Source: Amycolatopsis antarctica
GTDB lineage: Bacteria; Actinomycetota; Actinomycetes; Mycobacteriales; Pseudonocardiaceae
Length of the DNA stretch: 64,000 nucleotides
Direction: 5' to 3'
Assembly: GCF_002262875.1 (NCBI RefSeq)
Contig: NZ_NKYE01000014.1
Location: forward strand, 62,001 to 126,000
Part shown: positions 1 through 64,000 of the stretch, one piece after another
How positions within the stretch are numbered: position 1 is the stretch's first letter
Layout: each line of letters opens with the position of its first letter
Translations under genes and position numbers: made by a program
Notes under the pieces: model-generated
The model's database searches: none
Told to the model about the DNA's origin: nothing
Seen by the model: the letters and a program-made list of their open reading frames with translations, nothing else

Positions 1-1867
1 GCCGCCCGGCGCGGAGCAGGGCGAACCCCGCGGCCCTTCCGGCCGCCCGTGCGTCCCGGAGTTCGGTCCACCGGTCCGGGTGGCCGCCGTGCGCCGCGCC
101 ACCGAGGAAGGTCCACAGCAGATCGAGGGCCCACGGGGTGCCCTCGCCGGTGGTGCGGGCGGTGCCGTGCGGGAAGACGGTCAGGCGTCCGTTGTCGAGT
201 ACGGTGCGGTGGCCGAACGGGATCTCCGTCGCGCTGTCCGCGAGTTCCGCGGCGAGCGTGGTGTGGTCGGTCAGCGGCCAGCACTCGCGGACACGGTCCA
301 GCCATCGCGCCTTGAGTCCGGTCAGTTCCCCGCTGTCGTCCCGTTCGGTCCAATGTGCCCGGAGGAAGTCGAACGCCGCGAACACCGGTTCCCCGCTGTC
401 TGCGTGCCCCTGCGGGCAGGCGGCCAGCGCCCGTGCCAGTTCGACAGCGTTCCCCGGCGGCTGGTGTGTCTCTCGCAGCACCGATCGCGCGGTCCTGGCC
501 GCGTAGCGGAGCAGGTTCTCGTACCGGGTCGCGGACTGCCGCCGGGACGCCAGCCGCCTGCCCATGGCTGTGCGCTGCGGCTTGCCGGTGGCGGTGGCGA
601 GCAGCCCGCCGAACTGCACCACCGCGGGCCGCGGCTCGCCGTGCTCGCAGACGGTACGGACCCGGTCCACCGGCTGGTCGGTGACGATCAGCGCGATCTC
701 CTGGCCCAGGTCCGGTTCGGTGACGCCCACGGCCGCGAACCGGCCGGAGAGTCCCGCCGCTCGCCACCGGCGTTCCAGGTCGAGCGGGTAGTACTTCTCG
801 CCTCCGCGGTCGATCCGTTCCCTGGTCCGGCCTTTCAGCATCAGCAGACCGTCGCGCAGTTCGCCCAGATCGCCGGTGCGCAGCCAGCCGTCCGGGGTCA
901 TCGCGGCCGCGGTGGTGCCCGGGTCCTCCCAGTAGCCGTCCATCAGGTCGGCGGTGCGGATCTGTACTTCGCCGGAGTCGAGCCGGAACTCGGTGCCGTC
1001 CAGGGGCAGTCCCACCGGCGGGAAGCGGTCCAGGTACTGCTCGGCGTAGTCCCTCCCGTCCAGCGCCGGCATGGTGAAGCTGAAGTTGACCGCCTCGGTC
1101 AGGCCGTAGCCCTGGCGCAGCCGCGGCCCGTACGCGCGGTGGAAACGGGACGCCAGCTCACTGGTCAGCGGTGCCGCCGCGGTGATCAGGTAGTCGAGCC
1201 CCTCCGGCCATTCCGGTGCGGCGTCGAGGAGTTCGGGCAGCAACGCGGGCACGATCGACGCCGTCCGGGCTCCGGCGGTGCGCAGGGCGGCGAAGTAGCC
1301 CGCCGGGTCGAACCGTTCCCGCAGCACCAGTGGCGCGCCGGTGCGGTGGGTGCCCAGCAGGGACATCACCAGCGCGTTGCAGTGGTGCAGTGGCAGGCAG
1401 GTGCCGTGTGGCCGATCCGGGCCGATTCCGTGCAGCCGGGCGGTTTTCGTGGCGTTGCCGAGCACTGCGGCCCGGCTGAGCATCACTCCCTTCTGCGGGC
1501 CGGTGGAGCCCGAGGTGAACATGATGAACGCCAGCCCGGTGGGGTCATCCTCGGCGGGCAGGTGACCGGTGCCGCGGAACTCCGCCCCCGGACCGTCCAC
1601 AATGGCCGAAGCGCGGACGCTGCGGACGAGTGCGGCCAGTTCGGCGTCGGCGGTGCGCGGGCCGAGCGGGACCGCGACCAGTTCCCGGTCGAAGCAGTGG
1701 CGCAGCACGGCGGCCAGGCCCTCGCCGCCTGGCATCCGGATCACCACACGGGCACCGGGCGCGAGGTCGACGAGCGGGGCGGGAACGGGCATCGGTGGCA
1801 ACCTCCGTTCAGGCACCGGGGACGAGGGCGAGGTGTCGTGGTGGCCGGACGTGCCGAGCGTGGTCAT
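1..1867 (-). CDS. AMP-dependent ligase with extra C-terminal region (partial, 3' end off window)
   Basis: Acyl/aryl-adenylating enzyme of the ANL superfamily, probably activating a carboxylic acid for the neighbouring NRPS. Reading from ATG 1867 gives 622 codons with no stop to the window edge. Visible motifs are the P-loop [55 protein letters not shown], and TATGKPQR near residue 425. Beyond that lie at least 200 further residues ([15 protein letters not shown]..., [13 protein letters not shown]..., [13 protein letters not shown]...) that I do not recognise. No phosphopantetheine carrier motif is visible in them. The start overlaps the MbtH stop by ATGA, so the two are translationally coupled. 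The adenylating activity is secure from the motifs; substrate and role in starter loading are inferred. Confidence 0.85.
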
Positions 1868-2085
1868 CGCGGTGCCCCGGACTGCGCGGCCCGCAGCCCG
1901 GCCGGGCGGAGATCGGTCCAGTTCCGCTCGACGAAGCCGAGCGCCTCGTCCCGGCTTGACGGGCCGGAGACCACCTGCCACCCGGCGGGCACCGAGGCGA
2001 ACGACGGCCACAGGGAATGTTGCTCCTCGTCGTTGCACAGCACCAGGAACGTGCCTTCCTCGTCGTCGAACGGGTTGGTGCTCAT
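1864..2085 (-). CDS. MbtH-like protein
   Basis: 73-aa MbtH-family protein, the usual small chaperone/activator of NRPS adenylation domains. It begins [16 protein letters not shown] and keeps the family hallmarks NPFDD, SLWP and the spaced tryptophans (W in SLWP, GWQVV, RNWTD). The ATG at 2085 is chosen because it gives the family length and overlaps the NRPS stop as ATGA. Its own stop overlaps the next ligase start the same way. In-frame sequence upstream is antisense of NRPS coding and is not part of the protein. Function is well known for the family; which A domain depends on it cannot be told. Confidence 0.95.
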
Positions 2086-5000
2086 GGGTTTCTCCCTTTT
2101 CTTCCGGCGGATCGGAGGTGGCGGCCGAGGATCTCGCCGACCAGGCCGATGTTGTGCGGCTGCAGCAGGCGGTGGTGGACCAGGTCCAGTTCGTAGGTGG
2201 TGAGTTCGCCGCCGATGTGTCCCCGCCACGGCTGCCAGGCGGGTACTTCCCCGGGCGTGCCGATGAACACGGCATCTCCGGGGGAGTGGGCGGGCCGGTA
2301 TCCGCGCAGCAGCCCGGCGTTGTTCCGGGCGACGGTCGCCAGCTCACGGATGTCTGCTTCGGAGTACCGGGCGAACACGCTGCCCTCCTGCCGCAGCGAG
2401 GCGGACACGGCGGGAAAGCCGAGTTCCTCGGCGGTGAGCTCGTCGTCGTCACGGCCCACCGCGGTGAGCAGTACCCGGTGTATCCGGTCGTCGTCGACGA
2501 CCGGCACGGCGTCCGGGTCCGGGCCCAACTGAGGGTCGATCAGCAGCACCAGCCCGGTCGTGGCGCCCTGTTCGTGCAACCGGGCCGCGATCTCGTGTGC
2601 CACGATGCCACCGAACGACCACCCCAGCAGGTGGTAGGGGCCTTCCGGTGCGGCGGCCCGCATCTGCGCGACGTAACGCTCGACCATCTCGTCGAGGCTG
2701 CGCGGCAGTTCGTCCACCCCGCCGGGGCCGAGCGGCTCGATGCCGTACACCGGGTGCGCGCGGTCGATGTGCCCGAGCAGTCCGGCGTAGAGCCAGCTGA
2801 TGCCGCTGAGCGGGTGCACACAGAACACCGGTTCTGCTTCGCCGGTGGCGCGGAACGGCAGCAGGTGCTCGGCCGGAGCGGGGCCGTGCCCGCCGAGCAG
2901 CCGGTCGAGTCCGGACGGCGTGCCCGCCGCGAACACCTCGCGGATCGCCGGTTCCACACCGAGCACCGCGCCGATCCGGTCGGCCAGGCGCGCGGCCAGC
3001 AGCGAATGCCCGCCCAGTTCGAAGAAGTTGTCGGTCCCGCCGACCCGGGGGATGCCGAGGACCTCGGCGAACAGCGTGCACAGCACTTGTTCCCGTCCGG
3101 TCAGCGGTGCGGCGCCACCGGAATCGGTCTCCCAGTTCGGTTCGGGCAGCCGGTCCCTGAGCAGTTTTCCGTTGCGGCTCAACGGAAGCACGTCGACCGT
3201 CTGCACCCTCGCCGGAACCATGTAGGCGGGCAGCGTGCCCGCCGCGTACTCCCGGATACCGTCGAGATCGGCGTCGGTGATCTCGACGCTCACCCCGCCG
3301 GTGACGTAGCCGACCAGCCGCCGGTCGCCCGCCGTGTGCTCGCGCACGGCGACCGCGGCGGCGCCGACCAGCGGATGCCCGGTCAGCGCGGCCTCGACCT
3401 CGCCGAGTTCGATCCGGTGCCCGCGCAGTTTCACCTGCTCGTCGGTGCGCCCGTGGAAACGCAGAATCCCATGCGCGGTCCAGGAAGCGAGGTCGCCGGT
3501 GTGGTACATGCGGGTGCCCGGCGGCCCGAACGGATCGGCGGTGAAGCGCTGCGCCGTGGTCGCCGGTTGCCTCAGGTAGCCGGTGGCGACCCCGGCGCCC
3601 GCCAGGTAGAGATGCCCGGTGACGCCCGGTGGTACCGGATGCAGCCGGTCGTCGAGCACGTAGCAGCGGGTGTTGGGCAGTGGCCGTCCGAGCGGGACCG
3701 CCGCCTCGGTGCCCGTGCCGCTGACCTCGTGGGCCGCCGACCAGACGGTGGTCTCGGTCGGCCCGTAGCAGGCGAGCAGCGAGCAGCCGAGCGCGCGGAC
3801 CTTCGCCGCCAGCGGGCCGGGCACGAGTTCGCCGCCGATCATGGCGCGTGTGCCGCGCAACCGCTCGGGACCGCGTTCGGCCAGCACCTGCCACTGGGAA
3901 GGGGTCGCCTGCAACACCGTCACCCCGTGCCGTCGCACTCGGTCGAGCAGCAGCCCCGGGTCCCGCTGCTCCTCCGGTTCGAGCAGCACCACGGCGGCCC
4001 CGGTGATCAGTGGCAGGTAGAACTCGGGCACGGACATGTCGAACCCGGCGGGTGCGGCGGCCAGCACCCGGTCCCGCTCGTCCACCCGTAACCGGTCGCG
4101 CAGCGCGAGCAGCAGGTTCACCAGCGCCCGGTGCGGAACCATCACGCCCTTGGGCACGCCGGTCGAGCCGGAGGTGTAGATCGTGTACGCGGTGCCGGTG
4201 GGCAGCACCGCGGGCGGAGCTTCGGGCCGGGAGACGGTCAGCGCGCCGGAATCGTCGTGGCGCAACAGCAGTACCGGCCGCGCGCCGTCCAGGATGGCGG
4301 CGAACCGCCGGTCCGGCAGGTCCGGTTCGCAGGGCAGATAGGCCGCACCGAGCGAGAACACGGCCAGCATGGCGAGGAGCAGGTCGGGGCCGCGTCGCAG
4401 TCGCAACGCCACGAGCGTGCCGGGGGCCACGCCTTCGGCACGCAGTCGCGTGGCGAGGGTGTCCGCGCGTGCCAGCAGCTCGCGGTAGCTCAGCACGACC
4501 TCGCCGGACAGCAGCGCCGTCGCGTCCGGGGTCCGCGCCGCCTGCTCGGCGATCAGCGCGCCCACCGTCGTGTCCGGCAGTTCGGCCGCCGTGTCGTTCC
4601 AGGTGGTGAGCAGCCGTTTCCGTTCACCGTCGAGCAGGACGTCCAGCTCGGCCAGCGGGCTTTCCGGCGTGGCCGTGATGGAGCGCAGTAGGCGTTCGAA
4701 GCGGCTGATCAGCAATCGCGCCGACGCCGGGCCGAACAGGTCGCTGTCGTACTCGAGCACCCCGGTGATGCCTGCGTGCACGCCCTGTGGAGCGTCGCGC
4801 TGCCACAGACTCCACAACAGGTCCATCCGGGACGAACGGCCGTGCACCGGTACGTGCTCGGTGCCGACACCCGGCAGGTCGAGCCGGATGGCGGGGGTGT
4901 CCTGAAAGACCAGCATCACCTGGAACAGCGGGTGGTGCGCCAGTGAGCGAGCCGGTCTGACCAGTTCCACCAGCCGGTCGAACGGCAGGTCCTGATGGGC

Positions 5001-8000
5001 GAACGCGGCCAGGTCGGTGTCGCGCACCGCGCGCAGGAACCCGGTGAAGGTGGCCGATCCGTGCGGCCGGGTACGCAGCACCACGGTGTTGACGAAGCAG
5101 CCGATCGCGTCGTGCAGCGCGTCGTCGTGCCGTCCGGCGACCGGGGTGCCGATCGGGATGTCCTCACCTCCGCCGAGGCGGAACAGCAGCGTGGCCAAGG
5201 CGGCGTGCAGCAGCATGAACAGGCTGACGTCGTGGGCTCTGGCCAGCGCCACCAGTTCGGCGTGCAGGTCGGCGGGCAGGTCCACCTCGATGGTCTCGCC
5301 CCGGTTGCCGATCGTGCCCGGCCGTGGCCGGTCGGTGGGCAGGGACAGGCTGTCGGGCAGGCCGCGCAGGGTTTCCAGCCAGTGCGCTGCCTCGCCGTCC
5401 AGGTCGAGTTCGTTCTGCCACAACGTGAAATCGGGATACTGCACCGGCGAGTGTGTCCACTGTGGAGTGTCACCGTCGACGCGCGCCCGGTACGCGGTGG
5501 ACAGGTCCCGAGCCAGCGGAGCGAACGACCAGCCGTCGGCGGCGATGTGGTGCACCAGCAGTTGCAGCACATGCGTGCCGGTGCCCAGTGCGAACAGGCG
5601 CACGCGGACGGGAAGCTCGTCACCGAGATCGAAGTGGTGCCCACCGGCCTCGGCCAGCAACTCGGGCAGCGTGGCCTCGGTGGCCGGGACGACCTCGAAG
5701 CTGACGTCCACCGCGGGGGCCACCTCCTGGAACGGCTCGCCGTCGACCTCGGCCACCCGGGTGCGCAGGCTCTCGTGCCGGTCGAGCACGTCGCGCACCG
5801 ACTCGCGCAGCGCGGGCACCGACAGCGGCCCGGTCAGCCGCACGGTGAAGGGCATGTTGTAGATCGGGTTCGGGCCGGTGAACTGGGTGAAGAACCACAA
5901 TCGCCGCTGGGCCGCCGACAGCGGAACCCGGCGCGGACGGTCGCCGGCCCGTAGCGGTGGGCGTGCCGGTGTGTCCGGGGTGCCGATCCGGTGGGCCAGC
6001 CCGGCGGGGGTCGGCGCGTCGAACAGACTGCGGATGTCCAGCTCCGCCCCGGTGGTGGCGCGGATCCGGTTGATCAGCCGGGTGGCCAGCAGTGAATGTC
6101 CGCCGAGGTCGAAGAAGCCGGCGTCGGCACCGACCTCGGCCACGCCCAGCGTTTCCGCGAACAGCCTGCACAGCAGCCGTTCGGCCTCGGTGGACGGCGG
6201 ACGTCCGGACGGCGCGGTCGCTTCCGGCGCGGGCAGCGCCCGCCGGTCGAGCTTGCCGTTCGGAGTCAGCGGAATCTCCGGTATCGCCACCACGAACGCC
6301 GGGACCATGTGCTCGGGCATCAGGGATGCCACGTGCTCGCGTAATGCCTGTGGGTCCACCGGCCCGGTGGTCACCACATAGGCCACCAGGCGGTGCGCCC
6401 CCGGCTGGGCGAGTACCACCGCGCGGCCGACCGCCGGATGGATTTCCAGCGCGTGCTCGACCTCGCCCGGTTCGATCCGGAAACCCCGGATCTTGACCTG
6501 CTGATCGGTGCGGCCCAGGTACTCGATGGTGCCGTCGGGCAGCCGCCTGCCCAGATCGCCCGAGCGGTACAGACGGGTGCCCGGCCCGCCGAACGGATCG
6601 GCCACGAATCGGGAGGCGGTCAGCCCGGGGCTGCCGTGGTAGCCGAGGGTCACGCCCGGCCCGGCGACGTACAGCTCGCCGGGACTGCCCGGTGGCACCG
6701 GGCGCAGCGCGTGGTCGAGCAGGTGGACGCGCAGGTCGGGCAGCGGGTGCCCGACCACGCTGCGCGTCTCCTCCGGGTCGTCGATCTCCTGGAACGTCGA
6801 GTGCACCGTGGTTTCGGTGATGCCGTACATGTTCACCAGCCGGGGCCGGCCTTCGCCGTGCCAGGCGCGCAGCCGGGCCGGGTCCAGTGCCTCGCCTCCG
6901 AACACCACCATCCGCAGGGAAAGGGGCACCGGGTGCTCGGTCTCGGCGGCCAGGAGCTGGTAGAAGGCGGACGGGGTCTGGCTGAGCATGGTGACCTGTT
7001 CGCGGGCGAGCAGGTCCAGCAGGCCGCGCGGGGAACGGCTGACCGCGTGCTCCACCACGACCAGCCTGCCGCCGCGGCCGAGCGCGGCCCATATCTCCCA
7101 CACCGAGAAGTCGAAGGACATGGAGTGGAACAGGGTGTGCACATCGCCGGGGCCCGCAGCGATCAACTCGTCGGTGGCCGAGAGCAGCCGCACGACGTTG
7201 CGGTGGGACACCACCACCCCCTTCGGGATCCCGGTCGAGCCCGAGGTGTGGATGACGTAGGCGGTGCTGTCCGGGTGTGGTTCCGGACCCGGGGCGGAAT
7301 CGGGCCGGTGCGCCCGGACGAGCGGATCGTCGAGCAGGACCTGTTCCGGCCCGGCGGGCAGTTCCGCGCTCACGGACCGGGTGGTCACCAGCAGCGAGGG
7401 CCGCGCGTCCTCGATCACCTGCCGCAGCCGTCCGGTGGGGTAGGCGGGGTCGAGCGGTACGTAACCGGCACCCGACTTGAGCACGGCCAGCATCGCGATC
7501 ACCTGGTCCGCCGAGCGGGGCAGCGCCAGCGCCACCAGCCGCTCCGGTCCGGCGCCCCCGGATCGCAGCAGCGCGGCCAGCCGCTCGGCGTGCTCGTCGA
7601 GTTCCCGGTACGTCAGCCGTAGTTCGCCCTCGCACAGCGCGATCGCCTCCGGCCGGGCGCGGACCTGCGCGGCGAACAGGCCGGGCAGCGTCGCGGACGC
7701 GTCCGCTGTCCCGTCCGCGGCTCCGTGTCCGGGGCCGTCGTTCTCGTCCTGGCGTTCGCCGTCCAGCAGCAGGTCCAGTCCGCCGAGCCCGGTCTCCGGT
7801 GCCGAGGCGATCCGGTCCAGTACGGCGGCCAGCCGCCGCAGCAGCCGCCGGGCCGCGTCCTCGTCGACGAGATCTTCGTCGTGGTCGAGGCGGAACCGCA
7901 TCCGCGCACCCGGCAGCACGACCAGCGCGAGCGGGTAGTGGCTGCCGTCGAGACCGTCGACGCCGGTGATTCGCAGCCCCGGCACGCCGCTGCTCAGCGC

Positions 8001-11000
8001 GCCGGGATCGAGCGGGTAGTTCTCGAACACGACGATGGTGTCGAACAGTTCGCCATGCCCTGCGATGCCCTGCAGCCGGGTGAGGTCCGCGTGCTGATGC
8101 TCCAACATGGACAGTTGCTGCTCGCGCAGTGCCCGCAGGGTCTGGCTGATCGTCCGCCGCGGATCGAGGCGGACCCGCACCGGGATCGTGTTGATCAGCA
8201 GGCCGACGATCCGCTCGGCACCGGGAAGTTCGGCGGGGCGACCGGAGACGGTGGCGCCGAAGACCACGTCCTCGCGGCCGGTGAGCGCGCCGAGCACGTT
8301 CGCCCACGCGAGCTGGACCAGTAGGTTGACGGTCAGCCCGTGCTCGCTCGCGGTGCGCTGCACCCGTGCGGTCACCGCCTCGTCGAGATCGAGGAACGCC
8401 CGGCCGCGCACCGCACCGGAACCGGGCCCGCCACGACCGGCCACCAGTGTGGGTTCGTCCACATCGGACAGAAGTGAGCGCCACGCCAGCAGGTCGGCCT
8501 CGGTGTCCCGTGTGGACAGCCAGTCCAGGAAGTCGCGGTAGGGCGTGGCCGGTGGCAGTTGCTCGCCGGCGTACAGGGCGAACAGTTCCCGGACCAGGAT
8601 CGGCATGGACCAGCCGTCGAGCAGCAGGTGGTGGGTGGTGAGCACGAGTACCTGACGCTCGCCGCCCCGGCGCAGCAGCGCCGCCCGCAGCAACGGGGGA
8701 GCGCCGAGGTCGAAGCGTTCCCGTCGGTCGGCGTCGAGGAACCGCCGCAGGTCCTGGTCCGTGCCCGCGTGCTGCTCGGCCCACGGCACACCGAACTCGG
8801 CGGGAACCACCTGGACCGGCCGCCCCGAGGCGCTGTGCTCGATGCCCGCCGAGAGCTGGGGATGGCGGCGCAGCAACGCGTGCACCGCTTCGCGCAGCGC
8901 CGGGGCGTCCACCTCGCCGTCGAGGGTGAACACGAACTGCACGAGATACGGATCGCTGCCGTCGTGGTCGTAGAGGGAGTGGAACAGCAGGCCCTGCGCC
9001 AGCGGCGGCAGCGGCAGCACCTGGCCGCCGGGCACCCCGAGTTCGCGCGCCCGGTCCACCAGCGCGCCGAGCACCTCGAACCACCGCCGCCCCAGGCGTT
9101 CCACGTACTCGGCGTCGAGCAGCCGCTCCGCCCACGACCAGTTCGCGATCAGCTCCGGGCCCTCCGGCCGGTCGGCCAGCACCGTGTTCAGCTCCAGCGA
9201 GTGGGCCAGCGAGAGGCCGCCGGGCATCGACGAGCCGAGCACCGAGCCGCCGGGTTCGGGGGCCCAGTCCTCGGCGGCACCGACGTCGAAGCGGCCCAGG
9301 TAGTTGAACGCCACCCTCGGCCGCTCGCCCGCCGCCAGCGCGGCACCGGTCTGCGGGTTGAGGTAACGGAGCAGCCCGTAGCCGAGGCCGTCGCCGGGCA
9401 GGGCGTCCAGCCCGGCGCGCACCCGGCGGACGGCCTCGTCGAGCCGGGTGCGGTCGGCCCGCGCCTGCTCCCAGGACACCCCGCTGTCCAGGCGGGCGGG
9501 GTAGAGCGTGGTGAACCAGCCGACGGTCCGCGTCAGGTCGAGGTCCCCGGCGAATTCCTCCCGGCCGTGGCCTTCGAGGTCGAGCAGCACGGCCGTGTCG
9601 TCCGGGGCCGCGATGGCCAGGGTGAACGCGGTGAGCAGCAGATCGTTGACCGAGCAGTCGAAGGCGGCGGTGGCCTCCTCGACCAGGCGGGCGGTGCGTT
9701 CCGCGGGCAGGGTCAGCACCGTGCCGCGGCGGGTGGACTCGGTGTCGATACCGGGCGAAGGGGGATCGTGCCGGACGGCCGCGCCGGTGCCCGCCCAGTG
9801 CGGGTACTCGGCGGTGACGGTGCGGTGCTGCGCGTGCTCGGTGAGCCTGCGCGACCAGCGAGTGAACGAGGTCCCCACCGGTTGCAGTTCGATCGGCCGG
9901 TCGCCGAGCACCGCCCGTCCCGCGTCCCGCAGATCGTCGAGCAGGATGCGCCAGGAAACCCCGTCGACGACGAGGTGGTGTACCGCGAGCAGGAGCACGC
10001 CGGGCAGTGCGCCTCCGCCGTCGAACCAGACGGCGTGCACGACCCGCCCGGCCGACGGATCGAGCCCGGCCCTTGCCCGTTCGCCGTGGTCCTCGATCTC
10101 GCGCTCCGACGGCCGAGCACCCTCGATCCGGGTCAGTTCGAGCGCGGCGTCCGGCCGCACTTCGGCCGACCACAACCCGTTCTCGGTGGACACCGACAGC
10201 CGCAGCATGGCGTGGTGGTTCAGCACGGCCGTCAGGACGTCGCGCAGTTGCCGCTCGGTGAGCCCTGCGGGGGTACGCACCCGCACCGACTGGGAGAATC
10301 CGGCCAGCTCGCCGCCCAGTTCGCGCAGCCAGTGCATGACGGGCGTCAGGCCGACCGCGGGATCGTCTGGTCTCGTCTCCGGCGCGGCCGGCGCGGCCGG
10401 CGCCTCGGCGATGGCCGCCAGTGTCCCGGCGAGTTCGGTGACCGTCGGGTACCGGAAGACGTGGGGCGTGCTCAGGCCCAGTCCGGCCCGGCGGGCGCGG
10501 CCCGCCAGCTGGATGGCCTTGATGCTGTCCCCGCCGAGCTGGAAGAAGCTCCGGTCGAACGGTACCTCGTCGAGGCCGAGCACCTCGCGGAACAACGCCG
10601 CCACCTGTTCTTCGGCGGCGGTGCCCGGCGCCGCGGGTGCCCGATGCTCCCCGTCCGGTGCGGGAAGCGCGGCCCGGTCCAGCTTTCCGTTACGGGTCAA
10701 GGGAAACGCGTCGAGTCGGACCACCACCGCGGGCACCATGAACGGCGGCAGGTGCTCGGCGAGACGGTGGCGCAGCGCTTCGGGGTCCTGGTCGGTGACC
10801 GCGTAGGCGACCAGCCTGCGCAGGCCGGGCCGGTCCTCGCGGAGCACGGTGACGGCCTGGCGGACACCCGGCTGCCCGGTCAGCACCGCGTCGATCTCGC
10901 CGGGTTCGACCCGGAATCCGCGGAGCTTGACCTGTGAGTCGGCCCGCCCGGCGAAGGACAGCGTGCCCTCGGGATTCCAGTGCGCACGATCGCCGGTGCG

Positions 11001-13502
11001 GTACATCCGTGAGCCCGGGCCGCCGAAGGGGTCGGCGAGGAACCGCTGCGCGGTCAGCCCCGGTCTGCCCGCGTACCCGTTCGCGACCCCGCCACCGGCG
11101 ACGTACACCTCGCCCGCCACTCCCGGCGGGACCGGTCGCAGCAGTTCGTCGAGCAGCAGGATCCGGCGATCGTCCAGCGGGACGCCGATCGGCACCACCG
11201 CGGCGTCCGGGGCCAGTCCGGTGACCGGGTGCCGGGTGGCGAACACGGTGGTTTCGGTGGGTCCGTAGCCGTTGATCACGGTCGGCGCGCCGGGCACCGC
11301 CGCCAGCCGCCGCACCGCCGCGGGCGGGACCACGTCCCCACCGGTCCACACCTGTACCAGCCCGGTCAGGCAGCCGGGGTCCTCCTCGACGAGCGCGGTG
11401 AACAGGCCCGCGGTGAGCCACAGCCCCGTCACCCCGCAGTCCGCGATGGCCTTCTCCAGCACGGCGGGTTCCAGCCTCCCGGGGGCGGCGACGACGATCT
11501 CGCCCCCGGTCAGCAGTGGCATCCACAGCTCCAGTGCCAGCACGTCGAAGGCGTGCGGTGAATGCAGCAGCACCCGCTCGGCACCACCCTCGGCCCACCA
11601 GCGCTCGCCCGCCAGGCTGGCCAGGTTGGCATGCGTGATCACGGTTCCCTTTGGCCTGCCGGTGGAGCCGGAGGTGAACATCACGCAGGCGGGCTGTTCG
11701 GGGAACACCGCGACCGGCCGCATCCGCACGGTGGTGCCGGGGCGGTCCAGGCACAACACTGGCCCGCCGTCCTCGCGGAACCTGCCGGGCAGTTCGTCGG
11801 CGTCGGTGACCGCGTCGGTGACCAGCAGGCCGACCTCGGCGTCGGCGAGGGCTCCGGCCAGCCGCCCGGTGGCGTCGTCCCGGTGCAGCGGCACATAGGC
11901 GGCGCCGGACCTGGCCGTGGCCAGCACGGCCACCACCAGGTCCACCGAGCGTTCGAGCAGCAACCCGACCGTCGTCCCGGGCCCGGCTCCCATGCAGGCG
12001 AGCCGCCCGGCCATGGCGTCGGCCCGGCGGTCGAGTTCCCGGTAGGTCAGCCGTTCGCCGGTCGCGGCCGAGCGCACGGCGAAGGCCTCGGGCGACTCGC
12101 GCACCCGCTCGGCGAACAGCGCCGGCGCGGTGCCCGGCGGGCGGGTGTCCGCGGTCCCGGTCCCCGCGGCCAGTACCCGCGCCCGCTCCTCGGCGGTGGC
12201 CGGGTCGAGCCGGGAGAGTTCGGTGCCGGGCGGGCTGTCGGCGAGCAGGCGCACGGTGTGCAGGAACCGGTCGCGGACCACGGCGAGCAGGTCCTCGTCG
12301 TGGCCTGCCGGGTTGGCGTCGAAGTCGAAACGGAGCTCACCGTCGCCGCGGTCGTAGGCGACGATGGACAGGTCCTCCGAGGGTGGTGCCGCCACGTTGT
12401 GCACGGTCGCCGTGCAGGAGCCCAGGCTCAGCCCGTAGGCGAACCGCTGCACGTTGACCACCGGCCCGAAGAACTTCCGGCCGTCCTCCGGGTAGCCGAG
12501 ATCGCGCCGGAGCCGTTCCCCGCGATACCGCTGCAGCCGCTGCACCTTTCGGATTTCCGCGTCCACCCGCCCGACGAGTTCGGCCACGGTCGCCGAGGAT
12601 GGGATCCGGATCCGCAGCGGCACCACGTTGGCCGACATCGACGGCACCGTCCGGCTCAGCTCGCTGCGCCGGCCGGTCACCGGCAGGCTCAGCACGATGT
12701 CCCGGCTGCCGGTCATCGTGTGCAGGAACATCGCGGCGGCCGCCACCACCAGTCGCGTCCATCGTTGCCCCGCCTCGTCGGCGGCGGTGCGCAACCGGGC
12801 GAAGGCGGCGCTGTCGAGCGTGCTGGTCAGCCGCAGCGAGGAGGATGACACGGCCGCCGGGTGGCTGCCCAGGCTCAGGAAATCCGGCCGGTCGGCCATC
12901 ATCGCCTGCCAGTCCGCGGCGTCGGCGGCGAACTCGCCGGAGTCCTGGTAGGCGTTCTCCTCCTCCGCCAGCAGGCGAAGGCTGCCCCAGCCGTGAGCGG
13001 GTACGGGTTCACCCGCTTCGACGGCGGTGTAGATCCCGGCCACCCGCTGCGAGAGCAGGGTCATCCCGGCGCCGTCGAGCGCGATGTGGTGCGCCCACAG
13101 GAACAACAGATGTCGATCGGCGCCGAGGCGGAAGATCGTGCCTCCGAGCAGCGGACCGGTGCTCAGATCGAGCGGCCGGTCGAGGGCTTCGCGCATCGAG
13201 TGCAGTGCCGTCCGCTCGGGGTCGGCCTCCTCGCCGAGGTCCCGCACCGGGAACGACCAGTCCGCGCGGGGCGACACTCGTTGCCGGGGCCCGTCCTCCG
13301 CGGTGAAGATGACGTTGATCGCCTCGCATTCGCGGCAGGCCTGGCGTAGCGCGGTGAGCAGCCGCTCGACATCGAGTGCGCCGGAGATGTCGGTGTACTC
13401 GCCCCACAGGTAGGTGGACCTTGTGGTGAAGCCGGCGTTCTCGGCCAGCCAGATGCTCCGTTGCGCCTCGGTGATCGGAAGGTCCTGGCCTGTGTCGCTC
13501 AT
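2082..13502 (-). CDS. three-module nonribosomal peptide synthetase, C-A-T-E-C-A-T-C-A-T-TE
   Basis: 3806-aa NRPS. Domains (approximate residues): C1 1-440 (HHIALDG); A1 with TSGSTG near 608; T1 (GGDSIKA, Ser near 990); epimerization 1020-1480 (HHLVVDG near 1177, FNYLGRFD); C2 from 1497 (HHLLLDG near 1624, [13 protein letters not shown] opening typical of C domains accepting a D-residue); A2 TSGSTG near 2085; T2 near 2467; C3 (HHIAADG near 2649); A3 TSGSTG near 3107; T3 near 3495; TE with GWSFGG near 3625. By hand, the ten-residue codes read A1 D-V-L-W-W-G-G-V-F-K (Val-like), A2 D-F-W-S-V-G-M-V-H-K (close to the Thr code), A3 D-M-P-Q-M-G-C-V-W-K (no match known to me). A leading C domain in the only NRPS visible implies an acyl starter or an upstream partner. 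Start ATG 13502 (MSDTGQD) follows a GGAG; the longer in-frame extension is not protein-like. Confidence 0.95.
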
Positions 13503-14235
13503 GTGTCGGCGTCTCCGGGGGGTCGACGGTGCCCTCGGCGTGCGATGGCGGCATGCGTGAAATAGCGGGAAAGGCGACTGTTCGAACTCAGAACGGAATC
13601 GCGCTTGTCGCCTGGGAAAGATATTCACCACGTGAACGTAAAGTACAAGTAAAATGTTGATAAAGAAGATTTCATCTTTGCGTCAGGACGCGGCAGGCGA
13701 GTGAGATGACCGAATCAGCCACGTGTAGAAACAGTCGATTCCTGGCATCAAAGCCAGTGAATCGAGTCGATAAGGCTCTCGTGCTGGGCAATTCGGGTGA
13801 CGGATTCTCGGTGAAGCGGCCGGAACGTCACCGAGTGCAGTGTGACCTGATCAACACGGTTCCGGAGAATTCTCCGCGGGCGGTTATTGCCCATCGGTAG
13901 CGGCATGTCTGCCGGTTCGTCTACGGAACGCGGTTCGTTCTTGCGCGGCGCGCTTCCGGCGGGTAGGCAACAGTCCTGTCGCTCATGACCCGGAATTTGC
14001 GGCCGTGATTCGGTCAGCTCGGCGGCGTTCACGGGTTTAGCGCGCGAAACCGCCTTCTCGGATTCGAAAGCTGATTCTTGGTTCGATCCGGCCGCAGATC
14101 GCTGGTATCGTGAATTCGTCGAAGACGGCTGCGGTGGCCGTGCGGAGGTTTCCGTGCGCAGCGGAACGCTGCAATCCGCCGGTAGGATGGTCTTCCGGTT
14201 CGCTACCGTGCCGATCCGGGCTGGTCGACCGGTTT
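13503..14235. promoter_or_regulatory. intergenic region, likely NRPS promoter
   Basis: About 730 bases without a convincing gene, between the NRPS start and the TetR stop. The stretch 13610-13690 is much more AT-rich than the rest of the window and holds a perfect inverted repeat, AAGAT-TTC-ATCTT (13666-13678). It is a sensible place for the NRPS operon promoter and a regulator site, but no clear -10/-35 pair can be assigned. Short ORFs here (about 64, 94 and 88 codons) lack ribosome binding sites and familiar sequence, and I do not call them. Confidence 0.45.
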
Positions 14236-14871
14236 CTACCGCTGGGCGACCAGCAGGTCGAGCACCTGGGGAAGCTCCTCGCGCAGGGCGCGCACTGAAT
14301 CATCCACTGTGGACAGATGAGCGAGCAGGGCGCGCTGGAAGATCCCGTCGAGCGCGGCGTAGGCCGTCGCGCGCGAGGCCGTCAGCTTGCCGCCGCACAG
14401 TTCCGCGTACCGGCTGATCACCCGCCAGATCATCATCTCGCGGCGTTCTTCGATCTCCAGAACATCCTTGCGGAACGATTCGTCGAACAGGCTCTGGTTG
14501 CGCAGGTCGTACCAGAGCCGGTGGAGTTGCGCGTCCTCGCGCAGCGTCGTGAAGAACATCTCGGTGAACTCGTCGCGTAGCTGCCCGGCCGTCGTCGCGC
14601 GTGCCACCACGTCGTCGTAGCGCGTCACGCACACGGCCTCGTACTGGCGCACCGCTTCGGTCACCAGGTCGCGCTTGTCCGCGAAGTAGTAGTGCAGGAC
14701 GCCGTGGGAGAACTCCGAGTTCTGCGCGATCTCTCGCAGGCTTGTCCGCGCATAGCCGAGTTCGGCAAGCGTGTGCAGGGCGGCCACGGCGAGTTCCGTT
14801 CGCCGGGCGTCGAACTTGTCGACCTGGCGGCGGGCGATTCTGTCCCGCTTCGTCTCGGCTACCTCGGTCAC
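14236..14871 (-). CDS. TetR/AcrR-family transcriptional regulator
   Basis: 211-aa regulator. The N-terminal helix-turn-helix is clear (LAELGYARTSLREIAQNSEF then SHGVLHYYFADKRDL), followed by an all-helical ligand-binding region (YDDVVARATT, MFFTTLREDAQLHRLWYDLR). GTG 14871 (VTEVAETKRD) is chosen because TetR proteins usually start 15-30 residues before this HTH; the further upstream in-frame sequence is Ala/Arg-rich and overlaps the operator region. It is divergent from the SDR operon, with repeated operator-like boxes between, so self-regulation plus control of that operon is the natural reading. Ligand unknown, perhaps an acyl-CoA or substrate of the neighbouring ligase (inference). Confidence 0.85.
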   Translation of the reverse strand: MTEVAETKRDRIARRQVDKFDARRTELAVAALHTLAELGYARTSLREIAQNSEFSHGVLHYYFADKRDLVTEAVRQYEAVCVTRYDDVVARATTAGQLRDEFTEMFFTTLREDAQLHRLWYDLRNQSLFDESFRKDVLEIEERREMMIWRVISRYAELCGGKLTASRATAYAALDGIFQRALLAHLSTVDDSVRALREELPQVLDLLVAQR

Positions 14872-14965
14872 TGCGCGTCCCGTCCACGTACGGCCTGCCG
14901 CTGCGGCATGTGCCCGACAGCGTAACGCCCCGGCCGCGACCCGACCCAGGCCCTTGATGAGCGTC

Positions 14966-15003
14966 ACAAGAAAACTTGACGCTTGACCAAAGAAATCTTG
15001 ACG
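14966..15003. promoter_or_regulatory. tandem operator-like boxes between TetR gene and SDR operon
   Basis: Two copies of a 14-base box, AAGAAAACTTGACG (14968-14981) and AAGAAATCTTGACG (14990-15003), differ at one base and are 22 bases apart, two helical turns. Each contains a short inverted repeat (CAAG-AAAA-CTTG in the first, AAGA-AA-TCTT in the second). Each ends in TTGACG, which resembles a -35 element. Position between divergent genes and helical phasing suggest paired TetR dimers binding over the promoter. Confidence 0.55.
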
Positions 15004-15092
15004 AGTGCATAAGAGCCTGCTTACGGTGAGGCCCGCCACACCGCGGGAGTTCGGGCGCGGCAGCGAAGTGATCTCAAGGAGGAGATTCTCAG

Positions 15093-15896
15093 ATGACCAG
15101 TATCGACTTGTCCGCTCGGAAAGCCCTGGTCACGGGCGGTGCGCGGGGGCTGGGTGCCGGAATGGCCGAAGCACTGGCCAAGGCTGGAGCGGCCGTCGCG
15201 ATCGCCGACGTACTGGAGGACGCCGGCAAGGAGACCGCGCAGTCGCTGCGCGACGCCGGCGCCACCGCGGAGTTCGTCCCGCTGGACGTCTCGGCGGACT
15301 CGAGCTGGGAGCAGGCCGTTCCGGCGGTGGTCGACGCACTCGGCGGCCTGGACATCGTGGTGAACAACGCGGGGATCGAGGTCACCAACCTCCTCGCCGA
15401 TCTCGACCCCGAGGGCCTGCGCCGGATGCTCGACGTCAACGTGGTCGGCACCGCGCTCGGCATCAAGCACGCCTTCCGCGCGATGCGTCCCGGCGGCGTT
15501 GCGGGCAACGGCGGCACGGTGATCAACATTTCCTCGGTGGCCGCGACGATCGCCTTTCCCGGTATCGCGGGGTACTCGGCGAGCAAGTCCGCCATCGACA
15601 GGCTCACCCGGGTCGCGGCGGCCGAATCGGGCAGGCTCGACTACGGCGTCCGGGTCAACTGCGTCTATCCCGGACTCACGCCCACCGCGATGGGCAACAA
15701 GCTGGCTGTGGACTGCGCGGAGATCGGCTTGTTCCCCTCGCCGGAGGAAGCCGTGCAGGCCGTCGTGGCGCAGACCCCGTCCGGGCGCCTGGGCCAGATC
15801 GACGACATGGCCGACGCGGTCGTGTTCCTCGCCTCCGATGCCGCCAAGTTCGTCACCGGGGCAGGACTCCCGGTCGACGGCGGCATGGGCATGTGA
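15093..15896 (+). CDS. short-chain dehydrogenase/reductase (SDR)
   Basis: 267-aa classical SDR. It shows the NAD(P)-binding TGGARGLGAG at residues 14-23, the NNAG motif, and the catalytic Ser near 147 with Y161-S-A-S-K165. A strong ribosome binding site (AAGGAGGAG) precedes the ATG. Acidic residues after the second strand (IADVLED) favour NAD(H), an inference. First gene of a three-gene plus-strand set with a saccharopine-dehydrogenase-like protein and an acyl-CoA ligase, so probably a catabolic or modification pathway under the divergent TetR. Substrate unknown. Confidence 0.9.
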   Translation: MTSIDLSARKALVTGGARGLGAGMAEALAKAGAAVAIADVLEDAGKETAQSLRDAGATAEFVPLDVSADSSWEQAVPAVVDALGGLDIVVNNAGIEVTNLLADLDPEGLRRMLDVNVVGTALGIKHAFRAMRPGGVAGNGGTVINISSVAATIAFPGIAGYSASKSAIDRLTRVAAAESGRLDYGVRVNCVYPGLTPTAMGNKLAVDCAEIGLFPSPEEAVQAVVAQTPSGRLGQIDDMADAVVFLASDAAKFVTGAGLPVDGGMGM

Positions 15897-15927
15897 CCGA
15901 CTTTCCCGGAACGAAAGGAAACAGTTC

Positions 15928-17055
15928 GTGACTACCGACAAGCCCGTCGTCGTGTACGGAGCCTCCGGCTACACCGGACGGCTCATCTGTGAGTACCTGC
16001 GCGAGTACCAGATCCCCTTCCTCGCGGCAGGCCGCGACCTCAAGCGCGTGCAGGAAGCCGTCGCCGCCGTGCCCGGAATCGACACCGTCGACCATGAGGT
16101 GATCGAGGTCGAGCACAGCGCCTCCGCGCTCGCCGACGCCTTCCGCGGCGCCTCGGTGGTGCTCAACACCGTCGGCCCGTTCGCCCGCTGGGGCCACGAG
16201 GTCGCGCAGGCCTGCCTGGAGATCGGCGCGCACTACACCGACACCAACGGCGAACAGAACTGGATGATCGACGCCGACGAACGCTACGGCTCCGATTTCG
16301 CAGCCCAGAGCCTGGTGCTCACGCCCGGTCTGGCGCAGATGTACACCATCGGCGAGATCGCGGCGAACCTCTGCCTGGAAACACCGGGCCTGGACACCCT
16401 GGACATCCAGGTGTTCTGGAAGGGGCACCCGACGGTCGCCTCGACGAACACGATCCTGACCAACGCGGCCCTCGCCAAGGCGTACTACCTGGAACAGAAC
16501 GAGTACGTGGAATGGCCGCCCGATGCCGGGCTCTACGACGTCGTCGTGCCAGGACAGCACGAACTCGGTCTCGCGCTGCCCTGGGGCGGGACCTCGCACC
16601 CGCTGTGGTTCAAGAAGGACCCGCGCGTGTCGAGCGTGCGCGCACTGGGCGGGGTGTTCAACCGGCCGCTGATGCAGGGGGTTCCGCAGATCGTGGCGGG
16701 GGCGCTGGCGATGATGGAAGGCAAGTCGGTCGAGGAGAAGTACCGCATCATCGACGAGCAGTCGGCGCTCGTGCGCAGTGAGATGCCGCCACGGGAGAAC
16801 CCGCGGATCAACACCTCGCTCGACTCGGTGCACGCCTCCGGTCCGCTGGGCCGCGCGCACTGCGTCATCCACGGCAACTGCAACTACAAGCAGACCGCGC
16901 TGCTGAACGCGCACGCCGCCGCGCACCTGCTGCAGGAACAGCCGCGACGCACCGGGTTCGCCTCCAGTTGCCAGGCGTTCGGGCACCGCGAGCTGCTCGG
17001 CACGCTGCGCGCGTTCGGGCTCGTGCTCGACCCCATCCTGGAAGTCCACCACTGA
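15928..17055 (+). CDS. saccharopine dehydrogenase-like NAD(P)-binding protein
   Basis: 375-aa oxidoreductase of the saccharopine dehydrogenase / trans-acting enoyl reductase fold group. It opens with a Rossmann motif (VVVYGASGYTGRLICEYL) and continues with FLAAGRDLKRVQ, VLNTVGPFARWG and HYTDTNGEQNW, typical of this group. GTG 15928 is chosen because it follows GAAAGGA at proper spacing and puts the Rossmann motif at the N-terminus; the upstream in-frame extension overlaps the SDR gene. It lies 31 bases after the SDR gene. True lysine biosynthesis is unlikely in this context; the substrate is unknown. Confidence 0.8.
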   Translation: MTTDKPVVVYGASGYTGRLICEYLREYQIPFLAAGRDLKRVQEAVAAVPGIDTVDHEVIEVEHSASALADAFRGASVVLNTVGPFARWGHEVAQACLEIGAHYTDTNGEQNWMIDADERYGSDFAAQSLVLTPGLAQMYTIGEIAANLCLETPGLDTLDIQVFWKGHPTVASTNTILTNAALAKAYYLEQNEYVEWPPDAGLYDVVVPGQHELGLALPWGGTSHPLWFKKDPRVSSVRALGGVFNRPLMQGVPQIVAGALAMMEGKSVEEKYRIIDEQSALVRSEMPPRENPRINTSLDSVHASGPLGRAHCVIHGNCNYKQTALLNAHAAAHLLQEQPRRTGFASSCQAFGHRELLGTLRAFGLVLDPILEVHH

Positions 17056-17062
17056 GATTCCC

Positions 17063-17091
17063 GTGCCGGCCGCCATTCCGGCGGCCGGCAC
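17063..17091 (+). terminator. intra-operon GC hairpin
   Basis: A perfect 12-bp inverted repeat, GTGCCGGCCGCC - ATTCC - GGCGGCCGGCAC, sits 7 bases after the saccharopine-dehydrogenase-like stop and 32 bases before the ligase start. There is no T-run, so it may be an actinobacterial-type terminator, a partial terminator/attenuator or an mRNA-stabilising stem. Confidence 0.6.
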
Positions 17092-17123
17092 ACCTCTCCC
17101 ACTCCCACAGTGAGGTCGAAGCA

Positions 17124-18659
17124 GTGCGGCTGGCCGACTATCTGGACAAGGGCGCCTCGCTCGGCGGCGACGCCCCCTGTCTGACCATGAACGAGGAAAC
17201 GCTCACCTACGCCGAGGTGGTGCGGCAGTCCCGGCAGGTCGCCGGGGCGCTGCAGGCGTCCGGACTCCGCCGGGGCGACCGGGTCGCGGTGCTGTCCGGC
17301 AACGACCCGCTCGCCCTCACCTGCGTCTTCGGCCTGTCCCGCGCCGGTGCGGTGTGGTGCCCGGTCAACCCGCGCAACGAAGCCGAGGAGAACCGGCAGC
17401 TCCTCGATCTGTTCGGCTGCCGGTTCCTGCTCTTCCAGAAGAAGTTCGCGCCGCTGGTGGCCCGGATCCGTGACCGGCTGCCGGAGCTGGAGATGCTGGT
17501 CTGCCTGGACGGTGAGGTCGAGGGCGCACTGGCCTTTCCCGACTGGATCAGTGGGGGTGTCGAGCCGGACGAGGCCCCGGCCGCCGCCGAGGAGCCGTGC
17601 ATGCTCGCCGGAACCGGTGGCACCACGGGGAAACCCAAGGGCGTCCGGCTGAGCGCGAACACCATGGCGACCGCGACCGCGTTGACGCTGATGAGTTATC
17701 CGTTCGGTGACCGTCCCCGTTATCTCGCACTCGCGCCACTGACGCATTCCGCGGGTGTGCTCACCTTCCCGGTTCTCACGCTCGGCGGCGAGATCGTGAT
17801 CATGCCGGACCCGGACCTGGGAGAGTTCCTGCGACTGGTCGAACACCACCGCGTCACGCACGCTTTCCTGCCGCCCACGGTGATCTACGGGCTGCTCGAC
17901 CACCCGGCCCTGGACTCGACGGAGCTCGGCTCGCTGCGTTGCCTGTGGTACGGGGCGGCGCCGATGTCACCGACCCGTCTGGAAGAAGCGCTGACCCGGA
18001 TCGGGCCGGTACTCGGGCAGTTGTTCGGCCAGACCGAGGCGCCGAACATGATCGCGACCCTCGCTCCGGCGGACCACTTCCGCGCGGACGGTTCCGTCGC
18101 CGTCGAGCGGCTCTCCTCCGCGGGCAGGCCGAGTCCGCTGACCCAGGTCGCCGTCATGGACACGAAGGGAATCCTGCTGCCGCGGGACGAACGCGGCGAG
18201 ATCGTCGTCCGCGGCCCACTGGTCATGTCCGGCTACCACGAGAATCCGGAGGCCACCGCGGCGGCGAGCACGCATGGCTGGCACCACACCGGCGACATCG
18301 GCTATCTGGATGAGGAGAACTTTCTCTACATCGTCGACCGTGCCAAGGACATGATCATCACCGGTGGATTCAACGTCTACTCGGCCGAGGTCGAGCAGGC
18401 GCTGCGAGCGCATCCCGCCGTGCAGGACTGCGCCGTGCTCGGGCTGCCCGACGACAAGTGGGGGGAGCGGGTGACCGCGGTGGTGCAACTCCGCCCGGAC
18501 CGGCACGCGGAATCGGCGGACCTCATCGCCTTCGTCAAGCAGCGGCTCGGTGGCGTCAAAGCACCGAAACAGCTCGAAGTCTGGCCCGACCTTCCGCGCT
18601 CGAAGATCGGCAAGGTGCTCAAGCCCGAGATCAGGACCCGGCTGCACCCACTCGACTGA
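17124..18659 (+). CDS. acyl-CoA synthetase / AMP-dependent ligase
   Basis: 511-aa ANL-superfamily ligase. Motifs: phosphate-binding AGTGGTTGKPKGV near residue 155, FGQTEAPN, HHTGDIGYLDEENFLYIVDR, and ITGGFNVYSAEVE. The C-terminal end SKIGKVLKPEIR carries the expected catalytic lysine. Length suits a medium/long-chain or aryl acyl-CoA synthetase. GTG 17124 after GAGG is chosen because it places the protein start (VRLADYLDKGAS) at the usual distance from the first core motif; the upstream in-frame part runs back through the previous gene and the hairpin. Pathway with the SDR and saccharopine-like genes is inferred from order and strand. Confidence 0.88.
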   Translation: MRLADYLDKGASLGGDAPCLTMNEETLTYAEVVRQSRQVAGALQASGLRRGDRVAVLSGNDPLALTCVFGLSRAGAVWCPVNPRNEAEENRQLLDLFGCRFLLFQKKFAPLVARIRDRLPELEMLVCLDGEVEGALAFPDWISGGVEPDEAPAAAEEPCMLAGTGGTTGKPKGVRLSANTMATATALTLMSYPFGDRPRYLALAPLTHSAGVLTFPVLTLGGEIVIMPDPDLGEFLRLVEHHRVTHAFLPPTVIYGLLDHPALDSTELGSLRCLWYGAAPMSPTRLEEALTRIGPVLGQLFGQTEAPNMIATLAPADHFRADGSVAVERLSSAGRPSPLTQVAVMDTKGILLPRDERGEIVVRGPLVMSGYHENPEATAAASTHGWHHTGDIGYLDEENFLYIVDRAKDMIITGGFNVYSAEVEQALRAHPAVQDCAVLGLPDDKWGERVTAVVQLRPDRHAESADLIAFVKQRLGGVKAPKQLEVWPDLPRSKIGKVLKPEIRTRLHPLD

Positions 18660-18690
18660 CAGCGGCCGCGGCGTCGGCAGCGGATGGAGG

Positions 18691-19086
18691 TCAGCGGATG
18701 AGGTCGATGGGCACGCCGACGTCCACGCGGGACCAGGGCTGATCGGAGGTGAGTGCGCGGGCGCCGGGCACGGCGGCGGCCAGGGCGAGGCAGGCCCGGT
18801 CGCCGAGGGACAGTCCCGCGCCGCGGGTGGCCGGCCACAGTGCCGCGGTGGCCACGGCCAGCTCGGCGTCGAACGCGGCGACGGTGAGCCCCAGGGAGAT
18901 GAGTGCGCCGACGTCCTCAGCGGCGGTGGTGCTACCGAGCTGGGCAAGCTTCTGCACAGCCTCGGAGTAGTTGACCGCCGAGATCAGCGTCGGCTCGTCG
19001 GAACGCAGGTGGTCGCCGACGATCTCGGCGCCGGGTTCGCCGCGCAGTAGGGCAAGAACGGCGCTGGCATCGAGGACGACGGTCAC
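18691..19086 (-). CDS. vapC: PIN-domain toxin, VapC type
   Basis: 131-aa PIN-domain ribonuclease, the toxin of a VapBC-type module. The acidic catalytic set is present: D6 in VVLDAS, E42 in NYSEAV, D96 in LSLGDRACLA and D115 in LTSDQPW. Family members cut tRNA or rRNA when free of antitoxin. The start overlaps the end of the upstream AbrB-type gene by ATGA, the usual coupling of antitoxin before toxin. The module borders the old end of CRISPR array 1. Confidence 0.88.
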   Translation of the reverse strand: MTVVLDASAVLALLRGEPGAEIVGDHLRSDEPTLISAVNYSEAVQKLAQLGSTTAAEDVGALISLGLTVAAFDAELAVATAALWPATRGAGLSLGDRACLALAAAVPGARALTSDQPWSRVDVGVPIDLIR

Positions 19087-19391
19087 GCCTCACCGTCGAT
19101 CGTGGCGTTGGCGCCGGCGTCCTCGCGGGCGGCTTCGGCACGGCGGTCGGCGATGAGTTCGGCGGAGGCGAGGCCGGTGTGGTGGCCGGTAGCGGCGGCC
19201 ACCCGGGCCTGGACGCGGGCAAGCAAGTGCTCCCACGGTTCGAGGACGACCCGGCCGTCCTCCACCGAGGCGACGAGCTGCTCGCCCGGCTCGATGCCGG
19301 CGGCCCGGCGCAGCGGTGCAGGAATGGTGACCCGGCCGCCCGGTCCGGCGGTCAGGCGGACTTGTGTCGTGTGCGGTTCCGACGCGGTCAT
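19083..19391 (-). CDS. AbrB/MazE-fold antitoxin, VapB-like
   Basis: 102-aa antitoxin. The N-terminal swapped-hairpin DNA-binding motif is clear (VRLTAGPGGRVTIPAPLRRAAGI); the C-terminal helical region (EHLLARVQARVAAATGHH, LIADRRAEAAREDAG) would wrap the toxin. It is upstream of and overlaps vapC by 4 bases. By family rule the complex should repress its own promoter, which would lie in 19392-19526. Symbol withheld because several antitoxin families share this fold. Confidence 0.82.
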   Translation of the reverse strand: MTASEPHTTQVRLTAGPGGRVTIPAPLRRAAGIEPGEQLVASVEDGRVVLEPWEHLLARVQARVAAATGHHTGLASAELIADRRAEAAREDAGANATIDGEA

Positions 19392-19526
19392 GTTGTCAGT
19401 CTACGGCAGAACGTCGGCGACGTGGCACGGGAACGATTTGTTGGCGCATGGTGGAAAGTCCGGCACATCTGGGAAGACGTGGCATCTGGCGATCGCGGTA
19501 GAGCGATGCCGCCACGGGAACCGCGG

Positions 19527-19616
19527 TCGGGACACCCACGCTTGCGCAGGGAGCACGCTGCCCGCGACAAGTCCGCAACCAGTCGGGGGGGGGGCACCCC
19601 CGCTTGCAAGGGGAAC
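19527..19616 (-). repeat. two decayed CRISPR repeats at trailer end of array 1
   Basis: Two repeat-like blocks continue the 61-base phase of array 1 outward. One (about 19530-19557) has CCCACGCTTGCGCAGGGAG; the other (about 19588-19616) has CCCCCGCTTGCAAGGGGAAC. Both keep the stem idea but differ from the consensus at many positions. They lie opposite the leader, where unselected old repeats normally decay, and so support the minus-strand reading of the array. Confidence 0.7.
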
Positions 19617-19648
19617 CTGGTCCGCTGTCAACGGTGGATCCAGGACGC

Positions 19649-21574
19649 GGGACCATCCCCGCTGGCGCGGGGAAAACCACAGGGCGAGTTCGGCGATCGA
19701 GCGCCAGGTGGGACCATCCCCGCTGGCGCGGGGAGAACCACGGCCAGGATCGCTGGCGGATGCCGGACCTGGGACCATCCCCGCTGGCGCGAGGAGAACG
19801 AACTCGCCCATCTCAGAGAGCCACCGGGTGCGGGACCATCCCTGCTGGCGCGGGGAGAACCACGGCCAGGATCGCTGGCGGATGCCGGACCTGGGACCAT
19901 CCCCGCTGGCGCGAGGAGAACGAACTCGCCCATCTCAGAGAGCCACCGGGTGCGGGACCATCCCTGCTGGCGCGGGGAGAACCACGGCCAGGATCGCTGG
20001 CGGATGCCGGACCTGGGACCATCCCCGCTGGCGCGAGGAGAACGAACTCGCCCATCTCAGAGAGCCACCGGGTGCGGGACCATCCCTGCTGGCGCGGGGA
20101 GAACTCGTCACCGGTTCCGAGGCGTACGCCGACGTCCGCCTAGGACCATCCCCGCTGGCGCGGGGAGAACGCGGGCACGCCGGCGGGGGAGATCACGGAG
20201 AAGGGACCATCCCCGCTGGCGCGGGGAGAACGATGCCGCTTTTGCCTCGGAAGAACACCACACGGGACCATCCCCGCTGGCGCGGGGAGAACGCCCTGCC
20301 CTGTCGACCCGGTCCCGTCGCCGCGGGACCATCCCCGCTGGCGCGGGGAGAACGAGCTGCGTCACCAGCACCCTGTGCTGGCCCGGGGACCATCCCCGCT
20401 GGCGCGGGGAGAACAGCACCGTGACCGGTCGGGCCTGCACCTCGGCGGGACCATCCCCGCTGGCGCGGGGAGAACACCGGATTTGCCGCGTACGCCGCAG
20501 CCCTGTGGGGACCATCCCCGCTGGCGCGGGGAGAACCCCGCCGTTGATCGATCGGGTCGCCGCTTCCAGGGACCATCCCCGCTGGCGCGGGGAGAACCAG
20601 ATCACCTGGCGCAGGGAAAACGATCACCTGGGACCATCCCCGCTGGCGCGGGGAGAACCCCGCCGTTGATCGATCGGGTCGCCGCTTCCAGGGACCATCC
20701 CCGCTGGCGCGGGGAGAACCAGATCACCTGGCGCAGGGAAAACGATCACCTGGGACCATCCCCGCTGGCGCGGGGAGAACCCCGCCGTTGATCGATCGGG
20801 TCGCCGCTTCCAGGGACCATCCCCGCTGGCGCGGGGAGAACCAGATCACCTGGCGCAGGGAAAACGATCACCTGGGACCATCCCCGCTGGCGCGGGGAGA
20901 ACACCCCGCCACGAAATTTCACTGACCGCGAGACTGGACCATCCCCGCTGGCGCGGGGAGAACAGCAGGCCGACTTGCTCAACATGGTCAGCAGCGTGGA
21001 CCATCCCCGCTGGCGCGGGGAGAACGACCGTGGTGGCGGGGGCGCGCAGTCGGGGGAGGGACCATCCCCGCTGGCGCGGGGAGAACTAGCGAAGGACAGT
21101 GTGCGCCGGATTTTTGAGGGGACCATCCCCGCTGGCGCGGGGAGAACACCCGATGCCAAGGCAACAAACGACCTGACGAGGGACCATCCCCGCTGGCGCG
21201 GGGAGAACGAGTTGGGGCGGTCGTGTGCGACGACCCCGATGGGACCATCCCCGCTGGCGCGGGGAGAACCACACCACCCCCTCATAGGCGGATGTCTGCC
21301 CGGGACCATCCCCGCTGGCGCGGGGAGAACCGTGGCAGCCCTCGGACGGTTCCGGACAACCCAGGACCATCCCCGCTGGCGCGGGGAGAACCACCACATG
21401 CACCTTCCCGGCTGCCTCACCCTGGGACCATCCCCGCTGGCGCGGGGAGAACCCAGGGGTGCCACTCCAACGGGGCAGGTGGTTGGGACCATCCCCGCTG
21501 GCGCGGGGAGAACGGCGCTGGAAATCGCGGGGGGAATGGACCCCGGGGACCATCCCCGCTGGCGCGGGGAGAAC
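19649..21574 (-). CRISPR. type I-E CRISPR array 1 (32 repeats, 31 spacers)
   Basis: 29-base repeats at a 61-base period. In crRNA sense (minus strand) the repeat begins GTTCTCCCCGCGCCAGC and ends GGGGATGGTCCC, with a 6-bp CCCCGC/GCGGGG stem. Leader is at the right, cas side; degenerate repeats at the left mark the trailer. Most spacers are 32 bases; one (20105-20141) is 37 and one (20964-20996) is 33. Repeat variants: GAGG for GGGG (19771, 19893, 20015), CCTGC for CCCGC (19832, 19954, 20076), and altered first base (20142, 20935, 20997, 21363). Two two-spacer units are each present in three tandem copies (19739-20104 and 20537-20902). Processing would be by the adjacent Cas6e. Confidence 0.98.
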
Positions 21575-21620
21575 CCCTTGCTGACCTGCGACGATATCAG
21601 GGCTGAATCGTTAATGTTTG
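21575..21620 (-). promoter_or_regulatory. leader of CRISPR array 1
   Basis: The sequence just outside the cas-proximal repeat is AT-richer than its surroundings. Read on the minus strand it ends CAGGTCAGCAAGGG directly against the first repeat. Array 2 has CAGGTCAACAAGA in the same place, and an upstream CGAT-CAG-CCC segment also aligns. The shared motif marks this as the leader, the site where Cas1-Cas2 adds spacers and where array transcription should begin nearby. Confidence 0.75.
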
Positions 21621-21830
21621 GCGAGTACCGGGAAGCTCTCCGCAGAGACTTCCGATCGGTGCGATTGTGTCGACGTCGTCAGCGTGAACCGTTGGCGTTG
21701 CCTCAGTATGGCGGTCGTCTCGATGCGCGACGCTACCGCTGAAGTGCAGGTCATCACCTGCCGATCACGGGGTGGCGGGACGCCGCGTCCGTTAGGGCTC
21801 CGCTGCTCGTCACGAGCACCCACACTAGTG

Positions 21831-21853
21831 AACAGTTGTACGTTCCCTATTGG
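21831..21853 (+). promoter_or_regulatory. pseudo-spacer target-like site, probable promoter/operator
   Basis: Bases 21834-21853 read AGTTGTACGTTCCCTATTGG. The pseudo-spacer 110 bases downstream begins AGTTGAACGTTTCCTTTCGG: 16 of 20 identical, mismatches at 6, 12, 16 and 18. The three bases 5' of the match are AAC, where a type I-E PAM would be. The site also contains an inverted repeat GAAC-N8-GTTC (21830-21845) and a -35-like TTGTAC, in a low-GC stretch between the array 1 leader and cas3. A promoter controlled by Cascade is inferred. Confidence 0.5.
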
Positions 21854-21908
21854 AAAATACACCACTGTGCTTAAGGTGCTTCCGTGAAGGTGAGAGTCGA
21901 GGACCGCA

Positions 21909-22003
21909 AGCTCCTCCCGGCATTGCAGGCCGGGTTGGTCCAAGTTGAACGTTTCCTTTCGGGGGCACGTCCAGGTGATCCCCGCGCAAGCGGGGACGGT
22001 GGT
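21909..22003 (+). ncRNA. crRNA-like regulatory RNA (CreA/CreR-like candidate): degenerate repeat - 32-nt pseudo-spacer - degenerate repeat
   Basis: Left pseudo-repeat (about 21909-21942) has GCTCC, a CCCGGC/GCCGGG stem with an enlarged loop, then TTGGTCCA like the 3' end of a true repeat. The pseudo-spacer is exactly 32 bases (21943-21974). The right pseudo-repeat (21975-22003, GTGATCCCCGCGCAAGCGGG...) matches the array 2 repeat at 23 of 29 positions, differing at 4, 14, 23 and 27-29. Orientation is that of array 2. Both stems survive, so Cas6e could process it. The pseudo-spacer partly matches a site just upstream. In CreTA/CreR systems such RNAs send Cascade to repress a nearby promoter without cleavage. 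No other function is evident; transcription is not shown. Confidence 0.6.
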
Positions 22004-22039
22004 TGCTGCGCCGGAGTGCGACATGCTCCGGCGCAGCAA
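22003..22039 (+). terminator. strong hairpin after the crRNA-like unit
   Basis: Perfect 14-bp stem, TTGCTGCGCCGGAG (22003-22016) against CTCCGGCGCAGCAA (22026-22039), with a 9-base loop. It abuts the right pseudo-repeat and lacks a T-run. It could end the small RNA or attenuate read-through into the small membrane ORF and cas3. Confidence 0.7.
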
Positions 22040-22061
22040 GGTCCGAAAGGTGGGGAGAACG

Positions 22062-22286
22062 GTGGGTTCCGAGCGTAAACGTCCGATCTTCCCTCGATCG
22101 CTGGCCATCGGTATCGCGTCAATTGTTGTCGGATATCTGGCTTTTAATGTCGCTGTGGCGAGGGTGCTGGACGCGTCGCAGGTTGTCGACTCGCAGGTTG
22201 TGCAGGCTGCTATGCAGCAAGGATTAATGGCGTTCATCTCGGTCGCTGCGATCTCCGCGTTCGGACTTCATCGAGTCGTCCACTGA
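22062..22286 (+). CDS. small two-helix membrane protein upstream of cas3
   Basis: 74-aa ORF from GTG 22062 with a good ribosome binding site (AGGTGGGGAG). After a basic N-terminus (GSERKRPIFPRS) there are two hydrophobic segments: about residues 13-36 (LAIGIASIVVGYLAFNVAVA) and 54-72 (LMAFISVAAISAFGLHRVV). No family recognised. Lower GC than the cas genes. It lies between the crRNA-like unit with its hairpin and cas3, 170 bases before the cas3 start. It might be an accessory or toxin-like membrane protein controlled with the CRISPR locus, but this rests on position only. A longer in-frame extension upstream runs through the pseudo-repeat and is rejected. Confidence 0.55.
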   Translation: MGSERKRPIFPRSLAIGIASIVVGYLAFNVAVARVLDASQVVDSQVVQAAMQQGLMAFISVAAISAFGLHRVVH

Positions 22287-22456
22287 CTTTCTTCGAATGG
22301 TTTGTTGTTTACGCGATTGCGGGGAATGTCGGTGCGATGTGTCCGGCAGGGCCATTTGGGTGATCGCCGTCGGCAGGGAGTAACGGTTCCAGCGCTCCAC
22401 CGAATGTCATGTCAGCGGACGACGCCCGAGGGATCGGACCAGGAGGGGGCGAGGTG

Positions 22457-25258
22457 ATGGACGAGCGATATTGGTTGTCGCCATGGGGAAAAACGAGCCG
22501 TGACGACCAGGGGTCGGTGACCGGATGGTTGCCCTTGCTGCAACACCTCGACGATACCGCGGCGGTGGCCAGGCGAATCGTGGACGAGTGGCTACCACGG
22601 CAAGTGGTTTCCCGCGTTTGTGATTCCATGCCGGGCGGAGAGGGTACTTTCCGTACGCTGATTTTCTGGTTGGCGAGCGTGCACGACGTGGGAAAGGCGA
22701 GCCCTGCGTTCGCTGTACAGGATCGTCGGCTCGCGGATCGAATGAGCCGATTCGGGCTGCCGGTGAATCCGGCGTTGGCGCAGGACCCGAATCGTGCGGC
22801 CGTATCGCATCAGCTTGTCGGTCATTCCGCTGTCCGGTCGTGGTTGACGAAAGAATTGTTCGTCGTATCGGGCGATATCGCGGTGCAGCTCGCCTCGATT
22901 GTGGGCAGCCATCACGGTGTCGCCCCGGAACGGACCCAGCTCGCCTTGGTCCGGCAGCATCCGGAACTGAGCGGAGGTGCCGTATGGCAGTCCGCCAGGA
23001 CGGAGATCCTGCGGCGGGCCACCCGGCGCGCCGCCCCTGAACTGCTTGCTCCATTGGCTGGACATCGACTGGACAGGCCGACGATGGTGCTGCTGTCCGG
23101 CCTGGTCATCATGGCCGACTGGATCGCCTCGAACGACGACCTGTTTCCCATGCAGGAACTGGCGACCATGGAAGACGTTCCCGCCGAACCCGACGAGGAC
23201 CGCACCGCGGAGCGCGCCGCCTATGGCTGGTCACGGCTCGCGCTGCCGCCTCGGTGGGTACCGGCGCCGGCGGATACCGATCTGACCGGCACCTTCCGTC
23301 GCAGGTTTCCGGCGATCGACGTTCCGCGACCGGTACAGGTCGCCGCTGTCGAGTTGGTCCGCGCCGAGCCGGAACCGGGGATGCTCATCATCGAGGCGCC
23401 GATGGGCGTCGGGAAGACCGAAGTCTCGCTGGTGGTCGCGGAGGAGCAGGCTCGCAAGTCCGGGGCCGGTGGTTGTGTCGTCGCCCTGCCCACCCAGGCC
23501 ACCACCGACGCCATGTTCGGCCGGATACATCAGTGGCTGACCGCGTTGCCGCGCAACGAATCCGACATCGCACTGACGGTGGCACTCGCGCATGGCAAAG
23601 CGATGCTGAACGACGAGTACGCAGGATTGGTACGGGCAGGACGATTCGCCGACATCGGCGAGAACCGCGAGCGGGATAGCAGCGAGACGCTGATCGCGCA
23701 CCAGTGGCTGAGCGGCCGGAAAAAGGGGCCACTGGCCTCGTTCCTGGTGTGCACGATCGATCAGATTTTGGTCGGTGCATTGAAAAGCCGGCACGTGATG
23801 CTGCGGCACCTCGCGCTGGCAGGCAAAGTCGTCATTATCGACGAAGTGCACGCCTATGACGTGTACATGTCGCAGTACCTGCACCGCATTCTGCGTTGGC
23901 TCGGTGCCTATCACGTTCCCGTGGTGCTGCTGTCAGCGACACTGCCGCCGGTCAGACGGGCGGAACTGCTGAGCGCCTATGCGGAAGGCAGGGGCCGCGA
24001 ACCAGTTATTCCGGCAGTGGAAACGGTGGGCTATCCGGCGGTTATCAGCTCGACGGGCACGGTGCGCACCGTACCGGCACCGGCAGGCGCAACCGTGCGT
24101 CTCGACCGGCTCCCGGACGATCCGGACACACTGGTGCGGTACCTGCGGACCAAGCTGGCCGATGGGGGATGCGCCGCCGTGGTGCGCAACACCGTAACCC
24201 GGGTGCAGGAAACCGCCGACCGGTTGATCGCGGAATTCGGCGAGAACGCGGTCACGGTGAACCATTCCCGTTTCCTCGCCTGCGATCGAGCCCGAATCGA
24301 CCGGGGACTGGTGCGGCGCTTCGGCCCACCGGGGGAAGGCAACGACCGGCGTGGCCCGCACATCGTGGTCGCCTCGCAAGTGCTGGAGCAGTCACTGGAC
24401 GTCGACTTCGACGTACTGGTCACCGACCTGGCCCCAGCCGACCTGCTGTTGCAACGGATCGGCAGGCTGCACCGGCACGAACGCACACGCCCGGCCGGAG
24501 TGAGCGAGCCGCACTGTGCGATCACCGGCGTCGAGGATTGGGCGGCGGCCCCGGTGCGCGCCGTGTCCGACGTCCGTCGCATCTACGGCGAGCACACCTT
24601 GCTCCGCTCAGCGGCACTGTTCGCCGAACGTGACACGGTCGCGTTGCCCGCCGACATTCCCGAGATCGTGCGTGACGCCTACGAAGACGTGCCCCTCGGC
24701 CCGGCAAGTTGGCAGGAGGCGATGGTCACCGCCGCGAACGCCGCACGGCTCCGCGCCGCCGAACGCACGTCCAAGGCACACACCTTCATCCTCGGCGACC
24801 CCCACAGCGTGGAACCGAGCCTGGTCGGCTGGTTACGCGCGGGTGTGGGGGACGCGGAAGGCCCGGACGGCATGGCGCAGGTCAGGGATGGCGAGGAATC
24901 CCTGGAAGTCCTGGTCGTGCAGGGAGACTCAGACGGCGGTTTGCTGACTCCCGAGTGGATCGAACGCGGTGGCGGACAACAGTTGCCCCTGGACGAGCCG
25001 CTGCCGCACGACCTGGCGCGAATCGTCGCGGCGTGCGCGCTACGGCTGCCCCTTGCGTTGTCCCACGGTGGTGTCATCGACAAGGTGATCGCCTCGCTGG
25101 AGAACACGAAACCGACCAGCTTCGCCGTCACCCGCCTGTTGGCCGGGCAACTCGTGCTGGTACTCGACCAGGACCGGCGTGCCGAGATTCTCGCCGGTGA
25201 CGCGACATTCGCACTCACGTACGACCCGCGAAGAGGACTCGTCCATGAACGAATCTGA
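22457..25258 (+). CDS. cas3: CRISPR-associated helicase/nuclease Cas3 (type I-E)
   Basis: 933-aa Cas3, which unwinds and degrades DNA opened by Cascade. The N-terminal HD nuclease is complete: H30, H76-D77 (LASVHDVGK), the SHQLVGHSAV segment and the HH pair in VGSHHGV. The helicase follows: Walker A APMGVGKTE near 313, DEVH near 461, SAT in LLSATLP, and QVLEQSLDVDFD...QRIGRLHRH (motifs V/VI). A C-terminal domain completes the usual length. ATG 22457 follows AGGAGGGGGCGAGG; an upstream ATG (22409) in frame has no comparable site. First gene of the operon; its 3' end overlaps cse1 by 14 bases. Confidence 0.97.
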   Translation: MDERYWLSPWGKTSRDDQGSVTGWLPLLQHLDDTAAVARRIVDEWLPRQVVSRVCDSMPGGEGTFRTLIFWLASVHDVGKASPAFAVQDRRLADRMSRFGLPVNPALAQDPNRAAVSHQLVGHSAVRSWLTKELFVVSGDIAVQLASIVGSHHGVAPERTQLALVRQHPELSGGAVWQSARTEILRRATRRAAPELLAPLAGHRLDRPTMVLLSGLVIMADWIASNDDLFPMQELATMEDVPAEPDEDRTAERAAYGWSRLALPPRWVPAPADTDLTGTFRRRFPAIDVPRPVQVAAVELVRAEPEPGMLIIEAPMGVGKTEVSLVVAEEQARKSGAGGCVVALPTQATTDAMFGRIHQWLTALPRNESDIALTVALAHGKAMLNDEYAGLVRAGRFADIGENRERDSSETLIAHQWLSGRKKGPLASFLVCTIDQILVGALKSRHVMLRHLALAGKVVIIDEVHAYDVYMSQYLHRILRWLGAYHVPVVLLSATLPPVRRAELLSAYAEGRGREPVIPAVETVGYPAVISSTGTVRTVPAPAGATVRLDRLPDDPDTLVRYLRTKLADGGCAAVVRNTVTRVQETADRLIAEFGENAVTVNHSRFLACDRARIDRGLVRRFGPPGEGNDRRGPHIVVASQVLEQSLDVDFDVLVTDLAPADLLLQRIGRLHRHERTRPAGVSEPHCAITGVEDWAAAPVRAVSDVRRIYGEHTLLRSAALFAERDTVALPADIPEIVRDAYEDVPLGPASWQEAMVTAANAARLRAAERTSKAHTFILGDPHSVEPSLVGWLRAGVGDAEGPDGMAQVRDGEESLEVLVVQGDSDGGLLTPEWIERGGGQQLPLDEPLPHDLARIVAACALRLPLALSHGGVIDKVIASLENTKPTSFAVTRLLAGQLVLVLDQDRRAEILAGDATFALTYDPRRGLVHERI

Positions 25259-26924
25259 CATCCGCACCTTCGACCTGTGCGGCGAACCGTGGATTCCGGC
25301 CAGGACGCTCACCGGGGAAGCCGTCGAACTGTCTCTTATGGACCTGTTCGACCGTGCCCACGAACTGGTGGCGCTCTCCGGCGACCTGGCGACGCAGGAC
25401 GCTGCGCTGACCCGGCTGCTACTGGCTGTTCTGCACCGAGCGGTCGGCGGGCCGCGCGATTTCCAACACTGGCGGGAGCTCTGGAACGCCGAACGTCTTC
25501 CCGGCGAACAGATCAGCGACTACCTGAGCACGCACCGCGACCGGTTCGACCTGTTCCACCCGCGCACCCCGTTCTTCCAGGTTCCGGACCTGCGCACGGC
25601 GAGGGGGGAGACCTCCGAGCTGAACAAGCTGGTCGCCGACGTACCGAACGGCCGCCCGTTCTTCACCAACCGACTCGGTGGTGAGATGTCGCTTTCCTTT
25701 GCCGAAGCTGCCCGCTGGTTGGTGCACTGCCAGGCATTCGATCCCTCCGGGATCAAATCCGGCGCGCAGGATGATCCACGCACGAAAGGTGGCAAGGGCT
25801 ATCCGATCGGCACCGGCTGGTGCGGGCGGATCGGCACCGTGCTGGTCGAGGGTGCGACGGTGCGGGAGACGCTGCTGCTGAACCTGCTCCCGGCGGATTT
25901 CGACGAGACAGGCCGGGCGCCGGGCACGGACCTGCCGTCATGGGAAAGGGAACCGGGGCCGGTGGGGCAGGAGCGGACGGCTACCGGTCCGCTCGACCTC
26001 TACACCTGGCAGGCACGGCGAATCCGGTTGTTCGCCCAAGGCAGTCGAGTGACCGAAGTGCTGATCTGCAACGGCGAGGCCATCGCGCCGCAGAACATGC
26101 ACCAGACCGAGCCGCTGACCTCCTGGCGCCGCAGCCAGGCGCAGCAGAAGAAGCTGGGGTTGCCGACCGTGTACATGCCAAGGGAGCACGATCCGAAGCG
26201 GACCGTCTGGCGTGGCCTGCCATCGCTGCTGCCCGCCGCGCAGGCACATTCCACCCAGGGCGCCGACGCGTCCGCGGGTCTATCGGCCGCGGTGCTCGAA
26301 TGGTTCGCCCATCTCACGGAGGAAGACGTGCTCGACGACGACTTCCCCTTGCGCCTGCGCACCGTCGGCATGGCTTACGGTGCGCAGAGTTCGGTCACCG
26401 AAGACGTGGTGGACGATGCGCTGTCCATGCGCGCGGTGTTGCTGCGCCACGATGCCGTCGACCTGGTGGGCGCGGCCCTGGACGCGGTCGGCGCGGCCGA
26501 CGGATGCGCCCTCGCGCTGGGTGGGCTCGCGCTCAATCTCGCGCAGGCGAGCGGGAAAGCGCCGCCATCGCCCTCGGGGCTTCCCGATCCGGCCGACTAT
26601 TCCGACCGGGACCGTGCGATCGAACGCGCGTACGCCCAGCTCGACGTGGCGTTCCGGGTATGGCTGCGCGAACTCGGCCCCACCGACGACCCGACCGACG
26701 CGAAGATCCGCTGGCATCGGATCGCCCACCGGGAGACGCGGCGGCTCGGCGAGGAGTTGCTGCGGGCCGTGCCGGCCGTCGCCTTCACCGGCAGGCCGGT
26801 GCGTGGCCGGCTGCTCACCGCGGCGCACGCCTCGGCATGGTTCGCTCGCAACCTCCGTGTCGCGGTGCCGCTCGCCTTCGAATCCAGTACCGACACAGCA
26901 GAACCCGCGAGGAGTCAGGCATGA
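25245..26924 (+). CDS. casA: Cascade large subunit Cse1/Cas8e
   Basis: 559-aa type I-E large subunit, which recognises the PAM and recruits Cas3. Family features: the N-terminal DLCGEPWIPARTL, HPRTPFFQVPDLR, the GGKGYPIGTGWCGRIG segment, and a helical C-terminal bundle. ATG 25245 (MNESDIRTFD) is chosen by family start and overlaps the cas3 end; the ORF extends 22 codons further upstream inside cas3 but is not conserved-looking. Overlaps cse2 by ATGA. The gene appears intact. Confidence 0.95.
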   Translation: MNESDIRTFDLCGEPWIPARTLTGEAVELSLMDLFDRAHELVALSGDLATQDAALTRLLLAVLHRAVGGPRDFQHWRELWNAERLPGEQISDYLSTHRDRFDLFHPRTPFFQVPDLRTARGETSELNKLVADVPNGRPFFTNRLGGEMSLSFAEAARWLVHCQAFDPSGIKSGAQDDPRTKGGKGYPIGTGWCGRIGTVLVEGATVRETLLLNLLPADFDETGRAPGTDLPSWEREPGPVGQERTATGPLDLYTWQARRIRLFAQGSRVTEVLICNGEAIAPQNMHQTEPLTSWRRSQAQQKKLGLPTVYMPREHDPKRTVWRGLPSLLPAAQAHSTQGADASAGLSAAVLEWFAHLTEEDVLDDDFPLRLRTVGMAYGAQSSVTEDVVDDALSMRAVLLRHDAVDLVGAALDAVGAADGCALALGGLALNLAQASGKAPPSPSGLPDPADYSDRDRAIERAYAQLDVAFRVWLRELGPTDDPTDAKIRWHRIAHRETRRLGEELLRAVPAVAFTGRPVRGRLLTAAHASAWFARNLRVAVPLAFESSTDTAEPARSQA

Positions 26925-27577
26925 CGCATGTCGATCCCGTTCGTCCGTGGGTCGGTGACCGGACGGCCGACTTCGTCGGCACCAAGATCCGATTCCTGCA
27001 GCACGGAGCGCTGCACAACCGCGCCGACGCGGTCGCCGCCCTGGCGAGGCTTCGCCGCGCGGCAGGCAAGGAACCGGGCAGTATCCCGGAGATCTTTTCC
27101 TACACTCTCGGCGAGGAACTCGTCGATCGCTACGCCACCGACGCGGTGACCACCGGGGAACGTGCCGCCCACATCAGTCTTACTTTCTACGCGATGCACC
27201 AGCAGGCGCAGTCGAAAGGTATGCATCGGGCCGGCCGCGAGCACAGCCTCGGCCGAGCATTACGCAGACTTGTCGACAGTCCAGGCGATATCGGGGACAG
27301 TCCGATCACCAGAAGATTCCAGGCCTTCGGGACCTCCGCGAGTCTGGACGAACTGGTGCATCACCTTCGCGGGTTGGTGCAACTGTTGCGGGTCAAGGGG
27401 ATCCCGCAGGACTACCAGCAGCTCGCCACCCAGCTCGTGCGCTGGCAGATGCCGGGCGGCCCGGATCGGGTGCGCATGGCCTGGGGCCGCGACTTCTACG
27501 TGTTGCCCCGCGCAGAAAACACGCCTTTCGCCGAACCGAACGCTCCCGCCGCACCTGCCAAGCCCGAACAGAACTGA
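26921..27577 (+). CDS. casB: Cascade small subunit Cse2/Cas11e
   Basis: 218-aa small subunit that forms the inner dimer of Cascade and steadies the R-loop. It is basic and mainly helical: LARLRRAAGKEPGSIPEIF, HISLTFYAMHQQAQSKGMHR, RRFQAFGTSASLDELVHHLR and GLVQLLRVKGIPQDYQQLA are typical. ATG 26921 overlaps the cse1 stop. The C-terminus ends in a Pro/Ala-rich tail. Seven bases separate it from cas7. Confidence 0.95.
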   Translation: MTHVDPVRPWVGDRTADFVGTKIRFLQHGALHNRADAVAALARLRRAAGKEPGSIPEIFSYTLGEELVDRYATDAVTTGERAAHISLTFYAMHQQAQSKGMHRAGREHSLGRALRRLVDSPGDIGDSPITRRFQAFGTSASLDELVHHLRGLVQLLRVKGIPQDYQQLATQLVRWQMPGGPDRVRMAWGRDFYVLPRAENTPFAEPNAPAAPAKPEQN

Positions 27578-27584
27578 GGTAGCC

Positions 27585-28718
27585 ATGAGCCGCACCATCG
27601 TCGACGTCCATGTCGTGCAGACCGTCCCGCCGAGCAACATCAACCGCGACGACACCGGAAGCCCGAAGACCGCCGTCTACGGTGGCAGCCGTCGATCCCG
27701 TGTTTCCAGCCAGGCATGGAAACGCGCCACCCGGGACGCTTTCGACGACCACCTCGACGCCGGCGAACTCGGAGTCCGTACGAAGCGCGTTGTGGAGCTG
27801 CTGACCGAGCAGATCGTGAAGCAGGATCCCAGCCTCGAGGACACAGCGGGTGCGCTGGCGACCGAGGTGCTCACCCAGGCGGGCATCAAGCTCAAGGACG
27901 CACGCAAGAAAGAGGCTCCGGCCGAATCGGGTTATTTGCTTTTCCTGAGCAGGAGCCAGATCATAGGGCTGGCCGAACTCGCCGTCGCCGCGGCCCGTGA
28001 GGCAGGCGACGGGAAACCCGTTGTGGACAAGAAAACGGCCAAAGCCCGGGCCAACCAGGCGCACTCGGTCGACGTGGCTCTCTTCGGCCGCATGGTCGCC
28101 GATGACACCGACCTCAACGTCGACGCCGCCGCACAAGTCGCGCACGCGTTGAGTGTGCACGAGGTCAGCAACGAGTACGACTACTACACCGCCGTCGACG
28201 ACCACAAGAAGGCCGACAGCGAGGAAGACTCCGGGGCCGGAATGATCGGCACGGTCGAGTTCAACTCCTCCACGCTCTACCGCTACGCCACCGTCGACGT
28301 GAATCGGCTAAACGACAACCTCGGCGACGCCGAAGCCACCCGCCGCGCGGTGGAAGCCTTCACCCGATCGTTCGTCACCAGCATGCCCACCGGGAAGCAG
28401 AACACCTTCGCCAACCGCACCCTGCCTGACGCGGTTCTGGTGATCGTGCGCGAATCCCAGTCGATGAATCTGGTCGGCGCGTTCGAGGAAGCCGTCGGAC
28501 CCGACGACAAGGGCGGCCGGATCGGCGCGACGATGACCCGGATCGCCGACTACGCGCACGAGTTGCACCAGGCCTACGACGAGACACCGGTCGCCGCCTG
28601 GAGCGTCGGAATCGGCGATCGGACCGACGTCCTCTCCGGAATCGGGCAGCGCACCTCCTTCGACACACTGGCGTCCGCGCTCGGCGAACTCGTCGCGCAG
28701 CGCCTGGAACAGCGGTGA
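27585..28718 (+). CDS. casC: Cascade backbone subunit Cas7e (Cse4/CasC)
   Basis: 377-aa RAMP-fold protein, six copies of which form the crRNA-binding backbone. Diagnostic segments are VHVVQTVPPSNINRDD, KTAVYGGSRRSRVSSQAWKR, HSVDVALFGRMVAD, and VSNEYDYYTAVDD. ATG 27585 has GAGG seven bases upstream and gives the family N-terminus (MSRTIVDVH). The backbone thumb is what flips every sixth crRNA base, relevant to the pseudo-spacer match pattern upstream of cas3. Confidence 0.96.
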   Translation: MSRTIVDVHVVQTVPPSNINRDDTGSPKTAVYGGSRRSRVSSQAWKRATRDAFDDHLDAGELGVRTKRVVELLTEQIVKQDPSLEDTAGALATEVLTQAGIKLKDARKKEAPAESGYLLFLSRSQIIGLAELAVAAAREAGDGKPVVDKKTAKARANQAHSVDVALFGRMVADDTDLNVDAAAQVAHALSVHEVSNEYDYYTAVDDHKKADSEEDSGAGMIGTVEFNSSTLYRYATVDVNRLNDNLGDAEATRRAVEAFTRSFVTSMPTGKQNTFANRTLPDAVLVIVRESQSMNLVGAFEEAVGPDDKGGRIGATMTRIADYAHELHQAYDETPVAAWSVGIGDRTDVLSGIGQRTSFDTLASALGELVAQRLEQR

Positions 28719-29449
28719 GCGTGCTGCTGTTGCGGCTGGCCGCGCCGATGCAGTCCTGGGGGACCAGCAGCCGATTCGCCCGCCGCAACACCGACCGGAC
28801 ACCGAGCAAGAGCGGGATCGTCGGCATGCTCGCCGCCGCGGCCGGACGTCGCCGAACCGACTCCGTCGAGGACCTGTGCGGTCTGCGTTTCGGCGTCCGG
28901 GTGGAACAACCCGGTCAACTGGAACGTGACTTCCAGACCGCCCGCCCCGTCGACGGTTCGGCTCCGTTGCCGTTGTCGTACCGGTTCTACCTTTCCGACG
29001 CGGTGTTCCTCGCGGCCGTCGAGGGGGATCCGGCGATGGTGGGCGGACTCCGCGACATGCTGCGCGCTCCGGTGTTCCCGCTCTATCTGGGACGTCGTTC
29101 CTGCCCGCCCGCGGGAAAACTGATCGTGGGCATTCGCGAGGGAACGACCGAAGAGGTACTCGGCAACGAACCCTGGCAGGCATCCCCGGGCGTTCAGGCA
29201 CGGCACCCGAAGCCAACCGTCTCGCTGGAGACCGTGATCGACTGCGAGCCCGGCGCGACCAACAGCGAACTGGTCCACGACGAACCGGTCAGTTTTGACC
29301 CGCGGCACCGGCAGCACGGCTGGCGCTCGATTCTGCGCGGCCACGCGCCGAACGTGCCCAACCCGCGCTACCGGCCGGCCACCGCCCCTGTTCGGGCAGT
29401 CCCCGACCCGCACGATCCGATGGCTCTGCTCACCGAAGGTGCGCCATGA
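28715..29449 (+). CDS. casD: Cascade subunit Cas5e
   Basis: 244-aa RAMP protein that holds the 5' handle of the crRNA. Recognised by VLLLRLAAPMQSWGTSSRF and the TDRTPSKSGIVGMLAAAAGRRR segment at the N-terminus, and a C-terminal HGWRSILRGHAPNVPNPRY. GTG 28715 overlaps the cas7 stop (GTGA), and the cas6e start overlaps its own end. Length is normal for the family. Confidence 0.95.
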   Translation: MSVLLLRLAAPMQSWGTSSRFARRNTDRTPSKSGIVGMLAAAAGRRRTDSVEDLCGLRFGVRVEQPGQLERDFQTARPVDGSAPLPLSYRFYLSDAVFLAAVEGDPAMVGGLRDMLRAPVFPLYLGRRSCPPAGKLIVGIREGTTEEVLGNEPWQASPGVQARHPKPTVSLETVIDCEPGATNSELVHDEPVSFDPRHRQHGWRSILRGHAPNVPNPRYRPATAPVRAVPDPHDPMALLTEGAP

Positions 29450-30111
29450 CCTACCTGACCCGATTCGAGTTCAACACCGCCCGCCGCGGCAGTCGCACCC
29501 TGCTGGCCTCACCGCAACGTCTGCACGCCGCCGTGCTCGCCGCTTTCCCGGCCGGGCAGGCCGTCCCGGGGGAGCAGGGGCGGGTGTTGTGGCGACTGGA
29601 CAATAAGCAGAACCAAACCCTGCTCTACCTCGTCAGCCCGCACCGCCCCGACCTGACCCACCTCGTCGAGGACTGCGGACGACCGAGCACTCAGACCTGG
29701 CAGACACGCGAGTACGCACCACTGCTGGCGCGACTCACCGTCGGCGGCCGATGGGCGTTCCGGCTGACCGCGAACCCCGTACGGTCCACGCGCAAAGACG
29801 AGAACGCGTCCCGTTCTCAGCGATTCGGGCACGTCACCGTCGCCCAGCAGACACAGTGGCTGCTGAGCAGGACCGACAAGCACGGCTTCACCGTGTTCGA
29901 AGGGGACAGCAAGGAACCCGACGTCGCGGTACACGCACGCGGGATGTCGAAGTTCGCCAGACAGGGCCGCACGGTCACCATCGCCACGGCCACCTTCGAG
30001 GGCACACTGGAAGTCGTCGATCCCGACGCGCTGCGCCACGCGCTGGTGCACGGAATCGGACCCGCCAAGGGATACGGCTGCGGCCTGCTCACTCTCGCCG
30101 CCGCCGGGTGA
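29446..30111 (+). CDS. casE: crRNA endonuclease Cas6e
   Basis: 221-aa endoribonuclease that cuts within the CRISPR repeat at the 3' base of the stem and stays on the crRNA. The likely general-acid histidine is H27 (ASPQRLHAAV), and the C-terminal glycine-rich loop GIGPAKGYGCGLLTL is intact. It must handle two repeat types with loops GCCA and GCGA, and, if the crRNA-like unit is expressed, its degenerate repeats. Start ATG overlaps cas5 by 4 bases. Confidence 0.95.
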   Translation: MTYLTRFEFNTARRGSRTLLASPQRLHAAVLAAFPAGQAVPGEQGRVLWRLDNKQNQTLLYLVSPHRPDLTHLVEDCGRPSTQTWQTREYAPLLARLTVGGRWAFRLTANPVRSTRKDENASRSQRFGHVTVAQQTQWLLSRTDKHGFTVFEGDSKEPDVAVHARGMSKFARQGRTVTIATATFEGTLEVVDPDALRHALVHGIGPAKGYGCGLLTLAAAG

Positions 30112-30115
30112 GCCG

Positions 30116-31078
30116 ATGCCCGACATCCCGGGAGCCAAACCCGTACCGCTGTCCCAGCTCACTCGGGCCCAGGACCGTCTCACCTTCGTGTATCTCGAAC
30201 ACAGCGTGATACATCGTGAGGCGAACGCCATCACCGCCCGCGACACCCGCGGTGTCGTCCACATCCCCGCGGCCACCCTCGGCGCACTGCTGCTCGGCCC
30301 GGGCACCACGGTCAGCCAGCAGGCGATGGTGTTGCTCGCCGAAAGCGGGTCCACCGCGGTCTGGGTGGGCGAACACGGCGTGCGCTACTACGCCCACGGC
30401 AGGTCTCTGGCCCGCTCATCCCGTCTGCTCCAGGCACAAGCGGCACTCGTTTCGCACGAACCGTCCCGGCTGCGGGTCGCCCGGCAGATGTACGCGATGA
30501 GGTTTCCCGGTGAGTCGACCTCCGGTCTGAGCATGCACCAGTTGCGCGGAAAGGAAGGCGCCCGAGTACGCCGTCTCTACCGTGAGCACGCCGACCGCAC
30601 CGGAATCACCTGGACCCGCCGCGAGTACGACAGCGCCGACTTCAGCGCCGGAACCCTGGTCAACCAGGCACTGTCCGCCGCGAACACCAGCCTCTACGGG
30701 GTCGTCCACGCCGTCGTCGTGGCGCTGGGGTGCACGCCAGGACTCGGCTTCGTCCACACAGGACACATTCGCTCCTTCGTCTTCGACATCGCCGACCTCT
30801 ACAAGGCCGAGATCGCGATCCCCATCGCGTTCGACATCGCGGCCGCCGAACCGATGGACGTCGGCGCGGAAACGCGCCGCGCCGTTCGCGACTACCTGCG
30901 GCGGCACCGATTCCTCGAGCAGTGCGTGGACGACATCTCGTCGCTGCTTCGTGAGGACGACGGCACAATCGAATACGGGCCGGAAGCCTTCGACGATCCC
31001 GACGTGGTGATGCTCTGGGACTACGACGGCAACGACGTCAGCAGCGGTGTGTCCTATCAGGAGGAACACGAACTGTGA
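30116..31078 (+). CDS. cas1: CRISPR adaptation integrase Cas1
   Basis: 320-aa integrase of the spacer acquisition complex. The metal-binding residues are recognisable: E147 (RGKEGARV), H214 (LGFVHTGH) and D227 (FDIADLYKAE). The N-terminal beta domain and the DRLTFVYLEHS opening are standard for type I-E. Starts 4 bases after cas6e; overlaps cas2 by GTGA. Intact, so new spacer acquisition should be possible. Confidence 0.96.
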   Translation: MPDIPGAKPVPLSQLTRAQDRLTFVYLEHSVIHREANAITARDTRGVVHIPAATLGALLLGPGTTVSQQAMVLLAESGSTAVWVGEHGVRYYAHGRSLARSSRLLQAQAALVSHEPSRLRVARQMYAMRFPGESTSGLSMHQLRGKEGARVRRLYREHADRTGITWTRREYDSADFSAGTLVNQALSAANTSLYGVVHAVVVALGCTPGLGFVHTGHIRSFVFDIADLYKAEIAIPIAFDIAAAEPMDVGAETRRAVRDYLRRHRFLEQCVDDISSLLREDDGTIEYGPEAFDDPDVVMLWDYDGNDVSSGVSYQEEHEL

Positions 31079-31437
31079 CCGTCATCGTCGTAGCGGCCTG
31101 TCCGGTCGGTCTGCGCGGGCATCTCACCCGCTGGCTGCTGGAGATATCGCCCGGCGTCTTCGTGGGCACGATCAGTGCGCGCGTGCGGGAACTGGTCTGG
31201 ATCCGCGTCGTCGACATGGTGAAGACCGGACGGGCGATCATGGTCTGCAAGGCGGACAACGAACAGGGGCTCACCTTCACCGTCCACCAGCACAACTGGG
31301 AGCCCGTCGACATCGAGGGCGTACAGCTCATGCTCCGGCCCCACAGCCGCGCGGACACCGGCGACCACCCGGCGCAGCGCACCGCCGGTTGGAGCACCGC
31401 GGCAAGGCGCCGCAAGTTCGGCAAGCGACAGCCCTGA
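31075..31437 (+). CDS. cas2: CRISPR adaptation protein Cas2 (type I-E)
   Basis: 120-aa type I-E Cas2, structural partner of Cas1. Typical segments: MTVIVVAACPVGLRGHLTRW, EISPGVFVGTISARVRE and NWEPVDIEGVQLMLRP. The last 25 residues (basic, Arg/Lys rich) extend past the core, as in many actinobacterial members. The stop is only 53 bases before the first repeat of array 2, so the array 2 leader may reach into this gene. Confidence 0.95.
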   Translation: MTVIVVAACPVGLRGHLTRWLLEISPGVFVGTISARVRELVWIRVVDMVKTGRAIMVCKADNEQGLTFTVHQHNWEPVDIEGVQLMLRPHSRADTGDHPAQRTAGWSTAARRRKFGKRQP

Positions 31438-31490
31438 CCGGTTGCCACAGTTTATCGATCCAGGCCCGGTAAAGTGCCAGGTCAACAAGA
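31438..31490 (+). promoter_or_regulatory. leader of CRISPR array 2
   Basis: 53 bases between cas2 and the first repeat. They contain TTTATCGATCCAGGCCCGG and end CAGGTCAACAAGA (31478-31490) against the repeat, matching the array 1 leader end. Transcription may begin here or inside cas2. Confidence 0.7.
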
Positions 31491-34400
31491 GTGCTCCCCG
31501 CGCGAGCGGGGATGGTCCCATCCCCGGCCCGGCAGCAGATGCGGCGGGAATGTGCTCCCCGCGCGAGCGGGGATGGTCCCAGTTGGCGTGCGACGGGAAG
31601 GGTGGGGCGCTCGTGCTCCCCGCGCGAGCGGGGATGGTCCCGGGTCGACCAGGCGATCGCCGAGATCGCCGAGGTGCTCCCCGCGCGAGCGGGGATGGTC
31701 CCGGTTTCGCTGGGAAGATTGCGCTCCGGGCTCGGTGCTCCCCGCGCGAGCGGGGATGGTCCCAGCATCCTGAACCGCACGCTGACCATCCGCCAGTGCT
31801 CCCCGCGCGAGCGGGGATGGTCCCAGCCCTCACCTGAGCCCGCAAGACCTGCGCGCGTGCTCCCCGCGCGAGCGGGGATGGTCCGGCGCACGACACCGCT
31901 GCCCGCCACGAGCTGGCGTGCTCCCCGCGCGAGCGGGGATGGTCCCGGGACGGTCGCACTGCGGGTGACCAGCTCCACGTGCTCCCCGCGCGAGCGGGGA
32001 TGGTCCGCTCGCAGTGAGCGCCCGGGGTCCGCGCCGCCGGTGCTCCCCGCGCGAGCGGGGATGGTCCCGCGGCGCATGGCGCAGCTCGCTGGCGACTGCC
32101 GTGCTCCCCGCGCGAGCGGGGATGGTCCCAAATGCGACCTCGACGCCGTGCCGCCAAGAAGGTGCTCCCCGCGCGAGCGGGGATGGTCCTGATCGCGATC
32201 TCGCCAATCAGCGGCGCCAGCGGTGCTCCCCGCGCGAGCGGGGATGGTCCCGCGAGCAGGGCCCGCACCGTGCTGGTGCGGGCGTGCTCCCCGCGCGAGC
32301 GGGGATGGTCCCTACTCCATGCGCGAAGCCGCACTCGCCGCCGAGTGCTCCCCGCGCGAGCGGGGATGGTCCCCCCCCAACCTGTGCGTTCTGTCTAACC
32401 CTAATCGTGCTCCCCGCGCGAGCGGGGATGGTCCCAGCAGAAAGTCTGCGAGCGGACCACCAGGCGGGTGCTCCCCGCGCGAGCGGGGATGGTCCCGGGA
32501 CATGCTCGACATGCTGCGCGCGCGGTACGTGCTCCCCGCGCGAGCGGGGATGGTCCCTGCGCCGCATCGACGTCGCCGCCGAGTTCGACGTGCTCCCCGC
32601 GCGAGCGGGGATGGTCCCCCGGTGCGGACGGGAGCTGTCGCGTGATCCACGTGCTCCCCGCGCGAGCGGGGATGGTCCCGGGTGGCCCCGGTACGACACG
32701 ATCCACGAGTAGTGCTCCCCGCGCGAGCGGGGATGGTCCCGGGAAGACCGTGCAAGAGACCGTCGTCTGCACGTGCTCCCCGCGCGAGCGGGGATGGTCC
32801 CTCCTCTCAGGGGAAGACGGATGACGGCGTTCGGTGCTCCCCGCGCGAGCGGGGATGGTCCCACGACGCCGATGAAGACCGTCCGGGATCCACGGGTGCT
32901 CCCCGCGCGAGCGGGGATGGTCCCCCCGTACCCGCTACCGGCGTTGCCATGTGGATGTGCTCCCCGCGCGAGCGGGGATGGTCCCCCCGCGTGGGGGTTG
33001 CCTGTCGAGATGCTGCCCGTGCTCCCCGCGCGAGCGGGGATGGTCCCGGGCAGTTGCGTGCGGGCATGTTGGATGCAATGTGCTCCCCGCGCGAGCGGGG
33101 ATGGTCCCGCGTCGGCCAGCCAGGCGTGCACCGCCGTGCGTGCTCCCCGCGCGAGCGGGGATGGTCCCGGCCGCGAGCGGGAACCAACCCTGAGCGATGT
33201 GTGCTCCCCGCGCGAGCGGGGATGGTCCCTGGTACGGCGTGTCATCCGGGCGCCCGAACACGTGCTCCCCGCGCGAGCGGGGAGCACTGTCCCGCCCGGC
33301 CGGAAAGGCTCGGCCCCCAGCGCGTGCTCCCCGCGCGAGCGGGGATGGTCCCACCCCGGACCTGAACAAGGACGGCAAGCAGGGGTGCTCCCCGCGCGAG
33401 CGGGGATGGTCCTCGCACTACCCGTGTGCCGGGCGGGCAGCGGACGTGCTCCCCGCGCGAGCGGGGATGGTCCCCGACAGTGTCGCAATCCCCCAAGAAC
33501 ATGCGCGTGCTCCCCGCGCGAGCGGGGATGGTCCCGCGCCAACCAGTCCGAAGGCGTGTATGCGGCAGTGCTCCCCGCGCGAGCGGGGATGGTCCTGATT
33601 CTGCGGCGACGGTGAAGGTCGAGTTGGAGTGCTCCCCGCGCGAGCGGGGATGGTCCCCGCCTGGTCGCGCGAGCGCTCCGCATCCTCGAGTGCTCCCCGC
33701 GCGAGCGGGGATGGTCCCTCACCGACGAGGTGGAACGATGGCTGCTGGCCGTGCTCCCCGCGCGAGCGGGGATGGTCCCTCTGCGATCAGCGGTTGCCAG
33801 GCTGGTGGGGGCGTGCTCCCCGCGCGAGCGGGGATGGTCCTCACGGCGATGGCCTCAGCGGCGCGGACAGCCAGTACTCCCCGCGCGAGCGGGGATGGTC
33901 CCGACACCCTGAGTGGTATCCGCTGGGCCGGGAGGTGCTCCCCGCGCGAGCGGGGATGGTCCCATGACAGCCCACTCGCCCGGGGCCAGCCGGACGTGCT
34001 CCCCGCGCGAGCGGGGATGGTCCCTGGGCCTGGACCAGTGGGTTCCCGGCCGCGGCGTGCTCCCCGCGCGAGCGGGGATGGTCCCAGCAGCGAGGAACCA
34101 CCGTTCCCGCCGATGCGGTGCTCCCCGCGCGAGCGGGGATGGTCCCTGGGCGGGGAACGCCACCGCCGACTACGCCATGTGCTCCCCGCGCGAGCGGGGA
34201 TGGTCCCAGCCTGGACCCGGCCGCCGCCTGCGGCGAGCACGGTGCTCCCCGCGCAAGCGGGGATGGTCCCGTCGTCAGGCTGTCGGCCCAGCCGCCGGAG
34301 TCGTGCTCCCCGCGCGAGCGGGGATGGTCCCAGGGCGAGCGCGGACGCAAGCGTGGTTTCGGCGTGCTCCCCGCGCGAGCGGGGATGGTCCCCGGGTCTC

Positions 34401-34511
34401 GACGTCACCGCCGCCCATTCCGTTGGTGCTCCCTGCGCGGGGATGGTCCCCGGGCCAACTCTTCGCACAGATCCGACACTGAGTGCTCCCCGCGCGAGCG
34501 GGGGTGGTCCC
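31491..34511 (+). CRISPR. type I-E CRISPR array 2 (50 repeats)
   Basis: 29-base repeats beginning GTGCTCCCCGCGCGAGC and ending GGGGATGGTCCC, mostly at a 61-base period. I count 50 starts from 31491 to 34483. Spacers are usually 32 bases; 33-base spacers precede the repeats at 32407, 32896, 33019 and 33813, a 31-base one precedes 33140 and a 34-base one precedes 34242. Notable repeats: 33262 rearranged into a perfect palindrome, 33874 GTACTCC, 34242 GCGCAAGC, and 34426 four bases short. Decay rises toward the right end, fitting a leader at the left beside cas2. No duplicated spacers were noticed, unlike array 1. The repeat differs from array 1 at the third base and in the stem loop. Confidence 0.98.
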
Positions 34512-34514
34512 CTT

Positions 34515-34543
34515 CGGCAGGGCCGCGCGAGACGGATGGTCCC
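34515..34543 (+). repeat. terminal decayed repeat of array 2
   Basis: Three bases after the last good repeat comes a sequence retaining GCCGCGCGAG and GGATGGTCCC but lacking the left stem. No full spacer separates them. It is best read as the remnant of a deleted terminal repeat-spacer. Confidence 0.6.
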
Positions 34544-34746
34544 GCGATATCTGGCTGTCGCCTCTCACCGTCGCCGGCCTCGTCACCTACATGCGCCGGA
34601 GACAGTGCCCCCGGGCAACTTCTCCGCTGGGCCAGTGCTCACGCTGGCCGCGTAGCGCCACCGATTCTGTTCGTTACCTACCTCGCCGTAACGAGCACTG
34701 GCTTGCCGCGATTACACCACCACCGCAACCTCACGGAGCCGCCACC

Positions 34747-35148
34747 ATGAACGCACCACACCCCGGGTGGCAACACCCGCACCGGAACCCGTACCCGGTG
34801 CAGCCCGTGTACTGGCGGCCCCCTGTTCCCCGCCCCGCACCGATCCACCACTACGTGCTGTGGCCCACGGTCGCGCTCGTTGTCGTGGCCACCATCGTCG
34901 CGCTGACGGCCCGCGTGCTGGACTACCAGGCGGTGATCGTGGTCGGAGTGCTTGCCGCCGGGGCGTCTGTTGCCGCCATCGCGGTTGGTGTCCGCCGATC
35001 AGTGCCGTGGGCGACCGTGTGTGGCGTGCTCTGTCTCCTGATCGCGATCGGAGTCGTGATCATCGGTATCGCCGCAATGATCGAGTACCAATCGGCGTAC
35101 GAGCAGCTGACCGACAGCGTGAATCGGCTTCGCAGCTTCCGCCCGTAG
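34747..35148 (+). CDS. small integral membrane protein, unknown function
   Basis: 133-aa protein with a Pro/His/Tyr-rich cytosolic N-terminus (HPGWQHPHRNPYPVQPVYW), then three hydrophobic segments: about residues 41-60 (VLWPTVALVVVATIVALTA), 64-84 (AVIVVGVLAAGASVAAIAVG) and 92-113 (WATVCGVLCLLIAIGVVIIG), and a short soluble tail. ATG 34747 follows ACGGAG; earlier in-frame sequence lies in CRISPR array 2 and is not coding. Such proline-rich DUF4190-like proteins are common in actinomycetes. Nothing links it functionally to CRISPR; it occupies the gap between array 2 and an orphan repeat. Confidence 0.7.
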   Translation: MNAPHPGWQHPHRNPYPVQPVYWRPPVPRPAPIHHYVLWPTVALVVVATIVALTARVLDYQAVIVVGVLAAGASVAAIAVGVRRSVPWATVCGVLCLLIAIGVVIIGIAAMIEYQSAYEQLTDSVNRLRSFRP

Positions 35149-35206
35149 CTACGAATGGGTGATGCGCGCTCGAATCGACCTGTTGAAACGCTCTCCCTGC
35201 GTGACG

Positions 35207-35235
35207 GTGCTCCCCGCGCGAGCGGAGATGGCCCC
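35207..35235 (+). repeat. orphan CRISPR repeat
   Basis: A single near-perfect array 2-type repeat, GTGCTCCCCGCGCGAGCGGA then GATGGCCCC, with two mismatches from consensus. It is about 700 bases beyond the end of array 2 and has no neighbour repeat at 61 bases on either side. It lies immediately before the broken ATP-grasp gene. Confidence 0.85.
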
Positions 35236-35247
35236 GATTGCTGTCAC

Positions 35248-35749
35248 CCGGCCCAAGTCGATGCCCGACACCAGTTGCGTCGCCACGCCAGCGGTCGTCG
35301 GCGCAGTGACCGTGCTCGGAGCCCCTCATTTCCAACTCCATCGTGGAGGCCGGTGGCCGGAAGGTCGGCTACACCCGGATATTCGATGAGGCGGACCTCA
35401 TGAATCTGTCCAATGTGGACCTGACGACCACCAGTTCCAGCGATGGGCACCGAAGCAGTTCGACGCCCGTGTGATCGTGGTCGGCGGCAATGTCACCACC
35501 ATGGCGATCGAGGCAACCAGTGCCGAGGCGTACGTGGACTTCCGGCGCGACTACCAGAAACATCGCTACGAGCTGATCGAACTGCCGCAGGACATCCACA
35601 TGCGAATCATGGCTCTCATGCGCGAACTCGACCTTGCGTACGGGGCTCTGGGCTTTGTGGTCGGCCCTGACGGATCGTGGACCTTCTTGGAAGTCAACGC
35701 AGGAGGCCAGTACGGCTGGCTTGAAGATCAGGGGAAAGGCGCACTGTGA
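35248..35749 (+). pseudogene. broken ATP-grasp RiPP maturase (graspetide type), N-terminus missing and frameshifted
   Basis: Fragments of an ATP-grasp ligase of the kind that makes side-chain ester or amide links in graspetides. From about 35322 one frame reads PLISNSIVEAGGRKVGYT...NLSNVDLTT, then meets a stop at 35472. The next frame from about 35429 continues HQFQRWAPKQFDARVIVVGG through LAYGALGFVVGPDGSWTFLE to VNAGGQYGWLEDQ. One missing base near 35424-35430 explains the switch. Weaker similarity (MPDTSCVATPAVV) reaches back to about 35248; the first 100 or so residues of a normal enzyme are absent. The C-terminus is also short, ending GKGAL. The intact C-terminal part alone cannot be an active ligase. 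Its stop overlaps the methyltransferase start by GTGA, so they once formed an operon. Confidence 0.75.
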
Positions 35750-36921
35750 TCGACCCCGAGACCTGGCCCGCCCGCGCTGACCGGCTCCGCGTTGAGCTGG
35801 TCGAAGCAGGCAAACTCACCGACGACCGGTTGCAGGCGGCAGTGCTTGCCGTCCCGCGCCACGTGTTCGTCCCGTCGTTCTACGAACAGAACGGTTCCCC
35901 GCAATGGGAACGCCGTTCACGGGAAGACACGCCCGAGGAGTGGTGGAGCGCTGTCTACGCCAACCGGCCGCTGACCACCCAGGTGGGGCAGCTCGACCCG
36001 GACGACAACAACCTGTTGCCCACCTCGTCGTCGGCGCCGAGCGTGATGGTGCGGATGCTGGAAGCACTGCGGCTGGACGGTGGCCACCGGGTGCTGGAAA
36101 TCGGCACGGGCACCGGATACAACGCGGCGCTGCTGTCGCATCGGCTCGGCGCGGAGCACGTGTACTCCGTGGATGTCGACCCGACGTTGGTCGAGGCGGC
36201 ACGCGATCACTTGGCGGAGCTTGGGTTTACGCCGACACTGCGCGTCACGGACGGCGCCCGCGGATTGCCCGGACACGCACCGTTCGACAGGATCATCGGC
36301 ACGTGCGCTGTAGATCGGGTGCCGTGGGCTTGGGTGGAACAGACGGTGCCGGGCGGGTTGGTGCTGGTCGATCTGAAAGTGCTGGCAGGGATCGGGGCGG
36401 GAAACCTGGTGCGCCTGGAACGGTTTCAGGATCGCTTGGAGGGTCGTTTCGATCTTGGTGGATACGCCACGTTCATGCACATGCGGAACGCGGAGGCGGC
36501 GCCGATCGTGGCGCCGTCGATGGACCGGGACGCCGGCGAGGCACGGCACACCACAACCGAAGCCGACGTCCCGCACCAGGTGTGGGGCAGCTATGTGACG
36601 TGGTTCCTGCTGCATCTTGCGCCAGGGGCCCAGCGGGTCACGTTCGGGAGCGTGACCGACGAGGAAACCGGGAAGCCGGGCGCCGCGCTGTACGTGACGG
36701 CCGACGGGTCGTGGTGTGAGGTTGAACCCGGTGAGCCCGGTTCCTCGCGGGCCGTCAGGTCAGGCGGCCCGCGCGACCTCTGGGCGGACATCGTGGCGGC
36801 ACGCGAGCTGTGGGCGACGGAGGGTCGGCCCGACTGGGATCGCTTCGGGCTGACCGTGACTCGCGAGGATCAGTGGGTGTGGCTGGACCGCCCGGACGGC
36901 GTTCACCGGTGGCGGCTGTAA
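35746..36921 (+). CDS. PIMT-like methyltransferase of the ATP-grasp RiPP type
   Basis: 391-aa S-adenosylmethionine methyltransferase related to protein-L-isoaspartate O-methyltransferase. The N-terminal third holds the PIMT-like LPTSSSAPSVMVRMLEAL and the SAM-binding VLEIGTGTGYNAALLSHRLG, with YSVDVDPTLVEAARDHL following. The C-terminal 180 residues are the extra domain seen in actinobacterial homologues paired with ATP-grasp RiPP maturases. In imiditide-type pathways such enzymes methylate an Asp side chain that then closes to aspartimide (established for relatives, inferred here). GTG 35746 overlaps the ATP-grasp remnant stop. No precursor peptide gene was found nearby. The gene seems intact although its partner is broken. 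Confidence 0.85.
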   Translation: MIDPETWPARADRLRVELVEAGKLTDDRLQAAVLAVPRHVFVPSFYEQNGSPQWERRSREDTPEEWWSAVYANRPLTTQVGQLDPDDNNLLPTSSSAPSVMVRMLEALRLDGGHRVLEIGTGTGYNAALLSHRLGAEHVYSVDVDPTLVEAARDHLAELGFTPTLRVTDGARGLPGHAPFDRIIGTCAVDRVPWAWVEQTVPGGLVLVDLKVLAGIGAGNLVRLERFQDRLEGRFDLGGYATFMHMRNAEAAPIVAPSMDRDAGEARHTTTEADVPHQVWGSYVTWFLLHLAPGAQRVTFGSVTDEETGKPGAALYVTADGSWCEVEPGEPGSSRAVRSGGPRDLWADIVAARELWATEGRPDWDRFGLTVTREDQWVWLDRPDGVHRWRL

Positions 36922-37202
36922 CCGGCTGACCGGCGCGCCCCGGACGCGACGAGGGCGCCACGCCCGCGACCGGTGGCTCGTCAAGGTAGGCCGCGGACGG
37001 GTGGCCGGATCCTCGGCGATCCGGTGGACCCCTTCGTGGCCGGGCGCGATCGAACCGGTGGAAAAAAACTCCGGACGGGATGTCGGATCGGGGCCGAGCC
37101 GTTCGTGGCATAGGTGAACGGGCCGGTGGTGACCGATGAGTTCCGCGCCGCGGCCCGCTCGTCACGGAACGGCGACATACCCGGCGAGAAGGGCACCCGA
37201 TC

Positions 37203-37820
37203 ATGAAACTGACGACCACCACCAACGTCTCCGCAGACGGAGTGATGCAAGGACTCGGCGGAACGGACGAAGATCGACGAGGCGGGTTCGAACGTGGCGG
37301 GTGGGCGCTGCCGCTGTTCGGCGGCGAGACCGAGACCTACCTCGGCCAGGTTTACCAGCGCGCCGACGCGTTTCTCTTCGGACGACGGACCTACGAGATC
37401 TTCGCCGGCTCCTGGGGCGTGACGGAGGATCCGAGCAGCAGCCCCATCGGGGCCGCGTTGAACGCGCGACCCAAGTACGTGGCCTCGACCACGCTCACCG
37501 ATCCGCGCTGGGCGGGCACGGCCGTCCTCTCCGGTGACCTCGCGGCCGCCATCCGTGAGCTGAAGGCCCGGCCGGGAGGTGAGTTGCAGGTGCACGGCAG
37601 CGGCAGGCTGGTCCGCTGGCTGTTCGACAACCAGCTCGTCGACGAGTTCACCCTGCTCGTGTACCCCGTGGTCGTCGGTCATGGCACGCGGCTGTTCCCT
37701 TCCACCGGCCCGGACACGGCACTGGAACTGCTCGACTCGCGAGCGGGCTCGGGCGGCGTGACCATCCAGGTGTACCGGCCCGGCGGGCGTCCGAGGTACG
37801 CGGGCGCTGCCACTCCGTAG
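37203..37820 (+). CDS. dihydrofolate reductase-family protein (RibD C-terminal fold)
   Basis: 205-aa protein of the bacterial bifunctional deaminase-reductase C-terminal family. Motifs: TTTNVSADGVMQGLGG at the N-terminus, FLFGRRTYEIFAGSWG, LQVHGSGRLVRWLFDNQLVDE, and LLVYPVVVGHGTRLFP. These usually bind NADPH; physiological substrates of stand-alone members are mostly unknown. RBS AGAAGGG precedes the ATG. Followed by a DGPF/sigma pair on the same strand. The 281 bases before it hold nothing I can identify. Confidence 0.88.
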   Translation: MKLTTTTNVSADGVMQGLGGTDEDRRGGFERGGWALPLFGGETETYLGQVYQRADAFLFGRRTYEIFAGSWGVTEDPSSSPIGAALNARPKYVASTTLTDPRWAGTAVLSGDLAAAIRELKARPGGELQVHGSGRLVRWLFDNQLVDEFTLLVYPVVVGHGTRLFPSTGPDTALELLDSRAGSGGVTIQVYRPGGRPRYAGAATP

Positions 37821-37959
37821 AGCCACCGATCCGCCGCCGACGAGCCCCGATCGCACATCGAGAGCCGCCACGTCCGGAACGCCGGACCGTGAACCGTCGA
37901 GCGGGATACTGTCGCGACCGTCCACATGCGGCGCCGAGAAACACGGGAGATGATCCGAG

Positions 37960-38289
37960 ATGCAGTACCTGGTTTCCGTGATCGACGAGCTGACCGGCTC
38001 CGCCACCCCGGCGGAAATGGCTGCCATCAACGCCTTCAACGACCGGATCCGGGCCGAGGGCCACTGGGTGTTCGCCGGCGGTCTCGCGGCTCCCAGCACG
38101 GCCACGGTCGTCGACGGCCGCGACGGGGAGCCGATCCTCACTGACGGGCCCTTCCTGGAGTCGAAGGAGTTCCTCGCCGGCTTCTGGATAATCGAGGCCC
38201 CCGACCTCGACGTGGCTATCAGACTGGCCGCCGAGGGGTCGAAACACTGCAACCGCAGGGTCGAGGTACGGCCGTTCCTGGTCGGGTGA
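37960..38289 (+). CDS. YCII-related DGPF-domain protein
   Basis: 109-aa DGPF (YCII-like) protein: MQYLVSVIDELTG, WVFAGGL, LTDGPFLESKEFLAGFWIIE and the C-terminal VEVRPF are all present. Members with this motif are regularly encoded directly upstream of ECF42-group sigma factors, as here, and are thought to influence them, though the mechanism is unsettled. Its stop overlaps the sigma factor start by GTGA, so the two are made together. Confidence 0.9.
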   Translation: MQYLVSVIDELTGSATPAEMAAINAFNDRIRAEGHWVFAGGLAAPSTATVVDGRDGEPILTDGPFLESKEFLAGFWIIEAPDLDVAIRLAAEGSKHCNRRVEVRPFLVG

Positions 38290-39515
38290 GCGTGCTCGAC
38301 GCCCGGGAGGCGGCCGGCCGGGCACACCGCGCGGAGTGGGCACGGATCGTCGCGGCGCTGACCAGACGTTTCGGTGACCTCGACACCGCCGAGGAGGCGA
38401 CGGCCGAGGCGTTCGCGACCGCCGTCGAGCGGTGGCCCGCCGACGGTGTGCCCGCCAACCCCGGCGCCTGGCTGACCACCACCGCCACCCGCAAGGCCAT
38501 CGACCGGATCCGGCGGGAGAACAGGCGCGACGACAAGCAGCAGGAGGCCGGGGTGGTCTACGACGACGATCCGCCCGAACCCGACGCCATCGGCGACGAA
38601 CGGCTCCGGTTGATCTTCACCTGCGCGCACCCGGCGCTCGCGACGCAGACCCGCGTGGCACTGACGCTGCGCATGGTCGGTGGTCTGACCGTGCCCGAGA
38701 TCTCCCGTGCTCTCCTGGTGCGCGAAGCCGCCACCGGCCAGCGGATCACCCGTGCGAAAGCGAAGATCAAGGCGGCTCGCATCCCCTACCGGGTGCCGCG
38801 TGCGGACGAACTCCCGGCGCGCGTGTCCGGTGTGCTCGCCGTCCTCTTCCTCATCTTCAACGAGGGTTACCTGGCGACCGGCCCGGGCACCGATCCCGTA
38901 CGTCCGGGCCTGACCGCCGAGGCGATCCGGCTCACCCGGTTGATCCGCGCCCTGATGCCCGAGGACGGTGAGGTGGCGGGCTTGCTGGCACTGATGTTGC
39001 TGACCGAGGCCCGCCGCACCGCCCGGGTGTCGGCGAGCGGTGAACTGGTCGCGCTCGCCGAGCAGGACCGGGCTTCCTGGGACGCGGCGCTGACAGCCGA
39101 GGGCCATCGGCTGGTACGCGAGCGGCTGGATTCGGGGCTGGCCCCGGGGCGCTACCAGATTCTCGCCGCGATCAACGCCGTGCACACCTCGGCCCGCGAC
39201 ATCCGCGAGACCGACTGGTCGCAGATCCTCGCCCTCTACGACCAGCTCGTCCGCCTCGACCGCTCACCGATCGTCGCCCTGAACCGGGCGATCGCGCTCG
39301 GCGAACTCCACGGTCCCGAGCCGGCACTGGAAGTCGTCGACGGTCTACGGGACGGCCTGGCCGACTACCACGCCTACCACGCGACCCGCGCCGATCTGCT
39401 GCGCAGGCTGGGGCTCGCGCAGGAGTCGCGAGTGGCCTACGACAAGGCCATCGAGCTGGCGGGCAACACCGCCGAGATCGCCTACCTGACGCGCCGTCGC
39501 GACCAGCTCGGGTAG
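38286..39515 (+). CDS. ECF42-type RNA polymerase sigma factor
   Basis: 409-aa sigma factor with a long C-terminal extension. Region 2 is seen in WARIVAALTRRFGDLDTAEE and NPGAWLTTTATRKAIDRIRR; region 4 in LTLRMVGGLTVPEISRALLV and TGQRITRAKAKIKAAR. The remaining 230 residues form the helical, TPR-like extension typical of ECF42 (LIFNEGYLATG, HADLLRRLG-like DLLRRLGLAQESRVAYDKAI). These sigma factors have no classical anti-sigma factor. GTG 38286 is coupled to the DGPF gene. A second pair is at 47.8-49.4 kb. Confidence 0.9.
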   Translation: MSVLDAREAAGRAHRAEWARIVAALTRRFGDLDTAEEATAEAFATAVERWPADGVPANPGAWLTTTATRKAIDRIRRENRRDDKQQEAGVVYDDDPPEPDAIGDERLRLIFTCAHPALATQTRVALTLRMVGGLTVPEISRALLVREAATGQRITRAKAKIKAARIPYRVPRADELPARVSGVLAVLFLIFNEGYLATGPGTDPVRPGLTAEAIRLTRLIRALMPEDGEVAGLLALMLLTEARRTARVSASGELVALAEQDRASWDAALTAEGHRLVRERLDSGLAPGRYQILAAINAVHTSARDIRETDWSQILALYDQLVRLDRSPIVALNRAIALGELHGPEPALEVVDGLRDGLADYHAYHATRADLLRRLGLAQESRVAYDKAIELAGNTAEIAYLTRRRDQLG

Positions 39516-39579
39516 CGGCCGAGGCCCACAGGCCTGTCCACAAAGGACTGGTTCTTGGGTTGCCGCCGTCTTCCCGCGA

Positions 39580-40557
39580 TCACTCACCCTGTTCCTGGGC
39601 GAAGCGATCGGTGGCGGCCGTGATCGCCGCGGGCATGCCGCCGCCACGGTGACCGGTGTCGTCGAGAACGACGAGCTCGCTCCCTGGCCAGGCTCGGTGC
39701 AGCGCCCAGGCTGTGCCGAGTGGACCGCTGACGTCATAGCGTCCGTGGATCAGCACGGCAGGGATCCCGTGCAGCCGCTCGATGTTGCGCAGTAGATGCC
39801 CCTCGTCCAGAAAGCAGCCGTGGGACCAGTAGTGGGTGACGATGCGGGCGAAGGCGAGCTGAAATGCCGGATCGGCGACCGACAGGGACGGTGCGGCGTC
39901 GGGGGCCAGCGACATGTGCGTGTCCTCCCATTCACACCAACCGTGTGCGGCTTGGGCCCGGACCTCGGGATCGGGGTCGTGGAGCAACCGGCTGTAGGCG
40001 GCGGACAGGTCGCCGTCGCGTTCGGCGGCGGGCACGCCCTCGCGGAACCGTTCCCACTCGCGCGGGAAGACACGGCCCATGTCGCGAGTGATCCAGTCGG
40101 TGTCGCGCCGGTCGCCGTTGGTCACGGCCGCGAGCACCAGTTCGCTCACCCGTTCCGGATATGCCTGCGCGTAGGCGAGAGCGAGCGTGACGCCCCACGA
40201 ACCGCCCCACACCAGCCAGCGCTCGATGCCCAGGTGGACCCGCAGCGCCTCGATGTCGGCGACGAGATGCTGGGTGGTGTTCGCCGACAGGTCGACGACC
40301 GGGTCGGTCGCCGAAGGGGTGCTGCGCCCGGAATTGCGCTGGTCGAACAGGACCAGCCGGTAGCGGTCCGGGTCGAACAGCTTCCGCGTTTTCGGCGAGC
40401 TCCCCGACCCGGGACCGCCGTGCAGCGCGACGGCCGGTTTGCCACCGGGGTTGCCCGACACCTCCCAGTACAGCGAATGGCCGTCGCCGACCTCGAGCAT
40501 GCCGGATTCGTGCTGCCCGGCCGACGGATCGCGCCGGTCGTCGGATGTATGCGCCAT
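39580..40557 (-). CDS. pip: prolyl aminopeptidase (proline iminopeptidase)
   Basis: 325-aa alpha/beta hydrolase, S33 family, removing N-terminal proline from peptides. Oxyanion motif HGGPGSGSSP near residue 42-51, FDQRNSGRSTP, nucleophile elbow WGGSWGVTLALAYAQ, and the late Asp (IHGRYDVSG) and His (DDTGHRGGG). Start ATG 40557 (MAHTSDDRR) gives the normal length; in-frame sequence further upstream is low complexity. Cytosolic, no signal peptide. Convergent with the ECF42 gene. Confidence 0.9.
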   Translation of the reverse strand: MAHTSDDRRDPSAGQHESGMLEVGDGHSLYWEVSGNPGGKPAVALHGGPGSGSSPKTRKLFDPDRYRLVLFDQRNSGRSTPSATDPVVDLSANTTQHLVADIEALRVHLGIERWLVWGGSWGVTLALAYAQAYPERVSELVLAAVTNGDRRDTDWITRDMGRVFPREWERFREGVPAAERDGDLSAAYSRLLHDPDPEVRAQAAHGWCEWEDTHMSLAPDAAPSLSVADPAFQLAFARIVTHYWSHGCFLDEGHLLRNIERLHGIPAVLIHGRYDVSGPLGTAWALHRAWPGSELVVLDDTGHRGGGMPAAITAATDRFAQEQGE

Positions 40558-40880
40558 ACCGGCATGATCGCGCACCGGTGCCCGACGAGCGAGGTGGGTC
40601 GAACTCGCGATGATTCGCCGGATCGTTTCGACCGCGACGAGCCGGAACGCGACGAGCCGGAACGCGACGCCGGCCGGTGACGACCGTCGGCCGGTGCGCG
40701 AACGGCCGGAGCAGCAGCCGCCCATCCGTGGACGAGGCGGACGGCAGCACGCTCGCCTCCGGGTTGGCGGTCTGCGGATGTGCGACCATCCACACGGGAT
40801 TCGGCGGAGCGGGACGCGATCAGCGGGGAGCGGGCAGGCATCGTGTGGCAGGCACAGGGCGTTGTGTGGACGGTGGTCTC
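40558..40880. promoter_or_regulatory. intergenic region between divergent aminopeptidase and response regulator genes
   Basis: About 320 bases without a supported gene. It contains a short tandem duplication (GGAACGCGACGAGCC repeated about 40632-40665). It must hold both promoters, but I see no clear -10/-35 or operator. Confidence 0.35.
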
Positions 40881-41495
40881 GTGACCGGGATGATCACCGT
40901 GCTGCTCGCCGAGGACATGCACCTGGTACGCGGGGCGGTGGTCGCGCTGCTCGCCCGCGAACCCGACATCACCGTGGTGGCCGAGGTTTCCGCCGGCGAC
41001 GCGGTACTTCCCGCGGCGCTTGCCTGCCGGCCGGACGTGGCCGTGCTCGACGTGGATCTGCCCGCCCTGGACGGAATCGCCGCGGCCGCCGAACTGCGTG
41101 CCGGGATACCGGGCTGCCGGGTACTGATGCTGACCGCGTTGGGCAGGCCCACGGTGCTGCGGAAAGCGATGGCGGCCGGCGTCGACGGATTCCTGGTCAA
41201 GGACGCCCCGCCCGCAGAACTGGCCGACGCGATCCGGGCCGTGGCGAACGGGAGGCGGGTGCTCGACCCAGCGCTGGCGGCGGCCGCGCTCCGGTTGCGC
41301 GACAACCCGCTCAGCGAACGGGAGATCGAGGTGCTGCGGCAGGCCGCGGACGGCGCCGAGATCGACGAGATCGCCGCGCGGCTGTACCTGAGCAAGGGCA
41401 CCGTGCGTAATTACCTCGGCATGATCGTCACCAAGCTCGACGCCAGGAACCGGCTGGACGCCGTGCGTATCGCCGCCGAGCAGGACTGGCTGTAG
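40881..41495 (+). CDS. NarL/LuxR-family response regulator
   Basis: 204-aa regulator. The receiver has the acidic pair in VLLAEDMH, the phospho-acceptor Asp in VAVLDVDLPALDG, and LVKDAPPAELADAI. The C-terminal LuxR HTH is LSEREIEVLRQAADGAEIDE then IAARLYLSKGTVRNYLGMI. GTG 40881 or ATG 40890 are both possible, as neither has a strong ribosome binding site. Closest in style to DesR-like regulators. It meets the sensor kinase gene tail to tail with 2 bases between stops, an unusual order for a cognate pair. Confidence 0.88.
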   Translation: MTGMITVLLAEDMHLVRGAVVALLAREPDITVVAEVSAGDAVLPAALACRPDVAVLDVDLPALDGIAAAAELRAGIPGCRVLMLTALGRPTVLRKAMAAGVDGFLVKDAPPAELADAIRAVANGRRVLDPALAAAALRLRDNPLSEREIEVLRQAADGAEIDEIAARLYLSKGTVRNYLGMIVTKLDARNRLDAVRIAAEQDWL

Positions 41496-41497
41496 CG

Positions 41498-43165
41498 CTA
41501 GGGAGCGTCGAGCGGCTGGTACACGGTGAGCTCGAAGCGATCCCCGTCCGTGTCGACGGTGAGCTCGCCGCCCTCAGCCGACATCCGCGCGGCCAGATTG
41601 CCGATGCCGCTGCCGGCACCGCGCCGCTCCGGCGGCGGTGTGCCGACGTTGTTGGCCACCCGCAGTCGCACCGTGTCGCCCTGCCGGTCGCTCTCGATCA
41701 CGCAGACACCGGCCCGGCCGTGCCGCAGCACGTTGGTCACCGCCTCGCGCAGCACGGTCGCCAGCAGCTCGTCCACCCGCGGCGGCACCGCACCGTGCCG
41801 GACGTCCAAACACGGCGTCATGCCCGCGTCCAGCAGCACCTCGCGCGCCGAGCGCAGCTCCTCGTCCAAGGAGATCACGGTGCTGTCGCCGGGAATCGCC
41901 CGCAGATCGGCCAGGGAGCGGCGGGCGATGCCGGCGATCTCGTCCAGCGACCGCCCAGGGGACGGGGTCGTTCTCGCCAGCTCCGCCTTGAGCGCGATCG
42001 CCGAGATCCCGTAGCCGAGCAGGTCGTGGATGTCCCTCGCGATCCGAGTCCGCTCCCGTGCCACGGCGATCGCCGCCAGTTGCCCGCGCACCTCCCGCAC
42101 CTGGTGCACGAGCCCGACGGTGACCGCGATTCCGTAGAAGATCACCGCGAGCACCGCCGTGTCGACGGTCGAGGCCAGTACCTCGTGCGGCCCGGTACCG
42201 CGTGCCGCCAGGGTGACCGGTACCGCCGCCAGCAGCACGGTGGCCAGCGGCCAGGCCACCCGACCCGGCAGGCACACCAGCAGCGCCCCCGCGGCGAGAC
42301 CGACGAGCTGCGGATACGGCGGCCCCGGCACGAACATCGGCAGGCAGGCGAGTACCACCTGCGCGGGCAGAGTCAGCACCAGCAGACGCGGGCGTGACCC
42401 CGGCGGACGCGGCAGCGAGTGGTGACACTGCAGGCCGACGACCAGCACCAGCAGGATCAGGTACCCGGCCAGCAGCGGTGCCGGTGGCGCCGCCCGCAGG
42501 ACGAACAGGGCGGCCACCACCAGATAGACCAGGTGCACCACCAGCATGATCGGCAGCATCATCCGCGGGGTCAGACCGGTGGCCGCCGACGGCGTCGGCC
42601 GCTCCGGCCCGTCCCGGCGTACCTGCCCCGCGGTTTCCCTGGCCAGCGCGACGATCCCGTCCGGATCCCGCAGACCGGCACGGCGGACGATCTCCGCCAG
42701 CGCGCTGCCCACCGTCGTCTCCAGTTCCCGGGACAGCCGGGCGCGCTCGGTGGCCACCGACAGCGCCGCCAGCTCGCCCCTGGTCGCGTGCAGCTCCGCC
42801 CGCACCTCGTCCAGCCGGGTCAGCGCGAAGATCACCAGTCCCTGGGAGATGGTGTTGCCGACGGCGTTCGCGTGCTCGTACACATCGCCGGTGCTGATCA
42901 GCCCGGCGGCGAGGAAGACCGTGGCGAACAGCGCCCAGCGGACCCGTCCGGGCACGATCAGCAGAACCGAGCCGGACAGGAACCCGGGCAGCGCGGCACA
43001 GGGGAACAGGACGGCCTGCGCGGCCAGCGTCCACCAGCCGCGCAGTCGCCTGGCCCGCGGCAGGCAGTGGACCACCTGCAGGGCGAAGGTCAGCGCCGTC
43101 GCCCAGCCCGGTAGCTCCAGCCCCGGACCGGCCGCGAACGCGACCAGCACGAGGATGATCAGCAT
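41498..43165 (-). CDS. DesK-type membrane sensor histidine kinase with duplicated architecture
   Basis: 555-aa kinase. The second half is a standard unit: about six hydrophobic helices, HisKA_3 phospho-site RIARDIHDLLGYGISAIALK, and HATPase_c (TVLREAVTNVLRHGRAG, GAGSGIGNLAARMSAEGGEL). The first half has its own helices (residues 1-110) followed by a dimerization-like stretch, RARLSRELETTVGSALAEIV, where the histidine is replaced. So the protein looks like two DesK-like membrane-coil units joined, only the second catalytic. Likely partner is the convergent response regulator. Divergent from the serine hydrolase gene at 43267, a candidate target. Confidence 0.88.
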   Translation of the reverse strand: MLIILVLVAFAAGPGLELPGWATALTFALQVVHCLPRARRLRGWWTLAAQAVLFPCAALPGFLSGSVLLIVPGRVRWALFATVFLAAGLISTGDVYEHANAVGNTISQGLVIFALTRLDEVRAELHATRGELAALSVATERARLSRELETTVGSALAEIVRRAGLRDPDGIVALARETAGQVRRDGPERPTPSAATGLTPRMMLPIMLVVHLVYLVVAALFVLRAAPPAPLLAGYLILLVLVVGLQCHHSLPRPPGSRPRLLVLTLPAQVVLACLPMFVPGPPYPQLVGLAAGALLVCLPGRVAWPLATVLLAAVPVTLAARGTGPHEVLASTVDTAVLAVIFYGIAVTVGLVHQVREVRGQLAAIAVARERTRIARDIHDLLGYGISAIALKAELARTTPSPGRSLDEIAGIARRSLADLRAIPGDSTVISLDEELRSAREVLLDAGMTPCLDVRHGAVPPRVDELLATVLREAVTNVLRHGRAGVCVIESDRQGDTVRLRVANNVGTPPPERRGAGSGIGNLAARMSAEGGELTVDTDGDRFELTVYQPLDAP

Positions 43166-43266
43166 GGGCAGCGAGCATAGTTGGCTGTCCGGTTCGTGTG
43201 TTCCGCACGAGGAGCCGGGGTGCCGTGCACTGGTGACGCACTCCGCCGGAACGACAACATCGCCGT

Positions 43267-45195
43267 ATGTTCCGGAAAATCGCCGCGCTCGTGCTCGCCC
43301 TCATGCTGCTCACCGCGACGGCCGCCATCGCGCAGCAGCCGGGTCGGCAGGCGGTGCCGCCTCCCGGACTCGTGGACCGACTCGACGAGCTGATCAACGG
43401 GCACCTGGAGACCGATCACATCCCCGGTGCGGTGATCACCGTCGTCGCCGGCGGCGAAACGGTGTTGTCGAAGGGATACGGGCTCGCGGACCTGGCAGCG
43501 GGAACGCCGATGGATCCCGAGTGGACCACGCTGTCCGCCGCGTCCGAGGCGAAGATCATGACCGCGATCGCCGCAGCCCAGTTGATCTCCGAGGGGCGCA
43601 TAGATCCGGCCGCCGACGTCAACCGGTACCTGCCCGGCTTCCGGATCGACGACACCTATCCCGGCCGGCCGGTGACGATGAACCACCTGCTCACCCACAC
43701 CGCGGGCTTCGACGCCGACTACATCGGCCTGAACGGTTCCGGCCCGGTGGGAATCGAGCCGCTCGGCCGGAGTCTCGCCGAGAAGCAGCCGATCCGGGTG
43801 CGGCCGCCGGGGGAGGCGATGTCCTACGACAACTATGGTGTCGCGCTGGCGGGCCACCTGGTCGAGGTGGTGTCGGGCATGCCGTTCGACCGTTACGTCG
43901 CCGAACGCATCCTCGGCCCGCTCGGCATGGACGGCACCACGTTCAGCCAGCCCGCACCCCCGTCGATCGACGCGCGCCTGGCCACCGGATACCGGCCGGA
44001 CGGGGAGGGCTACACCGTTGCAGGAGGCCGATACGGGCCGTGGACGCCGACCGGTGCGGGCACCATCACGACCAGCGCCGACATCGGCAAGCTCATGCTG
44101 GCACTGCTCAGTGCGGACCCGCGGCTCGGCGAGGGGGTGGCGGAACTGGTCACGCGGCGGCACTTCACCCAGGATCCGAGGGTGCCGGGCATCGGGTACC
44201 TGCTGACGGAGAGCAGGCACGGCGACGCACGGGTCCTGAGCAAGGACGGGGACCTGCCCGGCTTCCACCACGAGACCGCCCTGCTGCCCGAGCACGGCGT
44301 CGGCGTGCACATCGCCTACAACGGCGACGGGGACGCCAACGCCGCCTACCAGGACGCCAAGATCGTCCGGAACGCGGTGCTCGACCACTTCCTGCCCGAG
44401 CGGCCCCCGGCCGACCCGGTTCCGGTGCCGGGGGACGTCAGCGCGTACGCCGGCGGTTACCGGGCCTCGGTGACCAGTGAGTACTCGCTGGCAAAAGTGA
44501 CCGCACTGACCACGCCGGTCACGGTCGAGGTCGCCGGCGACGGCCGGCTGCACAGCACCGGGATCAGTGCGGACCCCGCCCGCTACGAGCAGGAGTGGGT
44601 GCACCTGGGAGCGGGCGAGTTCGCCGAGGCGGGCGGGACCGGCCGAATCGTGTTCGGCCACGACGGCACCCTTTCCGGCGGCTCCGACCAGGAAGGTGTC
44701 GTTTACCTGCCGATCGCCTGGTACCAGAGCCCCACACTGCACCTCGTGCTGCTGGGCGCCGGTGTGCTCGCCCTGCTGGCCGGCCTGTGCTGGTTTCCCG
44801 TTCTTGCGCTGGTCCGCCGCGGCCGCGCCGATCGGGTGCCCGGGCCGGTGCGCGCCGCGCACGCCGTCGCCTGGCTCACCGGGGCGCTGGGGACGACGTT
44901 CCTCGCCGGGTTCCTGGCCGTCGTATCGGATGGCAACGCGATGAACGAGACCATCCTGACCGGATCCCCGCTGCTGACCGTCCTGCCCTATCTCCCCGCC
45001 GCGATGCTCGTGACGGCCGGATGCATGGTCGTGTTCGCCATCGTCGGCGGACGCAGGGGGTGGTGGCGGCGATGGGGCGGAATCGGGTACCTGACGATGA
45101 CCCTGTGCGCGGCCGCGTTCCTCGGCGTCTGCGCCTACTACAACCTGATCGCGCTGGGCGATCTGGTGTCACCGGGCGGGTTCCACGCCAGTTGA
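43267..45195 (+). CDS. beta-lactamase-family serine hydrolase with C-terminal membrane domain
   Basis: 642-aa protein. Signal peptide (MFRKIAALVLALMLLTATAA) then a class C-type serine hydrolase domain: S93-E-A-K96 in place of the usual SxxK context, Y186-D-N188, and a late GFHHE region. After about residue 480 come four hydrophobic helices (LHLVLLGAGVLALLAGL, HAVAWLTGALGTTFLAGFLA, LLTVLPYLPAAMLVTAGCMV, IGYLTMTLCAAAFLGVCAY). The catalytic domain should be outside the cell, held at the membrane. Likely a D-peptidase or esterase rather than a true beta-lactamase (inference). No clear RBS ahead of the ATG. Shares its upstream region with the histidine kinase. Confidence 0.88.
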   Translation: MFRKIAALVLALMLLTATAAIAQQPGRQAVPPPGLVDRLDELINGHLETDHIPGAVITVVAGGETVLSKGYGLADLAAGTPMDPEWTTLSAASEAKIMTAIAAAQLISEGRIDPAADVNRYLPGFRIDDTYPGRPVTMNHLLTHTAGFDADYIGLNGSGPVGIEPLGRSLAEKQPIRVRPPGEAMSYDNYGVALAGHLVEVVSGMPFDRYVAERILGPLGMDGTTFSQPAPPSIDARLATGYRPDGEGYTVAGGRYGPWTPTGAGTITTSADIGKLMLALLSADPRLGEGVAELVTRRHFTQDPRVPGIGYLLTESRHGDARVLSKDGDLPGFHHETALLPEHGVGVHIAYNGDGDANAAYQDAKIVRNAVLDHFLPERPPADPVPVPGDVSAYAGGYRASVTSEYSLAKVTALTTPVTVEVAGDGRLHSTGISADPARYEQEWVHLGAGEFAEAGGTGRIVFGHDGTLSGGSDQEGVVYLPIAWYQSPTLHLVLLGAGVLALLAGLCWFPVLALVRRGRADRVPGPVRAAHAVAWLTGALGTTFLAGFLAVVSDGNAMNETILTGSPLLTVLPYLPAAMLVTAGCMVVFAIVGGRRGWWRRWGGIGYLTMTLCAAAFLGVCAYYNLIALGDLVSPGGFHAS

Positions 45196-45256
45196 GCGGG
45201 AAGCCGCGGCCACCCGTCCGCGGGGGAGTGGTCCGCTCACGAGCACCGGCCGCGTC

Positions 45257-46012
45257 CTACTCCGGATCCCCCGGTTCCGCGGCCGGGAGCTCGTCCTCGA
45301 TGACGATTTCGTTGGCACGTCTCAGCACGTCGAGCTGGGCCATGTTGTAGAGCGAGGTCAGGGCCTCGACCATGACCGACGTGGCGAACGCCTGCCCCCG
45401 GGCTCCTCGCGCTTTCGGCTCCTTGAGCGATGGGTGTTCCTGGTGCCGTCTGCGCATCTCGGGGGCGAAGTCCCGCGCCAGCCGCTGGCGGGTCTCCTCA
45501 CTCGCGTCCTCGGGCAGGGACTGGAACTCCTCACCCAGCTTCGTCAGCGAGGGGGAATCCGGCCGGTCCTCGGTTAGGGCCGTCGCCATCGAGGACTCGT
45601 ACACCCGGGAATAGATCATCACGAGGGACCGGTCGGCGTCCGAGAGGCCCGCTGGGGCACCGGCGAAACCCGGCGGGAGATCGATCAGGCTCCGATGCTG
45701 GAAGATCTCGGCCAGTTCGTCACGTATGCGCTGCTGGCGTTCGATACTCGCGGCCAGTTCGGAGTCGAGGGTGCGCAGTGCCTGCTCCGCGTTCTCGTCC
45801 GACTCCTCCATCGCGGCGATGGAGGACAACGGCACACCGAGGTCGACCAGCCTGCGGATCCGCAGCAGCCGGACCAGGTGCCGGAGCTGGTACTGCTTGT
45901 ACCCGTTCGCCGCCCTTTCCGGTTCGTCCAGCAGGCCCACCGTGTGGTAGTACCGGACGGTTTTCAGGGTCGTACCGGCGATATCGGCCAGTTGACGTGT
46001 ACTCCACCCCAC
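45257..46012 (-). CDS. MerR-family transcriptional regulator
   Basis: 251-aa regulator. N-terminal winged HTH WSTRQLADIAGTTLKTVRYY followed by HTVGLLDEPERAANGYKQY is diagnostic. A long dimerization helix (SDENAEQALRTLDSELAASI) follows, then about 130 residues of helical effector-binding region without an obvious metal-binding cysteine set. Ligand unknown. The 133 bases upstream should hold its own promoter. No direct target is apparent; neighbours face away or are housekeeping. Confidence 0.9.
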   Translation of the reverse strand: MGWSTRQLADIAGTTLKTVRYYHTVGLLDEPERAANGYKQYQLRHLVRLLRIRRLVDLGVPLSSIAAMEESDENAEQALRTLDSELAASIERQQRIRDELAEIFQHRSLIDLPPGFAGAPAGLSDADRSLVMIYSRVYESSMATALTEDRPDSPSLTKLGEEFQSLPEDASEETRQRLARDFAPEMRRRHQEHPSLKEPKARGARGQAFATSVMVEALTSLYNMAQLDVLRRANEIVIEDELPAAEPGDPE

Positions 46013-46145
46013 CGGACGACCTTCCTCTCCTGCACTCGCCGCGAACTGCCGGGCCCAGCGAAGGATAACCGGCGCGGTGGCCCGCCGTCGTCGCTCGCGC
46101 CGCGCTCACCGCCCGGCCATCCGTGGCCCGGCGGTTCCTCCGGGT

Positions 46146-47711
46146 TCAGCGCCACGAGGGCAGCCAGAGTTCGGCCTGCCAGCGCTCGTCGCTGATGGCG
46201 TCGCCGTTGAGAATCGGCCACAGCCAAGCGAAGTTCGCCACCACGAGTCCTATGTAGAGAGACACGACCAGCAGACCGGTGCCGCGCCGCTCGAATCCAC
46301 GGCGGGCATCGCCCAGCACCTGGCCGCAGACCAGGGTCAGCCCGAGCACCAGGAACGGCGCCAGCGGAGCGGCGTAGAAGAAGTACATCTGCCGGTCGAG
46401 GTTGGTGAACCAGAACACCAGGCCCGCGAGGTAGCCGACGACGACCGCGGCGTAGCGCCAGTCGAACGAGAAGATCCAGCGCCACAGACCCCAGGCGAGC
46501 ATCGGCAGCGACAGCCACCACAACGCCGGGGTCCCGACGAGCAGGGTGGCCCGCACACAGGTGCTCGCGCCGCAACCGTCCGCGAGCCCGCTCTCCTCGT
46601 AGGAGTAGAGAATCGGCCGCAGGCCCATCGGCCAGGTCCACGGCTTCGACTCCCACGGATGCGGATCGTCCTGGGGCGTGGCCAGGCTCCCGTGGAAATC
46701 CAGCACGTTCGCCGAGTAGGAGACCAGCGAACGCAGAGCTGTGGGAACGAAGGAGAACGGTCCGCCGTCGAGACGGTTGATCTCCGTGTAGTTCCGGTCG
46801 GTGGCCGTCTCGCTGGCGAACCAGGCCCACCAGGTGGACAGGTAGACCAGCGCGGGAATCGCGAGCAGCGCCCACAACGCCGGTGCCACATCACGGCGCA
46901 GCGTGCCGAGCCACGGCCGGAGCACCCCGGCGGCACGGCGCGCGGCCACGTCGAAGCCGACGCACAGCAACCCGAAGCACGCCATGTAGTAGAGCCCGGA
47001 CCACTTCACCCCGAACGCCAGCCCGAGCATCAGGCCGGCACCGAAGCGCCACCACCGGAAGCCCAGACGCGGACCGTACGGGTCGGCGGCGTCGATCCAG
47101 CCCTCATGGACCGCCTGGGCAAGTCGCTGCCGCACCTGGTCCCGGTCGACCAGCAGGCAGCCGAAGGCGGCGAGGACGAACAGCACCAGGAAGATGTCCA
47201 GCAGCGCCACCCTCGACTGCAGGTGCAGCATGCCGTCGCAGATGGCGAGAATGCCTGCCACCGCGCCGAGCAGGGTGGATCGGGTGAGCCTGCGGGCGAT
47301 GCGCACCACGAGCAGCACGATCAGCACTCCGGCGACGGCCGAACCGATCCGCCAGCCCCACCCGTTGTAACCCAGTGCCCACTCGCCCAGCGCGATGAGC
47401 TGCTTGGCCAGCGGCGGGTGCACGATGACCTCGTAGCCGTAGTTGTCCTCGTAACCGCCGTTGCGCAGCATCTGCCACGCCTGCACCGCGTAGTACTTCT
47501 CGTCGAAGGTGGGGGCGCCCTTGTCGGTGGGCGAACCGAGGTCCTGCAGCCGTACCACCGCCGCGACCAGGGTGAGCGCCGCGGTGATCCACCACGACCG
47601 CGCCCGGTCCAGCGGCATCGGCCTGCCGGTCAGCGCGGCAGCGCGGTCGCCTGCTCGCCCGGCCCCCGGCGTGAGGAACCCCGAGGGCGCCTCACGCAGT
47701 ACGGTGGTCAC
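46146..47711 (-). CDS. pmt: protein O-mannosyltransferase, PMT family
   Basis: 521-aa polytopic membrane glycosyltransferase (GT39) that moves mannose from polyprenyl-phosphate-mannose to secreted proteins. Recognised by FDEKYYAVQAWQMLRNGGYE, the HPPLAKQLIALGEWALGYNG loop with its acidic residues, many hydrophobic helices, and the C-terminal PMT segment (LYIGLVVANFAWLWPILNGD). Length fits actinobacterial Pmt. GTG 47711 starts the ORF. Single gene here; often near rsmI in actinomycetes, which is not seen in this window. Confidence 0.92.
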   Translation of the reverse strand: MTTVLREAPSGFLTPGAGRAGDRAAALTGRPMPLDRARSWWITAALTLVAAVVRLQDLGSPTDKGAPTFDEKYYAVQAWQMLRNGGYEDNYGYEVIVHPPLAKQLIALGEWALGYNGWGWRIGSAVAGVLIVLLVVRIARRLTRSTLLGAVAGILAICDGMLHLQSRVALLDIFLVLFVLAAFGCLLVDRDQVRQRLAQAVHEGWIDAADPYGPRLGFRWWRFGAGLMLGLAFGVKWSGLYYMACFGLLCVGFDVAARRAAGVLRPWLGTLRRDVAPALWALLAIPALVYLSTWWAWFASETATDRNYTEINRLDGGPFSFVPTALRSLVSYSANVLDFHGSLATPQDDPHPWESKPWTWPMGLRPILYSYEESGLADGCGASTCVRATLLVGTPALWWLSLPMLAWGLWRWIFSFDWRYAAVVVGYLAGLVFWFTNLDRQMYFFYAAPLAPFLVLGLTLVCGQVLGDARRGFERRGTGLLVVSLYIGLVVANFAWLWPILNGDAISDERWQAELWLPSWR

Positions 47712-47807
47712 GGGCGATGATCCTAGGGGTACCGCCCCGGTGGGAAAATCACCGATACGCGGCCGCTACCCGCGGCGGGACCGGTGGCCCCGTGCCATGT
47801 CAGGGCC

Positions 47808-48956
47808 TCACGCTCGCAGTTCCTGCCCGATCCTGGCCGCCTGCCGGGTGAGGTGATGTCGTTCGGCGAGGTTGGGGGCGACGCGGGCGGCGTCGGCGTA
47901 CAGCCGCGCCGCGGCGGGCAGATCGCCGGCCTTCTCGTGCAGGTACGCCGAGGCGGCGGTGTGCCGTGGCAGACCGGGGTCCACCCCGGCCAGGGCCGCG
48001 AGTCCGGCCACCGGCCCGTCGGCCTCGCCGACCGCGACGGCCCGGTTCAGCCGCACCACCGGACTCCCGGTCAGCCGGAGCAGTTCGTCGTACCAGCCGA
48101 CGATCTGGGGCCAGTCCGTCTCCTCGGCCCGGGGCGCGTCGGCGTGCAGGGCGGCCACGGCGGCCTGCGCCTGGAACTCGCCGAGCCGGTCGCGGCTCAG
48201 CGCCGCCTGCAGGACCCTGACGCCCTCGGCGATGAGCGCGCTGTCCCAGCGGGAACGGTCCTGCTCGGCCAGCGGCACCAGGCTGCCGTCCTCGCGGGTC
48301 CGCGCCGGCCGCCGGGCGTGGTGCAGCAGCATCAACGCCAGCAGTCCCGCCGTCTCCTCGTCCCCGGTCGTCGACGCCAGTTGCCTGGCGAGCCGGACGG
48401 CCTCGGCCGCGAGGTCGACGTCGCCGGTGTAGCCCTCGTTGAAGACCAGGTAGAGCACCCGCCGCACGGTCGCCAGGTCGCCGGGCCGGGAGAACCGCAC
48501 GGCACCGACCGTGCGCTTGGCTCGGCTGATGCGCTGCGCCATCGTCGCCTCCGGCACCAGGTAGGCCTGGGCGATCTGCCGGGTGGTCAGGCCGCCGACG
48601 GCACGCAGCGTGAGCGCCACCGCCGACGCCGGGGTCAGCGACGGATGGGCGCACAGGAAGAACAGCCGCAGGGTGTCGTCCGCTGCCCCGGCCGGACCGG
48701 GCCGCGGCTCGGCCTCGACCCGCAGTTCCCGGTCCCGGCGCGAGGCCTCGGATCGGCGGATGTCGAGGAACTTGCGCCACGCCACCGTCACCAGCCAGCC
48801 CTTCGGATCGGCGGGCCGCCGATCCGGCCAGAGCAGCGTGGCCTGGAGGAGTGCTTCCTGTACGGCGTCCTCGGCCGTCGCGAAGTCGGCTCCGCGGCGG
48901 ACGAGGACGCCGATCACCGCGGGAGTCAGCTCCCGCAGCAACGGTTCGTCCATCAC
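47808..48956 (-). CDS. ECF42-type RNA polymerase sigma factor (second copy)
   Basis: 382-aa sigma factor of the same group as 38286-39515. Region 2: RGADFATAEDAVQEALLQAT and PKGWLVTVAWRKFLDIRRSE; region 4: LTLRAVGGLTTRQIAQAYLV then ATMAQRISRAKRTVGAVRFS. The C-terminal helical extension includes VFNEGYTGDVDLAAEAVRLA, LDSALIAEG-like WDSALIAEGVRVLQAALSR and AGDLPAAARLYADAARVAPN. GTG 48956 or the next codon ATG 48953 could start it. It lies 13 bases after its DGPF partner. Clearly paralogous to the other copy but well diverged. Confidence 0.9.
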   Translation of the reverse strand: MMDEPLLRELTPAVIGVLVRRGADFATAEDAVQEALLQATLLWPDRRPADPKGWLVTVAWRKFLDIRRSEASRRDRELRVEAEPRPGPAGAADDTLRLFFLCAHPSLTPASAVALTLRAVGGLTTRQIAQAYLVPEATMAQRISRAKRTVGAVRFSRPGDLATVRRVLYLVFNEGYTGDVDLAAEAVRLARQLASTTGDEETAGLLALMLLHHARRPARTREDGSLVPLAEQDRSRWDSALIAEGVRVLQAALSRDRLGEFQAQAAVAALHADAPRAEETDWPQIVGWYDELLRLTGSPVVRLNRAVAVGEADGPVAGLAALAGVDPGLPRHTAASAYLHEKAGDLPAAARLYADAARVAPNLAERHHLTRQAARIGQELRA

Positions 48957-48969
48957 CCGGTACGTCCGC

Positions 48970-49377
48970 TCACTCGTCGACGGTCGGCGGCTCGCCCATC
49001 AGCGGGCGCAGTTCCAGCCACTCGTGGATCGGCTTGCCACCGGCCCCGGGCGCCGCCGACAGCTCGCCCGCGAGGGCGAGCGCACGCTCGTAGCTGTCGA
49101 CGTCGATGATCATCCAGCCGGCGATCAGGTCCTTGGTCTCGGCGAACGGCCCGTCGGTCACCGGGGGCCTGCCCTCCCCGTCGTAGCGGACGAACGTTCC
49201 CTCGGCGGAGAGCGCCTGGCTGTCGACGAACTCGCCGGTGCCTTCGAGCCGGGTGGCGAAATCGGACATGTACCGCAGGTGGTCCTCGACCTCCTCCGGG
49301 GCCCACTGGTCCATCGGCACGTCGTTGACGGCCTTGGGGGCGCCGCGGTAGTGCTTGAGAAGCAGGTACTTCGCCAT
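48970..49377 (-). CDS. YCII-related DGPF-domain protein (second copy)
   Basis: 135-aa DGPF protein: MAKYLLLKHYRGAPKAVND, QWAPEEVEDHLRYMSDFATR, PPVTDGPFAETKDLIAGWMI and the C-terminal EWLELRPLM. ATG 49377 has a strong site (AAGGAG). Upstream partner of the second ECF42-type sigma factor, same order as at 37.9 kb. Known for the family: genomic pairing; exact role unproven. Confidence 0.9.
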   Translation of the reverse strand: MAKYLLLKHYRGAPKAVNDVPMDQWAPEEVEDHLRYMSDFATRLEGTGEFVDSQALSAEGTFVRYDGEGRPPVTDGPFAETKDLIAGWMIIDVDSYERALALAGELSAAPGAGGKPIHEWLELRPLMGEPPTVDE

Positions 49378-49539
49378 GCTGGTCTCCTTGGTGTGCTGCG
49401 GCCCCGGTGGCCGCGTCTGCCCCTGGGACGGAGCCGCCGGACCGCTCTCGACATTCCTCCGCCACATTTTCTTCGAATTTTCGCGAGCACGCGAAAATTC
49501 GAAGCGAGGCCGCCGTGCCCGGCGTCCCATGCCAGTGGT

Positions 49540-52500
49540 TCAGCCCGTGCCCACGAGTTCGGCGGGCAGGCGATCCGCGCCGGCGGCGAACGACTCCTCG
49601 AACGCCCGCTCGCCCAGCGCGGTACGCAGCCGCTCACTGATCCGGTCCACGTCCAGTCGTTCCGCGGCCGGCAGTGGGGCGCCGACCGCCTGGCGCGCGG
49701 CGTCCGCCGCTCCGAGCAGCCCCGCGGCACGTTCCGGCTCGCCGAGCAGGGACCACGCACCGGCGAGACCCTCCAGCGCCAATGCGATCGTGCGCCTGCC
49801 GCCACCGGCCGCGCGTGCCCGGTGGTAGCCGGCCTCGTGCAGTTCCAGCGCCCGGCGCCCGTCGCCGCGCAACTCGGCGATGAAACCGAGCTCCGCGAAC
49901 GGGGTCAGCGTGGCGAAACTGGCCACCTCCTCGGCCGTCCACGGCAACAGCAGTCGCTCCGCCGTGGCGAGGTCCCCCGTTCTTCTCGCGGTCAGCGCGA
50001 GCCCGAACTCCGCGTAGCCGACCAGTGCCGCGTTGCCCTGGTCCGCGGCCAGCTTCCTGGCCCGTTCGTGCTGGGCACGTGCGGTCCCCAGGTCGCCGGT
50101 CAGCATCGTCACCCGCCCGAGGCCGGACAACCGGCCCGCCACCTCCGGGCCCAGCCGCAGGTCCTCCGCGATCCGCAGGCCGTTCGCCTGCAAGCGCGCT
50201 GCCTCGGGGTAGTCGCCGGTCACCTCGGCGACCAGGGCAAGGGTGTCCAGTGCCTGCAGGCGTCCCCACCGGTCGCCGAGTGCGGTGAACAACCGTTCGG
50301 CTTCCCCCGCGTCTCGTCGCGCGGCCGGCAGTTCGTCCCGCAGCGCCGCGTACGTCGCACCGGTCGCCAGTGCCGCTGCGCATCCCCACTGATCCCCGTT
50401 CTGGCGGCAGGTACGCAGCGCCGTACCGGCCCAATCGGTGACGACGCGCATGTCCCCGAATCCCCAGCAGGCGAAGGCCAGGAACCAGCGCGCCCGTGCC
50501 TGCGAGGTGGTTCCCTCGCCCAGTTCGGCGAGCGCGGCGACCCCGTCCGGGGCGAGTTCCGAGTTCCGGTCCGCCCACGCCGTCATACCGGCCCGCCACA
50601 CCCGCACGCTCGCCCGCAGCCGCGGATCGCCACCGGGCAGGGCGAGCACCAGCTCGGCGGCGTCGCTCATCTGTCCCGGCCTGCCCCGCAGGAACCAGTA
50701 CCAGGCCAGCGCGTCCACCAGCCGCAGGCCCTCGTCGGCGTCGTCCATCCGGCACAGCGCGGCGCCCAGGTTCGCCGACTCCTCGTCAAGCCGGGTCAGC
50801 CAGGTCCGCTGTTCACGGCCCCGCAGCCGGGGCGCCGCACGTTCGGCCAGCGCGAGGCAGTGGGCGACGAACCGCCGGTGCAGTTCGCCTGCCTCCCCGG
50901 ACTCGGCCAGCCGCTCGGCGGCGTACTCGGCGACCGCTTCCAGCAACCGGTAACGCCCATCGGCGTTGCGCACCAGCAGCGAGCGGTCCACCAGGCGGGT
51001 CACCGTGTCCAGCACGTCCGTCGCAGGGCTCCCGCCGCAGACCTCTTCGGCCGCGGCGAGCCCGCACCCGCCGGAAAACACCGAGAGCCTGCGCAGCACC
51101 GTCTGCTCGGTTGCGGTGAGCAGCTCCCAGCTCCAGTCGATGGTGGCCCGCAGGGTGCGTTGCCGGACGGGTGCGTCCCGGCGCCTGCCGGAGAGGAGGG
51201 CGAGCCGGTCGTCGAGCCGTTCGGCCACTCCCGCCACGCCGAGCGTGCGCACCCTGGCCGCGGCCAGCTCCAGCGCCAGCGGGATGCCGTCCAGCCGCGC
51301 GCAGATCGTGCGCACCAGCGGCTCGGTCCGCTCGTCCAGCACGAACGCCGGATCCACCGCGGACGCCCGCGCGGTGAACAGGCGTACTGCGCTCGCGGTG
51401 CCGGTGGTCGGCAGTGGCTCCACCGGGTGCAGCACCTCGCCGGACAGCTCCAGCGGTTCACGGCTGGTGGCCAGCACCGTCAGTTCCGGTGCCGCGGCCA
51501 GCGTCGCCAGTACCAGCTCGGCGACCGCTTCGAGCAGGTGCTCGCAGTTGTCCAGGACCAGCAGTCCGGTGAAGCCGCGCACGGTGGCCAGCAGCCTGCT
51601 CTTCGCGTCGGACGCGGTGTCGGCCGCCTGGCCCGCGCTGGCTCCCGCCTGCCGGCCGAACGCCCGGCAGACCAGGTCGGCGACCGATTCCGCGGCCGTC
51701 CCGGCAGGCAGCGCGTCCAGTTCGACCAGCCGCACCCCGGCCTCGTGCCGCCGGTCGTACTCGTGTGCGACGGCCAGCGCCAGCCGGGTCTTGCCCACCC
51801 CGCCGATGCCGACCAGGCTGACCAACCGGTCCTCGTCGAGCAGGGCGCGCACCCGTTCGAGGTCCGCCTCTCGGCCGATCAGCTCCGTCGCCGGGGTCGG
51901 CAGCGGGCTGCGGACCGCCGGCTCCCGGGGCCTCGTCCGCAGTTCGGGACCGTGCCGCAGCACTGCCTGGTGCAGTTCTACGAGTTCCGGGGCGGGGTCG
52001 GCGCCCAGTTCGTCGCGCAGCCGCGTGCGCAGGTCCTCGAAGGCGGCCAGCGCCTCGTTCGGGCGTCCGGCCAGGTAGAGCGCGCGCATCTGGGCCGCCC
52101 GCAACCGCTCCCGCAGCGGGTGACGTTCGGCGAGCTCGTCCAGCTCACCTGTCAGCAGCAGATGCTCGCCGAGGTCGAGCAGCGCCTCGGCGCGTGACTC
52201 GGCCGCGCTGAGCCAGAGTTCGTTCAACCTGGCGAGCACCGGCTGTGCGGTGAGCTCGTCGGCGACCTCGACGAACGCCGGGCCACGCCACAGCGCCATC
52301 GCGTCGTCGAGCAGTGCCGCCCGCTCGTGCGCGTCCGGCTCGGAGCGGACGCGTTCCAGCAGCTCGGCGAACCGCCCGGAGTCCAGCGCCTGCTCGGTGA
52401 CCCCGATCCGGTAGCCGCCGGGTTCCGAGACGACCAGCTCCCGGCCACCGGACTCCGCGTCGGCGAGCACCCGGCGCAACTGGGAGACCTTGGCCTGCAG

Positions 52501-52686
52501 TGATGCCTTCGGGTCCACCGGGGTCCGCTCGCCCCAGAGCCGATCCACCAGTGCGTCCACCGTGACGGCGTGGCCCGCGTGCAGCAGCAGATGCGCCAGC
52601 AGCAGCCGCACCTTCAGCTCCGGCACCCGGACGCGCACGCCGCGGTCGGTGATCACCTCGACCGGGCCGAGCACGCCGAACTGCAC
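49540..52686 (-). CDS. AfsR/SARP-type regulator with NB-ARC ATPase and TPR region
   Basis: 1048-aa regulator. Residues 1-95 carry the OmpR-like winged HTH (VQFGVLGPVEVITDRGVRV, LLAHLLLHAGHAVTVDALVD); 95-250 the bacterial transcriptional activator domain (LWRGPAFVEVADEL, RALYLAGRPNEALAAFEDLR). The NB-ARC segment follows, with Walker A LVSLVGIGGVGKTRLALAVA, LVLDNCEHLL and LLATSREPL-like TVLATSREPLELSGE, then about 450 residues of helical repeats. GTG 52686 places the HTH at the start. Large members of this class integrate a signal through the ATPase. It is divergent from the FMN reductase/MFS pair, its most likely target. Confidence 0.92.
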   Translation of the reverse strand: MQFGVLGPVEVITDRGVRVRVPELKVRLLLAHLLLHAGHAVTVDALVDRLWGERTPVDPKASLQAKVSQLRRVLADAESGGRELVVSEPGGYRIGVTEQALDSGRFAELLERVRSEPDAHERAALLDDAMALWRGPAFVEVADELTAQPVLARLNELWLSAAESRAEALLDLGEHLLLTGELDELAERHPLRERLRAAQMRALYLAGRPNEALAAFEDLRTRLRDELGADPAPELVELHQAVLRHGPELRTRPREPAVRSPLPTPATELIGREADLERVRALLDEDRLVSLVGIGGVGKTRLALAVAHEYDRRHEAGVRLVELDALPAGTAAESVADLVCRAFGRQAGASAGQAADTASDAKSRLLATVRGFTGLLVLDNCEHLLEAVAELVLATLAAAPELTVLATSREPLELSGEVLHPVEPLPTTGTASAVRLFTARASAVDPAFVLDERTEPLVRTICARLDGIPLALELAAARVRTLGVAGVAERLDDRLALLSGRRRDAPVRQRTLRATIDWSWELLTATEQTVLRRLSVFSGGCGLAAAEEVCGGSPATDVLDTVTRLVDRSLLVRNADGRYRLLEAVAEYAAERLAESGEAGELHRRFVAHCLALAERAAPRLRGREQRTWLTRLDEESANLGAALCRMDDADEGLRLVDALAWYWFLRGRPGQMSDAAELVLALPGGDPRLRASVRVWRAGMTAWADRNSELAPDGVAALAELGEGTTSQARARWFLAFACWGFGDMRVVTDWAGTALRTCRQNGDQWGCAAALATGATYAALRDELPAARRDAGEAERLFTALGDRWGRLQALDTLALVAEVTGDYPEAARLQANGLRIAEDLRLGPEVAGRLSGLGRVTMLTGDLGTARAQHERARKLAADQGNAALVGYAEFGLALTARRTGDLATAERLLLPWTAEEVASFATLTPFAELGFIAELRGDGRRALELHEAGYHRARAAGGGRRTIALALEGLAGAWSLLGEPERAAGLLGAADAARQAVGAPLPAAERLDVDRISERLRTALGERAFEESFAAGADRLPAELVGTG

Positions 52687-52832
52687 GGCCCGACGGTACC
52701 GAACGCTCGATCCGTTCCGCTGGGCGAACGCCCATTTCGGGCGTGGCCCGAAGCGCACCGGAAGCGAACCCGAAGCGCCGAGACCGACGATGACGCCAGT
52801 GGCGATCGAGCAGACCCATCAAGGAGGTTTCG

Positions 52833-53429
52833 ATGTCCGAGCAACCCCTCAAACTCGCCGTGATCATCGGCAGCACCCGATCCGGCCGGTTCGGCCCCAC
52901 CGCCGCCGAGTGGTTCGGCGCGCAGGCCAGGTCGAGGACCGAGGTCAGCGTCGACGTGATCGACCTGGCACAGACCTGGCTGCCCGACGTGCTGCCCGGC
53001 GACGACGCCACCGAGCAACCCGGCCCGGTCGCGGAACTGTCCCCGTGGCTGGCCGGGGCGGACGCATTCGTGCTGGTCACCCCGGAGTACAACCACAGCT
53101 TCCCGGCCCCGTTGAAGAACGCCATCGACTGGTTCTACGAGGAGTGGCAGGCCAAGCCGGTCGGTTACGTCAGCTACGGCGGCCTCGCCGGGGGCACTCG
53201 CGCCGTCGAAGCACTGCGGCCGGTGCTCAACGAGCTGCACGCCGTCTCGATGCGCACCAGCGTCAGCTTCCCGAACTACCCGGACACCTTCGGCACGGCC
53301 GGCACCCCGGCGAACGAGGAGCGCTACGCGAAGGTCGCGCACGGCATGCTCGACGAGCTGGTCTGGTGGGGCGAGGCGCTGCGTGCCCAGCGGGAACGGC
53401 GGGCCTACCCGGCGGGTGCGGCGGAGTGA
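52833..53429 (+). CDS. NADPH-dependent FMN reductase
   Basis: 198-aa flavodoxin-like reductase. The FMN-binding loop is IIGSTRSGRFGPTAAEWF, with the family motif LVTPEYNHSFPAPLKNAIDW and SYGGLAGGTRAVEALRPVL. A strong site (AAGGAGG) precedes the ATG. Cytosolic; could act on quinones or supply reduced flavin. Overlaps the MFS transporter start by GTGA, so the two form an operon under the divergent AfsR-like regulator. Confidence 0.92.
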   Translation: MSEQPLKLAVIIGSTRSGRFGPTAAEWFGAQARSRTEVSVDVIDLAQTWLPDVLPGDDATEQPGPVAELSPWLAGADAFVLVTPEYNHSFPAPLKNAIDWFYEEWQAKPVGYVSYGGLAGGTRAVEALRPVLNELHAVSMRTSVSFPNYPDTFGTAGTPANEERYAKVAHGMLDELVWWGEALRAQRERRAYPAGAAE

Positions 53430-54982
53430 CCGAGCAGGCGGCGCCGGTGGATGGCGCGGAGGTGGAACCGGCCAGGGCGGGCGCCCGCGAATGGTGTGGC
53501 CTGGCGCTGCTCGCCGTGCCGTTGCTGGTCCTGGCGATCGACGTCAGCGTGCTCTACCTGGCCGCGCCGGCGCTGACCGCCGATCTCGCGCCGAGCGCGA
53601 CTCAGCAGCTCTGGATCCTGGACATCTACGGATTCCTGATCGCCGGATTCCTGATCACCATGGGCTCGCTCGGCGACCGGATCGGCAGGCGCAGGCTGCT
53701 GCTGTTCGGCGGCGGCGCGTTCGCGGCCGCTTCGGCTCTCGCGGCCTTCGCACCGACCGCGGAACTGCTGATCGTGGCCCGGGCGGTGCTCGGCGTCGCC
53801 GGGGCGACGCTGATGCCGTCCACCCTGTCGCTGATCAGCACCATGTTCCCGGTGCCGAAGGAGCGCTCGTTCGCCATCGCGATCTGGATGACCACCTTCT
53901 CCGCCGGGGTGGCCGTCGGACCGGTCGTCGGCGGACTGCTGCTGGAGCACTTCTGGTGGGGTTCGGTGTTCCTGCTCGCCATCCCGGCGATGCTGCTGCT
54001 GATCGTGCTCGGACGGGTGCTGCTCCCGGAACACCGGCCGAGCGGCCCGCGCGAGCCGGTCGACCTGCTCAGCGTCGGGCTGTCACTGATGACCATGCTG
54101 CCGTTGGTCTACGGGCTGAAGGAGACGGTGGCACACGGCCCGGCGGTACTGTCCACGCTGTCCGCCGCCGCCGGTGCGGTGTTCGGGACCCTGTTCGTGC
54201 TCCGGCAACGGCGGCTGACCGACCCGCTGCTGGACGTCCGCCTGTTCACCCGACGGGCGTTCCAGGCGGCGGTACTGCTGATGCTGCTCGGCACGATCGC
54301 GGTGAACGGGCTGTTCTACCTCGTGCCGCAGTACCTGCAACTTGTTCGCGGCTCGTCTCCGCTGCAGGCCGGGCTCTGGATGCTGCCGATCGCGGCCGCC
54401 TCGGTGTTCGCCTCACTCGCCGGTGCCCGGCTGGCGAACCGCTTCGGCAAGCGCTCCGTACTCGCCGTGGCCGCGCTGATCGCGTTGCTGGGCTGTGTCG
54501 CCATCGGGTTCACCGGGCCGGAGACCGGACTCGGCGCGCTGATCGCACTGGTGTCGCTGACGGTGGTCGGGATGGCGCCCGCCGGTGTGCTGGGCACCGA
54601 CCTGGTGGTCGCCGCGGCCCCACCGGACGGTGCGGGCGCGGCCGCCGCGGTCTCGGAGACCGCGGGTGAGCTCGGCGTCGGGCTCGGCGTCGCCACCGCG
54701 GGAACACTGGTGGCCGCGGTGTACGGCGCGAGCCTCGGTTCGGACCTGCCCGCCGGGTTGCCCGCGCGAGCAGCGGACGAGGCGGCCGAGGGCGTGGCCG
54801 CGGCGAACTCGGTCGCGGCGACCCTGCCCCCGGAGTCGGGGGAGCGATTGGCCTCCGCCGCCCGCGCCGCCTTCACCGACGCCTTCGCGATGACCGGCCT
54901 GTTCAGCGGGGCGGTGATGGCGGGCATCATCGTGCTGGCGTTGATCGCCATCCCGCGCTACGGCGCCGAGTCCACCGTCTGA
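53426..54982 (+). CDS. MFS drug-efflux transporter, DHA2 type
   Basis: 518-aa transporter with about 14 hydrophobic helices. Motif A-like GSLGDRIGRRRLLLFGG after helix 2, LDIYGFLIAGFLITMGSL, ARAVLGVAGATLMPSTLSLI, and the motif C-like TFSAGVAVGPVVGGLL place it among EmrB/QacA-type proton antiporters. GTG 53426 overlaps the FMN reductase stop. In-frame sequence earlier belongs to antisense of other genes. Exported compound unknown; a toxic quinone or antibiotic would suit the reductase partner (inference). Confidence 0.92.
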   Translation: MTEQAAPVDGAEVEPARAGAREWCGLALLAVPLLVLAIDVSVLYLAAPALTADLAPSATQQLWILDIYGFLIAGFLITMGSLGDRIGRRRLLLFGGGAFAAASALAAFAPTAELLIVARAVLGVAGATLMPSTLSLISTMFPVPKERSFAIAIWMTTFSAGVAVGPVVGGLLLEHFWWGSVFLLAIPAMLLLIVLGRVLLPEHRPSGPREPVDLLSVGLSLMTMLPLVYGLKETVAHGPAVLSTLSAAAGAVFGTLFVLRQRRLTDPLLDVRLFTRRAFQAAVLLMLLGTIAVNGLFYLVPQYLQLVRGSSPLQAGLWMLPIAAASVFASLAGARLANRFGKRSVLAVAALIALLGCVAIGFTGPETGLGALIALVSLTVVGMAPAGVLGTDLVVAAAPPDGAGAAAAVSETAGELGVGLGVATAGTLVAAVYGASLGSDLPAGLPARAADEAAEGVAAANSVAATLPPESGERLASAARAAFTDAFAMTGLFSGAVMAGIIVLALIAIPRYGAESTV

Positions 54983-55129
54983 CGGGATCCCCACGGCCGG
55001 GCATGTGGCGCGGGTCATGCTCGTTCGTGCTTGAGGGTGACGCGACGTCGGGGTGTTTCATCGGTGGCGCAAGGGGCCGTTCTCCGCCGAAGCCGAGAAC
55101 GCCGACAGCACCGCTGATTGGAGCGCAGA

Positions 55130-57064
55130 ATGGCCGGGACGCCAAGTCGAGTGCAATCGGTGCCGAGGGTGATCGGGGTGGAGGAGTTCTTCACGGATCC
55201 GGAGTTCTCGGGGGCGTCGATTTCGCCGGATGGTGCGCGAATCGCGTATCTGGCCCCGGAACACGGGCGGACGAACGTGTGGGTGCGCGGTGTCGACGAG
55301 GAGCACGGAGACGCGGTATGCGTGACGCGGGATTCCCGGCGGGGTATCAAGACGTATTACTGGACCGACGATCCGCGTTGGTTGCTGTATTTGCAGGACA
55401 CCGACGGGAATGAGGACTGGCATCTGTACCGGGTGGACCTGGAGGCGCCGGACGAGCCCGCGCTCGACCTGACCCCACTGCCCGCCGGATCGCGCGTGGT
55501 CGCCGTCGAACCGATGAATTCGGTACCGGGCAGCGTGCTTGCCTGGATGAACCGGCGGCCCATGTTCATCGATGCGTTCCGGATCGACGTCGCCGCCGGC
55601 GAGACGACGGTGCACGTGGAGCAGCCCGATCCGAACGGCAACGTTCTCCTCGATCGTGACGGGCAGGCGGCGTTCTATTCGGTTTTGGCCGGCGACGGGC
55701 TGCACGAGTTCTACGCGATCGAGCCGGGCAACGGAGAGAAGCGCCTGCTGTGCAGGCAGGGCGGCCCGGAGCATCCGCTGGGGGTGCCGCTGCAGATCGT
55801 GACGCCCGACGGGAAGGGACTGCTGGTCAGCAGCTACCAGGATTCCGACGACCTGCGGCTCGTCCGCATCGACCGGGAAACCGGTGCGGAGACCGTGGTC
55901 GCCGCGATGGAAGGCCACAGCCTGTGCACGATGGGCCCGCTGCACCACAGCACGCCCGCGTCACTGTTCACCAGCAGGCGGACCGGCGAGGTCACCGCGG
56001 TCCGTTTCGTGGGCGACCGTCCCACACTCCAGGTGCTGGACCCGCATTTCGCCGAGGTGTTCGCGGCGTTGTCGGAGCGCTCCGACGGAGTGCTGCATTC
56101 GGTGTCCTCGGACGATAGTGAACGGTGGTGGGTGGCTACGTTCGTCCACGATCGGGATCCGGGGGTGACGTGGTTCTACGATCACGGTACGGGGGAGAGC
56201 CGGGTGTTGTTCCGTCCTCGTCCGCGACTGGATCCGGCGGAGATGGCTCCGATGACGGCGGTGCGGTTTCCCGCTCGGGACGGGTTGCCGCTGCACGGTT
56301 TCCTGACGCTGCCGGTGGGCGTCGAGCCGGCGAAGCTGCCGCTGGTGCTGCTGGTGCACGGCGGACCGTGGGCCCATGACATGTGGACCTTCGCCCCGAA
56401 GGCGCAGTTCCTGGCCAACCGCGGCTACGCGGTGCTGCAGGTCAACTTCCGCGGCTCGACGGGGTACGGCAGGCGGCACGTCACCAGTGCGATCGGCGAG
56501 TTCGCCGGGGCGATGCACGACGATCTGATCGACGCCGCCGACTGGGCGGTGGCACAGGGTTATGCCGATCCGGCGCGTATCGGGATCGTGGGCGGTTCCT
56601 ACGGTGGCTACGCGGCCCTGGTCGGCGTCACCGTCACCCCGGACTACTTCGCCGCGGCGGTGGACTATGTGGGCATCTCGGACCTGGCGAACTTCATGCG
56701 CACACTGCCGTCGTTCCTGCGGCCCCACCTGATCAACAACTGGTACCGCTACGTCGGCGACCCCGACATCCCCGAGCAGGAGACCGACATGCTGGCCCGC
56801 TCGCCGATCACCATGGCGGACCGGATCCGCACCCCGCTGCTCATCGCCCAGGGCGCCAACGACGTCCGCGTGGTCCAGGCCGAGTCCGACAACATCGTCG
56901 GTTCGCTGCGGCAGCGCGGAGTGCCGGTCGAGTACCTGCTCGCCGAGGACGAGGGACACGGTTTCGAGAACCCGGAGAACCAGGTGCGGTTCCATCGGGC
57001 GATCGAGCGGCACCTCGCCGAGCATCTCGGCGGCCGCACCGGCACGGATCCCGGGCACGAGTGA
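55130..57064 (+). CDS. S9 family prolyl oligopeptidase-type peptidase
   Basis: 644-aa serine peptidase. N-terminal beta-propeller (ISPDGARIAYLAPEHGRTNV, YWTDDPRWLLYLQDTDGNED) covers about residues 1-370. The C-terminal alpha/beta hydrolase has LVHGGPWAHD, nucleophile GGSYGGYAAL (Ser near 489), Asp near 577 (QGANDVRV) and His near 608 (DEGHGFENPENQ). Closest to dipeptidyl/acylaminoacyl peptidases of family S9. No signal peptide, so cytosolic. ATG 55130 with GGAG upstream is preferred over TTG 55118. Confidence 0.92.
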   Translation: MAGTPSRVQSVPRVIGVEEFFTDPEFSGASISPDGARIAYLAPEHGRTNVWVRGVDEEHGDAVCVTRDSRRGIKTYYWTDDPRWLLYLQDTDGNEDWHLYRVDLEAPDEPALDLTPLPAGSRVVAVEPMNSVPGSVLAWMNRRPMFIDAFRIDVAAGETTVHVEQPDPNGNVLLDRDGQAAFYSVLAGDGLHEFYAIEPGNGEKRLLCRQGGPEHPLGVPLQIVTPDGKGLLVSSYQDSDDLRLVRIDRETGAETVVAAMEGHSLCTMGPLHHSTPASLFTSRRTGEVTAVRFVGDRPTLQVLDPHFAEVFAALSERSDGVLHSVSSDDSERWWVATFVHDRDPGVTWFYDHGTGESRVLFRPRPRLDPAEMAPMTAVRFPARDGLPLHGFLTLPVGVEPAKLPLVLLVHGGPWAHDMWTFAPKAQFLANRGYAVLQVNFRGSTGYGRRHVTSAIGEFAGAMHDDLIDAADWAVAQGYADPARIGIVGGSYGGYAALVGVTVTPDYFAAAVDYVGISDLANFMRTLPSFLRPHLINNWYRYVGDPDIPEQETDMLARSPITMADRIRTPLLIAQGANDVRVVQAESDNIVGSLRQRGVPVEYLLAEDEGHGFENPENQVRFHRAIERHLAEHLGGRTGTDPGHE

Positions 57065-57198
57065 CACCGAGTCCTCCACATACCGGGCGTTGTGCGAGCG
57101 CGAGTGTTCCCGCAGAATCCCTGTGCACGTACGGCGTCGACGGGGACGCGGCAGCACGGTGACCGCATCCTGTCGCGCCATCTGCCGAAGGAGAACCC

Positions 57199-57669
57199 AT
57201 GGCGCGGAACCAGGTGAGCGAAACGGACCGGGCGCTACTGCGGCAGGCGATCGACCTCGGTATCGCGTGCCCGCGGGAGGACGACGCGTTCGCGGTGGGC
57301 GCGGTGATCGTCGCCGGCGACGGCCAGGTGCTGGCGACGGGATACTCCCGCGAGTCGGACCCGCACATCCACGCCGAGGAGGCCGCGATCGGCAAACTCG
57401 CCCCGCGCGATCCGCGGCTGCGCCGGGCGACCATCTACACCTCGCTGGAACCGTGCACGGCCCGCACCTCGCGTCCGGTCACCTGCACCCAGCACATCCT
57501 GGACGCCGGCGTCGCCCGGATCGTGTTCGCCTGGCGCGAGCCCGACCCGCTTGTCGCCTGTAACGGTGCGGAACGCCTCCGCGACGCCGGACGCGACGTC
57601 GTCGAGGTCAGCGAGTTCGCCGGACTGGTGCGCGCACTCAACCCGCACATGCCCGGCGTCCACCTCTGA
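57199..57669 (+). CDS. CMP/dCMP deaminase-fold protein, RibD deaminase-like
   Basis: 156-aa zinc-dependent deaminase. H58-A-E60 (HIHAEEAA) supplies one zinc ligand and the catalytic glutamate; C86 and C96 (EPCTARTSRPVTC) complete the site. The fold resembles the deaminase half of RibD, but there is no reductase half, and the sequence between the cysteines is unlike the usual RibD one. Substrate could be a pyrimidine, pterin-like base or antibiotic nucleoside. GAAGGAG precedes the ATG. Confidence 0.88.
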   Translation: MARNQVSETDRALLRQAIDLGIACPREDDAFAVGAVIVAGDGQVLATGYSRESDPHIHAEEAAIGKLAPRDPRLRRATIYTSLEPCTARTSRPVTCTQHILDAGVARIVFAWREPDPLVACNGAERLRDAGRDVVEVSEFAGLVRALNPHMPGVHL

Positions 57670-57912
57670 CCCTCGGCCCGCCGACCGGCTCTCCCGTGAC
57701 CGGGCGATGACGCTGGGAACCCGCGGCCCGGACCGGCTCCCCTGGCGGCACAGACCTTCGTGATCCCGCCGCGAACGAAAGTTAATTGCGGCGCTGACCT
57801 GCTGTTTGCTGCTGTGGTCAGGTGACGAGGACGACGACGGCCGGACCGGGGTGTGGCGAAGGTGTTCTCTGCTCGCCAGGTCACTCCGGCCGAACCGAGG
57901 AGAGGACCGCCC

Positions 57913-58260
57913 GTGACCCGTATCCGACTGAACGAGGACACGAAGCCCTCGTCCGCGCTGGCCGTGGTCCGGGAGACCTGCGAGGTCCGCGGCTACCACT
58001 GGGAGCAGACCGAGCCACTGACAGCGGTCGCCAGCGAGGACGGGCGACCGGTACGCGGGGTCGCGGTCGGCGTCTCCCAGCGGCTGCGCGTCGCCGTCCG
58101 CCTCGACGAGAGCAAACACCGGTTGGTGCTGAGCCAGGAGACACTGGGCGCCGCCTACATCGCCGCTGGGGGGCCGATCATCTATGTTCGGCTCGCCCGG
58201 CGGTTCGGCAAGCTGGTCACCGCCGTCCGGGAGGATCTCGCGGCCGCGACGCTGCTGTGA
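57913..58260 (+). CDS. hypothetical protein upstream of membrane LuxR gene
   Basis: 115-aa soluble protein, not recognised. It starts at GTG 57913 after GAGGAGAGG and reads VTRIRLNEDTKPSSALAVVR... with a basic C-terminal part (YVRLARRFGKLVTAVREDL). No signal peptide, membrane helix or known motif. It precedes a membrane-anchored LuxR regulator by 59 bases on the same strand and may be co-transcribed. The longer ORF from 57853 lacks a matching RBS. Confidence 0.6.
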   Translation: MTRIRLNEDTKPSSALAVVRETCEVRGYHWEQTEPLTAVASEDGRPVRGVAVGVSQRLRVAVRLDESKHRLVLSQETLGAAYIAAGGPIIYVRLARRFGKLVTAVREDLAAATLL

Positions 58261-58319
58261 GGTCGCCCGTCCCCGGCGAGCGCCCGCGGGTCACGACGCC
58301 GATCACGGAGGAGGCCGCG

Positions 58320-59330
58320 GTGAGCGCGAAGAGCGACCGGGAGCTGGGCTGGCAGCTCTGCGGACTGTCGGTCGCGGCGCTCGCCGGTGCGGTGATCGGC
58401 GTGCTCGCGTTCCCCGGAGCCTGGCCGTTCGTCATCGCGATGGCCGCGATCCAGTTGCTGGTGACCGCCCTGGGCAGACTGGCCCCGCGCTACCCGGTGG
58501 GCTGGGCCGCCGCCCTCGCCGCGGTGATCCTCGGCTGCACCCTGACCGACGACCGGCTGGCCGAACTCGCCTACACCGGTGGCATCCCGTGGATCGCCTG
58601 GGGAGTCGCGACCGGGGCGCTGACGCTGTACCGCAACGCGACGGGCTGGGCAGCCATCTTCGTGGGAACGGCGGCGCTGGCGCTGGGCCTCGCGGGCGTC
58701 GTCGGGGTCATGGTCGGCGGGGGCGTCCCGGCGACCCTGGCCGTGCTGGCGTCCAGTGTTCCGTTCCTGCTCGGCGTCCTCGCCGCCGCGATGCTGCACC
58801 TGCGCGACGCCAGGGCCGACCGCGTACGCAGGCCGGAGGACCCGGCGGCAGCCGGAGCCGGGGGCGAGCAAGAGCAGGGACCCGCGCTGCCCGGGACCCT
58901 GGACGCGGCCCGGCGTGCCCTGGCGATCGTCGCCCTGCGCAGTGACGAACTCGAAGCGTCGGCGGAGGATCCGGCGACCCGCCGGGTCGCCGCCGATCTG
59001 CGCGAGGTCGCCGGGCGGGCGCTCACCGGGAAGCCCGCGGGCACCGGATCAGTGGCCCGGATCGAGATCCACGCCCCGGGCGCGGGCGAGGCACCGGCGG
59101 CGTCAGTGGCCGCTCCGCCCGCGACTCCGGAGTTGCCGGAGCTGCCCGACCGCGAGCGGGAAGTGCTGCGGCTGGTGGCCACCGGGGCGTCCAACGCCGC
59201 GATCGGGCGCAGCCTCTACCTCAGCGAGGCGACGGTCAAACAGTACGTATCCAAGCTCATGCGCAGGTTCGGCCGCGGCAACCGCACCGAACTCGCGATC
59301 ATGGCCTCGCGATGGTTCGACGGGGCCTGA
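58320..59330 (+). CDS. membrane-anchored LuxR-type HTH protein
   Basis: 336-aa protein with about six hydrophobic helices in residues 10-160 (WQLCGLSVAALAGAVIGVLA, WPFVIAMAAIQLLVTALGRL, AGVVGVMVGGGVPATLAVLA and others). A charged Ala/Glu linker follows, then a C-terminal LuxR HTH (LPDREREVLRLVATGASNAA then IGRSLYLSEATVKQYVSKLM). No receiver or kinase domain. GTG 58320 has a perfect GGAGGAGG; an earlier GTG at 58257 overlaps the upstream gene but lacks one. A one-component, membrane-tethered regulator is inferred. Confidence 0.82.
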   Translation: MSAKSDRELGWQLCGLSVAALAGAVIGVLAFPGAWPFVIAMAAIQLLVTALGRLAPRYPVGWAAALAAVILGCTLTDDRLAELAYTGGIPWIAWGVATGALTLYRNATGWAAIFVGTAALALGLAGVVGVMVGGGVPATLAVLASSVPFLLGVLAAAMLHLRDARADRVRRPEDPAAAGAGGEQEQGPALPGTLDAARRALAIVALRSDELEASAEDPATRRVAADLREVAGRALTGKPAGTGSVARIEIHAPGAGEAPAASVAAPPATPELPELPDREREVLRLVATGASNAAIGRSLYLSEATVKQYVSKLMRRFGRGNRTELAIMASRWFDGA

Positions 59331-59415
59331 CACCGACAGCACGAGACACCCCGGTACCGGCCGCACGGTCCGGGGCGGGCAACCGATCTCGCGCGCCACT
59401 CACTCGGAGGAACCG

Positions 59416-61074
59416 ATGCCGGCACGGCAGAGAATCGCACCCTGGAAGAAGCGAACGCTGATCGTCGCGTTCGCGGCACTGACGATCGGCTCCGCGGTCA
59501 CGGCGACCTCGTCCGCGGGCGACCCGGACCGTCCACTCGTGCCCACCACCTCCGGCCCGGTCGTGGGCGAGCGGGCCGGGGCGGTCGAGCGCTACCAGGG
59601 GATCCCCTACGCCGCCCCGCCCACCGGCGACCTGCGCTGGGCCTCGCCTCGCGAGCCGCGGCCGTGGACCTCGCCCCGCGAGGCCGCCCAGCCGGGTCCG
59701 GCCTGTCCGCAGCTCGGCAACGAGGGACCGCTGGCGGGAACCAGCGAGGACTGCCTTTCGCTCAACGTCACCACTCCGCGGGCACGTCCCGGCGCGGGCA
59801 AGCCGGTGATGGTGTGGTTGCACGGCGGTAGCAACACCGGCGGCACGAGCTCGCAGACCGACCCGGCACGAATGGCCGATCGTGGTGACGTCGTCGTCGT
59901 GACCGTCAACTACCGGCTCGGCATGCTCGGCTTCTTCAGCCACCCCGGGCTGGAGGGCTCCGGCACGTTCGCGCTCCAGGACCAGCAGGCCGCGCTGCGC
60001 TGGGTGCAGCGCAACGCCGTGTTCTTCGGCGGCGACCCTGGCAAGGTCACGCTGTTCGGAGAGTCCGCGGGCGGGATCGACACCTGCGCCCAGCTCACCT
60101 CCCCGGCCGCACGCGGACTGTTCGGCAAGGTCATTCTGCAGAGCGGCTCGTGCTCCACCGAGATCGCCGCCTATCACGACGGCAGCCAGGTCGTGCTCGA
60201 CCGCGGTGACTTCTGGTCCCCGGTCGAACAGATGCGGAAGGTCGGCGGCGAGGTGGCGGCCGAGCGGGGTTGTGCCACCGAGGACCCGGTGGACTGCCTG
60301 CGCGGGCAGCCCGCCGACGAGCTGGTGGGCGCCTACGACCAGGTCTTCGGGATCGCCTCCGGTACCCCGACGCTGCCGATGCCGCCGGACGAGGCGCTGG
60401 CCGAGGGTCGCTTCCACCGTGTCCCGGTGCTCTCCGGCACCACCCGCGACGAATCCCGGCTGGTCACCGACGTCATCGGGGCGACGAGCGGGCCGATCAC
60501 CCAGGAGCGCCTGGACGAGGTGATCGACCGGACCTTCGGCGAGCACGCCGGCCGGGTACGCGAGACCTACCCGGTCGCGGAGCACGGCAACGATCCCCGG
60601 CTGGCGTTCGCGGCGATGGACACCGACCGGACGTTCGCCTGCACGCAACTGGCCAGTGGACGCGCACTCGCGCGGCACGTCCCCACCTACGGCTACGAGT
60701 TCGCCGACCGCGGCGCACCCACCTACAGCCCCTTCCTCACCGACCTGCCCGCCGGTGCCGCGCACGCCTCCGAGCTGGCGTACCTGTTCGACCTGGAGCT
60801 TGGCCCGTGGGGGCCGGGATTCCAGCAGGTCGAACTCACCGGGCAGCAGCGCGCACTCGGCGACACCATGATCGACGCCTGGACCACCTTCGCCGGTACC
60901 GGAAGGCTCGACTGGGCCCCGCTGCGACCGGACTCGGCCACGGCACCGGTCCGCTCGTTCGCACCCGAAGCCGAGGCGAACGCGCCGATGGACGCCTGGG
61001 CCGCGCATCACTGCGACCTCTGGTCCGGCCTCCCCGGCGGCGCGGGACAGCCGGGCGCCCACTCCGTCCGCTGA
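59416..61074 (+). CDS. type B carboxylesterase, secreted
   Basis: 552-aa esterase. Signal peptide (PARQRIAPWKKRTLIVAFAA then LTIGSAVTATSSA), then YQGIPYAAPPTGDLRW, EDCLSLNV, VMVWLHGGSNTGG oxyanion loop, and the nucleophile GESAGG with Ser near 216. Glu (TTRDESRLVTDV region) and late His (DLPAGAAHASELAYLFD) complete the triad. RBS CGGAGGA before the ATG. The long in-frame extension upstream overlaps the LuxR gene and is not used. Substrate unknown. Confidence 0.92.
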   Translation: MPARQRIAPWKKRTLIVAFAALTIGSAVTATSSAGDPDRPLVPTTSGPVVGERAGAVERYQGIPYAAPPTGDLRWASPREPRPWTSPREAAQPGPACPQLGNEGPLAGTSEDCLSLNVTTPRARPGAGKPVMVWLHGGSNTGGTSSQTDPARMADRGDVVVVTVNYRLGMLGFFSHPGLEGSGTFALQDQQAALRWVQRNAVFFGGDPGKVTLFGESAGGIDTCAQLTSPAARGLFGKVILQSGSCSTEIAAYHDGSQVVLDRGDFWSPVEQMRKVGGEVAAERGCATEDPVDCLRGQPADELVGAYDQVFGIASGTPTLPMPPDEALAEGRFHRVPVLSGTTRDESRLVTDVIGATSGPITQERLDEVIDRTFGEHAGRVRETYPVAEHGNDPRLAFAAMDTDRTFACTQLASGRALARHVPTYGYEFADRGAPTYSPFLTDLPAGAAHASELAYLFDLELGPWGPGFQQVELTGQQRALGDTMIDAWTTFAGTGRLDWAPLRPDSATAPVRSFAPEAEANAPMDAWAAHHCDLWSGLPGGAGQPGAHSVR

Positions 61075-61144
61075 GGACTGCCGGGGTCGACGGTGCCGAG
61101 GTAGCGTCGTCCCAGGCAGAAGCTCCCCGAGCCGAGGTGCGGCG

Positions 61145-61780
61145 ATGACGAACAAGACCGACTTCAAACGGGACCTCGACGCCTATCAGGCGAAACGGGG
61201 CCGGTTCCGGGTCGTGGACGTGCCCGAACTGCAGTACCTGATGATCGACGGGCACGGCGATCCGAACACCTCCCCGGAGTTCGCGGCAGCGGTCGAAGCG
61301 CTCTATCCGGTCGCCTACAAGTTGAAGTTCGCCAGCAAGCGCGAGCTCGGCCGGGACTACGTGGTGATGCCGCTGGAAGGGCTGTGGTGGGCCGAGAACA
61401 TGGATTCCTTCACCGTCTCCCGGGAGAAGTCACGCTGGGACTGGACGTTGATGATCATGCTGCCGGACTGGATCGACGAGGACATGTTCAACACCGCCGT
61501 CGAGCAGGCCGGGGCCCGCAACGCCCCGGCCCGGCTCGCCGACCTCCGCAAACAGACCCTGTCCGAGGGACGGTGCGTGCAGACCCTGCACATCGGCTCC
61601 TACGACGACGAGGCGGACGTGCTCGCCCGGATGCACGAGGAGTTCATCCCCGGCAACGGTTTCCGCATGGTCGGCAAGCACCACGAGATCTATCTCAGCG
61701 ACGCTCGCAAGGTCGCCGCCGAGAAGCGGCGCACCATTCTCCGGCAACCGGTCGGACCCGCGACGGTCCCACCGGGATGA
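61145..61780 (+). CDS. GyrI-like small-molecule-binding domain protein
   Basis: 211-aa stand-alone GyrI-like protein. VVDVPELQYLMIDGHGDPNT, YPVAYKLKFASKRELGRDYV, MPLEGLWWAENMDSF and CVQTLHIGSYDDEADVLARM match the family that sequesters or hydrolyses small ligands. No DNA-binding domain. Cytosolic. Single gene with its own short upstream region; regulator or detoxification role is inferred only. Confidence 0.88.
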   Translation: MTNKTDFKRDLDAYQAKRGRFRVVDVPELQYLMIDGHGDPNTSPEFAAAVEALYPVAYKLKFASKRELGRDYVVMPLEGLWWAENMDSFTVSREKSRWDWTLMIMLPDWIDEDMFNTAVEQAGARNAPARLADLRKQTLSEGRCVQTLHIGSYDDEADVLARMHEEFIPGNGFRMVGKHHEIYLSDARKVAAEKRRTILRQPVGPATVPPG

Positions 61781-61902
61781 CACACCGCCCTGCCGCGTCC
61801 TGCGCCGGGGACAGGGCCCGCCGGACAGTGGGGTTGTCCCCACCCGGATTCCGGGGGCGGGCGTGATCGAGTTCCCCGCGCTCCGCCCAGAGAATCATCG
61901 CC

Positions 61903-63267
61903 ATGTCGACCTATTCGGTACACACACGTTCTGTGTCCCGCCGCGGCCTCGTCCGCGCCACCGCCGCCACCGCCGCGGTGATCGCCCTCGCCGCGTGTGC
62001 CGCACCGGAGGGCGCCGCGTCCGGCAGCGGATCGGCGGCTGCCGTTTCGGACGGTTCCGGAACCGGGCCGGTGGCCGCGATCGAGGACCACGCTCTGCCG
62101 CTGGACCCGGAAGCGCTCGCCGGACTGACCGGTGACGCGCGAGTGGTGGGTCTCGGCGAGGCCAGCCACGGCGGGCGACAGTTCTTCGCGCTCAAGGGCG
62201 AGATGTTCCGGCACTTGGTGACCACCAGGGGATTCACCACCTTCGCCCTGGAAACGAGCTGGAGCACGGGACTGCGGCTCGACGACTACGTCGTGCACGG
62301 CATCGGTGATCCCGCCGCCATCATGGCTGAGGAGTTTCAGGGCCAGTACGTGTTCTGGAACAACGACGACTATCTCGATCTCGTCCGGTGGATGCGCGAG
62401 TACAACCTGGCCCACCCGGCGGAATCGGATCTGCGGTTCGTCGGAAACGATCTCGGTTACCCAGGGCCGGATTCCTTCGACCGAGTCGGCGACTACCTCG
62501 CCGCACACCAACCGGAGCTGGCAGACCGGATCGGCGAACTGTACGCGGATCTGCGGCCCGCGCCCGGAACACAGGCCGGTGCGTGGATGGTCGCGCAACT
62601 CGGCAAGGAACAGCCGCGAAGGGAAGCCGAGGCCGAACGGGCACGCGCGGCCACCGCCCTGATCCGGGAACACGGGACCACGAACCCCGCGCCAGGTCAC
62701 GAATGGGCCCTGCGCAACGCGACGGCGATCGAGCAGAGCTTCACCGGGTACGCCTTTTCGGACGAGCAATTCGCCGAGCGCATGCGATACCGGGACCGGA
62801 CGATGGCGGAGAACACCGCGTGGTGGCTCGAACACGACGCCGGCAGGATCCTGCTCGCGTCCAACAACAGCCACCTCGCCTACACCAGCGCCGATCCGGA
62901 GTTCCCCGAACCGGCGGGGGCGGAACTGCGCAGGCGTCTCGGCGACCGGTACGTCAACGTCGGACTGACGTTCCACCAGGGCAGCATCGGCGCGCTCCCC
63001 GACCCCACTGCGGACCGGCCCGCCACCTACCCCGTGCCGCCCGCACCGGCCGGCCACACCGAGCACACCCTCGACCAGGTCGGCCACCGCGACTTCGCCC
63101 TCGACCTGCGTACCGCCCCGGCGCCCGTGCGCGACTGGTTCACCCCCGCCCGGCCCACCCGGTCCTACGGCCTCTACTGGGCGTCCGAGGCGCCGCGCAC
63201 CGCGCTGCTCGACAGCTACGACGTTCTGGTGCACCTGCACCAGGTCGACGCCGCCCTGCCCCGTTAG
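61903..63267 (+). CDS. erythromycin esterase-family lipoprotein
   Basis: 454-aa protein. N-terminus has a twin-arginine (SRRGLVRATAA, residues 12-22) and a lipobox ending at C32 (VIALAAC), so it is probably exported folded and lipid-anchored. The mature part is an Ere-like hydrolase: GEASHGGRQFFALKGEMFRH near residue 86, FALETSW, FVGNDLGYPG, and NNSHLAYTS. Ere enzymes open the macrolide lactone; most chromosomal homologues have other or unknown substrates, and an extracellular lipoprotein form is not the classical resistance enzyme. Resistance should not be assumed. Confidence 0.85.
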   Translation: MSTYSVHTRSVSRRGLVRATAATAAVIALAACAAPEGAASGSGSAAAVSDGSGTGPVAAIEDHALPLDPEALAGLTGDARVVGLGEASHGGRQFFALKGEMFRHLVTTRGFTTFALETSWSTGLRLDDYVVHGIGDPAAIMAEEFQGQYVFWNNDDYLDLVRWMREYNLAHPAESDLRFVGNDLGYPGPDSFDRVGDYLAAHQPELADRIGELYADLRPAPGTQAGAWMVAQLGKEQPRREAEAERARAATALIREHGTTNPAPGHEWALRNATAIEQSFTGYAFSDEQFAERMRYRDRTMAENTAWWLEHDAGRILLASNNSHLAYTSADPEFPEPAGAELRRRLGDRYVNVGLTFHQGSIGALPDPTADRPATYPVPPAPAGHTEHTLDQVGHRDFALDLRTAPAPVRDWFTPARPTRSYGLYWASEAPRTALLDSYDVLVHLHQVDAALPR

Positions 63268-63296
63268 GCAGGTCCGGCACGTCCGCGACGGTGGCC

Positions 63297-64000
63297 TCAG
63301 CGGGGTCCGGCGGTGAGGGCGGCTTCGTCCAGCGCGGCCAGCTCCTCGTCGCCGAGCCGCAGCGTGGCGGCGAGCGCGTTGGCGTGAACGTGGCGGACGC
63401 TGGTCGAGCCCGGCAGCGGGACCACCGGGTGCTGCCACCGCTCGGCCTGAGCGTGCACCCACGCCAGCGCCACCTGCCCCGCGCTCACGCCGTTCGCGCT
63501 GGCGATGCCGGCCAGGGCGCGGGCCAGGTCCGGTGACGGCGACTCCGAGGTTCCGCCGAGAACGCCGTGCCCGAGCGGAGAGTGGGCGACCAGCGTGACA
63601 CCGAGTTCGGTCAGGGCCGGCACCATCGCCGACTCCACGTCCCGCGAAGCCAGCGACCACTGCTCCTGCACCGCGAGGACCGGGTGCACCGCGTGCGCCC
63701 GGCGGACGTCCTCGGCGGTGACGTTGGACAGCCCGATCGCACGGATCTTGCCGCTGCCGACGAGTCCGGCCATCGCGGTGACGGTCTCCTCGATCGGGGT
63801 TTCCTCACTGCGGTGGTGCAGGTAGTAGAGGTCGATCGTCTCGACGTCCAGGCGGCGCAGACTGGCCTCACAGGAGGCCACCACCGAGGCGGCGTCGGCG
63901 CGGACGCTCCAGTCGTCCCCGGCGCCGCCCCACACCACCCCGAACTTGGTGCACAGGGTGATCTCGTCCCGGCGGCCGGAGATGGTGCGGGCGACCAGTT
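63297..64000 (-). CDS. aldo-keto reductase (partial, 5' end off window)
   Basis: C-terminal 234 residues of an aldo-keto reductase; the frame continues through the right window edge (LVARTISGRRDEITLCTKFG upstream of the first internal GTG). Seen are DLYYLHHRSEETPIEETV, KIRAIGLSNVTAEDVRRAH, VLAVQEQWSLASRD, VAHSPLGHGVLGG and PLPGSTSVRHVHANA, typical of AKR13-like NADPH-dependent enzymes. The nucleotide-binding segment and part of the barrel are complete; catalytic Tyr is outside the window. Substrate unknown. Confidence 0.9.
   Translation of the reverse strand, partial: LVARTISGRRDEITLCTKFGVVWGGAGDDWSVRADAASVVASCEASLRRLDVETIDLYYLHHRSEETPIEETVTAMAGLVGSGKIRAIGLSNVTAEDVRRAHAVHPVLAVQEQWSLASRDVESAMVPALTELGVTLVAHSPLGHGVLGGTSESPSPDLARALAGIASANGVSAGQVALAWVHAQAERWQHPVVPLPGSTSVRHVHANALAATLRLGDEELAALDEAALTAGPR

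Follow-up and report, generated by a model that had tools for sequence, protein, structure and literature searches.

The lone unit and its target

The window (the whole stretch of Amycolatopsis antarctica DNA analysed here, 64 kb) holds a complete type I-E operon (Table 1). In the stretch that separates its cas3 from the right end of array 1, the plus strand carries a lone unit made of psiR1, a guide and psiR2. A sequence-only reading had described this pseudo-repeat, 32-nt guide and pseudo-repeat, and direct reading confirmed it, including a psiR2 that shares 23 of 29 bases with the array-2 repeat. The first repeat, psiR1, agrees with the array-2 repeat at 16 of 29 bases (10 of the first 21 nt and 6 of the 8-nt handle) and carries a hairpin, CCCGGC-7 nt-GCCGGG, followed by the handle TTGGTCCA, whereas psiR2 agrees at 19 of the first 21 nt and at 4 of 8 bases of the handle. 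The repeats are divergent and degenerate in the manner of CreA/CreR-type units, with the 5' handle kept in psiR1 and the stem part in psiR2. An ordinary CRISPR mini-array was considered and rejected, as it needs near-identical repeats beside a leader and these two repeats are identical at only 13 of 29 positions.

Table 1. Features of the unit, its target and the neighbouring genes, in window coordinates.
Feature	Position	Strand	Basis or detail
PAM AAC of the guide's target	21831..21833	+	Sequence; AA-type PAM general among relatives
Target (pseudo-protospacer) AGTTGTACGTTCCCTATTGG	21834..21853	+	Seed 10/10, positions 13-17 4/5
Possible promoter overlapping target: TTGGAA, 16 nt, TAAGGT	21850..21877	+	Guess by eye; absent from consensus scan
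psiR1, degenerate first repeat	21914..21942	+	Hairpin 21916-21934; 8-nt handle TTGGTCCA at 21935-21942
Pseudo-spacer, 32-nt guide	21943..21974	+	Sequence read directly
psiR2, degenerate second repeat	21975..22003	+	23/29 bases as in array-2 repeat
14-bp hairpin, possible terminator or attenuator between unit and membrane ORF	22003..22039	+	
74-aa ORF, likely regulated gene	22062..22286	+	GTG start, GGGGAG before start; two predicted helices
cas3 of complete type I-E operon (cas3, cse1, cse2, cas7, cas5, cas6e, cas1, cas2)	cas3 22460..25258, operon to 31437	+	

The guide agrees with the target at 16 of 20 positions, with mismatches at 6, 12, 16 and 18 and AAC directly 5' of the site. Seed positions 1-5 and 7-11 are all paired, and matches run out near positions 17-20. 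As a control, guides were shuffled in composition and scored for a 10/10 seed plus four of the five positions 13-17. Within 1.5 kb on either side, none of 20,000 shuffled guides reached this level, with or without the PAM; within 21575-22460, none of 20,000 did so with the PAM and one of 20,000 without it; over the whole window the counts were 0 of 2,000 and 2 of 2,000, respectively. Additionally, the PAM plus seed pattern AANAGTTGNACGTT has a single occurrence in the 6,342,753-base assembly. The match that the sequence-only reading had pointed out is therefore real and, by the shuffles, beyond chance.

Positions 21825-21885, which include the target, are 44% GC in a window of 70% GC, a value that places them in the bottom 17 when 12,788 stretches of 61 nt are ranked by GC. 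A sigma-70 consensus scan found no promoter anywhere in 21580-22480, the target included, and its sole terminator-like match falls inside the 74-aa membrane ORF. Rfam at gathering thresholds gave no match in the window. The target begins 626 nt before cas3, with the 74-aa ORF in between.

Within array 1, repeat-spacer pairs are duplicated in tandem at 20508-20963 and 19710-20104 (122-nt units, about three copies each), and an internal stretch of the array-1 spacer CAGATCACCTGGCGCAGGGAAAACGATCACCT (20597-20631 and two further copies) resembles the second half of the repeat. Just past the far end of this array, at 18691-19391 on the minus strand, a PIN-domain ORF and an overlapping MazE-like antitoxin ORF form a VapBC-like pair.

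Guide and target across relatives

Regions preceding type I-E cas3 were collected from cas3 relatives (the best 80 of 232) and, among 104 family genomes with a cas3 match, from at least 30 loci and 36 further stretches. The resulting 151 regions collapsed to 123 distinct ones, a few of them non-actinobacterial by title (L066, L081). In a first test on 88 regions, a set not reduced to distinct regions, a site with an AA-type PAM and a 10/10 seed was present for 8 of the 32 units that stand alone, where shuffled guides would give 0.0, and for none of 664 array units (0.08 expected). From a looser scan of the 123 distinct regions came 20 loci, where about 0.05 would be expected. A further scan, free of any PAM requirement, covered 107 units in 132 mostly actinobacterial regions; 26 of these units had a matching site (0.7 expected), leaving 81 without a target by this test. 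The 132 comprise the 123 distinct regions and L171-L179, which were chosen for a membrane-protein profile match, are therefore non-random, and give 2 of the 27 sites. Some loci entered by other routes: L031 and L116 were first spotted by eye and later satisfied the scan; L029, L048, L068, L075 and a second L023 site (AAT) satisfied only the looser scan, by its pairing or unit rule; and the modules of L178 and L172 were recognized by eye only.

The PAM contained AA at 26 of 27 sites (17 AAC, 6 AAG, 2 AAT and 1 AAA), against a background of 3.0% for AA-type PAMs; the remaining site, in L023, has TTG and was excluded from the tally of positions. Across the 26 AA sites, which lie in 25 loci, positions 6, 12 and 18 match 8, 6 and 7 times, near one quarter, whereas the other positions of 1-17 are matched in 17-26 of 26 sites (17-22 for positions 13-17), and the match is weak from position 19 onwards. 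As positions 1-11, and in part 13-17, were selection criteria, most can be learned from the PAM and the free positions. No pair among the 25 guides shares more than 10 of its first 17 bases. The guides are thus mutually unrelated and yet each matches its own target, showing that guide and target change together. Such co-variation, which the sequence-only reading had proposed to look for among related strains, was found in 24 loci besides the window, and it runs between species rather than strains. Of the two nearest Cas3 relatives, L004 has a unit and target, and none was found in L003.

Guide length varies among these units: 15 of the 26 sites belong to units with spacers of 31-35 nt, and the other 11 come with spacers of 19-25 nt, 20 nt in six cases. 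These counts may be off by one through the stem offset, as the window's 32 nt was scored as 31. Natural guides of about 19-22 nt were seen in L022, L031, L032, L033, L048 (by eye), L049, L061, L085, L088, L112 and L116, roughly two Cas7 footprints shorter than 32 nt. In L009 the same guide has two adjacent sites on opposite strands, at -286 and -253 before cas3, both with AAC.

A small membrane ORF beside the target

The 74-aa ORF, which has a good ribosome site, is predicted to fold into helices at residues 11-37 and 44-73 (mean pLDDT 79). It had no match in Pfam at E 0.1 and none in NCBIfam, and a protein database search returned only the ORF itself; for the membrane proteins as a group, Pfam, PHROGs and PADLOC offered no convincing family. 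Relatives of 81-92 aa lie between target and cas3 in L004, L022, L031, L061, L103, L112, L116 and L134, with L112 a weak member (E 0.47 before joining the profile), and the hydrophobic ORFs of L029 (83 aa) and L049 (71 aa) have weaker or presumed kinship. A leave-one-out profile built from ten relatives ranked the 74-aa ORF first of 658 window ORFs (E 0.0081; next 0.4), a modest value that suggests a weak, distant member of the family. Searched against the protein database, profile A2 retrieved five proteins, including the window's own and two identical to A2 members (P0002, P0004). Another, named as an Amycolatopsis sulphurea hypothetical protein, is the same in sequence as the C-terminal 68 residues of the L004 ORF; the one new homologue is an A. 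panacis hypothetical protein.

The family is linked to cas loci and also goes beyond CRISPR loci. In a profile search of 386 family genomes, 10 of the 13 matches at E <1e-9 were the profile's own members; as these had been taken from beside cas3, such top matches prove nothing. Among nine new loci (L171-L179), L172, L173, L176 and L178 lie in type I-E cas loci. As a cas locus is a tiny fraction of a genome, four of nine represents a strong link. The other five (L171, L174, L175, L177, L179) are outside cas loci as far as examined (L171 by a 9-kb tblastn search, the rest by eye), and L174 is about 58 kb from the cas3 of its genome. A class-wide search of 394 genomes found the window and one other genome, the latter with no cas gene in a 3.2-kb stretch; with only two genomes from 394, the family looks narrow. 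Around the weaker two-helix homologues in L174, L175, L177, L179 and L197, neither an array nor a cas gene was seen in the sequence read (tblastn for cas genes was limited to L197); by eye, some have HTH-like or DnaB-like ORFs as neighbours and the same kind of GC-rich hairpin ahead of the start.

The position of the ORF relative to the target is consistent. In all 14 modules measured, which were picked for having both parts, the target lies 112-313 nt before the hydrophobic ORF, and the guide starts anywhere from 191 nt before to 131 nt after the target start; L062 was excluded, its hydrophobic frame having no ATG, GTG or TTG before the first helix. A strong hairpin precedes the ORF in 7 of the 14 (the window and 6 of 13 others), a weak one in L176, and none was found by script in six. 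Upstream of cas3, a hydrophobic ORF is associated with a unit and target (13 of 30 regions versus 15 of 93, Fisher p 0.005, on a list merged by hand from two scans in which one of the 13 is a PIN ORF). Unit and target are absent from 17 of the 30 regions with a hydrophobic ORF before cas3, and four ORFs among those 17 resemble the family (L034, L115, L119, L124).

Three modules lie away from the cas3 promoter. That of L176/L193 is placed between cas3 and cse1. The module of L173/L191 is on the strand opposite to the cas genes, about 1.5 kb beyond cas2 with an array in between, and that of L178/L192 is on the opposite strand too, beyond cas6e and adjoining a cas3 C-terminal fragment. Their own target is the only full-seed site with an AA-type PAM in the 7-14 kb examined, and their guides have no 9/10 or 10/10 seed site in the 1.5, 1.5 and 2.7 kb upstream of cas3 in the same genome. 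As these modules keep the membrane ORF and have no site upstream of cas3, the membrane ORF, and not cas3, is the constant neighbour of the target in this group. The sequence-only reading had offered two toxin candidates. Its 74-aa membrane ORF gains ground as the regulated gene, since relatives keep a two-helix ORF a short way after the target even if the unit has changed place or has no cas3 downstream, whereas its 6-codon frame in 21856-21908 gained no support.

Other genes occupy this slot in some relatives. In L072 the ORF that begins 47 nt past the left edge of the target has a PIN domain (E 3.6e-13), and in L085 the one that begins 60 nt past it matches DUF3800 (E 5.2e-10). No antitoxin ORF was noticed by eye beside the PIN-domain ORF. 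The target lies 87-303 nt before the cas3 match in six further loci (L009, L021, L053, L078, L080 and L088), and no ORF that reached 40 aa and had a ribosome site was found in the interval; these look like CreR. The ORF survey of target loci omitted L077. In L172, where the reading frame of cas3 is split, the module before cas3 has a weaker match (8/10 plus 5/5, by eye), as if locus and guide were decaying together.

Likely repression by Cascade and its possible payload

We take the unit to be a guide of the CreA/CreR type, through which type I-E Cascade likely represses. Haloarchaeal CreA is reported to pair at seed positions 1-5 and 7-11, leaving 6 and 12 free (PMC8501985), and the window guide likewise combines seed pairing beside a PAM, free positions 6 and 12, and short pairing, the standard of "too short to cleave" being borrowed from E. 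coli. In the type I-E system of E. coli, interference is reported to need more than 18 bp of pairing, and binding less (PMC5904413). Pairing in the window extends to about position 17, below this minimum, and binding without cleavage would thus be expected. Our assignment therefore draws on pairing too short for interference and above the need for binding, on a seed pattern like that of haloarchaeal CreA, and on unrelated guides that co-vary with their targets while positions 6, 12 and 18 are random. The seed pattern, together with the pattern across the family, lends support to the Cascade-style partial pairing by a CreA/CreR-type unit that the sequence-only reading had put forward.

With moderate confidence, we favour a reading in which a CreA-type guide holds Cascade, without cutting, at 21834-21853 and represses the unit as well as the membrane ORF, whose product may be toxic. 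The unit would be transcribed and its RNA processed by Cas6e, and the guide RNA would load into type I-E Cascade, which would sit on this likely promoter region without cleaving it. Bound Cascade would then repress the unit itself and 22062-22286 downstream. Failure of Cascade would release the possible membrane toxin, and read-through into cas3, about 170 nt past the ORF, would add cas autoregulation. We infer the promoter in the target region, transcription, Cas6e processing, Cascade binding and repression; toxicity of the membrane protein is predicted only. The short distance from target to ORF and the three modules away from the cas3 promoter indicate that the membrane ORF is likely the regulated gene, and thus a candidate Cascade-repressed toxin. 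A toxin payload is favoured by the PIN and DUF3800 genes that fill the slot in two relatives and by a translated type I-E CreTA toxin in Citrobacter rodentium, and autoregulation by the possible read-through to cas3 and by the CreR-like relatives.

CreR has been reported in type I-E (PMC13131331), and the type I-E system of C. rodentium carries a CreTA-like module (PMC12055562). These published cases are missing from the sequence-only reading's remark that CreTA is best known from haloarchaeal type I-B. Like CreR, which represses transcription, the window has a mini-CRISPR guide with partial complementarity near the cas genes of a type I-E system (PMC13131331, PMC12737573); unlike CreR, its target precedes a small membrane ORF and not cas3 directly, and the modules of three relatives are not upstream of cas3. 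It shares with the type I-B CreTA of Haloarcula two divergent pseudo-repeats, the seed pattern, a target PAM and a guide adjoining the regulated gene, and differs in that the two characterized haloarchaeal CreTs are tRNA-sequestering RNAs, whereas the candidate here is a translated two-helix protein in a type I-E system (PMC8501985, PMC9458426). The C. rodentium module, also type I-E, is described as a Cascade-repressed, protein-coding toxin ORF of 96 bp in the cas3-casA gap and has, as in the window, a partial match with a canonical PAM near a predicted promoter (PMC12055562). Unlike in the window, its antitoxin is on the opposite strand, and its ORF has 31 codons, with no homologue reported (PMC12055562), against 74-92 aa in the two-helix ORFs here. 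In CrePA, the toxin gene under repression by CreA and Cascade codes for a protein, CreP, which typically carries a KilA-N domain (PMC12737573). CrePA was rejected for the window, as it needs a KilA-N protein and the 74-aa ORF is a small membrane ORF with no Pfam match at all. Small membrane cargo of this kind had no description among the open-access literature matches listed. CreR and CreTA are already known in type I-E, and the membrane cargo looks new.

The main rival reading is cas autoregulation, in which Cascade, directed to the targeted promoter by a CreR guide, represses the cas operon that encodes it, and the membrane ORF is an accessory or a passenger. Autorepression of this kind is described for types I-B, I-E and V-A in a review (PMC13131331), cas3 follows on the same strand about 170 nt after the ORF, and the six relatives with a target 87-303 nt before cas3 and no ORF found between fit it. 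However, like modules sit off the cas3 promoter (on the other strand in L173/L191 and L178/L192, between cas3 and cse1 in L176/L193), the guides of these modules have no seed site upstream of cas3 and keep the membrane ORF as constant partner of the target, and the gap ahead of cas3 could house a separate promoter. We consider this reading possible for the window, and less likely than the one favoured above.

Far less probable is a dead remnant of array decay, with the upstream match a coincidence or an old self-targeting spacer. Both repeats are degenerate, and the window's guide-target pair has no close relative for comparison; however, chance is very unlikely at the sequence level, such sites occur in 0 of 664 array units, and the decay is lopsided as in creA genes, with the handle kept in psiR1 and the stem in psiR2 (PMC8501985). 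About as improbable is CreTA proper, in which the interval from target to unit would encode the toxin, a tiny RNA or a mini-ORF such as GTG-CTT-AAG-GTG-CTT-CCG-TGA, as in haloarchaea: short ORFs do lie within two characterized haloarchaeal CreT RNAs (PMC8501985) and the 6-codon frame is present in the window, but by eye it has neither the AGA or AUA codon pair of published mini-ORFs nor a Shine-Dalgarno sequence, it overlaps the guessed -10, and in relatives the target-to-guide offset ranges from -191 to +131 nt while the membrane ORF is retained.

Returning to the reading with Cascade held at the target and a membrane ORF under its control, we tentatively extend it to an actinobacterial type I-E family of 8-kDa, two-helix, Cascade-repressed membrane toxins. 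The CreA guide would be the sole antitoxin, and the toxins would be freed by anti-CRISPRs or loss of Cascade. The slot would alternatively hold PIN or DUF3800 genes, and a guide often of about 20 nt would make a naturally shortened repressor Cascade. This extension is quite possible, and we hold it less firmly than the reading for the window.

With this finding, RNA-guided self-control of CRISPR-Cas would reach into the type I-E systems of actinobacteria. It also offers a clean and testable code: five pairs, one free, five pairs, one free and five pairs, behind an AA-type PAM. With about 25 guide-target pairs whose guides are unrelated, comparison alone can test the seed rules of natural Cascade repression. 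Should the membrane protein prove toxic, it would represent a new class of toxin that guards CRISPR, and the PIN and DUF3800 genes would be alternative cargo. If the membrane-toxin reading is true, anti-CRISPRs or loss of Cascade would release a membrane-damaging protein.
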